This document shows, piece by piece, positions 1 through 37,974 of a DNA stretch of 37,974 nucleotides (position 1 is the stretch's first letter; every line of letters starts with the position of its first letter). The DNA is from an uncultured Erysipelotrichaceae bacterium (GTDB lineage: Bacteria > Bacillota_I > Bacilli_A > RF39 > UBA660). Location of the stretch: assembly GCA_902779035.1 (NCBI GenBank), contig CACZAH010000006.1:1-37974 (forward strand), given 5' to 3'. The notes beneath the pieces are model-generated. The model was given only the letters and a program-made list of their open reading frames with translations. It had not been told where the DNA came from and made no database searches. A program made the position numbers and the translations under genes.

Positions 1-103
1 GATTCTATATCCCGGTTTTCTTCATGACAACTTATTGACAACGAACATATATTCGCACATATTTTGACCCATTCTATAAAGTATCAATTTCCTATTATAC
101 AAG

Positions 104-129
104 AAAAAAGTTACCAAAATTGATAACTT
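104..129 (-). terminator. terminator of typA
   Basis: On the minus strand the arms AAGTTA and TAACTT form a hairpin that overlaps the typA stop codon. It is followed by a run of six T residues (A-tract at 104-109 on the plus strand). The arrangement fits a rho-independent terminator. Confidence 0.6.
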
Positions 130-1936
130 ACGCTTTTTTACTATCAGCTTTCTTTCTTAGTTCAGTATTAAGTATTTTCTTTCTAAGCCTAATATTAAGT
201 GGAGTAACCTCTACAAGTTCATCAGAATTAATATAATCAAGTGCATACTCTAAAGTAATCTCTCTAGGCCTTTTCAACACTACAGTATGATCTTTACCTG
301 CACTTCTTGTATTAGTTAAGTTCTTACCCTTTACAACATTAACTGCAAGATCATTTTCTCTTGAGTGTTCTCCAACTATCATACCTTCGTATATTTCAAC
401 TCCAGGTTCTACAAACATTATACCTCTATCCTCTAGGGCACCTAATGCATAAGCAGTAGACTTACCATTTTCCATAGAAACAAGTACACCTAATTTACGT
501 TCACCAATATCAACTGATTCATAAGGGCGGTATTCCTTAAATGAATGATTCATTATACCATACCCTTTAGTAGTAGTCATAAAATCAGTAGAAAAACCAA
601 TTAAACCACGAGATGGAATATCATATAAAAGTCTAGTTTGTCCATTAACATTACTCATATTAATCATAACCGCACCACGAGTACCAAGTTGTTCAATAAT
701 ACTTCCAACACACTCTTCTGGACATTCTATTTGCAATTCCTCATAAGGCTCACATTTAACTCCATCAATCTCTTTAATAATAACCTCAGGCTTAGATACT
801 TGAAGTTCATATCCTTCACGGCGCATATTTTCAATTAAAATACCTAAATGAAGTTCGCCACGACCAGATACAGTCCAAGATTCATTATCATAAGGCTTAA
901 TCTTTAAAGACACATCTCTTTCAGTCTCTTTTGTAAGTCTCTCCTCAATCTTTCGAGCAGTAACAAGTTTTCCTTCTTTGCCGCAGAAAGGACTTGTATT
1001 AACACCAAAATTCATCTGCAATGTTGGTTCATCAATTCTAAGAAGTGGTAAAGCTTCTTCACTTCCTACCTCACATACAGTCTCACCTACAGATATATCA
1101 GGTAATCCCGCAATTGCGATTATATCTCCAGCCTCAGCCTCTTCAATCTCAATTCTCTTAAGCCCTAAAAATCCATATAACTTCGCAACTCTAAACTGTT
1201 TAATAGAACCATCAACTCTAACACAACTAACCATTTGATTTAGTTTAATTTTACCCCTTTTAACAAGACCAATACCAATTCTACCAACAAAATCATTGTA
1301 ATCTAGTAAAGCAGGTTGAAATTGTAAACTACCTTCACTTACCTTAGGATCAACCGCGTTATCAATAATTAAATCAAGTACCTTAGTCATATCCTCTTCT
1401 TGCGTAGATAAATCAGGTGATAAACTAGATGTTCCATTAACAGCAGATACATAAGCAACAGGGAAATCCAAATCATCAATATCCGCACCTAAATCAATAA
1501 ATAACTCCATTACCTCATCTACAACCTCTTTAGGACGAGCAGCAGGCTTATCAACCTTATTAACAACAACAATAGGTTTAACGTGAGCCTCCATAGCCTT
1601 CTTTAGTACAAACCTAGTCTGAGGCATAGTACCCTCATAAGCATCTACAACAAGAATAACATTATCAACCATATTCATAATACGCTCAACTTCACCACCA
1701 AAATCAGCATGACCTGGTGTATCAAGAATATTAATACGATAATCCTTATAATTAATAGCCGTAGTCTTAGCAAGAATAGTAATACCACGTTCACGTTCTA
1801 TATCATTAGAATCCATAACCCTTTCCTGTACATTCTCATTCTCCCTAAAAGTACCAGACGCTTGTAATAACTTATCAACCAAAGTAGTTTTACCATGGTC
1901 AACATGCGCAATAATAGCAATATTCTTCTTTTTCAT
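128..1936 (-). CDS. typA: GTP-binding ribosome-associated protein TypA/BipA
   Basis: Translational GTPase of the EF-G-like family that binds the ribosome and is linked to 50S assembly and stress growth. The G1 loop AHVDHGKTT is at residues 10-18, followed by a switch I RERGIT motif, DTPGH (G3) and NKVD (G4). After these come the EF-G-like beta-barrel and C-terminal domains typical of BipA. At about 602 residues the length is normal. The reading frame extends 11 codons upstream, but ATG at 1936 begins the conserved MKKKNIAIIAH sequence and has AGGAG about 11 nt upstream, so I use it. A promoter and a terminator bracket the gene, so it appears to be monocistronic. The assignment is secure. Confidence 0.97.
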   Translation of the reverse strand: MKKKNIAIIAHVDHGKTTLVDKLLQASGTFRENENVQERVMDSNDIERERGITILAKTTAINYKDYRINILDTPGHADFGGEVERIMNMVDNVILVVDAYEGTMPQTRFVLKKAMEAHVKPIVVVNKVDKPAARPKEVVDEVMELFIDLGADIDDLDFPVAYVSAVNGTSSLSPDLSTQEEDMTKVLDLIIDNAVDPKVSEGSLQFQPALLDYNDFVGRIGIGLVKRGKIKLNQMVSCVRVDGSIKQFRVAKLYGFLGLKRIEIEEAEAGDIIAIAGLPDISVGETVCEVGSEEALPLLRIDEPTLQMNFGVNTSPFCGKEGKLVTARKIEERLTKETERDVSLKIKPYDNESWTVSGRGELHLGILIENMRREGYELQVSKPEVIIKEIDGVKCEPYEELQIECPEECVGSIIEQLGTRGAVMINMSNVNGQTRLLYDIPSRGLIGFSTDFMTTTKGYGIMNHSFKEYRPYESVDIGERKLGVLVSMENGKSTAYALGALEDRGIMFVEPGVEIYEGMIVGEHSRENDLAVNVVKGKNLTNTRSAGKDHTVVLKRPREITLEYALDYINSDELVEVTPLNIRLRKKILNTELRKKADSKKA

Positions 1937-1968
1937 ACATACACTAACTCCTTTTTCACACTCAGACA

Positions 1969-1996
1969 ATTATACCACAAATCAAAAAAAAGTAAA
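1969..1996 (-). promoter_or_regulatory. candidate sigma-A promoter of typA
   Basis: The minus strand reads TTTACT (1991-1996), a 16-nt spacer, then TGG-TATAAT (-10 at 1969-1974), an extended -10 promoter. It lies 33 nt upstream of the typA start and overlaps the hairpin of the preceding gene's terminator. Confidence 0.55.
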
Positions 1997-2014
1997 GTTT
2001 TGCATTTTACTTTT
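1984..2014 (-). terminator. terminator of the LamG-type prepilin gene
   Basis: A 9-bp perfect stem (AAAAGTAAA / TTTACTTTT, 1988-1996 and 2006-2014) is followed on the minus strand by a T-rich tract. Confidence 0.7.
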
Positions 2015-2051
2015 ATTAATTGGTATTTTGAATTTTACTTTATATTAATAC

Positions 2052-3017
2052 TTATCCGTATAAGAATTCTCCAGTTCCTTCGTTTTGATAAAATTCTTTT
2101 GTTACCTTATCGCATAAACCTGGCATGCCATCAGATGTACGATAACACGGTATGAAATGTCTACTCACATTTGTTCCATCTTCCCATATCCATAATTCAT
2201 ATAACTTAATACTAGATAGAGCTAATGAATTATAATATGCACCAAAAACTATTGCCGTAGAATTAGTCTCGAAAGTTGAATTTGAATTACTATAGTACAA
2301 GTTGCCATTAACATATTGATTAACACCATTTCTTTCAAACTCAATAACATCAGTTGAAGGTACAATGTTTTGAGATTCAGTAAAAGTAGGCGTCCATATA
2401 TTACCATATAATGTTTGAATTTTTGTATTTATTGAACCACGTGCTGTAGTCAAAATCCATCCTTTAGAACTATCATGTGCATCTCCAAATACTCTAGCAG
2501 TTGATGAACCTGAAGAATATTGATATTTAATTTTTACTCTACTATTTTGGTTTAATTTAATCCCTGTATCAATATACTGTGTTCCAGTACTTTTTAAATA
2601 TTCTACACGTTCATATTTTTTTCCTTCATTATCAACAAATATGTTTTGGTATTCAGATACATCACAATCATTTTTATTAACTATTTTGTAACTAAAAACA
2701 TCTTTTTTTATCATCATTATTACATCATTATCTTTATTATTTATACCAACTAATTGTTCATTTACATACCCTTTATCAACAAGTGTATCTATAGATAAGC
2801 AATAACCATCATCATCTTGAAATTCTTCTTTATTATCACTAACATATTTCTTTGCTTGTTCTATTACTACATCTTCTATCATTTTATTATTTGATTTTTT
2901 AGTTTTCTTTATTTGATTTATTATATTAGGAAATGTTAGGAGTGCAATTAATGATATTATAATTATTACTGCCATTAATTCTACTAATGTAAAACCATTT
3001 CTTTTTATTTTATACAT
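2052..3017 (-). CDS. prepilin-like protein with C-terminal LamG/concanavalin-type module
   Basis: Surface or pilus-type protein of unknown function. Residues 1-8 are a short basic leader ending in G, followed by FTLVELMAV and a hydrophobic helix to about residue 30. This is the type IV prepilin / type II secretion pseudopilin signature, so a prepilin peptidase should cut after G8. Residues about 35-130 form a small pilin-like region with a single pair of cysteines. From about residue 138 the protein switches to a different module (YLKSTGTQYIDTGI ... ELWIWEDG ... HFIPCYR...GTGEF). That module resembles the LamG-like jelly-roll domains of phage tail and Firmicutes surface proteins. AAAGGTG lies upstream of the start. 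The N-terminal 130 residues parallel the gene at 36320. The role in adhesion is inferred. Confidence 0.8.
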   Translation of the reverse strand: MYKIKRNGFTLVELMAVIIIISLIALLTFPNIINQIKKTKKSNNKMIEDVVIEQAKKYVSDNKEEFQDDDGYCLSIDTLVDKGYVNEQLVGINNKDNDVIMMIKKDVFSYKIVNKNDCDVSEYQNIFVDNEGKKYERVEYLKSTGTQYIDTGIKLNQNSRVKIKYQYSSGSSTARVFGDAHDSSKGWILTTARGSINTKIQTLYGNIWTPTFTESQNIVPSTDVIEFERNGVNQYVNGNLYYSNSNSTFETNSTAIVFGAYYNSLALSSIKLYELWIWEDGTNVSRHFIPCYRTSDGMPGLCDKVTKEFYQNEGTGEFLYG

Positions 3018-3114
3018 AGTTATTCACCTTTCTTATTCTTTGTAGTTTTATTTAACATCATTATAGCACACATCCATCTTATTTTCTATACAATTTTGTT
3101 TATTAATTACATAT

Positions 3115-3144
3115 TAAAAAATATAAAGTGTGTATGCTTTATAT
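3115..3144 (-). terminator. terminator of the Rpn-type gene
   Basis: A perfect 8-bp stem ATATAAAG / CTTTATAT (3121-3128, 3137-3144) overlaps the stop codon and is followed on the minus strand by a run of T residues. Confidence 0.7.
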
Positions 3145-4023
3145 CTTTTCTATCTCTTCAATACTTAATCCAGTTATTTCTTTTATGTCTTCTATAGGGT
3201 AATTCTTTTCTTTCATATTTCTTGCAATTTCTATCGTTTTTGCTTTAGAACCTTCTTCTAGACCCTCACGTTTATATCTTATAACTCTACTGTTATATAG
3301 AAATTGTCTATCTTCTTCATCAGTAAGCCATTGATAAAACTCTGGGTCTTGATTTAAATCTAATACTTCCTTCTTAACCTTTTTCATATAGTCATCCTCA
3401 TCCTTTAACATTTTCAATTCATTATCATTAAGTCCAAACATTATGATGCTTTTAAACTTCTCATAATATTCTTTCTCTTTGCCTGAATTGTACCATGTAT
3501 CCATAAAATAATCAACGTTTATGTCAATTGTTTTTATGAATTTAAATTTAGGAGTATGAGTAGTTATATTTTCATATCTTGACTCTTCAATTCCTTGTGC
3601 TTTAACTCCCATAAAATTAAAATTGAATTGAATATGATCCTTAATATTAACATAGTCATCTCCTTTTTTTATTGATTCATTAAGTGCCTGAGTTAAGAAA
3701 CAAAAGTTTCTAATTTCTGTTTCTTTATCATAAGACAAATTAATTTCACAATTAATAATCTTATCTCCTGTATCTACTCTTATATCTACTGTCTTATTCT
3801 TAATATAGAATCTATCTTTAGTAAGTTCTAAATTAAGAAGTGTTGCATCTTTTACTATAACATCTCTATCATAGTATATTGATAGAATATCAGAAAGAAA
3901 TTTCTTTAGAAGTTCTTCATCCCTGTAGAAAACGTTTTTAAATACTGAATCATATTTTAAACCAAAGAATTTTTTATTAGACATATTTTTCCTCACTATT
4001 ATATTATTAGTTAAAACTTTCAT
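3139..4023 (-). CDS. Rpn/PD-(D/E)XK nuclease family putative transposase
   Basis: Resembles the Rpn (recombination-promoting nuclease) / PD-(D/E)XK nuclease family transposase group. It opens with the characteristic K-Y-D-x-V-F-K-N-V-F segment at about residues 24-33. It continues with a core of the form KTVDIRVDT...INCEINL, in which the D and the E of the nuclease motif can be seen; the usual ExQ is ExN here. The C-terminal third is charged and ends in a short helix rich in isoleucine and glutamate, common in this family. Two starts are possible: ATG at 4023 with AAGGAA close upstream, or ATG at 3984 (MSNKKFFG) with GAGG at better spacing. I see no terminal inverted repeats or target duplication, so it is not shown to be a mobile element. 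A second, partial family member lies at 37801. Confidence 0.75.
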   Translation of the reverse strand: MKVLTNNIIVRKNMSNKKFFGLKYDSVFKNVFYRDEELLKKFLSDILSIYYDRDVIVKDATLLNLELTKDRFYIKNKTVDIRVDTGDKIINCEINLSYDKETEIRNFCFLTQALNESIKKGDDYVNIKDHIQFNFNFMGVKAQGIEESRYENITTHTPKFKFIKTIDINVDYFMDTWYNSGKEKEYYEKFKSIIMFGLNDNELKMLKDEDDYMKKVKKEVLDLNQDPEFYQWLTDEEDRQFLYNSRVIRYKREGLEEGSKAKTIEIARNMKEKNYPIEDIKEITGLSIEEIEKI

Positions 4024-4125
4024 ATTTCCTTCTTTTTTTGATAAAATTCTTAAAAAAGTTTTCGTCTTAATAAAATAGGAGTATTAGTCACTTATCTTTA
4101 CTTCAAGTTTACATAATATAGTTAT

Positions 4126-4857
4126 TTATTCTAATGTATCTCTATCATTAGCTGTTTTAGAAGATTCATATATTTTAATATTATTATTTATATCAATGGT
4201 TAAAAGTAATATATTCGTAAGATTGTCATATCCTTTAACTTTTAGTTGTTGAATTAGCCAATCTTTAGATTTTCCAATACTTTTTAGGTTTTCATACATA
4301 ATATTACCATCTATAATTATATTATTACATAGTCCTTCTTCTTTAACTTTTAATTTCATATCACTAGTATTAACTGGTCTATACTTAGATTTAGGTAAGA
4401 TACTTAAATCTCCATTTGCTTCAAGTATTGCATATTCTATCTGACTTATATCAAAGTATCCATTAATACGACATTGTTCTAATACATCATTTACTTCCAT
4501 ACGATATTTCCTTAGATTATATATATTAAACTTACCTTTTTCTATTAATATACTAGGAGTACCAACTACAAATCTTCTAAGTCTAATACTTTTCATAGAT
4601 AAAAAGTTTATAAAGTATGCAACAAAACCAAATATAACTACTGCAAGTATTCCATTCATTTCTTGTGAATCAAGATTAATAGTCATCTCTGCTGCAAAGT
4701 TACCTATAGATATACCTATTACATAATCAAAAAGTGACATCTGGGATACTTGTTTCTTACCTAATAATTTGGTAATAAAAAATAGAACAATTAATGATAA
4801 GAGTGCTCTTATAAATGTATCTAATAAATCTAGGTATTTAATATTAAATAAAGTCAT
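4126..4857 (-). CDS. DUF421 (YetF/YcaP-like) membrane protein
   Basis: Membrane protein of the DUF421 family (YetF/YkjA in Bacillus). Its function is poorly known; in spore formers some members are sporulation-linked. Three N-terminal membrane helices are seen at about residues 8-25, 42-60 and 65-82. The LGKKQVSQMSLFDYVIGISIGN signature falls between the first and second. A soluble C-terminal domain with ILIEKG...NDVLEQCR...ILEANGDLSILPK follows. The frame opens further upstream, but ATG at 4857 has GGTG about 7 nt upstream and gives a protein that begins at the first helix, about 243 residues. It lies downstream of rpmE and its terminator. Confidence 0.85.
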   Translation of the reverse strand: MTLFNIKYLDLLDTFIRALLSLIVLFFITKLLGKKQVSQMSLFDYVIGISIGNFAAEMTINLDSQEMNGILAVVIFGFVAYFINFLSMKSIRLRRFVVGTPSILIEKGKFNIYNLRKYRMEVNDVLEQCRINGYFDISQIEYAILEANGDLSILPKSKYRPVNTSDMKLKVKEEGLCNNIIIDGNIMYENLKSIGKSKDWLIQQLKVKGYDNLTNILLLTIDINNNIKIYESSKTANDRDTLE

Positions 4858-4900
4858 GCAATCACCAATATTAGTATTACAGATATGAGTAAAAGTATAC

Positions 4901-4923
4901 AAAAAAAGAATCAATCGATTCTT
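4901..4923 (-). terminator. terminator of rpmE
   Basis: The minus strand has AAGAATC-GATT-GATTCTT followed by seven T residues in total, about 8 nt past the rpmE stop codon. Confidence 0.8.
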
Positions 4924-4930
4924 AATTTAA

Positions 4931-5146
4931 CTATGCTTCTTTTTTGTTTAAACCGTATTTACGGTTAAATTTTTCAATACGACCAGTCTTAGAAGCTGAA
5001 TTAGATTTTCCACCAACATAGAATGGATGACATTTATCACATACTTCTAAATGAATTTCTTTCTTGTTAGATTGTACTGTAAAAGTATTTCCACATGCAC
5101 AAATAACATTAGTATCTACATAATCTGGATGTATATTCTTTTTCAT
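4931..5146 (-). CDS. rpmE: 50S ribosomal protein L31 (zinc-binding type)
   Basis: Ribosomal protein L31, which bridges the two ribosomal subunits. It has 71 residues starting [10 protein letters not shown]. Cysteines 16, 18, 36 and 39 form the zinc-binding set of the C+ form, and the conserved HPFYVGGKS segment follows. ATG at 5146 has AAGGAGAG at ideal spacing; the 12 codons upstream in frame belong to the leader. In Bacillus, rpmE lies near murAB and fbaA, and both of those genes also have counterparts a few kilobases upstream here, which supports conserved synteny. Confidence 0.96.
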
Positions 5147-5289
5147 TCTATCTCTCCTTCCGCCATGACCTAATTCGGCCATAGAAATTTAAGTACGTTC
5201 ATATTTTAACAAAAAAAAATGATTAATGCAATAATAATTTTAGATTTTCTTAAAAGTTTATAAATATACTCATTAATCTATTTTTCTAT

Positions 5290-5297
5290 GATATAAT
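5290..5297 (+). promoter_or_regulatory. extended -10 promoter of the lipoprotein gene
   Basis: TG-A-TATAAT ends at 5297, about 30 nt upstream of the GTG start. No good -35 hexamer is visible. Confidence 0.45.
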
Positions 5298-5326
5298 ACA
5301 GTTGGAAAAAGAAAAGAGGTGAATTT

Positions 5327-5827
5327 GTGAAAAAAAAGATATTATATGTATTACTTATAGGAACAATTGTTTTAAATGTTTCTGCATGTGGTAATAAAAA
5401 AGAGGAAAAATCGCTTGATGGATCATTTAGCATTACCTGTACAGGAAAAAATCCAAAAGAAAATGGTATTGTTCAAGAAGCAAATGTAGTTTATAATTTT
5501 GGAAAAGACCAATATCTTACATCTTATGAATTAACAACAGTTTCTAAATTTGATGATTCTAAAACATATAAATATTACAAGAAAAGCAGTGAAGAAACTG
5601 CAAAGGATAATTCTGAATCATCTATCACATATAATGTAAAAGGTAATGATAAGAAAAAAGAATTAACATTTGGTTATAAAGTAACAATTAATCGTGAAGA
5701 TTTAGTTGCTGAAGAAAATAAAACTTATTATAAGGCTATTAATGTTTTAAAAAGATCAGAAGATTCTAAACAGTCATCTTATTCTAAATGTACTGTAAAA
5801 GGAATTAAAAGAAATAAGCTTAGATAA
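5327..5827 (+). CDS. small hypothetical lipoprotein
   Basis: Secreted lipid-anchored protein of unknown function, 166 residues. Residues 1-20 are a signal peptide (basic KKK, hydrophobic stretch) ending in the lipobox VSAC, with the lipidated cysteine at position 21. The mature part is charged and rich in lysine, serine and tyrosine with no recognised domain; it resembles other short lipoproteins of gut Bacilli. The start codon is GTG with GAGGTG upstream. It is the only clearly supported plus-strand gene left of the origin, so it is transcribed against the inferred replication fork. It has its own extended -10 promoter and a terminator shared with the convergent BI-1-like gene. Confidence 0.8.
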   Translation: MKKKILYVLLIGTIVLNVSACGNKKEEKSLDGSFSITCTGKNPKENGIVQEANVVYNFGKDQYLTSYELTTVSKFDDSKTYKYYKKSSEETAKDNSESSITYNVKGNDKKKELTFGYKVTINREDLVAEENKTYYKAINVLKRSEDSKQSSYSKCTVKGIKRNKLR

Positions 5828-5829
5828 TC

Positions 5830-5863
5830 AAAACAAGATGAACATTTTAAATCATCTTGTTTT
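5830..5863. terminator. bidirectional terminator between convergent genes
   Basis: A perfect 12-bp stem (AAAACAAGATGA / TCATCTTGTTTT) has T-rich flanks on both strands. It lies between the plus-strand lipoprotein gene and the minus-strand BI-1-like gene. Confidence 0.85.
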
Positions 5864-5873
5864 AATTATTAAA

Positions 5874-6515
5874 CTAATCATTACTTTTTCCAAATAATCT
5901 AAGAAGTCTTAAGAATAAGTTAATAAAATCTAGGTATAATTCTAGTGCGCCATAGATTGCAAGTTTATCTTCATCTTCGATATTTCTAAAATTATTTTTA
6001 ACTTTATTAATATCATAAGCAATATATCCAAGAAATACTACAATCATGAATAGTGTGGTTGCAAAATCAAATGTTTCACTCTTGATAAATATATTTATAA
6101 TTGTACAAATTATTCCACCAAGTAATGCCATTGCAAGTATTGTACCAAAGCGAGATAAATCTATTTTAGTAAAATATCCAATAAGTCCAAATATCAAGAA
6201 TAATATACTTGTAATTAAAAATACATAGATAATTGAACTAATCGAATAAACAATAAATATTGTTGATACTGTAAGTCCTGTAAGTAGCGAATATAATATA
6301 AATAATATTCGTGCGCTCATTAAACTTAATTTATGTATTCTAAGTGATAATACCAGTACAACAACAATCTCTGCAATCCATACAATCAGATACTTCTTAC
6401 CACTAAATAAATTATACATCATTGTATCATTCTGTGATAAGAAATATGCAACACCAAATGTAACCATTAAACCTAGAAACATCCATAAGAACATTTTAGA
6501 AAATACTCTATTCAT
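5874..6515 (-). CDS. Bax inhibitor-1 (BI-1/YetJ) family membrane protein
   Basis: Integral membrane protein of the BI-1/TMBIM family. Members such as Bacillus YetJ act as pH-sensitive calcium leak channels; whether this one does is untested. Seven hydrophobic segments cover most of the 213 residues, and the family-typical C-terminal pattern YDINKVKNNF...YGALELYLDFINLFL is present, including the conserved aspartates. AGAGGTG precedes the start. It is followed only by the convergent terminator. Confidence 0.88.
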   Translation of the reverse strand: MNRVFSKMFLWMFLGLMVTFGVAYFLSQNDTMMYNLFSGKKYLIVWIAEIVVVLVLSLRIHKLSLMSARILFILYSLLTGLTVSTIFIVYSISSIIYVFLITSILFLIFGLIGYFTKIDLSRFGTILAMALLGGIICTIINIFIKSETFDFATTLFMIVVFLGYIAYDINKVKNNFRNIEDEDKLAIYGALELYLDFINLFLRLLRLFGKSND

Positions 6516-6543
6516 TTTACACCTCTCTTGAGATAATTGTATA

Positions 6544-7119
6544 CTATTTTTTATTTTTAGTAAAGTCTTTTATTAAATTAAAGAGTTCACTTTTATATAC
6601 CATATTTGCACTATATCTATTTGATATTAATTTCATCTTATTATATAAGTAATCATTATATTTTTCTTCTAGGTCATAATCAAATATTACTATTATATTT
6701 TCTTTACTAATGCTTCTAATACTTTTTAATATATCTTCATAATCAGATATAAATGAATCTATATAATCTAATGGTTCTAATGTAGATTTATCCATATACA
6801 TTAAATCATTATGTCCAATATTTAAGATAATATACCTAGACTTTATAAATAAATTATTAATAGTATAATCTTCATTATTAAATGTAATCTTTTTATTATT
6901 AGTTATATCATTATATACATCTATCAATCTATAATTATTAGTATTTTTATAGTATATGTGGTCTTCTAATAGTTTCTTATTAGACAGATACTTAACAGAA
7001 TTAGAACCAACAATAGAATTATCACTAATTTCGAAATATATTACCTTATCATCTGATTTTATAACATATATTAATATAACTACTAACACACAACTAATTA
7101 AAAATATTATTTTTTTCAT
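6544..7119 (-). CDS. hypothetical membrane-anchored protein, possibly SGNH-hydrolase-like
   Basis: I do not recognise this 191-residue protein with confidence. Residues 1-20 form a single hydrophobic anchor or signal segment. In the extracytoplasmic part, ILNIGHNDLM (about residues 98-107) resembles the GxND block of SGNH/GDSL esterases, and FEISDNSIVG near residue 35 could be a degenerate block I. The usual GDS serine motif and the C-terminal DxxH are not clear, so the enzyme assignment is weak. The start is close to a GGTG sequence, 31 nt past the murA end and just after the murA terminator, so expression may depend on readthrough. Confidence 0.5.
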   Translation of the reverse strand: MKKIIFLISCVLVVILIYVIKSDDKVIYFEISDNSIVGSNSVKYLSNKKLLEDHIYYKNTNNYRLIDVYNDITNNKKITFNNEDYTINNLFIKSRYIILNIGHNDLMYMDKSTLEPLDYIDSFISDYEDILKSIRSISKENIIVIFDYDLEEKYNDYLYNKMKLISNRYSANMVYKSELFNLIKDFTKNKK

Positions 7120-7125
7120 ATCATC

Positions 7126-7152
7126 ACCAAAAAAAGTAGTTACTACTACTTT
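7126..7152 (-). terminator. terminator of murA
   Basis: The perfect 8-bp stem AAAGTAGT / ACTACTTT (7133-7140 and 7145-7152) overlaps the murA stop codon and is followed on the minus strand by seven T residues. Confidence 0.75.
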
Positions 7153-8407
7153 ATTTTATGTCAATAAGTTTAATATTTGCACCTACACCTGATAATTTTT
7201 CAATAATATTTTCATATCCTCTTAATATATGATCTACATTTTCAATAGTTGTTGTACCTTCTGCAACTAGTCCTGCTAAAACTAAGCAAGCCCCTGCTCT
7301 AAGATCTGTTGCAGTAACTTTTTTACCCTTAAGTTTACTAGGTCCATAGATAAATGCTTTATCGTCATTAATCTTAATTTCTGATCCCATCTTATTTAGA
7401 TACTCAACATTTTGAAATCTTCTTTCATATACAGTTTCATGTACTTCACTAATTCCAGTACATTGAGTAAGAAGTGTAGTAATTGGTTGTTGCAAGTCAG
7501 TTGGAAATCCTGGATAACCTAAAGTCTTAATTTTAGTTTTCTTATATTTATCTTTTTTAGATACTATCATATAGTCATTACCTTCTTTAATATCTACACC
7601 AATCTCAATAAGTTTAGAAGTTAATGATTCAACATGTTCAGGAATAATATTTGATATTTTTAAATTATCTCCAACTAAAGCTCCAGCAATTATATAAGTA
7701 CCTGCTTCTATTCTATCTGGTATTACCTCATGCATACACTTATGAAGTTTATCTACACCTACTATTTTTATCTGAGAAGTACCAGCTCCTCTAATTTTAG
7801 CTCCCATATTGTTTAGGAAAGTCGCAACATTTACTATTTCTGGTTCTTTGGCTGCATTTTCAATAATAGTAGTACCACTTGCTTTAGTAGCAACTAAAAT
7901 TGTATTAATAGTTGCTCCTACACTAGGCATATCTAAATATACATATCCACCTTTAAGTTCATCTGCAGTAATAGTATACTTATCTCCATCTTCTTCTACT
8001 TTCGCACCTAATGCTTTAAAACCTTTTAATGTTTGATCTATAGGTCTAGCTCCAATACTACATCCTCCTGGAAAATACATGCAAACTTTTTTATATTTAC
8101 CAAGAAGTGCAGACATAAAGTAATAAGATGCACGTAGTTTTTTAGATATTCCTTTTGGTATTTCTTTATTAACTATACTAGATGAATCTATTATTATTGC
8201 ATCTTCATCTCTTTTAACACCCGCACCTAAATACTCAAGTATCTCACTTAATGCATCTATATCTGATATATTAGGCACGTTAAAAATAGTTGCCTGTTCA
8301 TCACATAATATAGCAGCAGGAATAAGCGCAACCGCACTATTCTTTGCTCCACTTATTTTTATCTCACCAGTTAGTGTATTACCTCCTGTAACTTTAATTT
8401 GTTTCAT
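7151..8407 (-). CDS. murA: UDP-N-acetylglucosamine 1-carboxyvinyltransferase
   Basis: Catalyses the first committed step of peptidoglycan synthesis, transfer of enolpyruvate from PEP to UDP-GlcNAc, in the cytoplasm. It is 418 residues, full length. K22-N23 of the substrate site, the PGGCSIGARP loop with the fosfomycin-reactive cysteine (C116) and R121 are all present. Position 126, often histidine in the family, is threonine here. GGAGG precedes the start. It sits directly downstream of the aldolase gene, as murAB(murZ) lies near fbaA in Bacillus, so it is probably the MurZ-type paralogue. The family is certain, the subtype inferred. Confidence 0.95.
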   Translation of the reverse strand: MKQIKVTGGNTLTGEIKISGAKNSAVALIPAAILCDEQATIFNVPNISDIDALSEILEYLGAGVKRDEDAIIIDSSSIVNKEIPKGISKKLRASYYFMSALLGKYKKVCMYFPGGCSIGARPIDQTLKGFKALGAKVEEDGDKYTITADELKGGYVYLDMPSVGATINTILVATKASGTTIIENAAKEPEIVNVATFLNNMGAKIRGAGTSQIKIVGVDKLHKCMHEVIPDRIEAGTYIIAGALVGDNLKISNIIPEHVESLTSKLIEIGVDIKEGNDYMIVSKKDKYKKTKIKTLGYPGFPTDLQQPITTLLTQCTGISEVHETVYERRFQNVEYLNKMGSEIKINDDKAFIYGPSKLKGKKVTATDLRAGACLVLAGLVAEGTTTIENVDHILRGYENIIEKLSGVGANIKLIDIK

Positions 8408-8460
8408 ATTTACCTCCGACTTATAACTAATATATTTTATGTTTAATGCCTAATTGTGTG

Positions 8461-9309
8461 TTAAACACGGTGAATACTACCAAGTAGTTCACATTTATTA
8501 CGCACACACTCTTTTAATGCAGCCTCACCCATTTTTATTACTTTTCTAGGATCATAAGATTCATCTGTTTTAATTTTTTCTCTTAATGAATTACTCCATG
8601 CAATTTGAAGTTCTGTATTAAAATTTATTTTACTTATTCCACAACTAATTGCTTTTTTAATTTGCTCATCATATATACCAGAACCACCATGTAAAACAAG
8701 TGGTAAATTAGTAAGTTTACTAATCTCTTCCATTCTATCAAAATTTAACTTAGGCTCTCCTTTATATAATCCGTGGACACTACCTAATGCTGGAGCAAGA
8801 AAGTCAATACCTGTATTTTGCGATAATCTTACACTCTCACTTACATCTGCATATACAATTCCATTATTATTATCTAGATTCTCTCCACCTACACACCCTA
8901 TTTCTGCTTCAACTGACACATTTTTACTCTTTGCATAAGCAACTACTTGTCTAGTAATGTCAATGTTTTTATCAAGTGGATACTTTGATGCATCAATCAT
9001 AACTGAAGTAAAGCCAGCATCTATTGCTTTCTTACATACTTCATAACTACTACCGTGATCTAGGTGTAAGCAAACTGGAATAGTTATATTTAGGTAATCA
9101 ATTAAATCAACAACCATATCATAGATAGTTTTAAAACCACCCATATATTTCATTGCACCTTCACTAACACCAAGTATAACAGGATTCTTAAGTTCTTCAC
9201 ACTCTTCAAGTATAAACCTTGTCCACTCTAAATTATTGATATTAAAATGCGGAACAGCATATTTATTTGCTTTTGCACCATTCAACATCTCACATGCATT
9301 TACAAGCAC
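8461..9309 (-). CDS. fba: class II fructose-bisphosphate aldolase
   Basis: Zinc-dependent aldolase of glycolysis and gluconeogenesis, cleaving fructose 1,6-bisphosphate to DHAP and glyceraldehyde 3-phosphate. The zinc motif HLDHG is at residues 82-86. GSVHG at about 178 and LHGGSG at about 207 provide further metal and phosphate ligands, followed by INFNTEL. Length is 282 residues, normal for FbaA. The start is GTG at 9309, with GAGGTG about 6 nt upstream. Related tagatose or ketose-bisphosphate aldolases share these motifs, so substrate choice is inferred from context. murA follows 53 nt downstream and is probably co-transcribed. Confidence 0.9.
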   Translation of the reverse strand: MLVNACEMLNGAKANKYAVPHFNINNLEWTRFILEECEELKNPVILGVSEGAMKYMGGFKTIYDMVVDLIDYLNITIPVCLHLDHGSSYEVCKKAIDAGFTSVMIDASKYPLDKNIDITRQVVAYAKSKNVSVEAEIGCVGGENLDNNNGIVYADVSESVRLSQNTGIDFLAPALGSVHGLYKGEPKLNFDRMEEISKLTNLPLVLHGGSGIYDEQIKKAISCGISKINFNTELQIAWSNSLREKIKTDESYDPRKVIKMGEAALKECVRNKCELLGSIHRV

Positions 9310-9337
9310 ATAATCACCTCTAAAATTCTCTATAACA

Positions 9338-9346
9338 ATTATATCA
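9338..9346 (-). promoter_or_regulatory. extended -10 promoter upstream of fba
   Basis: The minus strand reads TG-A-TATAAT about 30 nt upstream of the GTG start. No clear -35 element is seen. Confidence 0.45.
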
Positions 9347-9420
9347 TTTTTTATAATAGATATAAACCATTTTTTAATATTTGGTAATAAAAAATATACA
9401 ATATATTATTATGTTATTGT

Positions 9421-9453
9421 AAAATATAAAAATAGCGTAAAAAAATAGCTATT
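9421..9453 (-). terminator. weak terminator candidate after mntP
   Basis: A 6-bp stem AATAGC / GCTATT (9431-9436, 9448-9453) with a long loop is followed on the minus strand by a T-rich stretch. The stem is short, so confidence is low. Confidence 0.35.
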
Positions 9454-9472
9454 AAATTAACTGTTTCTTTTC

Positions 9473-10003
9473 TTATACAACATAAAGTATAGCAATTAAT
9501 ATAAGTACAGCTCCGCCAATTAATGTAGATATCTTACCAAATATTTGATTAATCTTTTTACCAATAAATAATCCCGTTAATGTAAATATAAAACTAGTAA
9601 TTGAGAATATTAAACTACTTAATATTATATTCCTACTTATTGTATCTAATCCTAAGCCTACTGAAAAACTATCTACACTAACAGTAAGACCAAATATAAT
9701 CATACTATATAGTTTCATTACTTTTAATTCTTCTTCCTTACGTATAGTATCTATAATCATTTCAAGCCCTATTAAAGTAAGTATTATAAATACAACAAAG
9801 TTACTTGCAACAGGTAAGAATGACATAAACTTACTACCTATTAAGTAACCTATCATAGGCATAAAAAAATGATATATTCCAACTATAATTGATAAAGTAT
9901 AAATATCCTTCTTAGGTATATCTAAAGTACCATAAGCAAGTGATAATGAAAATGCATCCATAGATAGACTTACTGCAATTACTAGTATAATAAAAAGATT
10001 CAT
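9473..10003 (-). CDS. mntP: MntP/YtaF family manganese efflux-type membrane protein
   Basis: Small membrane transporter of the MntP (DUF204) family, which exports Mn2+ in characterised cases. Six hydrophobic helices fill 176 residues. The two internally repeated acidic motifs SMDAFSLSLAYG (about 14-25) and SVDSFSVGLGL (about 108-118) carry the aspartates linked to metal transport. The related sporulation protein YtaF has the same fold, so that is an alternative. It lies 41 nt after spoIIR; in Bacillus mntP (ywlD) is also close to spoIIR, which favours MntP. AGGTGG precedes the start. Confidence 0.82.
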   Translation of the reverse strand: MNLFIILVIAVSLSMDAFSLSLAYGTLDIPKKDIYTLSIIVGIYHFFMPMIGYLIGSKFMSFLPVASNFVVFIILTLIGLEMIIDTIRKEEELKVMKLYSMIIFGLTVSVDSFSVGLGLDTISRNIILSSLIFSITSFIFTLTGLFIGKKINQIFGKISTLIGGAVLILIAILYVV

Positions 10004-10043
10004 TTAACCACCTATTATATGGTATGAATCTTATTTTTATTTA

Positions 10044-10565
10044 TTAAAAGTATTTATTCATAATTTCTTTTACCATAGTTGTATATTCAACATTTGTTGA
10101 TTCTTCAGCTTCTATCATACAGATAGGTGGAAATAATACACACCACCAATTATTACCTTCTCCATTACCTAAAGTAACTACTAAAGATTCATACATTCCT
10201 TCTTTATATTCTACTCCTTTATATTCTTTTTTAGGAAAATAATTATAACCAAAGTTAATATCGAAATTAGTATTATAATTAATATCTTTTAAGTATTTAT
10301 CTATATCCTTTGATAATGTAGGAATATTTTTAGTAATAGACTCTCTTGCTCTTTCTATACTATCTACATTATTCATTACATCATACATATCTTTAGTTAC
10401 TATATCTTTTACATTCATCTTAACTTCTTGATCATATTCATCATTACTATTCGCAATTACTCTAACTCTAATTGCTTCTTTAGGTATTGTATATTTAGCA
10501 GATACAAAGTGTCCAATCATCATATATATTACTATTACTACAATAAAATAAGGTACATATTTCAT
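10044..10565 (-). CDS. spoIIR: stage II sporulation protein R
   Basis: Secreted signalling protein made in the forespore. In Bacillus it triggers SpoIIGA to process pro-sigma-E in the mother cell. Residues 5-22 are a signal/anchor segment. RVRVIANSN...DQEVKMNVKD (about 33-53) and GNNWWCVLFPPIC (about 137-149) are the hallmark segments of SpoIIR. Length is 173 residues, close to the family norm. AGGAGG lies upstream. Its presence with bofA and spoVT in this window is direct evidence of sporulation gene content. mntP follows closely. Confidence 0.94.
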   Translation of the reverse strand: MKYVPYFIVVIVIYMMIGHFVSAKYTIPKEAIRVRVIANSNDEYDQEVKMNVKDIVTKDMYDVMNNVDSIERARESITKNIPTLSKDIDKYLKDINYNTNFDINFGYNYFPKKEYKGVEYKEGMYESLVVTLGNGEGNNWWCVLFPPICMIEAEESTNVEYTTMVKEIMNKYF

Positions 10566-10612
10566 AGAATTCCTCCTACTTAATAATGTACCTTTTTAAA
10601 AGTTTTAAACAA

Positions 10613-10721
10613 AGTTATGCACATTTTTGTGCATAACTCAGAGAATTTGCTATTTCTACAAACACGTTTATAGGTATAATTTCCGCTCTATCACTTAAGT
10701 TATACCCAAAATTGTGCATAA
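10613..10721. promoter_or_regulatory. three perfect DnaA boxes at the 3' end of ksgA
   Basis: TTATGCACA at 10615-10623 and its inverse TGTGCATAA at 10628-10636 form a perfect 11-bp inverted repeat with a 4-nt loop. A third TGTGCATAA lies at 10713-10721. All three match TTATNCACA. The inverted pair overlaps the ksgA stop codon and could alternatively act as an RNA hairpin, because TTGTTT follows on the minus strand. Confidence 0.6.
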
Positions 10722-11463
10722 CTTTCTCTATTAGTTCTAAATTATATCCTTTTAAGTTATTTCTTAGTGTCTTACGTTTAAATTTAAAGCTATCTCTAAC
10801 TAATTTAAAAAATAATTCTCTATTATCTACATATAATAATTCTTCTTTCTTAGTAAACTCAACTACTATACTATCTACATTAGGAACAGGCATAAATACA
10901 TTACGACTAACATCCATTAGTTTTTTTATATCAAAATAATAGTTTAAACATATAGATAAGGAATTATAATCTTTAGTACCTGGTGTAGCTTTAAATCTAT
11001 CTCCTACTTCTTTTTGTACCATAAACACCATTTTATCAGGATTTAAATTATCATCTATTATCTTCATAATTATAGGAGTAGTTATATAATATGGTAAATT
11101 AGCAATAACCATTAATTTATTATAACTATACTTTTTTATGTCATTAAATACATCTCTTTTTAAAAAATCATCAAATATAATTTCATAATTAGAATAATCT
11201 TTTAAATTATGTCTTAATATAGATTCTACTTCCTTATCTATTTCGTAGCACAGAACAAATCCAGCATTTTGAACTAGTTTATAAGTTAAAGAACCTGCAC
11301 CAGGTCCTACTTCTATAACTAATGTATCTTTATCAACATTAGATTTATCAACTATATTATTAATAACATTAGCATCTGTTATAAAGTTTTGACCAAACTT
11401 CTTTTTAAACTTAAATGAATTATTTTCTAATGTTTCTTTCATATCTACTTTAGAATATTTCAT
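10615..11463 (-). CDS. ksgA: 16S rRNA dimethyladenosine transferase
   Basis: RsmA/KsgA dimethylates two adjacent adenosines in the 3'-terminal hairpin of 16S rRNA, using S-adenosylmethionine. The FGQNFI start motif, the SAM-binding VIEVGPGAGSLT (motif I) and the catalytic ANLPYYITTPI (NLPY) are all present. Length is about 282 residues. ATG at 11463 has AGAGG upstream; a GTG two codons earlier overlaps that Shine-Dalgarno and is less likely. In Bacillus, rnmV precedes ksgA; here a 3D-domain gene occupies that position. The last codons contain DnaA-box sequences. Confidence 0.96.
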   Translation of the reverse strand: MKYSKVDMKETLENNSFKFKKKFGQNFITDANVINNIVDKSNVDKDTLVIEVGPGAGSLTYKLVQNAGFVLCYEIDKEVESILRHNLKDYSNYEIIFDDFLKRDVFNDIKKYSYNKLMVIANLPYYITTPIIMKIIDDNLNPDKMVFMVQKEVGDRFKATPGTKDYNSLSICLNYYFDIKKLMDVSRNVFMPVPNVDSIVVEFTKKEELLYVDNRELFFKLVRDSFKFKRKTLRNNLKGYNLELIEKVMHNFGYNLSDRAEIIPINVFVEIANSLSYAQKCA

Positions 11464-11535
11464 AAACACCTCTCTAAAAGAAAATGAGGATTATCTCCCC
11501 ATATTTTACTATTATTACTTTTACCAGTCCCTAAA

Positions 11536-12204
11536 TTACCAGCCCCATCTTTGAACTGAATAAGTTGTATTACTACTTGTGGTTGAATATATACTTGGAT
11601 CACTTTCAGTTTTAAAAGCTAAGTCCATCCAAACATATCCATTTGCCCAGGCACGTTTCATAGAACCACCTGTATCCATGACAACTGCATAGAATGTCCC
11701 TAATGCAGGATGATCTACTTTAACAATTGTTCCACATGGAAACTTATCAAGTGCAGCAGCAACTATTCTAACAGTTCCATAAGTTGCATCATTATAATAC
11801 TCACCATTCTCAGTTAACGTATGTCTTGAACCATCAGCAGCACGACATGATAATGCTCCAACACCACTACATCCAATACAATCCGCACCGTATCCTGTCA
11901 TTTTTCCAACAAATACAGCATCATTTGATTCATTTGGAGTTGATGTAGTAACACTAACTGTCTCTTCTTCCTTAACCTCTTCAACAACAACTTCCTCTTC
12001 TACCTTTTCTTCCTCTACAGGAGCCACATCAATAAAGTTATAAGAAGAAACCATTTTATCTGGATGTATTTCAAAAGTTATTTTAGATGATACCTTCTCT
12101 TTTTCTTGTTTTCTAACAACAACCATAGTATTAATAACTATACTTGAAACTAAAACAAATAATAGAAATGAAGATACCAATAAAGACATCTTTTTTATAC
12201 TCAT
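11536..12204 (-). CDS. secreted 3D-domain cell-wall protein
   Basis: Exported protein with an N-terminal hydrophobic segment (residues 8-29). A low-complexity Glu/Val linker follows (about 62-90), then a C-terminal 3D double-psi beta-barrel domain. The domain carries VVMDTGGSM...WMDLAF, the region holding the aspartates that give the 3D domain its name. Domains of this type are found in lytic transglycosylase-like and resuscitation factors such as YabE, YocH and YuiC, and would remodel peptidoglycan. YabE lies between tatD and ksgA in Bacillus and this gene is in the same place, but it lacks the G5/DUF348 domains. A TTGACT-17-TAAAAT promoter and a GAGGTGG site precede it. Confidence 0.85.
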   Translation of the reverse strand: MSIKKMSLLVSSFLLFVLVSSIVINTMVVVRKQEKEKVSSKITFEIHPDKMVSSYNFIDVAPVEEEKVEEEVVVEEVKEEETVSVTTSTPNESNDAVFVGKMTGYGADCIGCSGVGALSCRAADGSRHTLTENGEYYNDATYGTVRIVAAALDKFPCGTIVKVDHPALGTFYAVVMDTGGSMKRAWANGYVWMDLAFKTESDPSIYSTTSSNTTYSVQRWGW

Positions 12205-12236
12205 TTTCCACCTCTAAGTCATCAACTGACAATATA

Positions 12237-12265
12237 ATTTTATCATATATATAAATCTTAGTCAA
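12237..12265 (-). promoter_or_regulatory. sigma-A promoter of the 3D-domain gene
   Basis: The minus strand reads TTGACT (12260-12265), a 17-nt spacer, then TAAAAT (12237-12242). This is one of the best consensus matches in the window and lies about 33 nt upstream of the start. Confidence 0.65.
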
Positions 12266-12301
12266 ATTGGTGCTTACTATATTATATGCATATAAGAATA
12301 T

Positions 12302-12712
12302 TTATCTATCCCTTATTTTCTTTACTAAATATAAACATTTATTATATATTTCAGATTCTCCATATCTATTTTTAATATCATTAAGTCTTGAATCATATCC
12401 TACATCATTACCATATGCATCTATTTGCATATCAGCTTGATTTAGAATATCTAAGTATATGGATTCATATTCATCAGTAACAATTCCATGGTAATATACT
12501 TCTTTCCAAAACTTAAATCCAGAGTTTCTTAACAGTTCTCCTCCTACTTTATTATGATTATATCCATTTTTTTTATACTCATAACCTATATCATGATTAA
12601 ACCCAATTAGAAAGCAATTATTAATCTCTTCTTCACTCATACCTTTATTTGTTGCAATTTCTACCATTTTTCGAGCAACTGCTAGTGAATGCTTTAATCT
12701 TTTTTCGTCCAT
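12302..12712 (-). CDS. HD-domain protein (predicted metal-dependent phosphohydrolase)
   Basis: Small 136-residue HD-superfamily protein. H8, the H40-D41 pair in GFNHDIGYE, H53, H75 and D94 are spaced as expected for the metal-binding residues of HD phosphohydrolases. The substrate is not known. The start follows the tatD stop codon directly and its AAAGGA site lies inside the 3' end of tatD, so the two are translationally coupled. Nucleotide or nucleic acid hydrolysis would suit a TatD partner, but this is inference. Confidence 0.8.
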   Translation of the reverse strand: MDEKRLKHSLAVARKMVEIATNKGMSEEEINNCFLIGFNHDIGYEYKKNGYNHNKVGGELLRNSGFKFWKEVYYHGIVTDEYESIYLDILNQADMQIDAYGNDVGYDSRLNDIKNRYGESEIYNKCLYLVKKIRDR

Positions 12713-13453
12713 CTAATTATTTCCTTTCATTTTATTAAATACATCTTCCGCATTCTTCATAGTTATCCTTTTAACTTCATCTTCACTTATACCTTTAATA
12801 CTAGAAATCTCTTTAATAACATAATATACATTACTAGGATTATTCTCTTTACCTCTGTTTGGTTCTGGACTAAGATAAGGACTATCTGTTTCAGTTAGAA
12901 TATCTTTTATATCAATACCATTTACTACTTCTCTTAACTTCTTGCCATTTTTAAAAGTAACTACTCCACCTACTCCTATTTTATATCCAATTTTAATAAA
13001 CTTTCTAGCCATTTCTAAACTAGATGAAAAGCAGTGGATACTTCCTTTTAAATTATAATCTTTAAGTACATTGTATGTATCTTCTATTGCATCTCTACTG
13101 TGTACTACAACTGGTAAATTATGTTCTTGGGCAATATCTAGTTGCTTCTTAAATAATTCAATTTGTTTATCTATATTATCTTTAGTATAGTGATAATCAA
13201 GTCCTATCTCTCCAATACCTATTATCTTAGGATTATCTAAATTATTAATAACAATATCCATATTATACTCATTACTAGCTTCTTCTGGATGTATACCTAG
13301 TGTACCATATACCTTATCATATCTATTTGCCAATTCTATTACCTTTAAATTAGATTTATCATCATATCCACTAGTTATAATTATTCCATCAAAATTAGTA
13401 ATTACATCTTCTATGTTATTTATACAGTCTATGTGACAATGTGTGTCAATCAT
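12713..13453 (-). CDS. tatD: TatD family metal-dependent DNase
   Basis: TIM-barrel hydrolase of the TatD/YabD family, a metal-dependent DNA exonuclease linked to repair. The metal-binding residues are visible in order: DTHCHID at the N-terminus, GIGEIGLDY, VVVHSRDA, HCFSS and TDSPYLSPEP. Length is 246 residues, normal. GGAGG precedes the start. Its position between metG and ksgA matches yabD in Bacillus. Confidence 0.94.
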   Translation of the reverse strand: MIDTHCHIDCINNIEDVITNFDGIIITSGYDDKSNLKVIELANRYDKVYGTLGIHPEEASNEYNMDIVINNLDNPKIIGIGEIGLDYHYTKDNIDKQIELFKKQLDIAQEHNLPVVVHSRDAIEDTYNVLKDYNLKGSIHCFSSSLEMARKFIKIGYKIGVGGVVTFKNGKKLREVVNGIDIKDILTETDSPYLSPEPNRGKENNPSNVYYVIKEISSIKGISEDEVKRITMKNAEDVFNKMKGNN

Positions 13454-13482
13454 ATGTACCTCCCTTTAAATATTACAAAAAA

Positions 13483-13491
13483 ATTATACCA
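13483..13491 (-). promoter_or_regulatory. extended -10 promoter of tatD
   Basis: The minus strand has TG-G-TATAAT about 30 nt upstream of the tatD start; no strong -35 is present. Confidence 0.4.
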
Positions 13492-13513
13492 CATTATTTA
13501 AATATAGTATAAT

Positions 13514-13684
13514 TTACTTTTCTATTTTATCTGATTTGCATACTCTATATAAAGTAATATATAAGTATACTAAATAGATGAAATGAATTATATTAAAACT
13601 AACAACGAAACTACCTAATACTAAGAAAGTTATTAATCCTAATAAAAGGATAAATACCTTCTTACTAATCTCATCTGTTGTCAT
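13514..13684 (-). CDS. 56-residue predicted membrane protein
   Basis: A short reading frame, MTTDEISKK followed by two hydrophobic stretches (about residues 10-29 and 31-48) and a basic tail ending KSDKIEK. I do not recognise a family. It is likely real: AAGGAGAG lies at ideal spacing before the ATG, and a TTGAAC-17-TATAGT promoter lies upstream. It fills the gap between metG and tatD, on the same strand. A hairpin of two membrane helices is the simplest model. A possible Spo0A-box pair precedes the promoter. Confidence 0.6.
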   Translation of the reverse strand: MTTDEISKKVFILLLGLITFLVLGSFVVSFNIIHFIYLVYLYITLYRVCKSDKIEK

Positions 13685-13705
13685 AATCTCTCCTTATCCT
13701 TGATA

Positions 13706-13734
13706 ACTATATCATAATATTAGTATCTGTTCAA
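13706..13734 (-). promoter_or_regulatory. sigma-A promoter of the 56-residue membrane protein
   Basis: The minus strand reads TTGAAC (13729-13734), a 17-nt spacer ending in TGA, then TATAGT (13706-13711), about 22 nt upstream of the start. Confidence 0.55.
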
Positions 13735-13779
13735 AGGGTTTTAAAGATTTTTTATCGACATATTGCTACATTTTACACA

Positions 13780-15315
13780 TTACTTTACACTTTTATCAAT
13801 TCTTACGAATAATGGAGATGGTGATTCAAGTTTAATATCAGTATCTAATCCATCAAAATTATCAATTGAATCAAATGAATTATTCTTTGTATTTAATTGT
13901 TTAAATATTTCATCTGCAGTATCTGGTAAGAATGGTCTTAATAATACCGCCCCTACCCTAATTGACTCTAATAAGTTATAAATAACCGTTTTTAGTCTTG
14001 CAGTATTGTTCTCTTTTGCAAGTGCCCAAGGCATAGTTTCATCAATGTATTTATTTGAACGTCTAAATATTTCAAATACTTCATCTATTGCATCTGCAAC
14101 TCTAAGTTCATCCATACACTTTTCTACTTTATCTTTCACACCTAATACTACACTTCTTAAATCATTATCTATATCTTCTATAGCATCAACCTCTGGTACT
14201 ACATTATCAAAATATTTCTTAGCCATTGAAATTGTTCTATTTACAAGATTTCCTAATATATTAGCTAAATCTGAATTATATCTTTCTACCATTAATTCAT
14301 CAGTATATGTTCCATCATTTGCAAATGGCATCTCATGTAACATATAGTATCTTACTGCATCTACTCCATAAGTATTAACTAAATCATCTGCATATACAAT
14401 ATTTCCTTTAGATTTACTCATCTTATCAGTACCAGTTAACATCCAAGGATGACCAAAGATCTTCTTAGGAAGTGGTAGGTCTAATGCCATTAACATAATT
14501 GGCCAGTATATTGTATGAAATCTTAAGATATCTTTACCGATTAAGTGAATATCACATGGCCAGTATTCTTTAAATTTATCTGATGAACCATCTGGATCAT
14601 AACCTAAGAAAGTAATATAATTACTTAAAGCATCAATCCATACATATATTACATGTTTTGAATCAAAATCAACAGGTATACCCCAACTAAATGAAGTACG
14701 TGATACACATAAATCTTGTAATCCTGGTTTGATAAAATTATTAATCATTTCATTCTTTCTACTTTCAGGTTGAATAAAATCAGGATGTGTTTCAATGTAT
14801 TCAACTAATCTATCTGCATAATTACTTAATTTAAAGAAATATGCTTCTTCACTAGCCTTTGTTACCTCTCTACCACAATCAGGACATTTACCATCTACAA
14901 GTTGTGATTCAGTAAAGAATGATTCACAAGGAGTACAGTATAAACCTTCATATTTTCCTTTATATATATCTCCTTGTTCATAAAGTTTCTTAAATATTTT
15001 TCCTACAATTTTCTCGTGATTTGGATTAGTAGTTCTTACAAATTTATCGTAACTCGTATTCATTATATCCCAAATCTGACGAACTTCTAAAGCAACTTTA
15101 TCAACATATTCTTGTGGATTAATATTTGCTTCTTTAGCCTTCTGCTCTATTTTTTGTCCATGTTCATCAGTACCTGTTTGAAAATAAACATCATACCCTT
15201 GTAATCTTTTATATCTAGCAATTGCGTCTGCAAGCACTATCTCATAAGTATTACCTATATGAGGTTTAGATGATGTATACGCAATAGCTGTTGATATATA
15301 AAACTTATCTTTCAT
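13780..15315 (-). CDS. metG: methionyl-tRNA synthetase
   Basis: Class I aminoacyl-tRNA synthetase charging tRNA-Met. The HIGH motif appears as PHIGN (residues 18-22) and the KMSKS loop as DKMSKSKGN at about 300. The zinc knuckle is CTPCESF...KCPDCG. Translation starts at ATG 15315 (MKDKFYIST), with AGGAGG upstream, not at the earlier in-frame ATG. At 511 residues it ends after the anticodon-binding helical domain. It lacks the C-terminal tRNA-binding (Trbp111-like) extension found in the longer Bacillus enzyme. A short hairpin lies in its 5' leader. Confidence 0.96.
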   Translation of the reverse strand: MKDKFYISTAIAYTSSKPHIGNTYEIVLADAIARYKRLQGYDVYFQTGTDEHGQKIEQKAKEANINPQEYVDKVALEVRQIWDIMNTSYDKFVRTTNPNHEKIVGKIFKKLYEQGDIYKGKYEGLYCTPCESFFTESQLVDGKCPDCGREVTKASEEAYFFKLSNYADRLVEYIETHPDFIQPESRKNEMINNFIKPGLQDLCVSRTSFSWGIPVDFDSKHVIYVWIDALSNYITFLGYDPDGSSDKFKEYWPCDIHLIGKDILRFHTIYWPIMLMALDLPLPKKIFGHPWMLTGTDKMSKSKGNIVYADDLVNTYGVDAVRYYMLHEMPFANDGTYTDELMVERYNSDLANILGNLVNRTISMAKKYFDNVVPEVDAIEDIDNDLRSVVLGVKDKVEKCMDELRVADAIDEVFEIFRRSNKYIDETMPWALAKENNTARLKTVIYNLLESIRVGAVLLRPFLPDTADEIFKQLNTKNNSFDSIDNFDGLDTDIKLESPSPLFVRIDKSVK

Positions 15316-15334
15316 ATTATTCCTCCTAACTAAA

Positions 15335-15356
15335 ATAATCACATAAGCGTGATTAT
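15335..15356 (-). other. inverted repeat in the metG leader
   Basis: A perfect 8-bp stem ATAATCAC / GTGATTAT followed on the minus strand by TTTTAG lies between the candidate metG promoter and the metG ribosome binding site. It could be a terminator of spoVT, an attenuator or an operator. It is too small for a T-box. Confidence 0.4.
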
Positions 15357-15379
15357 CCAGTACGCTCTAACACGAGCAT

Positions 15380-15385
15380 ATTATA
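15380..15385 (-). promoter_or_regulatory. candidate -10 element of metG
   Basis: The minus strand has TATAAT just after the spoVT stop codon, about 65 nt upstream of metG. A matching -35 would lie in spoVT coding sequence and is not clear. Confidence 0.35.
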
Positions 15386-15397
15386 ACATATCTATTT

Positions 15398-15928
15398 TTA
15401 TTCTTCAAGATACTTAGAAATAAAGGAAGACACTATCTCTATTATGTGTAATTCATCTAGGGTTAGTTTCTCATCTTCTGAAAAAATTACAATTAATCCA
15501 ATACATTCTCCATCTTTTATAATAGGATTAGTCATATAACTGCAAGTATAAGTTTTATTCTTTATTATTTCGATATCCTTAATATGTCCTTCAAACATCT
15601 TTTCTCTTTTTTCAATCTTTTCAATCAATGTCTCACTTAGTTCTTTATTAAGTAATTCTTTCTTTTTGTTACCTGATGCAGCAATCACTCCATGCATATC
15701 AGTAATAAAGATATTATATTTTAAAAATGTATACATTGCATCTGTTAACTCTTGAGCTAAATCAGATATCCTATTAACAATTGAAAACTTTTTCATAATA
15801 ATTGAATCATTATCAGTATATATCTCAATATTTTCTCCACTTCTAAGACGTAAGTTATTTCTAATTTCTTTTGGTATTACAATTCTACCAAGTTCATCAA
15901 TTCTTCTTACTATTCCTGTTGATTTCAT
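15398..15928 (-). CDS. spoVT: stage V sporulation regulator SpoVT
   Basis: Transcription factor that in Bacillus tunes sigma-G-dependent genes in the forespore. The N-terminal 50 residues are an AbrB-type swapped-hairpin DNA-binding domain (STGIVRRIDELGRIVIPKEIR). The rest is a GAF-like domain with ITDMHGVIAASG. The 176-residue length and two-domain layout distinguish it from AbrB, which lacks the second domain. It follows mfd as in Bacillus (pth-mfd-spoVT). AAGGAGAG precedes the start. Sporulation role is inferred from the family. Confidence 0.93.
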   Translation of the reverse strand: MKSTGIVRRIDELGRIVIPKEIRNNLRLRSGENIEIYTDNDSIIMKKFSIVNRISDLAQELTDAMYTFLKYNIFITDMHGVIAASGNKKKELLNKELSETLIEKIEKREKMFEGHIKDIEIIKNKTYTCSYMTNPIIKDGECIGLIVIFSEDEKLTLDELHIIEIVSSFISKYLEE

Positions 15929-15975
15929 AAATCTCTCCTTCTAAATTTAGTTTGGAAAATTTATGAAATTTTATT

Positions 15976-18900
15976 CTATAAATTTGTTTTTTTATCTTTT
16001 TTTATTATATCTAATAAATCATTTAAGTAATATATATAATGTTTATCTAAATTAGTTATTGGAAGTTCTATTGTTATCATTCCTAGTTTCATTGAAAATC
16101 TAAATAATCTGTTTAGTGATATAACATCTACAAATAGTTTGTCTCCATCAAGCGTATCGTTGTATTCTTTTGGCAGTGTAATTGTTATACTATTTTTAGA
16201 TTGTCTAATATTAGTAATAAATAATTCTTTAGCTTTTTTTTCAAATAATTGTTCATGCATATATATAATTATTCTTTCATTTAGTTTGCCAAATCTATCT
16301 TCTAATTCATCTTTTAAACTATTTAGTTTATCAATTGAATCAATTTCACTGATCTTCTTATGTATTTCAATTTTTAAATCTTCTTCTTCAACATAATCAT
16401 TAGATATATTATTTGATACTTCAATTAAAGGTTGTTCTTTAGTATCATGAGTTACCTCTTTTCCCTTTAATATATTAACCTCATCATTAAGCATGTTTAA
16501 AAACATATCTACACCAACACTATCAACAAAACCAGATTGTTCACCACCTAGCAAATCTCCTGCACCACGAATAGATAAATCACGCATTGCGATAGCAAAA
16601 CCACTACCTAGTTCTGTAAAATCTTTAATAACACTAAGTCTTTTTTTAGCAATATCAGATAATACTTTACCTCGGTGATACATAAGATAACAATATGCAA
16701 TTTTATTACTACGACCAACACGTCCTCTAATTTGATATAACTGTGATAAACCAAATCTATCTGCATCTACTACAATTAAAGTATTAACAGATGGAATATC
16801 TATACCAGTTTCAATAATAGTTGTACATAGTAATACGTCATAATCTCCGTTTTGAAAATCAAACATCCTCTTTTCAATTTCATTTTTATCCATTCTTCCA
16901 TGAATATAAGTAATGCGTGCTTCAGGTACAATATTTTTTATTTCTATTCTTTTCTGTTCCATATCTTCAATATTGTTATAAAGTATAAACACTTGACCTT
17001 CACGTGCCATTTCTTTATATATTGCATCTTTAATTATGGAATTATTCTCTTCAAGTACATAAGTTTGAACAGGAAATCTATCTACTGGAGGTGTTTCAAT
17101 TAAAGACAATCCTCTAATACCTGATATAGACATTTGAAGTGTTCTTGGAATTGGAGTTGCAGATAAAGTTAATACATCAATATTATGTTTATAATCTTTA
17201 ATCTTTTCTTTATGTTTAACCCCAAATCTTTGCTCTTCATCAATAATAAGTAATCCTAAATTTTTAAATTCAATATCCTTACCTAGTACTCTATGTGTAC
17301 CAATAAGTAAGTCTACTTTACCTTCTTTTAATCCAGCAATTATTTCTTTTTGCTTCTTAGGCGTCACAAAGCGATTAAGCAACTCGATGTTTACATCAAA
17401 TGATTTAAATCTTTCAATTGCATTCTGATAATGCTGGGATGAAAGAATTGTTGTTGGACACAATATTACAACCTGTTTATGACTCATTATAGCTTTAAAA
17501 ACTGCTCTAAATGCAACTTCCGTCTTACCATAGCCAACATCACCACATAATAATCTATCCATTGGTTTATCTTTTTCCATATCCTTTTTTATTTCAATTG
17601 TAGCCTTTAATTGATCATCAGTCTCTCGATATGGAAATTCACTTTCAAATATTGCTTGTTCTTCACCATCTGGTAAGAACGCAAATCCTTTTGCAGCTTC
17701 TCGTTCTGAATATAATTTAAGTAGATCAATAGCTATTGCTTCTGCTCTTTTTTTAGCTTTTAATTTAGTTTTAGCCCACTCATTTGAACCAAGTTTATTA
17801 ATACTAGGAACATGATCTTCTTTAGATGAATACTTACTTATTAAATCAATCTTTTCAACTGGAACATAAAGTTTGTCATGATCACGATATTCTAGCATAA
17901 TATAATCACGCTCTAACCCATTTTTATTTAAAGTCTTAATACCTTGATAAATACCAATACCATGAATAAAGTGAACAATATAATCTCCTTTTTCAAGTTT
18001 ATTTATATCTCTAATTTTATTTCCCATTCTAAATTTAGACTTATATATATAGTTAATGTCTTTCTTATTAAACAATTCTTTTTCTGATATTACTATATAT
18101 TTATCTATCTGAAAACCGCTATTCATCTTCTGTACTACTATATTAATATGACTATCAATAATATCATTAATGTTTGTTTCAACAATAGGTAATTTATCTA
18201 ACTTTTCAACTACTTTTCTAGCAGTCATCTTATTATTTAAAGCAATTATTATTGTATATTTTTTAAGTAACATTTTCTCTAGATACTCTATCGCACTATT
18301 ATTATTCCAATTAAGGTTGTCAATAGTTTTAGATTTATAATCAATAATATCTTTTGAATCATAGCTATCAAAATAGTATATATCATTACTACTTACTTTA
18401 TCTAATTCATACATAAACTTAATATTCTTATCAAGTCCATTTTCAATTTTATAGTTAGATATCTCTTCATTAAGAAGTTTGTATGAATTAAATAACTCGG
18501 TATAATCATTAATAAATACTATAGGATTATTCATAAAATCTATAATACTTTCAGTTTTTATATACTTAGGTAACATATAGTGTTTAATCTCATCATCTAC
18601 ATTAACAATAAATTCAGTAGTTGGATATATTTTTATATTATCTATGTATTTATGTCGTAGTTGTGAATTCACATCAAACTCACTAATTTTTTCAATCTCA
18701 TCATCAAATAATTCTATTCTAACCGGATTATTTGATTCAATAGGAAATATATCTAATATAAATCCTCTAATTGCAATTTGTCCACTTTGTGATACAACAG
18801 TTTCACGCACATATCCTAGTGTATATAACTTTTCAACTAAATCTTTAATATCAAAAGTATCACCTACTTTAATATTTAGTATACTACTTTCATATGTTTT

Positions 18901-19242
18901 TCTATTGGGTAAAAATCGTAAATATCCCATTAGATTAGTTATTACTATATAATTATTGTCAATTAATCTATTTAATGTATCAAGACGATATGATAGAAAC
19001 TCAGGACTAATTGCAAGAGCTTCACTAGTTAAAAAATCATCCATTGGAAAAAATAATACTTTATCAGTATAATTAAGAACTATTTGATATATATTATTTG
19101 CTTCATATAAATTAGAAGTCACAAAAAGAACCGAATTTTTTGATTCAGCATATTTTCTATATAAATAATAACCTTTTAATTCTGGAGTTAATCCAGTTAT
19201 ATTTCTTTTATTTAAATCTATTTTTTTATCAAAGAATAACAT
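15976..19242 (-). CDS. mfd: transcription-repair coupling factor
   Basis: ATP-dependent translocase that removes RNA polymerase stalled at DNA lesions and recruits UvrA. The N-terminal 350 residues form the UvrB-like region. The RNA-polymerase-interacting domain begins at KLEKGDYIVHFIHGIGIY, about 415. Helicase motifs follow: GDVGYGKTE (Walker A, about 568), the DEEQ box in IIDEEQRFGV, TATPIPRT, and the motif VI region GRVGRS. The C-terminal TRCF domain ends the protein. At 1088 residues it is slightly shorter than the Bacillus protein. AGGTG precedes the start, 8 nt after the pth end. The reading frame is intact. Confidence 0.97.
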   Translation of the reverse strand: MLFFDKKIDLNKRNITGLTPELKGYYLYRKYAESKNSVLFVTSNLYEANNIYQIVLNYTDKVLFFPMDDFLTSEALAISPEFLSYRLDTLNRLIDNNYIVITNLMGYLRFLPNRKTYESSILNIKVGDTFDIKDLVEKLYTLGYVRETVVSQSGQIAIRGFILDIFPIESNNPVRIELFDDEIEKISEFDVNSQLRHKYIDNIKIYPTTEFIVNVDDEIKHYMLPKYIKTESIIDFMNNPIVFINDYTELFNSYKLLNEEISNYKIENGLDKNIKFMYELDKVSSNDIYYFDSYDSKDIIDYKSKTIDNLNWNNNSAIEYLEKMLLKKYTIIIALNNKMTARKVVEKLDKLPIVETNINDIIDSHINIVVQKMNSGFQIDKYIVISEKELFNKKDINYIYKSKFRMGNKIRDINKLEKGDYIVHFIHGIGIYQGIKTLNKNGLERDYIMLEYRDHDKLYVPVEKIDLISKYSSKEDHVPSINKLGSNEWAKTKLKAKKRAEAIAIDLLKLYSEREAAKGFAFLPDGEEQAIFESEFPYRETDDQLKATIEIKKDMEKDKPMDRLLCGDVGYGKTEVAFRAVFKAIMSHKQVVILCPTTILSSQHYQNAIERFKSFDVNIELLNRFVTPKKQKEIIAGLKEGKVDLLIGTHRVLGKDIEFKNLGLLIIDEEQRFGVKHKEKIKDYKHNIDVLTLSATPIPRTLQMSISGIRGLSLIETPPVDRFPVQTYVLEENNSIIKDAIYKEMAREGQVFILYNNIEDMEQKRIEIKNIVPEARITYIHGRMDKNEIEKRMFDFQNGDYDVLLCTTIIETGIDIPSVNTLIVVDADRFGLSQLYQIRGRVGRSNKIAYCYLMYHRGKVLSDIAKKRLSVIKDFTELGSGFAIAMRDLSIRGAGDLLGGEQSGFVDSVGVDMFLNMLNDEVNILKGKEVTHDTKEQPLIEVSNNISNDYVEEEDLKIEIHKKISEIDSIDKLNSLKDELEDRFGKLNERIIIYMHEQLFEKKAKELFITNIRQSKNSITITLPKEYNDTLDGDKLFVDVISLNRLFRFSMKLGMITIELPITNLDKHYIYYLNDLLDIIKKDKKTNL

Positions 19243-19250
19243 GTTATCAC

Positions 19251-19805
19251 CTAGTTATATTTAGACATTAAAGTATTAAAATCACTAGTAATTGCCTCAA
19301 GAGAAATATTACTTACTTTTAATACAGTATCATCTATTAGTTTCTTTTCTTCATTTTTAATATTTCCCAAAACATAATCTTTAGTATCAATATCTTTATT
19401 ATTACTTATTCCAATCTTAATTCTCTTAATGTTTTCAGTACCAAGATTACTAAATATGTTTTTAAGTCCATTATGTCCTCCACTACTACCGTGGGTACGT
19501 AATCTAATTTTACCAGTAGGTAAATCTAAATCATCTACAATAATTAGAATATCGCTAGGATTTATCTTATAATAAGATACAAAATCTCTAACCACTTCTC
19601 CAGATAAGTTCATATATTTTTGTGGTTTTAGAAATATAGTTTTTTCACTATTTATAACTGTCATGAAATATTTCCCAAAAAATTTTTCTTTATTAAATGA
19701 CTCATTTAACATATCTGCAATCTTATCTAAAACCATAAAACCTATATTATGTCTTGTATTTTTATATTCATTACCAGGATTACCTAATCCTACAATAAGT
19801 TTCAT
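19251..19805 (-). CDS. pth: peptidyl-tRNA hydrolase
   Basis: Recycles peptidyl-tRNA released from ribosomes by cutting the ester bond. GLGNPGNEYKNTRHNIGF (residues 6-23) contains the catalytic histidine and substrate asparagine. The YMNLSGE and DDLDLP...GSSGGHNGL segments also match. Length is 184 residues. The rsmI stop codon immediately precedes its ATG (TAGATG), with AAGG inside the rsmI 3' end, so coupling is likely. Confidence 0.97.
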   Translation of the reverse strand: MKLIVGLGNPGNEYKNTRHNIGFMVLDKIADMLNESFNKEKFFGKYFMTVINSEKTIFLKPQKYMNLSGEVVRDFVSYYKINPSDILIIVDDLDLPTGKIRLRTHGSSGGHNGLKNIFSNLGTENIKRIKIGISNNKDIDTKDYVLGNIKNEEKKLIDDTVLKVSNISLEAITSDFNTLMSKYN

Positions 19806-20642
19806 CTACTTACCTTCTTTCATAGATTGATATATATTATATACATCACTTTTTTTCATATTTCTTTCTTTCGCAACTAATTTAATTGCATTCATTGTTG
19901 TTTCTCCATTATTTAAATACATATTAATATGATCCTCTATTGAAATTTCATCAAGATTATCATTACAATTATTTCCCGAAACTACTAACACAAACTCCCC
20001 TTTTATCTCGCCAATCTTACCTATGATATCTGCAAGTGTACCGCGAATAGTTTCTTCGTACTTCTTAGATATTTCCCGGGAAATAGAAATTTGGCGATTA
20101 TTTCCCAAAATATCTTTCATATCACTAATTGTATCTTTTAATCTATGAGGAGCTTCATAAAATATTAATGTTGCTTTTTCGTATTTAAGCTGATTAAGTT
20201 CTTTTTTTCTCTCGCTTGATTTAGAATTTAAAAAGCCATAAAACATAAACGGTTGAGGTACCATACCTGATACAATTAAAGCAGGTATTAATGCAGTAGG
20301 TCCTGGAAGAGCAACCACCTCATAACCAGCGCCTATTGCATATTTACTTAAAATATATCCCGGATCACTTATTCCCGGAGTACCTCTATCACTAACAATT
20401 CCAACAATCATTTCATTTTTTAAAAATTCTAATATCTTATTTTTATTAGTTGCTTCATTAAACTTATGGCTAGATATTAGTTTCTTATTTATTCCTAAAT
20501 AATTAAGCAATATCTTAGTACTTCTAGTATCTTCACAAAATATTACATCAACAATACCTAATGTATCTATAATTCTTTTACTTAAATCATCCATATTTCC
20601 AATAGGAGTTGGAATTAAGTAAACCATACCTTTCTTATTCAT
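19806..20642 (-). CDS. rsmI: 16S rRNA 2'-O-ribose C1402 methyltransferase
   Basis: Tetrapyrrole-methylase-fold enzyme methylating C1402 of 16S rRNA with SAM. PTPIGNMDDL near the start, CEDTRSTKILL and SDRGTPGISDPG are the family motifs. Length is 278 residues. GGTAGG precedes the start; it follows trmN6 by 6 nt and abuts pth. The coding sequence contains a perfect ATTTCCCGGGAAAT palindrome at 20071, identical to the Bacillus Noc-binding site. Confidence 0.95.
   Translation of the reverse strand: MNKKGMVYLIPTPIGNMDDLSKRIIDTLGIVDVIFCEDTRSTKILLNYLGINKKLISSHKFNEATNKNKILEFLKNEMIVGIVSDRGTPGISDPGYILSKYAIGAGYEVVALPGPTALIPALIVSGMVPQPFMFYGFLNSKSSERKKELNQLKYEKATLIFYEAPHRLKDTISDMKDILGNNRQISISREISKKYEETIRGTLADIIGKIGEIKGEFVLVVSGNNCNDNLDEISIEDHINMYLNNGETTMNAIKLVAKERNMKKSDVYNIYQSMKEGK
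20071..20084. promoter_or_regulatory. Noc-binding-site palindrome (NBS)
   Basis: ATTTCCCGGGAAAT, an exact match to the Bacillus subtilis Noc site consensus, lies inside rsmI. Noc is a ParB paralogue that bound to such sites blocks Z-ring assembly over the nucleoid. No noc gene is in the window, so function is inferred from sequence identity. Confidence 0.6.
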
Positions 20643-20648
20643 AAATAC

Positions 20649-21371
20649 CTACCCTCTAAATAATCTTTTAACATCTTCAGTATAATTACCATCTTCATCA
20701 TGTACAATTAATGGCTCTAGTATCTTTACTCCTGACTTTCCATTTTTCGTACCTTCAACTAATATTAAATTACAATCAGTATTATATTTAGGATAAATAA
20801 ATTGTATTCTTTTAGGTTCAATATTATTTTTTCTCATAATATCAAATATTTCAATCATTCTATCAGGACGATGAACAAGAGCAAGCACACCATTATTTTT
20901 AAGTAGCTTACGACTAATCTTACATATATCTTCTAAATTAAGTGTAAGTTCATGTCGTGCAATCTTTTTGTGCTCTGAAATATTCTGTTTAGTTTTCTCG
21001 TTTACTTTAAAATAAGGTGGATTACACGTTATTACATCAAACACATCTGATTCATATTTCTTATAAAGATTATTTATATCATCATTAATAATTTTTATTT
21101 GATCATCACATTTATTATATTTAACAGAATTAACTGCAAGATTATAGACATCTTTTTGAATTTCAACACCAGTAATACTTGCATTTGTTTTAGTCGTTAA
21201 TACTAAAGGAATAGGTGCATTACCACATCCAATATCCATAATATTTTTTATATTTTTATTAATAGTTACAAAATTAGCAAGTAGAATTGAATCTAGAGAA
21301 AAGCAAAACATATCAGTATCCTGATATATCTTATAATTTTTATATTCTAATAAATCATTTAGTACTATCAT
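20649..21371 (-). CDS. tRNA1(Val) adenine-N6 methyltransferase family protein (YabB-like)
   Basis: Class I SAM-dependent methyltransferase of the TrmN6/YabB group. MDIGCGNAPIPLVL (about residues 45-58) is the SAM-binding motif and TCNPPYFK (about 115) the N-P-P-Y catalytic motif for N6 methylation of adenine. Length is 240 residues. The start overlaps the end of ricT by 17 nt. In Bacillus yabA lies between these genes but is absent here. The RNA target is inferred from the family. Confidence 0.88.
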   Translation of the reverse strand: MIVLNDLLEYKNYKIYQDTDMFCFSLDSILLANFVTINKNIKNIMDIGCGNAPIPLVLTTKTNASITGVEIQKDVYNLAVNSVKYNKCDDQIKIINDDINNLYKKYESDVFDVITCNPPYFKVNEKTKQNISEHKKIARHELTLNLEDICKISRKLLKNNGVLALVHRPDRMIEIFDIMRKNNIEPKRIQFIYPKYNTDCNLILVEGTKNGKSGVKILEPLIVHDEDGNYTEDVKRLFRG

Positions 21372-22140
21372 TTACTTCACACTCAACAGCTTCATTTTTA
21401 TCATTCAATATTTTATATTTCATATTAAGTGGATCTACACTTAATACTTTGCCAGTTCCAGTTTCAGTTTCTATAATACTTCCAACTTTAGGTAATTTTT
21501 TTCTACATTCTTTATAACAATCATCTTCATATTGCAAACAGCATAATAGTCTACCACATATACCGTTTATTTTATTTGGGTTTAAAGCAATATTTTGATT
21601 TTTAGCCATATTAATTGATACACTATTAAACTCACTTAAGAATCCTTTACAACATAGCTCTCTACCACATTGTCCACATCCACCAATTTCTCTTGCTTTA
21701 TCTCTAACTCCAACCTGTCTTAGTTCTATTCTTGTTCGATATAATTTCGCCAAATCTTTAGCAAGTTTTCTAAAATCAACTCTAGCATCAGAATAAAACT
21801 TAAAAAGTAACATATCACGAGTATAAGTATATGATGAACTAATCAACTTCATTGGTAAATCATATTTCTTAATTAACTCACGACATTTAATAAATGCTTT
21901 TTGAGCATCTATATTATTCTTTTTATATATTTTTTTGTCATTACTATTTGCAACTCTTAAAAAAGAATATGAACTTGTTTTATTAATTTTAGTTTCCTTG
22001 CTATAAATTTTAGAAATAACACCATAATCTAAAGAATCTTTAGATTGTACTAAAACTGGTGTTCCAATACCAATTTTTTCTTTATCCATCCCAACTACAA
22101 TATCAAAATCATTATCTATTTTAACATTAACATATGTCAT
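21355..22140 (-). CDS. ricT: RicT/YaaT, PSP1-domain component of the Ric complex
   Basis: PSP1-family protein. In Bacillus it forms the iron-sulfur-containing RicAFT complex that acts with RNase Y in mRNA processing and is needed for competence, sporulation and biofilm formation. Nine cysteines cluster at residues 155-212 (GCGQCGRELCC, ICGRLLCC, then CYKEC), consistent with Fe-S ligation. Length is 261 residues. It overlaps holB by 14 nt and has AAGGTGG upstream. Its link to both sporulation and competence fits spoIIR, spoVT, bofA and comK nearby. Confidence 0.93.
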   Translation of the reverse strand: MTYVNVKIDNDFDIVVGMDKEKIGIGTPVLVQSKDSLDYGVISKIYSKETKINKTSSYSFLRVANSNDKKIYKKNNIDAQKAFIKCRELIKKYDLPMKLISSSYTYTRDMLLFKFYSDARVDFRKLAKDLAKLYRTRIELRQVGVRDKAREIGGCGQCGRELCCKGFLSEFNSVSINMAKNQNIALNPNKINGICGRLLCCLQYEDDCYKECRKKLPKVGSIIETETGTGKVLSVDPLNMKYKILNDKNEAVECEVNDSTK

Positions 22141-23044
22141 TATCGTCCACCTTCTTAAAACTTATTACTAACTTATCAACTAAAAGATTTAAATTAACAT
22201 TATTAAGTATATTCCCCTTTAAATCTATAACTATATTAATCTTTTCCAAAACATTTTCAATTGATAGATTATCTATATATTTATAATCATTTACATATTC
22301 TTTAAAGCAAATTAAATCGCCATTCAATTTGTAATTTAATACATCATTATAATACATTAGAATTAAGTTAAATGCAAGAAGGTAGTCATTTCTATCTTTC
22401 ATATAACTATGAAATAGGTCATTAGCGTATACAATTGTCTCTAGTTTTTTTTCTTCATAAAAATTAAGAAACTTTATTACACTATTAATTAATTCATCAC
22501 CATATTCATTTTTATCAAATGCATATGTAGAGTTTGTATTCTTTAAACTAATAATCTGACACCTAGAAATAATTGTATCTAATATTTTTGATTTATTATC
22601 AGTAACAAGAATAGCAATTATTCCTTCTTCTGGCTCTTCAATAAACTTAAGTAATGTATTAGCTAGACTTTCTCTAATTTTTTCAGCGTTTTTTATAATA
22701 TAGATTTTCCTTTTTCCAACTATTGGTTTAAAATTAAAATCTTTTTGAAGTTTATCAATACTATCCTTTTTTAACCATAAATCATTAGTTTCTATAATTT
22801 CAAGTTCAATATAGTTATTATCATCTATTAATTTGCATTGGATACAATTTTCACAATTTTTATTATTAGTTAATCCTTTAGGACACAATAAAGTCTTTGC
22901 AAATGAAATCGCAAAGTCAAATCCCTTATTATTTCCCAGTGTCTCAATTAAATAAGCATGAGAAATTTTATTATTATTTATTGCATTACTTAAAATACCA
23001 TATGCAGTATTTTGTGTATCCTTGTAATCATCTAACATAAACAT
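22127..23044 (-). CDS. holB: DNA polymerase III delta-prime subunit
   Basis: Clamp-loader subunit of the replicative polymerase. It follows the AAA+ layout seen in DnaX, but the P-loop is degenerate (ETLGNNKGFDF), as expected for delta-prime, which does not hydrolyse ATP. A zinc-binding cysteine cluster (CPKG...CENCIQC) and the SRC motif (IISRCQII) are present. Length is 305 residues, or 303 from the second ATG at 23038. No strong Shine-Dalgarno is visible before either ATG; the bofA stop codon lies 11 nt upstream, so coupling to bofA translation is likely. Confidence 0.92.
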   Translation of the reverse strand: MFMLDDYKDTQNTAYGILSNAINNNKISHAYLIETLGNNKGFDFAISFAKTLLCPKGLTNNKNCENCIQCKLIDDNNYIELEIIETNDLWLKKDSIDKLQKDFNFKPIVGKRKIYIIKNAEKIRESLANTLLKFIEEPEEGIIAILVTDNKSKILDTIISRCQIISLKNTNSTYAFDKNEYGDELINSVIKFLNFYEEKKLETIVYANDLFHSYMKDRNDYLLAFNLILMYYNDVLNYKLNGDLICFKEYVNDYKYIDNLSIENVLEKINIVIDLKGNILNNVNLNLLVDKLVISFKKVDDNDIC

Positions 23045-23055
23045 CTATATGAATA

Positions 23056-23244
23056 TCAAAACACAACTATATATACAAAAATAAAACTAAGAAGTGCGGG
23101 AATGCCAAAGACAGATAAAGCGGCAACTGTAATAATATTTATAGGAATTATAAGATTAAGTGGACCAACTAATAAATTATATCCATATAGTAAAAAAGAA
23201 CTAAAAACTATTCTCTTAATCATTTTTAGAATAATCTTTAACAT
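23056..23244 (-). CDS. bofA: BofA-like sporulation membrane protein
   Basis: A 62-residue membrane protein. In Bacillus, BofA holds the SpoIVFB protease inactive and so delays pro-sigma-K processing. The hydrophobic first half is followed by PLNLIIPINIITVAALSVFGIP, which matches the conserved N-P-x-N-x-x-T-x-x-x-x-x-x-G-x-P pattern of BofA. It lies between recR and holB, as bofA lies near recR in Bacillus. AGGTG precedes the start. The short length makes the call less certain than its neighbours. Confidence 0.78.
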   Translation of the reverse strand: MLKIILKMIKRIVFSSFLLYGYNLLVGPLNLIIPINIITVAALSVFGIPALLSFIFVYIVVF

Positions 23245-23277
23245 ATAATCACCTATTCAATTATATGTTACTTAATC

Positions 23278-23883
23278 TTAATTACTACTAATTATTTTCC
23301 TATTTTCTAAAGCCATCTCTAGTGTTAGAGAATCTACATAATCTATATCAGCCCCCATTGGAATACCAAGAGCAATTCTAGATACAACTACATCGTATTT
23401 CTCTAATAATTTAGATATATAAAGTGAAGTAGTTTCACCTTCGATATTAGGTTTAATTGCAATAATTACTTCTTTCACTTTATTACTCTTAATTAAATCA
23501 ATTATTCTATCTAATTCAATTGATTCAGGATCAAGACCGTTAGATGGTGATATAAGGTTTTGTAAAACAAAGTAATAACCATTATAAATATTATTTTTTT
23601 CAATTAAGTTAATATCTTTAGGACTTTCTACAATACATAAAATATCCTTATTTCGTTTTTCATTACTACAAATAGAGCATATATCACTTTCCGTATAATT
23701 ATTACATATATCACATTTTCTAATTTTTGTTTTAATATTTTTAAGTGATTCAGAAAATAGATTAATTACCTCATCTGACATACCAATAGTTGATAAAGCT
23801 AATCTTTCTGCAGTTTTTGTTCCTATCGATGGTAATTTTGAAAAACATTCAATTAAATCTTTTATAGTATCAGGATAATTCAT
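23278..23883 (-). CDS. recR: recombination mediator RecR
   Basis: Works with RecF/RecO to load RecA at gaps. The helix-hairpin-helix near the N-terminus (LPSIGTKTAERLAL), a four-cysteine zinc finger (CDICNNYTESDICSIC, about residues 58-73) and the Toprim domain (IVESPKD...GEGETTSLY-like segment) are all visible. Length is 201 residues. Its ATG overlaps the ebfC stop codon (TAATG), so the two are translationally coupled. dnaX-ebfC-recR is the classic cluster. Confidence 0.96.
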   Translation of the reverse strand: MNYPDTIKDLIECFSKLPSIGTKTAERLALSTIGMSDEVINLFSESLKNIKTKIRKCDICNNYTESDICSICSNEKRNKDILCIVESPKDINLIEKNNIYNGYYFVLQNLISPSNGLDPESIELDRIIDLIKSNKVKEVIIAIKPNIEGETTSLYISKLLEKYDVVVSRIALGIPMGADIDYVDSLTLEMALENRKIISSN

Positions 23884-24176
23884 TAAAATATACCTGGAAT
23901 ACCTTGAGTATATTTACCCATCTTTGATTCCATTTCTTTATCGTATTTACCTTTAGCATCATTAATTGCAACAACTAACATATCTTCTAACATTTCTATA
24001 TCATCCTTATCTAAGGAATCAGTATCAATCTTAATAGAAGTTACATTTCCTGCTTTTAATTCAACACTAATAAAAGATGACTCTCCATGAAATATTTTCT
24101 CATTTATTTCTTCTTGAGTTTTCATCATATCTTTTTGCATTTTTTGTGCTTGCTTAAGCATTGCTTGCATATTCAT
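23883..24176 (-). CDS. ebfC: nucleoid-associated protein YbaB/EbfC family
   Basis: A small DNA-binding protein that coats the nucleoid. The N-terminal helix MNMQAMLKQAQKMQKDMMKTQ and the central VELKAGNVTSIKID and PGIF ending match the YbaB/EbfC family. Length is 97 residues, normal. It sits between dnaX and recR as in most Bacillota. Confidence 0.93.
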   Translation of the reverse strand: MNMQAMLKQAQKMQKDMMKTQEEINEKIFHGESSFISVELKAGNVTSIKIDTDSLDKDDIEMLEDMLVVAINDAKGKYDKEMESKMGKYTQGIPGIF

Positions 24177-24187
24177 ATTTATTCCTC

Positions 24188-25858
24188 CTACTCATATTTT
24201 ACTATTTCACTAAACATATTGTCAATATCATTAGGTTCAATATATTTTGTTTTATCTGTAGGCATAACAAGTTCTATATCCTTCATTAATGTATATTTCT
24301 TTTCATGATTTTTAAGACTATTATTAAAATCCTTTTTAATTATTTCCCACTCATTCAATGTAGCAGATATAACCTTAAATTGCTGTTTAAATATTTCTAA
24401 CATAAATGTCTCGATTTCTTTTAATTTATTATTAAAGGAATCAGTCATTTTTGAATCATTATAAACATAAATTATATAATTATTTCCCTTAGCTTTTAAT
24501 TCTCCATCAAGTAATAAAGATACTACTGAACCATATTTTTCATTTGATACATAATCTTTAATCGTTAATAATTTTTCTTTAAAATCAAGTAAATCCTTAC
24601 GATTAAAAGTTGCTAGAGCATTATTTATCCTTACACTTTTAAACTCTTTAAAGTTAGATAAATTTATTATTTCATTTTTACTTGTAGAAGTTAATTTTAT
24701 TTCCTGGGAAATATTTTTTTTAGTTTCTTCATTCTTAATTATTGGTTGTTTATTCACTTTTTCTTTTACAACCTGTTTATTATTATTTAACAAACTATTT
24801 AGTTTTATTAAACATAATTCGGCAAGTAATAGCTTATTGTTCTCATATTTCATATTTTTTATTGTTTCATTAAGAATATCAATTAAGTTATATATTTTTC
24901 TTTCTTCGATTTTTGATGAATATAATTCTAACTTTTCTTTTACATTTTTATCAGTAAAGTAATCTGATGCATTATTATATATAAGTAGATCCTTAAAGGT
25001 ATCTACCATTTTCTCAAAAATAATTAATAAGTTTTTACCATCATCATTATATTTAATTATATTGTTAATAACACTTTTTAAATTATTTCCCAACAAATTA
25101 TTTATTAAACTAAACATCTGTTCGCTAGATACTGATCCACATATATCATCAACATCATTAACTGTAATAAGTTCATTTTTATATGATGATAATTGATCAA
25201 GTAAACCTATAGCATCACGCATTCCTCCATTAGAATAAATAGCAATAGTTTTTAATGCTTCATCATCAATCTTAATACTTTCACATTCACATATATATGA
25301 TAATCTATTTACTATATTTGATATGTTTATTCTTCCAAAATCAAAATTCTGACATCTTGATAGAATTGTTTCGGGAACTTTATACAATTCTGTAGTAGCT
25401 AATATAAAAATAACATATCTAGGTGGTTCTTCTAATGTTTTAAGCAATGCATTAAAAGCAGAGGTAGATAACATATGCACCTCATCTATAATATAAACTT
25501 TATACTTACTATTGTTTGGAACTAAATTTACACTGCTTTTTAAATTTCTAATTTCATCTACACCGTTATTAGAAGCAGCATCTATTTCGATTATATCAAC
25601 TGTTTTTTTGTTATTATAATCAATACAATTACTACACTTATTACAAGGAATATGATTTATTAGATGTTCACAATTAATAGTTTTAGCGAATATTTTTGCG
25701 ATACTAGTTTTTCCTGTACCACGTGGTCCAGAAAATATATATGCATGAGATATTTTATTATTTTCAATTGCATTGATTAAAGTATTAACAACTATTTTTT
25801 GTCCTACAACTTCATCAAAATTACTAGGTCTATATTTCCTATACAATGCTTGATACAT
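24188..25858 (-). CDS. dnaX: DNA polymerase III tau/gamma subunit
   Basis: Clamp-loader ATPase of the replisome. ATG at 25858 (MYQALYRKYRP) is chosen because GGAGG lies 6 nt upstream; the in-frame extension lacks one. FSGPRGTGKTSIAK is the Walker A motif (about residues 40-53). C-x(8)-C-x2-C-x2-C zinc ligands, DEVHML (Walker B) and ILSRCQ follow. The C-terminal 200 residues are low-complexity and lysine-rich, typical of the tau tail. No slippery frameshift heptamer was identified. Length is 556 residues. Confidence 0.96.
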   Translation of the reverse strand: MYQALYRKYRPSNFDEVVGQKIVVNTLINAIENNKISHAYIFSGPRGTGKTSIAKIFAKTINCEHLINHIPCNKCSNCIDYNNKKTVDIIEIDAASNNGVDEIRNLKSSVNLVPNNSKYKVYIIDEVHMLSTSAFNALLKTLEEPPRYVIFILATTELYKVPETILSRCQNFDFGRINISNIVNRLSYICECESIKIDDEALKTIAIYSNGGMRDAIGLLDQLSSYKNELITVNDVDDICGSVSSEQMFSLINNLLGNNLKSVINNIIKYNDDGKNLLIIFEKMVDTFKDLLIYNNASDYFTDKNVKEKLELYSSKIEERKIYNLIDILNETIKNMKYENNKLLLAELCLIKLNSLLNNNKQVVKEKVNKQPIIKNEETKKNISQEIKLTSTSKNEIINLSNFKEFKSVRINNALATFNRKDLLDFKEKLLTIKDYVSNEKYGSVVSLLLDGELKAKGNNYIIYVYNDSKMTDSFNNKLKEIETFMLEIFKQQFKVISATLNEWEIIKKDFNNSLKNHEKKYTLMKDIELVMPTDKTKYIEPNDIDNMFSEIVKYE

Positions 25859-25882
25859 ATTTACCTCCAATAATAACATCAA

Positions 25883-25898
25883 TGTTTCACGTGAAACA
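25883..25898. promoter_or_regulatory. parS site 1 (tadA-dnaX gap)
   Basis: TGTTTCACGTGAAACA is identical to the consensus parS site bound by ParB/Spo0J for chromosome segregation. It lies between tadA and the dnaX ribosome binding site. Confidence 0.9.
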
Positions 25899-25908
25899 TG
25901 CGTAATAT

Positions 25909-26325
25909 CTATCTTTTTTTCTTAAAGAATGAATTTAACATTTCTTTCATTTGATATTTATCATTCATCTGAATTACTTCTATTTTACTATTTTTGAGTA
26001 ATTCAGTACAACCAAATTTTTCATTTTTAACTAAATAATATATCTTCTTAATTCTCGACTGAAGTATTGCACCGCAACACATCATACAAGGTTCCATTGT
26101 ACAGTATAAAATGCATTTATCTAAATGCCAACTACGTAATTTTTTACAAGCTTTTTCTATTGCAATTAACTCTGCATGTTTTACTGAACAATGTTTATAC
26201 TCTTTTTGATTATATGCTTTTGCAAGTACTTCACCATCACAAGTAATTACTGCTCCTACTGGTACGTCGCCTTTTCCTTTTGCTTTTATAGCTTCATTAA
26301 CTGCAATATTCATAATATCTTGCAT
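25909..26325 (-). CDS. tadA: tRNA-specific adenosine deaminase
   Basis: Converts A34 to inosine in tRNA-Arg(ACG). The zinc/catalytic motif HAE (H50, E52) and PCMMC (C80, C83) are as expected for a cytidine/adenosine deaminase fold. Length is 138 residues. AGGAGG lies upstream. It sits beside the SRP RNA gene and dnaX, as in Bacillus. Confidence 0.95.
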   Translation of the reverse strand: MQDIMNIAVNEAIKAKGKGDVPVGAVITCDGEVLAKAYNQKEYKHCSVKHAELIAIEKACKKLRSWHLDKCILYCTMEPCMMCCGAILQSRIKKIYYLVKNEKFGCTELLKNSKIEVIQMNDKYQMKEMLNSFFKKKR

Positions 26326-26346
26326 TTTAATCCTCCTAACATACTA

Positions 26347-26362
26347 TGTTTCACGTGAAACA
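26347..26362. promoter_or_regulatory. parS site 2 (upstream of tadA)
   Basis: TGTTTCACGTGAAACA within the 22-bp palindrome 26344-26365, between the SRP RNA terminator and tadA. Confidence 0.9.
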
Positions 26363-26375
26363 TAGAAAATTCTAT

Positions 26376-26453
26376 AAAAAAAGCACACACGCTTAGGGAT
26401 TCTTAAGGCTGCTGTCTTCCAACTCTGACCTGATTCGAATATAAGTGTTGTGC
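26376..26453 (-). ncRNA. ffs: signal recognition particle RNA (small bacterial type)
   Basis: The minus strand contains CAGGTCAG, then the apical GTT-GGAA-GAC hairpin with its GGAA tetraloop, then AGCAGCC. These are the conserved helix 8 elements that bind Ffh. Outer arms pair: about 26442-26453 with 26383-26395. A run of seven T residues at the 3' end acts as terminator. A TTGCAA-17-TATATT promoter lies upstream. The RNA is short, about 75-80 nt, without the Alu domain found in Bacillus. Exact ends are estimates. It lies between gyrA and tadA, a common position in Bacillota. Confidence 0.85.
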
Positions 26454-26459
26454 ACAAAT

Positions 26460-26488
26460 AATATACTATAAATAATTAATATTTGCAA
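26460..26488 (-). promoter_or_regulatory. promoter of the SRP RNA
   Basis: The minus strand reads TTGCAA (26483-26488), 17 nt, TATATT (26460-26465). Initiation would fall near 26453, agreeing with the start of the predicted RNA stem. A parS site lies 7 bp upstream of the -35. Confidence 0.65.
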
Positions 26489-26495
26489 CTAAAAA

Positions 26496-26511
26496 TGTTT
26501 CACGTGAAACA
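26496..26511. promoter_or_regulatory. parS site 3 (upstream of the SRP RNA promoter)
   Basis: TGTTTCACGTGAAACA, exact consensus, 7 bp upstream of the SRP RNA -35 hexamer. The remaining sequence to the gyrA terminator (26512-26655) is AT-rich and shows no gene. Confidence 0.9.
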
Positions 26512-26655
26512 TATAACACTAACTCTTACACAATAACAACTTTTACACCTTATCAAAGTATTTAATTTCATTAAAATGTTATCTAAATTAAGTTATTGTT
26601 AAAGAAATAATTAAATTGAAATTCATTTATCTATTTTATAAATATATATTATTCA

Positions 26656-26685
26656 AAAAAGACAATCTGGTAAAATTGTCTTTTT
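26656..26685 (-). terminator. terminator of gyrA
   Basis: An 11-bp perfect stem AAAAAGACAAT / ATTGTCTTTTT with T-rich flank, about 17 nt past the gyrA stop codon. Confidence 0.85.
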
Positions 26686-26701
26686 ACAAATACAATGCTT
26701 T

Positions 26702-29284
26702 TTACTGTTCTTCTGACAATGTTTCACGTGAAACATTGTTATCAACATTAATTTCTGCTTCTTTAACACTATCTAAATTAGAACCATCGTCATCAATATT
26801 ATTGTTTTCATCCTCTTCCTTGTCAATTAGAGTAATAGTACTAACTTTTTGATTATCCTTTAGATTAATCAACTTAACACCCTGAGCAACTCTTCCAGTA
26901 GTAGAAATTTGTTCAATGCTAACTCTTATAATAATTCCGCTATCAGTAACAATCATTAAATCTTCAGTACCACTAACACTCTTGAATGCAACAATACTTC
27001 CATTCTTTTCAGTAACATTAAGAGCCTTAACACCTTTACTACCACGATGAGTTAAACGATATTCTTCAACATCAGTTTTCTTACCAAATCCTTTTTCAGT
27101 AACAACTAATATTTGTTTTCCTGGTTCTGATATTTCACATCCAACAACAAAACCATCTCCAACATCAATTCCTTTAACACCTGATGCAGTACGACCCATA
27201 ATTCTAATTTCAGATTCATTAAACCTAATCATACGTCCATTAGAAGAGGCAATCAATATTTCATTATTTCCCAAAGTATTTTTAACATCAACTAATTCGT
27301 CGTTTTCTTTTAATGTAATTGCAATCTTACCATTATTTCTAATACTATTAAATTCGCGAACATTTGTTCTTTTGACTAAACCAGATTTAGTAGCAAATAC
27401 ATAATATCCTTCATTAGAATCATTATCAACTTTAAGCATAGCTGTAACTTTTTCATCTTTTTCAATAGGAATCAAATTAATAATAGGTAATCCTTTAGAT
27501 TGTCTACTATATAAAGGCACTTCATAACCTTTTAGTCGATAAACTTTGCCAGTACTTGTGAATATCATTAAGTAATCGTGAGTAGTCATTGAAATAATTC
27601 TATCTACATAATCTTCTTCGTTAGTAGACATACCTTTAATTCCTACTCCACCTCTATTTTGTGCTTTATAATTATCATTTAAAGTACGTTTGATATAGCC
27701 ATTATTTGTTAATGTAACAACAATATCTTCAACTGGAATAAGAGATTCATCATCGATATAATCAATTGCAGTCATATCAATACTAGTTCTTCTCTCATCA
27801 CCAAATTTTCGCTTAATTTCTAACATTTCTTCTTTAATTATACTCATAACTTTCTCATTAGAAGCAAGAATTGACTTTAATTCTGCAATTTCTTCTAATA
27901 AAGCATTTAATTCAGATTCAATCTTATCACGTTCTAATCCAGTTAATCTTCTAAGACGCATATCTAGAATACTTTTAGCTTGAATCTCCGATAAACCAAA
28001 TTTAGCCATTAATTTTTCTTGCGCTTCTTCATCAGAATTAGAATTTCTAATAATACTTACCACTTCATCAATATTATCAAGGGCAATTTTTAAACCTTCT
28101 AATATATGTACTCTAGCCTCATCTTGTTCTAGATCATACTTAGTTCTTCGAATAATTACTTCTTTTTGATGATCTATATACTTAGAAATAATATCTTTTA
28201 ATCCTAAAGTTCTAGGAGTACCATTATCAATAACAAGTAATATAATACCATAATTAATTTGAAAATTAGTATGTTTATAAAGATTATTAAGCACAACTTG
28301 AGCATTAGCATCTCTTTTAAGGGTAATTGTAATCTTTACTCCATCTTTTAAATCAGTATGATAATCAGATATTCCCTCAATTACCTTGTTATGAACAAGT
28401 TCTGCAACTTTGTTCTTTAATTCTAATGTATTAACACCATATGGAACTTCTGTAATTATTATCTGACTATGATTATTCTTTTCAACAATATCAGCCCTAC
28501 TTCTGATAGTAATACTTCCACGTCCTGTTTCATAAGCCTTCCTTATACCTGAATTACCAAGTATTATACCACCTGTAGGAAAATCTGGACCTTTAATATG
28601 TTCCATTAATCCTTGTGTATCAATATCTGGATTATCGATATAAGCAACACAACCATCTATTACTTCTCCTAAGTTATGTGGTGGGATATTTGTAGCCATA
28701 CCAACTGCAATACCCATAGATCCATTTACAAGAACATTAGGAAATCTTGAAGGAAGTACGGTAGGTTCAGGTGATGTCTCATCAAAGTTAGGCATCATAT
28801 CAACTGTCTTTTTCTTTATATCTCTAAGCATTTCAAGTGAAATCTTAGAAAGTCTTGCCTCAGTATAACGGTAAGCAGCAGCTCCATCACCTTCAATATT
28901 ACCGAAATTTCCATGACCATCAACCATCATATATCTTTGATTAAAGTCTTGCGCAAGTCTAACCATTGCCTCGTATATAGATGAATCTCCATGTGGATGA
29001 TAGTGTCCCATAACATAACCAACTGTAGTTGCTGATTTTTTATGTGGCTTATCAGGAGTATTTCCCTCTTCAAACATTGACCATAGTATTCTTCTATGAA
29101 CTGGTTTTAATCCATCTCTTAAATCCGGAATTGCACGTGATGTAATAACACTCATTGAATAATCCAAGAAAGAATCCGATATTTCCTTTACTATATCATT
29201 TTCCGCATGCGAATCTCTTTCATGAAATGTACCACCATATTCATTAGTATCTTCAGTATTATTCTTTATTTCTTCATTTTCCAT
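26702..29284 (-). CDS. gyrA: DNA gyrase subunit A
   Basis: Breakage-reunion subunit of gyrase. SRAIPDLRDGLKPVHRR near residue 50, the active-site tyrosine in AAYRYTEARLS (about 130), and GYVMGHYHPHGDSSIYEAM are present. The C-terminal beta-pinwheel carries the GyrA-box-like NRGGVGIKG at about 560. The protein ends in an acidic tail (DKEEDENNNIDDDGS). Length is 860 residues. GGGGGTG precedes the start, 13 nt after gyrB. Oddly, a parS site is built into the last codons and is read as NVSRET. The gyrB-gyrA unit is probably read from the recF promoter. Confidence 0.98.
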   Translation of the reverse strand: MENEEIKNNTEDTNEYGGTFHERDSHAENDIVKEISDSFLDYSMSVITSRAIPDLRDGLKPVHRRILWSMFEEGNTPDKPHKKSATTVGYVMGHYHPHGDSSIYEAMVRLAQDFNQRYMMVDGHGNFGNIEGDGAAAYRYTEARLSKISLEMLRDIKKKTVDMMPNFDETSPEPTVLPSRFPNVLVNGSMGIAVGMATNIPPHNLGEVIDGCVAYIDNPDIDTQGLMEHIKGPDFPTGGIILGNSGIRKAYETGRGSITIRSRADIVEKNNHSQIIITEVPYGVNTLELKNKVAELVHNKVIEGISDYHTDLKDGVKITITLKRDANAQVVLNNLYKHTNFQINYGIILLVIDNGTPRTLGLKDIISKYIDHQKEVIIRRTKYDLEQDEARVHILEGLKIALDNIDEVVSIIRNSNSDEEAQEKLMAKFGLSEIQAKSILDMRLRRLTGLERDKIESELNALLEEIAELKSILASNEKVMSIIKEEMLEIKRKFGDERRTSIDMTAIDYIDDESLIPVEDIVVTLTNNGYIKRTLNDNYKAQNRGGVGIKGMSTNEEDYVDRIISMTTHDYLMIFTSTGKVYRLKGYEVPLYSRQSKGLPIINLIPIEKDEKVTAMLKVDNDSNEGYYVFATKSGLVKRTNVREFNSIRNNGKIAITLKENDELVDVKNTLGNNEILIASSNGRMIRFNESEIRIMGRTASGVKGIDVGDGFVVGCEISEPGKQILVVTEKGFGKKTDVEEYRLTHRGSKGVKALNVTEKNGSIVAFKSVSGTEDLMIVTDSGIIIRVSIEQISTTGRVAQGVKLINLKDNQKVSTITLIDKEEDENNNIDDDGSNLDSVKEAEINVDNNVSRETLSEEQ
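26720..26735. promoter_or_regulatory. parS site 4 (inside the 3' end of gyrA)
   Basis: TGTTTCACGTGAAACA, within a longer palindrome CAATGTTTCACGTGAAACATTG. It lies entirely in coding sequence. Confidence 0.9.
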
Positions 29285-29296
29285 CTAAAACACCCC

Positions 29297-31219
29297 CTAT
29301 ATATCCAAATTCTTGACATACTGTGCATTTTCTTCTATAAAATTACGTCTAGGTTCTACTTCTTCACCCATTAATTTTCCAAACATTGCATCTGCTGCAA
29401 CACAATCATCTACCGTAATTTTCCTTAAAACTCGTTTATTTATGTCCATAGTTGTTTCATTAAGTTCTTCTGCATCCATCTCTCCTAAACCTTTCATACG
29501 AGCAATTTCTGCCCTATTTCTAACGTTTTCAGAAAGAGTTGAAAGATATTCTTCTTTTTCTTTCTCATCAAGTACATATTTACGAGTTTTACCATGCATT
29601 ATTCTAAATAATGGGGGTTGAGCAGCATAAACATGTCCAGCTTCAACAATTGGTCTAAAGAACCTATAGAATAAAGTAAGTAATAATACACGGATATGTG
29701 AACCATCAACATCGGCATCGGTCATGATTATTATTTTGTCATATCTTAATTTATCTAAATTAAATTCATTACCAATTCCTGTACCAAATGCAGTTATAAT
29801 TGTTCTAATTTCTTCATTTCCAAGTGCCTTATCAAGTCTAGCTTTTTCTACATTTAATATTTTACCACGTAAAGGAAGAATAGCTTGAGTCATTGAATCT
29901 CTACCTTTTTTAGCAGATCCACCTGCTGAATCTCCCTCGACTATAAATATTTCAGATACTTTAGGATCTTTACTCTTACAATCAGATAATTTTCCAAAGA
30001 AATTAGTTGTGGCTAAATCACTCTTTCTAGTTATTTCCCGAGCTTTTTTAGCTGCATTTCTAGCTCTACATGCAAGTTGCGCTTTTTCAACAATTATCTT
30101 TGCTTCATCAGGGTTTTCAAGTAAAAATTTCTCAAATCCTTCACTAAATACACTATCAGCTAGTTTTCTAACCTCACTATTTCCCAAGCGTCCCTTAGTT
30201 TGACCTTCAAATTGTGGATTAGGATGCTTACAAGATACAATCATAGTAAGTCCTTCTTTAACATCGTCTCCAGTTAAAGATTCATCTTTATCTTTAATAA
30301 TCCCTGATTTCTTACCATAACTATTAATTACGCGAGTAAGTGCTCTTTTAACTCCATCTTCGTGTGTACCACCATCGTGCGTATTTATATTATTAACAAA
30401 TGAATAAATATTATCATTATATCCATTAGTATATTGTAGAGCAACTTCAAACATTACTCCGTCTTCTTCACCTTCTAAATGGATAATATTCTCATGAATT
30501 GGTGTTTTTTCCTGATTAATAAACTTAACATATTCAGAAATACCACCTTCATAAACAAATGTCTCACCAGTAGTATCCTCATCGTCTCTATCATCTCTAA
30601 GAGTAATTCTAAGACCTTTATTAAGGAATGCTAATTCACGAATTCTTACCTTTAACGTATTATAATCGTAGATATCTGTATCAAATATATCTGGATCTGG
30701 TTTAAATGTAACACTCGTACCAGTTCTCTTTATATCACAATCTCCAATTACTTTTAAAGGTTCAATAGTGTGTCCTCCATTTTCAAAACGAATAAAGTTA
30801 ACTTTACCATTTTTATAAACAGTTACCTCTACCCAAGAAGATAACGCATTAACTACTGATGCACCTACTCCGTGTAGTCCACCAGATACCTTATATCCAC
30901 CACCACCGAATTTTCCTCCAGCGTGAAGTACCGTATATACAGTCTCAACGGTACTTTTCTTAGTTTTTGGATGTATATCAACAGGTATACCACGTCCATC
31001 ATCTTTTACTGTTATAGAATTATCTTTATTAATAATTACTTCAATGTTATTACAATAACCAGCTAAAGACTCATCAATGGCATTATCAACTATTTCCCAA
31101 ACTAGATGATGTAACCCTTTTACATCAGTTGTACCAATATACATACCAGGTCTTTTTCTTACTGCTTCTAATCCTTCCAATACTTGTATATCGGAAGCAT
31201 CATAATGTTCTTCTGTCAT
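29297..31219 (-). CDS. gyrB: DNA gyrase subunit B
   Basis: ATPase subunit of gyrase. [13 protein letters not shown] and [13 protein letters not shown] are the GHKL ATP-binding motifs. [21 protein letters not shown] forms the lid region. [10 protein letters not shown] and [12 protein letters not shown] are the Toprim acidic motifs. Length is 640 residues. GGGAGG lies upstream, and the start overlaps the end of recF by 20 nt, so recF-gyrB are coupled. Confidence 0.98.
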
Positions 31220-32330
31220 CTTTTACCTCCCTATTTAATCTATCTAACTTAATTTTTCCATATTCTATTCTAAATATTTTTGCTTTAGATAGAATATCTT
31301 TATTAAAACTATTTAATGATACAGCAGTAATAATTACTTGCAAATCTCTACTTAAATAGTTTAATAAATTATTATTTTTAATTTCATCTATTTCACTAAA
31401 TACATCATCAAGTAATAAAATTGGTGTAGAATTCTTCCATTTTTTAAATATCTCTATTTCAGATAACTTTAAAGTAAGTACTGATATTCTCATTTGTCCT
31501 TGAGATCCATATAGTTTCAAGTTAAAATCACCTAAATAAAACTCAAAATCATCTTTATGAACACCATAAAATGTTGATAAAAACTTATATTCAGAATCAT
31601 ATTTATCTTTAAATACTTCTAATATCTTATTTTTATCATAATCATACTCACTATAATCTAAATTAGGTTTATACACAATTTTAAAACCAGATAGTCCTGT
31701 TATATTTTTAAATATCTCAGATGCATAATTATTAATTCTTTCTATAAATTTCTTTCTAATTTTAAATATTAATATATCTTTTTCAATTAGAAAAGAAGTA
31801 ATAATATCATAATAATTAATATCCAACGCACCACTTTTTATATAGTCATTACGCATTTTAAGTATTTTCTCATACTCACTAAGTAAAATATAGTAATTAC
31901 TATATAATTGTGATAACTCAGTATTTAAAAACTTTCTCCTAACTAACGGTGGACCTTTTATTATATCTAAATCATCTGGAGTAAATAAAATAGTATTCAT
32001 GACAGATATATAACTACTTACTTTTGTAATCTCACTATCATCAAGTATCATACGTTTCTTAATATTATCATAACTGATATTAAGAGTTGTATCTAACTTA
32101 CTATTTTTAAGTATTCCTTTAATATTAAAGAATTTTCTATCTTTCATAATTAAGTCTGTATCATAGACATTTCTAAAAGTATTAGTAAGAGCAAGAACAT
32201 ATATGCTTTCAAGCAAATTTGTCTTACCTTGTGCATTATTTCCATAAATAATATTAATACCTTTATTAAATGATATTTTAAGACTCGAATAATTTCTAAA
32301 ATTCTTTAATTCTACTCTTTTTAGATACAT
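31200..32330 (-). CDS. recF: recombination and replication repair protein RecF
   Basis: SMC-like ATPase recognising gaps and promoting RecA loading with RecO/Rec[16 protein letters not shown] (about residues 30-44) is the Walker A motif. [15 protein letters not shown] is the ABC signature. [12 protein letters not shown] is Walker B. Length is 376 residues. AGGGG precedes the start. It has its own extended -10 promoter because comK is inserted upstream. Confidence 0.97.
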
Positions 32331-32417
32331 ATTTGTACATCCCCTGTATTAATTTTTATATTTAGTTTCAAAATAAATGAAATTAATATTATCTGGTATA
32401 CCTATACAGACATACCT

Positions 32418-32426
32418 ATTATATCA
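32418..32426 (-). promoter_or_regulatory. extended -10 promoter of recF-gyrB-gyrA
   Basis: The minus strand has TG-A-TATAAT (-10 at 32418-32423), directly after the comK terminator. The downstream leader contains GGTATACC and GGTATG elements similar to the comK palindrome. Confidence 0.5.
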
Positions 32427-32435
32427 CAAAATAGG

Positions 32436-32466
32436 CACTAAAAAAAGAAATTATTACATTTCTTTT
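32436..32466 (-). terminator. terminator of comK
   Basis: A 9-bp stem AAAAGAAAT / ATTTCTTTT overlaps the comK stop codon and is followed on the minus strand by a run of T residues. Confidence 0.7.
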
Positions 32467-32903
32467 ATTCTTTCATACAATTTTGTCTTAAGAAGTGATG
32501 CTCGATAATATTGATTATTAAGTAAATAGTATGAAATTGGTAAAACCATACTTTTTCCATTATTAAATACAACTCTACTACCCTTGCCATATTTTTCAAT
32601 TTCTCTAATTTGATTAAAAGATAACCAAATAGATTCTTGAGTACGAACAGAAGATGTTGGAAAGAATATAATCTTTCTTGACTCTTCAATTATTATTGGA
32701 TACTTAGTCTTTAAACCAGTTAAAGATTTAGTTCCTTCACATCTACCTGCATATGAACTACCATAGAATACACAATTATATTTAATGATATTGTTTGTAG
32801 TATCAGATACTTCATACTCTGCATCTTCTTCACAAACAATAGAGACATCTTTTCCACAAGGACGAATCACTTGTGTTGCTTCATTAATCTCGTATTCAGT
32901 CAT
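32454..32903 (-). CDS. comK: ComK-family competence transcription factor (short form)
   Basis: Homologue of ComK, the master activator of competence in Bacilli. Segments that match Bacillus ComK in order are: CVFYGSSYAGR (residues 44-54), FFPTSSVRTQESIWLSFNQI (80-99), and FNNGKSMVLPISYYLLNNQYYRASLLKTKLYERI (113-146). At 149 residues it stops right after the region equivalent to RTKFQDRI. It lacks the C-terminal tail that in Bacillus holds the MecA-binding FMLYP peptide. A terminator follows at once, so this is not a recent truncation. The gene occupies the yaaA position between dnaN and recF and has its own promoter region. Its Shine-Dalgarno GGGGG lies next to a palindrome. The family call is firm; the activity of the short form is inferred. 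Confidence 0.9.
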   Translation of the reverse strand: MTEYEINEATQVIRPCGKDVSIVCEEDAEYEVSDTTNNIIKYNCVFYGSSYAGRCEGTKSLTGLKTKYPIIIEESRKIIFFPTSSVRTQESIWLSFNQIREIEKYGKGSRVVFNNGKSMVLPISYYLLNNQYYRASLLKTKLYERIKEM

Positions 32904-32908
32904 AATAT

Positions 32909-32940
32909 CCCCCTTTCTTGGTATACTGTTATACCAGGGG
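32909..32940 (-). promoter_or_regulatory. palindrome over the comK -10 and Shine-Dalgarno
   Basis: Minus strand: CCCC, TGGTATA, ACAG, TATACCA, AGAAA, GGGG. The 7-bp arms are perfect and the outer CCCC can pair with the GGGG of the comK ribosome binding site. The same segment holds a TG-G-TATAAC extended -10 (32928-32933). It may therefore be an operator, or an RNA hairpin that hides the ribosome binding site if transcription starts further upstream. Confidence 0.5.
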
Positions 32941-32944
32941 ATTT

Positions 32945-32971
32945 AGTCGTATTTTGTCGAATTATGTCTAT
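32945..32971. promoter_or_regulatory. three Spo0A-box-like elements upstream of comK
   Basis: AGTCGTA (32945-32951), TGTCGAA (32955-32961) and TGTCTAT (32965-32971) repeat at exactly 10-bp steps (7-bp box, 3-bp gap). TGTCGAA is the known 0A box; the flanking two match it at 5 of 7 positions. The centre box, read on the minus strand, supplies a -35-like TCGACA 21 bp from the TATAAC. That wide spacing resembles the 22-bp gap in the Spo0A-activated spoIIG promoter. Confidence 0.6.
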
Positions 32972-32986
32972 ATGTTCAAAAATTGT

Positions 32987-33010
32987 AAAAAAAAGGCTAA
33001 AATTGCCTTT
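32987..33010 (-). terminator. terminator of dnaN
   Basis: The minus strand has AAAGGC, a 7-nt loop and GCCTTT followed by a run of T residues, overlapping the dnaN stop codon. It separates dnaN from comK. Confidence 0.75.
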
Positions 33011-34130
33011 AAAATGTCCTAATTGGTAATATTAGTTGAATTAGAGAATCACTATCTACATTTTTGATAATAATAGGTTTAATTTCTCCATTAAAGCATA
33101 ATTCAATCTCTTTACTGTTAAATACTTTAATTGCATCCATCATATATTTAGAACTAAATGAGATATTTAAATTCTTATTTTCATTATTAACAATATTTAT
33201 ATTTTCTTCTACATTACCTATTTCTGGAATATTAGATGTAATTTTAGCTTTATTACTATCAATGAATAGATTAATGATATTTTTCTCTTCTTCATTAGTA
33301 AGTAGTGATGCTCTATCTATTGCATCATAGAAATCATCAAGTTTTACTTTAATAGTAAGTGAATATTCATTTGGAATAAGTTTATCTGTTGCCGGATAAT
33401 TACCATTAATCAATCTAGACATAATTACTAAGTTATTACATTTGAATATTACTTTATTAGAGAAAATGTGTATTTCTATCTTTTCATTATCCTCAGGAAT
33501 CATACGTGATGTTTCAACAAGATTCTTAGATGGAACAACAATATTAACATTGTTATCCACATTTTCATTAAGTTTAATAGTTTTTTTAGATAATCTATAA
33601 GAATCAGTTGCAGTACACTCTAATACATCTTTATTAATTTTAAAATTAATACCAGTAAGTATTGGACGTGATTCTTGCGTAGATGTTGAAAAGATTATCT
33701 GATTAATCATTGTCTTAAATGTATTTTTATCAAGCTTAATAGGATTCTTTGAATATTCTAAGTCAATATTAGGAAATTCATTTGCTTGATTACAATTAAG
33801 TTTAAAAGATGAATTAGTAGTAGTAATTAATACTTGTGAATCAACTACTTCTTCAATAGTAATAATTTCATTACCAAGTTTTCTTATAATTTCATATATA
33901 TATCTACCTGAAATAACTAATTCTCCTAATTCTATAATCTCAGTAATATCTTTTTTATCGATAAATGATTTAATTGCAAACTCATTATTAGTACTTAATA
34001 AGTATAAACCTTCTTCTTTAAGATCAAATTTTATACAATTAAGTATTGGAATTAAGTTTTTAGAAGATACCCCTCTTATTACATAGTTCAAGTTTTCCAC
34101 AAGAACATTTTGTTTAATTCTAATTTTCAT
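33009..34130 (-). CDS. dnaN: DNA polymerase III beta subunit (sliding clamp)
   Basis: Ring-shaped processivity factor of the replicative polymerase. The three-fold repeated clamp domains extend over 373 residues. Recognisable parts are TGINFKI..LECTATDSYRLSKK (about 174-196), PSKNLVETSRM (about 210-220) and the C-terminal LILPIRTF. It follows dnaA, as is nearly universal. AAGG lies upstream of the ATG. A terminator at the stop codon ends the dnaA-dnaN unit before comK. Confidence 0.97.
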   Translation of the reverse strand: MKIRIKQNVLVENLNYVIRGVSSKNLIPILNCIKFDLKEEGLYLLSTNNEFAIKSFIDKKDITEIIELGELVISGRYIYEIIRKLGNEIITIEEVVDSQVLITTTNSSFKLNCNQANEFPNIDLEYSKNPIKLDKNTFKTMINQIIFSTSTQESRPILTGINFKINKDVLECTATDSYRLSKKTIKLNENVDNNVNIVVPSKNLVETSRMIPEDNEKIEIHIFSNKVIFKCNNLVIMSRLINGNYPATDKLIPNEYSLTIKVKLDDFYDAIDRASLLTNEEEKNIINLFIDSNKAKITSNIPEIGNVEENINIVNNENKNLNISFSSKYMMDAIKVFNSKEIELCFNGEIKPIIIKNVDSDSLIQLILPIRTF

Positions 34131-34281
34131 ACCAAAACCTTCTTTCTTTCATATTTATTATATATATTATTATTATTAATGTCAATAATGTTCATAACTT
34201 AGTTTATCCCTTAGAATATAAGGGCTCAGGTGATGTGTATAAAATGTGCATAACTGTTCATAACTTGTGCATAAGTCATGT
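34131..34281. other. dnaA-dnaN intergenic DnaA-box array (second part of the origin)
   Basis: Boxes all read in the same orientation: TGTTCATAA at 34189, TGTGTATAA at 34234, TGTGCATAA at 34245, TGTTCATAA at 34255, TGTGCATAA at 34266. The last four start 10-11 bp apart, so they face the same side of the helix. Three match TTATNCACA; two are the TTATGAACA variant. Two further perfect boxes are in dnaA coding sequence nearby (34361 and 34545). Confidence 0.8.
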
Positions 34282-35640
34282 TTAAAACATTTTTATCTGA
34301 TTTACCATTTTCTGAATCTCATTTTTAAGCTCATCACTCTTATCAACTTCTTTTTTGATTTTATCCACACCGTGCATAACAGTAGTATGATTTCTTCCAC
34401 CAAACTCATTACCTATTTTAACTAAGTTTTCATTTAAATACATTCTACATATATACATTGCAACCTGACGAGGTTGAGTAATTGTACTAATACGCCTTTT
34501 AGATTTTAAATCATCTACACTAACATTATAATTACTACAAACAATGTGCATAACTTGTTCAATATTATTTTTAGCCTCAATTCTAGTAACAAAGTAGTCT
34601 TTTAAGGCCTCGGTTGCAAGATCTAAGTTAATATCAGACCCATTCATTATAGTAGCATATGCAAATACTCTAGTTAATGCACCTTCTAGTTTTCTAATAT
34701 CACTAGTGCAGTTACTTGCAATATATTCTTTTACATCTTCTGGGAAATTAGTTTTAAGTTCGTGATTCTCAATCTTTTTGTTGATAATATTCATTCTAAG
34801 TTCAAAATCAGGTGGTTCAATACTTACAGTAAGTCCCCAGTTAAACCTAGTTTTTAGCCTTTCTTCTAGCCTCTTTATATCATCTGGTGATCTATCTGAT
34901 GATATAATTATTTGTTTTTCATTATTATATAAGTCATTAAATGTGTTGAAAAACTCTTGTTGTGCGGAAGTCGCACCTACTATATTGTGGATATCATCAA
35001 TTATTAATACATCTACATCACGATATTTACTTTTAAATTGTTTAGTTACTTCAAAGTTATCTGATGAACCATTTTTTCTACATATTTCGACAAAATCGTT
35101 CAAAAAATTATCGCAGGTAATGTAAAGTACACGTTTGGCAGTATTTTTTACGACAAAATTACCTATTGCCTGCATTAAATGGGTCTTTCCAAGACCACTA
35201 GGTCCATAGATAAATAATGGATTATACATTTTACCGGGGTGTTCTGCAACCGCAATTGCGCTAGTGGCTGCAAACTTATTACTCTTACCTATTATATAGT
35301 TTTCAAATGAATACCTACTGTCAAGATTATTTGTAAAGGTCTCATTACTAGGAATACCTATATCTTCAGTATTAATTTCAATATTCTTTTCAACTTCTTC
35401 TTCAAGTAGAAATTCAAATTTGAAGTTAGTTCCAGTTACTTCCTGAAATATTTCTTCAATTATATCTATATAGTTTTCCGAAAGATTCTTTTTATGAACA
35501 TGATATGGAACTTGTACTATTGCCTTATTCTCTGTAAGGTCAATTAGCTTAGTTTCACTAAACCAAGTCTCATAAGATATGTTACTAATTTTGTTTTTTA
35601 CACGTTCTAAAAAACTTTTCCACATATTTTCTAGGTTCAT
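34282..35640 (-). CDS. dnaA: chromosomal replication initiator DnaA
   Basis: Binds DnaA boxes and melts the origin. Domain I occupies the first 80 residues (YETWFSETKL). The AAA+ core has GPSGLGKTHLMQAIGN (Walker A, about 150-165) and VLIIDDIHNI (Walker B). The C-terminal DNA-binding domain ends with GRNHTTVMHGVDKI. ATG at 35640 (MNLENMW) is chosen because AAGGTG lies 6 nt upstream; nine codons of upstream frame overlap a DnaA box and are probably not translated. Length is 452 residues. A DnaA box at the probable start of transcription suggests autoregulation. Confidence 0.98.
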   Translation of the reverse strand: MNLENMWKSFLERVKNKISNISYETWFSETKLIDLTENKAIVQVPYHVHKKNLSENYIDIIEEIFQEVTGTNFKFEFLLEEEVEKNIEINTEDIGIPSNETFTNNLDSRYSFENYIIGKSNKFAATSAIAVAEHPGKMYNPLFIYGPSGLGKTHLMQAIGNFVVKNTAKRVLYITCDNFLNDFVEICRKNGSSDNFEVTKQFKSKYRDVDVLIIDDIHNIVGATSAQQEFFNTFNDLYNNEKQIIISSDRSPDDIKRLEERLKTRFNWGLTVSIEPPDFELRMNIINKKIENHELKTNFPEDVKEYIASNCTSDIRKLEGALTRVFAYATIMNGSDINLDLATEALKDYFVTRIEAKNNIEQVMHIVCSNYNVSVDDLKSKRRISTITQPRQVAMYICRMYLNENLVKIGNEFGGRNHTTVMHGVDKIKKEVDKSDELKNEIQKMVNQIKMF

Positions 35641-35670
35641 AAATACACCTTCTTCCGTTATACACATAAT

Positions 35671-35699
35671 ATTCTACAATAAAATGTTCAAAAAGTGAA
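35671..35699 (-). promoter_or_regulatory. candidate promoter of dnaA
   Basis: The minus strand reads TTCACT, 17 nt, TAGAAT (-10 at 35671-35676). A perfect DnaA box (35658-35666) lies at the expected transcription start, which would allow autorepression. Confidence 0.4.
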
Positions 35700-35879
35700 G
35701 CAAAAAAGTCAACAATTCTCTAAAAAAATTAAGTTATACACAATTTATGTGCATAACTTATGAACATAAAAATTTGCACACATTAATGCACAATGTGCAT
35801 AAGTCAATATTTTGTGGATAACTCATATTAGACTATAGATTATAAGGGAATGTTGAGATTAAATCAATGTTCATAACTA

Positions 35880-35896
35880 TGTCGAATTATGTCTAT
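35880..35896. promoter_or_regulatory. tandem Spo0A-box-like pair inside oriC
   Basis: TGTCGAAttaTGTCTAT, two 7-bp elements at 10-bp spacing, identical over all 17 bases to 32955-32971 upstream of comK. It lies just after a TTATGAACA-type DnaA box. In Bacillus, Spo0A binds boxes within oriC and limits initiation. Confidence 0.6.
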
Positions 35897-35983
35897 TTAT
35901 GTGTTTATAACATTTTTTTAAACATTTATGAACATTATCTATTTAATTATATGCACATATTATTGATTAATACTAAAAAATAC

Positions 35984-36187
35984 CTATTTGGTATCTTCTA
36001 TTTTTTCAATATTATTATTATTTAAATTATCAAGTGCGAATTCTATACATTCATTTATTAGTCTATTTACAGATATATCATTACTTTGTGATAACTTTTC
36101 AATTCTTTCTAATGTTTTATATTTTAATCTTATTGTTTTTAGAACGGATTTTTCATCATTTATATTAGGTATTTTAAAACTATTCAT
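35984..36187 (-). CDS. small ribbon-helix-helix-like DNA-binding protein
   Basis: A 67-residue protein starting at ATG 36187 (MNSFKIPN), chosen because AGGAG lies 7 nt upstream; the extra 8 codons upstream lack one. The sequence SVLKTIRLKYKTLERIEKLSQSNDISVNRLINECIEFALDNL fits the CopG/Arc ribbon-helix-helix pattern: a short strand, two helices and a turn with an S-x-N-x-L-I core. Such proteins are usually dimeric repressors or antitoxins; no toxin gene is adjacent. It is divergent from the prepilin gene, and a direct repeat (ACAATTAGT) sits between them. Confidence 0.7.
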   Translation of the reverse strand: MNSFKIPNINDEKSVLKTIRLKYKTLERIEKLSQSNDISVNRLINECIEFALDNLNNNNIEKIEDTK

Positions 36188-36237
36188 TGTATCACTCCTA
36201 CAAATAAACATCTAATTAAATTGTAATATAATGTAGT

Positions 36238-36274
36238 ACAATTAGTAAGTAGCACAAAATGTGACACAATTAGT
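36238..36274. repeat. direct repeat ACAATTAGT between divergent genes
   Basis: ACAATTAGT occurs at 36238-36246 and 36266-36274, 28 bp apart. The second copy overlaps the -35 region of the prepilin promoter. A candidate operator for the divergent ribbon-helix-helix protein. Confidence 0.45.
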
Positions 36275-36282
36275 GTTTTTTA

Positions 36283-36291
36283 TGATATAAT
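36283..36291 (+). promoter_or_regulatory. extended -10 promoter of the prepilin gene
   Basis: TG-A-TATAAT (-10 at 36286-36291), 29 nt upstream of the ATG. The -35 region (TGTGACAC) is poor. Confidence 0.5.
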
Positions 36292-36319
36292 GTTTAAAAG
36301 TATGAAAGGAATATGATTT

Positions 36320-37567
36320 ATGAAATATAAAAATAAAGGTTTTACATTGATAGAGATACTAGCTGTAGTAACAATAATAGGATTAATATTTATACTTGTT
36401 ATACCTAAAATAACTACTTCACTAAAAAATAAGAAAGGTGATGTAGATAAAACTACTGAAAACTTAGTATTAAGTGCGACCAAACTATACGTGTCTGATC
36501 ATTCATCAAAGTTTGAAAAAACAGATGGTAACATATCTTGTATGCCTCTACATCAATTAGTAAAAAAAGGATATTTAGATGGGCCAGTTAAAAATGTAAC
36601 AGATGATAAGGATATAACTAACGGGAAGAGTGTTAGAATAACATATGATAAAGGATTTAAGTATGAGTTAGTGGATAGTGGTGAGTGCAAGGTTAAATAT
36701 ATTCAATTAGCAACTAAATATCTTCTTAAGAAAACAAATCCTATTACTATAACAAATTATACAGATGGAGATATTCATGAAATGTATACCTTTGAACATG
36801 AAGCAACAGAGCAAACTCCTGCACTTACTGACTATAGATATATAGGAAGTGATCCTAATAACTATGTTGAGTTTAATAATGAATTATGGAGAATAGTAGG
36901 CGTTTTTAAAGTAGAAGATGGAAATGGTTACTGGGAATATAGAGTCAAGATAGTTAGGAATGAATTTCTTTCTAGTACTAAAGCTTGGGGATCGAATAAC
37001 GAATGGTCTACTTCTAGTTTAAATACGTATCTAAATAATGAGTATTTAACCTCATTAAGTGTACAATCACAGAATATGATAAAAGATGCTACCTATTATT
37101 TGGGTGGTCGACATAGTATCTCGAATTTAAGTGATACTTTATGTTATAACTTTGAAAGAAGCACTTCTGTTTATGCTTATGATGAAAGAAAGTTGAATTG
37201 GTCTGGCAAATTTGCTTTAATGTATCCAAGCGATTATATATATACATTTGCTTTAGGTGTAGATAGTTATTGCAATTTAAATGGAGGTAAGTGTTCAATT
37301 GACAATGGTGGAAATCCTTCAAAAAGTTGGGTATATAATATTGGTGGCGGTTCTAAATCACAGTGGTTAATATCTCAGGATTCATCATATCCTATAGTTG
37401 CATATCAGATTTACAAATCAGGATTTATTGATAATTATAATAGTCGTTCTGGTTATGTTAGAGTTGGTGGTAAATGCTATATAAATCCTGCTCTCTACCT
37501 CTCATCCAAAGTTAAAATCACATCTGGAAATGGATCTATCAACAATGCATATAAATTAAGTATATAG
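36320..37567 (+). CDS. prepilin-like protein with large C-terminal surface module
   Basis: A 415-residue protein. MKYKNKG is the basic leader, and FTLIEILAVVTIIGLIFILVI the N-terminal prepilin helix with the processing glycine at residue 7 and the glutamate at +5. Residues about 35-135 form the same kind of small stalk as in the 2052-3017 protein (LYVSD...C...LVKKGY...GEC). The C-terminal 250 residues (about 165-415) are different: NNELWRIVGVF, then WSTSSLNTYLNNEY, then GKFALMYPSDY, then the YLSSKVKITSGNGS ending. This module occurs in large secreted proteins of uncultured Bacilli, recalled rather than searched; its function is unknown. AAAGG precedes the start. Confidence 0.75.
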   Translation: MKYKNKGFTLIEILAVVTIIGLIFILVIPKITTSLKNKKGDVDKTTENLVLSATKLYVSDHSSKFEKTDGNISCMPLHQLVKKGYLDGPVKNVTDDKDITNGKSVRITYDKGFKYELVDSGECKVKYIQLATKYLLKKTNPITITNYTDGDIHEMYTFEHEATEQTPALTDYRYIGSDPNNYVEFNNELWRIVGVFKVEDGNGYWEYRVKIVRNEFLSSTKAWGSNNEWSTSSLNTYLNNEYLTSLSVQSQNMIKDATYYLGGRHSISNLSDTLCYNFERSTSVYAYDERKLNWSGKFALMYPSDYIYTFALGVDSYCNLNGGKCSIDNGGNPSKSWVYNIGGGSKSQWLISQDSSYPIVAYQIYKSGFIDNYNSRSGYVRVGGKCYINPALYLSSKVKITSGNGSINNAYKLSI

Positions 37568-37584
37568 TAATAATTAAATATTAT

Positions 37585-37610
37585 GATAAGTGTAATGCTT
37601 ATCTTTTTTT
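37585..37610 (+). terminator. terminator of the prepilin gene
   Basis: Stem GATAAG / CTTATC with 7-nt loop, followed by seven T residues. Confidence 0.7.
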
Positions 37611-37740
37611 TACCTTTTTATTAACACCAAGTTATATTTTATGCAAAATTTACACTTTTTTAGATATTTTTATCGAAAAAAAAAGGAAATTTAAAAGTTT
37701 TAACTAATAATATAAGTAGAGGGAAAAGAATGTATTGTTC

Positions 37741-37768
37741 TTGATAAAATGCTGGATTTATTTAGAAT
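37741..37768 (+). promoter_or_regulatory. candidate promoter of the second Rpn-type gene
   Basis: TTGATA, 16 nt, TAGAAT (37763-37768), about 32 nt upstream of the ATG. The rest of the 233-bp interval 37568-37800 shows only the prepilin terminator and no gene. Confidence 0.5.
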
Positions 37769-37800
37769 AGTATTTTGTTAGTACCTTAGAGGGAGGAATT

Positions 37801-37974
37801 ATGGTTAATGTATATGAAAAAGTATTAAAAGAAGATGAGGTTATACCTTTAACGTATGACCGAGTATTCAAACTTATTTTTGGTGATGCAAATCACTTAG
37901 AGAGATTAAACTTATTATTATCTGTAACTCTTAAGAAAAAAGTTGAAGTAATTAAACTATATCCTAATGATTTA
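37801..37974 (+). CDS. Rpn/PD-(D/E)XK nuclease family putative transposase, partial
   Basis: Only the first 58 codons are in the window. LTYDRVFKLIFGD (about residues 18-30) followed by an ERLNLLLSVTL helix and KKKVEVIKLYPND matches the start of Rpn-type proteins, including the gene at 3139-4023. GGGAGG lies before the ATG. The frame is open to the end of the window. The catalytic core is outside the window, so activity cannot be judged. Confidence 0.7.
   Translation, partial: MVNVYEKVLKEDEVIPLTYDRVFKLIFGDANHLERLNLLLSVTLKKKVEVIKLYPNDL

Follow-up and report, generated by a model that had tools for sequence, protein, structure and literature searches.

The window, by which we mean the whole stretch of 37,974 nucleotides analysed here, comes from an uncultured, AT-rich lineage of gut Bacilli. 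A small genome, Spo0A and SpoIIGA have been described for the order RF39 (PMC10868615), and the features of the host fit this description. Annotation and Pfam domains give the gene order dnaA-dnaN-comK-recF at the locus, and the Pfam match of the gene downstream of the boxes considered below bears out its original designation as comK. The relevant features are given below in the direction of transcription; the boxes and the extended -10 were read directly from the sequence, from which the start site and the Shine-Dalgarno were also assigned.

33009..34130, minus strand: dnaN, upstream neighbour of comK (Pfam DNA_pol3_beta domains)
33010-32992, minus strand: intrinsic dnaN terminator, immediately before the array (6-pair stem, then a T-run)
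32971-32965, minus strand: 0A box 1, ATAGACA (comK strand), at about -50 to -44
32961-32955, minus strand: 0A box 2, TTCGACA, a perfect consensus, at about -40 to -34
32951-32945, minus strand: 0A box 3, TACGACT, at about -30 to -24
32936-32928, minus strand: extended -10, TGG-TATAAC (TATAAC at 32933-32928)
about 32921, minus strand: putative transcription start, placed from the -10
within 32921-32901, minus strand: putative Shine-Dalgarno AAGGGGG, then the comK ATG (32903-32901)
32454..32903, minus strand: comK, 149 aa (Pfam PF06338, E 2e-40)
31200..32330, minus strand: recF, 376 aa, downstream neighbour of comK (Pfam SMC_N)

On the comK strand, 32971-32945 reads ATAGACA-taa-TTCGACA-aaa-TACGACT, which on the plus strand gives AGTCGTA, TGTCGAA and TGTCTAT, and the step from box to box is exactly 10 bp. 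All of this (three boxes, their sequences, coordinates and phasing) had been proposed in the original prediction and was confirmed when the sequence was re-read. Spo0A contacts G2, C4 and G5 of the 0A box (PMC3485338); box 3 keeps 3/3 of these bases, and box 1 keeps G2 and C4 of TGTCGAA and has lost G5 (2/3 contacts). Three further elements had been missed, namely the extended -10 (TGG), the dnaN terminator just upstream and the position of box 3, which sits within the -35/-10 spacer of the comK promoter. TATAAC begins 11 bp after box 3, and this 11-bp spacer ends in TGG. The terminator was found once where 0.1 would be expected in shuffles; since dnaN thus ends in a terminator of its own upstream of the array, comK has its own promoter. 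A short inverted repeat, GGTATAACAGTATACC, lies over the -10 (window 32920-32935), and the closest relatives keep only part of it.

Conservation of the array and of its register

The array was compared across 151 comK promoters. Almost all of these belong to a single family of the genome taxonomy, mostly with one promoter per genus, and a few of the named-record loci may stem from a species already included. The original prediction depended on the boxes being shared by relatives, and through the family they are kept. In these promoters TTCGACA has 109 occurrences in coding-strand orientation and 5 in the reverse one, and boxes with at most one mismatch lie 10 bp (58) or 20 bp (60) apart, all other distances accounting for 9. 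The 99% shuffle level is exceeded by 109/151 of the comK promoters; the other 42 fall below the threshold, though Spo0A is present in most of the genomes concerned. Mapped on a dnaN tree, the array occurs in every deep branch and has changed at least 18 times; it was therefore probably present in the ancestor of the family and has been lost repeatedly.

The -10 played no part in choosing or aligning the boxes, and it begins 11 bp after box 3 in 83/109 of the array promoters, with TG ahead of it in 66/91 promoters against a background of 4.4%. Across the family box 3 is the most conserved of the three (an exact box in 47 promoters) and box 2 the least (20); box 1 is exact in 33 and its position is conserved. 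The positions of highest information in the aligned array promoters, C6, G4 and C3, are the complements of the Spo0A-contacted G2, C4 and G5. An ordinary -35, with at least four matches to TTGACA at a spacer of 16-18 bp, occurs in 0/91 promoters, which is below background, and at 21 bp box 2 averages 3.8 matches to TTGACA.

These counts bear on two parts of the original prediction, one being that the centre box supplies a -35-like hexamer. The 21 bp between TCGACA of box 2 and TATAAC are as described there, and the same distance is seen family-wide, but the -35 reading is doubtful because box 2 is the least conserved of the three; the likeness of TCGACA to TTGACA arises because TCGACA belongs to a 0A box. 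The other part is the comparison with spoIIG. In B. subtilis, spoIIG and spoIIE are Spo0A-activated sigma-A promoters that have 0A boxes in the -35 region and an unusually wide gap between a TTGACA-like hexamer and the -10. The comK promoter resembles them in the 0A box in its -35 region and in its fixed wide spacing (21 bp here, the B. subtilis spacing being taken from general background), but differs from them in having box 3 in the spacer, at about -30 to -24, and an extended -10. The family's own spoIIGA upstream regions are without the array (0/30), so that ‘spoIIG-like’ is justified only through the analogy to B. subtilis. Its absence at spoIIGA also led us to reject the array as a generic feature of sporulation promoters, and we likewise rejected it as common to all ComK-like genes of the class, since it is missing from those that lie outside the family (0/26). 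The middle promoters of phage T4 combine a MotA box in the -35 region with an extended -10, and are thus alike in having an activator site in the former and the extended form of the latter; this is an analogy of layout only, as the protein is unrelated and no co-activator is known for the comK array.

Activation and repression as readings of the array

The sites, their phase and conservation, their register to the -10, the missing -35 and the presence of Spo0A are all computed here. Such a fixed register, together with an extended -10 that lacks a -35, would be expected of an activator-dependent promoter, and judging from this layout we consider it likely that Spo0A~P directly activates comK through a -35-less, extended -10 promoter carrying the triple array. 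Spo0A~P would occupy the three boxes (about -47, -37 and -27) in head-to-tail order, all on the same face of the helix. As the extended -10, of the TGnTATAAT-like type, is accompanied by no usable -35, Spo0A would take over the -35 contact and so recruit or activate the sigma-A RNA polymerase. If Spo0A does activate comK in this way, ComK production, and hence competence, would become a direct output of the starvation and sporulation regulator. Binding, its dependence on phosphorylation, activation over repression and the competence phenotype are what we infer from the sequence.

The main rival to activation is repression, which is suggested by the position of box 3 within the spacer and by the repressive site that covers the comK -35 in B. 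subtilis. Spo0A occupying -50 to -24 would, according to this alternative, block polymerase from the extended -10, and competence would be off at high Spo0A~P; in a variant, Spo0A~P would activate at low and repress at high levels. A protein bound at box 3 could indeed obstruct polymerase, the R1 site of B. subtilis overlaps the comK -35 and represses (PMC3297582), and the effects of Spo0A on spo0A are mostly repressive (PMC12090719). A repressor site, however, needs no fixed register, yet 83/109 promoters keep the 11 bp; under repression one would also expect the promoter to possess a -35 of its own, and none is present; and the promoters of a kinase and a nuclease, described below, have the same register. 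We therefore regard repression, in both versions taken together, as unlikely.

Activation of comK by Spo0A is not new as a principle, being known from B. subtilis, where Spo0A~P binds PcomK directly and raises comK transcription (Mirouze et al. 2012, PMC3297582). Sites A1-A3 of that promoter act largely against Rok, and R1/R2 repress (PMC3297582). The two promoters are alike in having Spo0A boxes in the comK promoter region, one of which overlaps the -35 region. In B. subtilis, however, the sites are dispersed (the centres of A1 and A3 span about 54 bp) and are accompanied by R1/R2 and by ComK boxes, whereas here there are three contiguous, 10-bp-phased boxes and an extended -10, with no -35, behind the dnaN terminator. 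What is new is the compact triple array in fixed register, with its extended -10, spread over a family; it is undescribed in the literature searched, in which we also found no report on the control of competence in these uncultured small-genome gut bacteria. In this large group of uncultured gut bacteria with small genomes, the array would form a simple link from a regulator of sporulation to DNA uptake, and promoters of this kind could be used to study how Spo0A acts when no -35 is present.

Upstream of the arrays, ComK half-boxes (AAAAN5TTTT) number 52 where 26 are expected, a pattern that is mimicked by the A/T tracts of the dnaN terminator. ComEC was found in 5/7 genomes of the genus and was not found in the host's own 90%-complete assembly; metagenome-assembled genomes miss genes.

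Spo0A in the family and the remaining alternatives

The original prediction also required a spo0A gene. The host encodes a full-length, canonical Spo0A of 251 aa, with a receiver domain and Spo0A_C, which is the one Spo0A_C protein in its genome; its recognition helix, SRVERAIRHAIEV, is that of B. subtilis Spo0A and matches PDB 1lq1 exactly. Among 145 genomes of the family, Spo0A_C is found in 134 and SpoIVA in 123. A comparison of places shows exact box pairs just upstream of spo0A in about ten genomes of the family, and the spo0A genes behind such pairs were read directly for L197, L203, L218 and L224.

There is some evidence that the array goes with Spo0A. Genomes with neither Spo0A nor SpoIVA keep comK and have the array in 0/5 cases, against 97/130 elsewhere (Fisher p 0.0014). 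This comparison is uncorrected for kinship; of its five genomes, three have a place in the tree, and the independent losses are too few for a test allowing for kinship. When all genomes without a Spo0A match are pooled, assembly gaps included, the figures are 92/125 with and 5/10 without, and the difference is not significant (p 0.14). The array is present in 5/5 genomes in which SpoIVA is present and Spo0A undetected.

The last of these counts might suggest that another regulator with a related motif, rather than Spo0A, uses the array, which is present in five of the ten family genomes without a detected Spo0A; the binding of Spo0A to the array is, after all, predicted from sequence. These five genomes do have SpoIVA, so that an assembly gap is the simpler reason and probably the cause of the undetected Spo0A. 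The base preferences of the array agree, moreover, with the contacts of Spo0A, and the host's single Spo0A_C protein has the canonical recognition helix. We consider the involvement of another regulator very improbable.

It is a more tentative proposal, to which we give slightly less than an even chance, that these promoters constitute a dedicated class in which a triple array replaces the -35, making competence an obligatory direct output of Spo0A, and that Spo0A is kept mainly for comK where sporulation has been lost. The latter idea is based on the array being present in 10/13 genomes that have a Spo0A match but no SpoIVA, and the array in this way bears on why Spo0A persists in lineages apparently without sporulation. 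Six genomes (G065, G085, G087, G110, G124 and G153) lack SpoIVA and give divergent Spo0A_C matches, in frames that are mostly short (143-173 aa; 220 aa in G065); to judge by their length, the short frames may have lost the receiver domain. A clear comK array is seen in 4/6 of these genomes.

In B. subtilis Spo0A controls the initiation of replication at oriC. It could thus be supposed that the boxes serve a replication origin, Spo0A near dnaA-dnaN controlling initiation, and that comK lies downstream by accident. The array does stand between dnaN and recF, and there is a second one in the host's own genome:

35870-35906 of the window, minus strand: second 0A array, about 210 bp upstream of dnaA, among DnaA boxes

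The first 17 bases of this second array, ATAGACATAATTCGACA, are also the first 17 of the comK array. A similar array upstream of dnaA is, however, seen in only 2/19 relatives, and the dnaA-upstream array may therefore be lineage-specific. The array is, moreover, kept at 6/10 comK genes that are not behind dnaN, and its register to the comK -10 is conserved. An origin function was accordingly rejected as highly unlikely.

A motif scan, proposed with the original prediction, ranks the comK array first among the triples on both strands of the window, with a score of 19.4; the best triples of 200 dinucleotide-shuffled copies of the complete window have a mean of 13.3 and a maximum of 18.5. Lone 7-bp boxes with mismatches are cheap in AT-rich DNA, but that the array is a chance likeness in AT-rich promoter DNA was rejected as virtually without probability, since 0/200 shuffled windows and 0/3000 shuffled comK promoters reach it and the boxes are conserved in phase across the family.

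Other arrays in the genome and their genes

A single box plus a -10 proved too weak a search pattern, the control being as common as the signal, and was rejected. In a pattern search over the host's whole assembly (1.19 Mb in 51 contigs, 90% complete), CGAC-N6-CGAC-N6-CGAC with at most two mismatches gives 4 matches at 3 places, and its reversed control gives none. The three places are in front of comK, a membrane sensor histidine kinase (HisKA, HATPase_c) and an MvaI/BcnI-type nuclease, and at 3/3 of them the -10 lies exactly 11 bp after box 3. The close relative G002 also has the arrays of the kinase and the nuclease. Three phased boxes, 11 bp and an extended -10 thus amount to a promoter rule that is seen at three places in the host's own genome and predicts other targets. 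The promoter design proposed for comK would then also drive the kinase and the nuclease; the kinase perhaps feeds Spo0A, and if it activates Spo0A while itself under Spo0A control, a positive loop would result.

The triple array before the kinase, with its 11-bp register, is L232 (G000:C12:24221-24247) in the host and L235 in G002. In several other genera, kinase-like genes of about the same length are preceded by exact box pairs (L196, L206, L207, L212, L214 and L216). The array before the MvaI/BcnI-type restriction endonuclease gene (L178, G000:C1:84724-84764; L181/L234 in G002) is followed by a perfect extended -10, and the endonuclease gene of G002 is divergent from one whose product has an N-terminus like that of type IV pilins. 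An exact 0A box pair is also found upstream of an agrB-like peptide-signalling gene (L231, G000:C2:65740-65756; L233 in G002), where a -10-like hexamer lies about 20 bp from the boxes, not 11. Finally, one genome, G125, has a set of near-identical copies (L241, L242, L244, L246 and L248-L250) consisting of TCAAGAAA or GCAAGAAA and then TCGTTCGACAAAATTCGACA; not all of these stand before genes, and the set resembles a dispersed repeat more than it does promoters.
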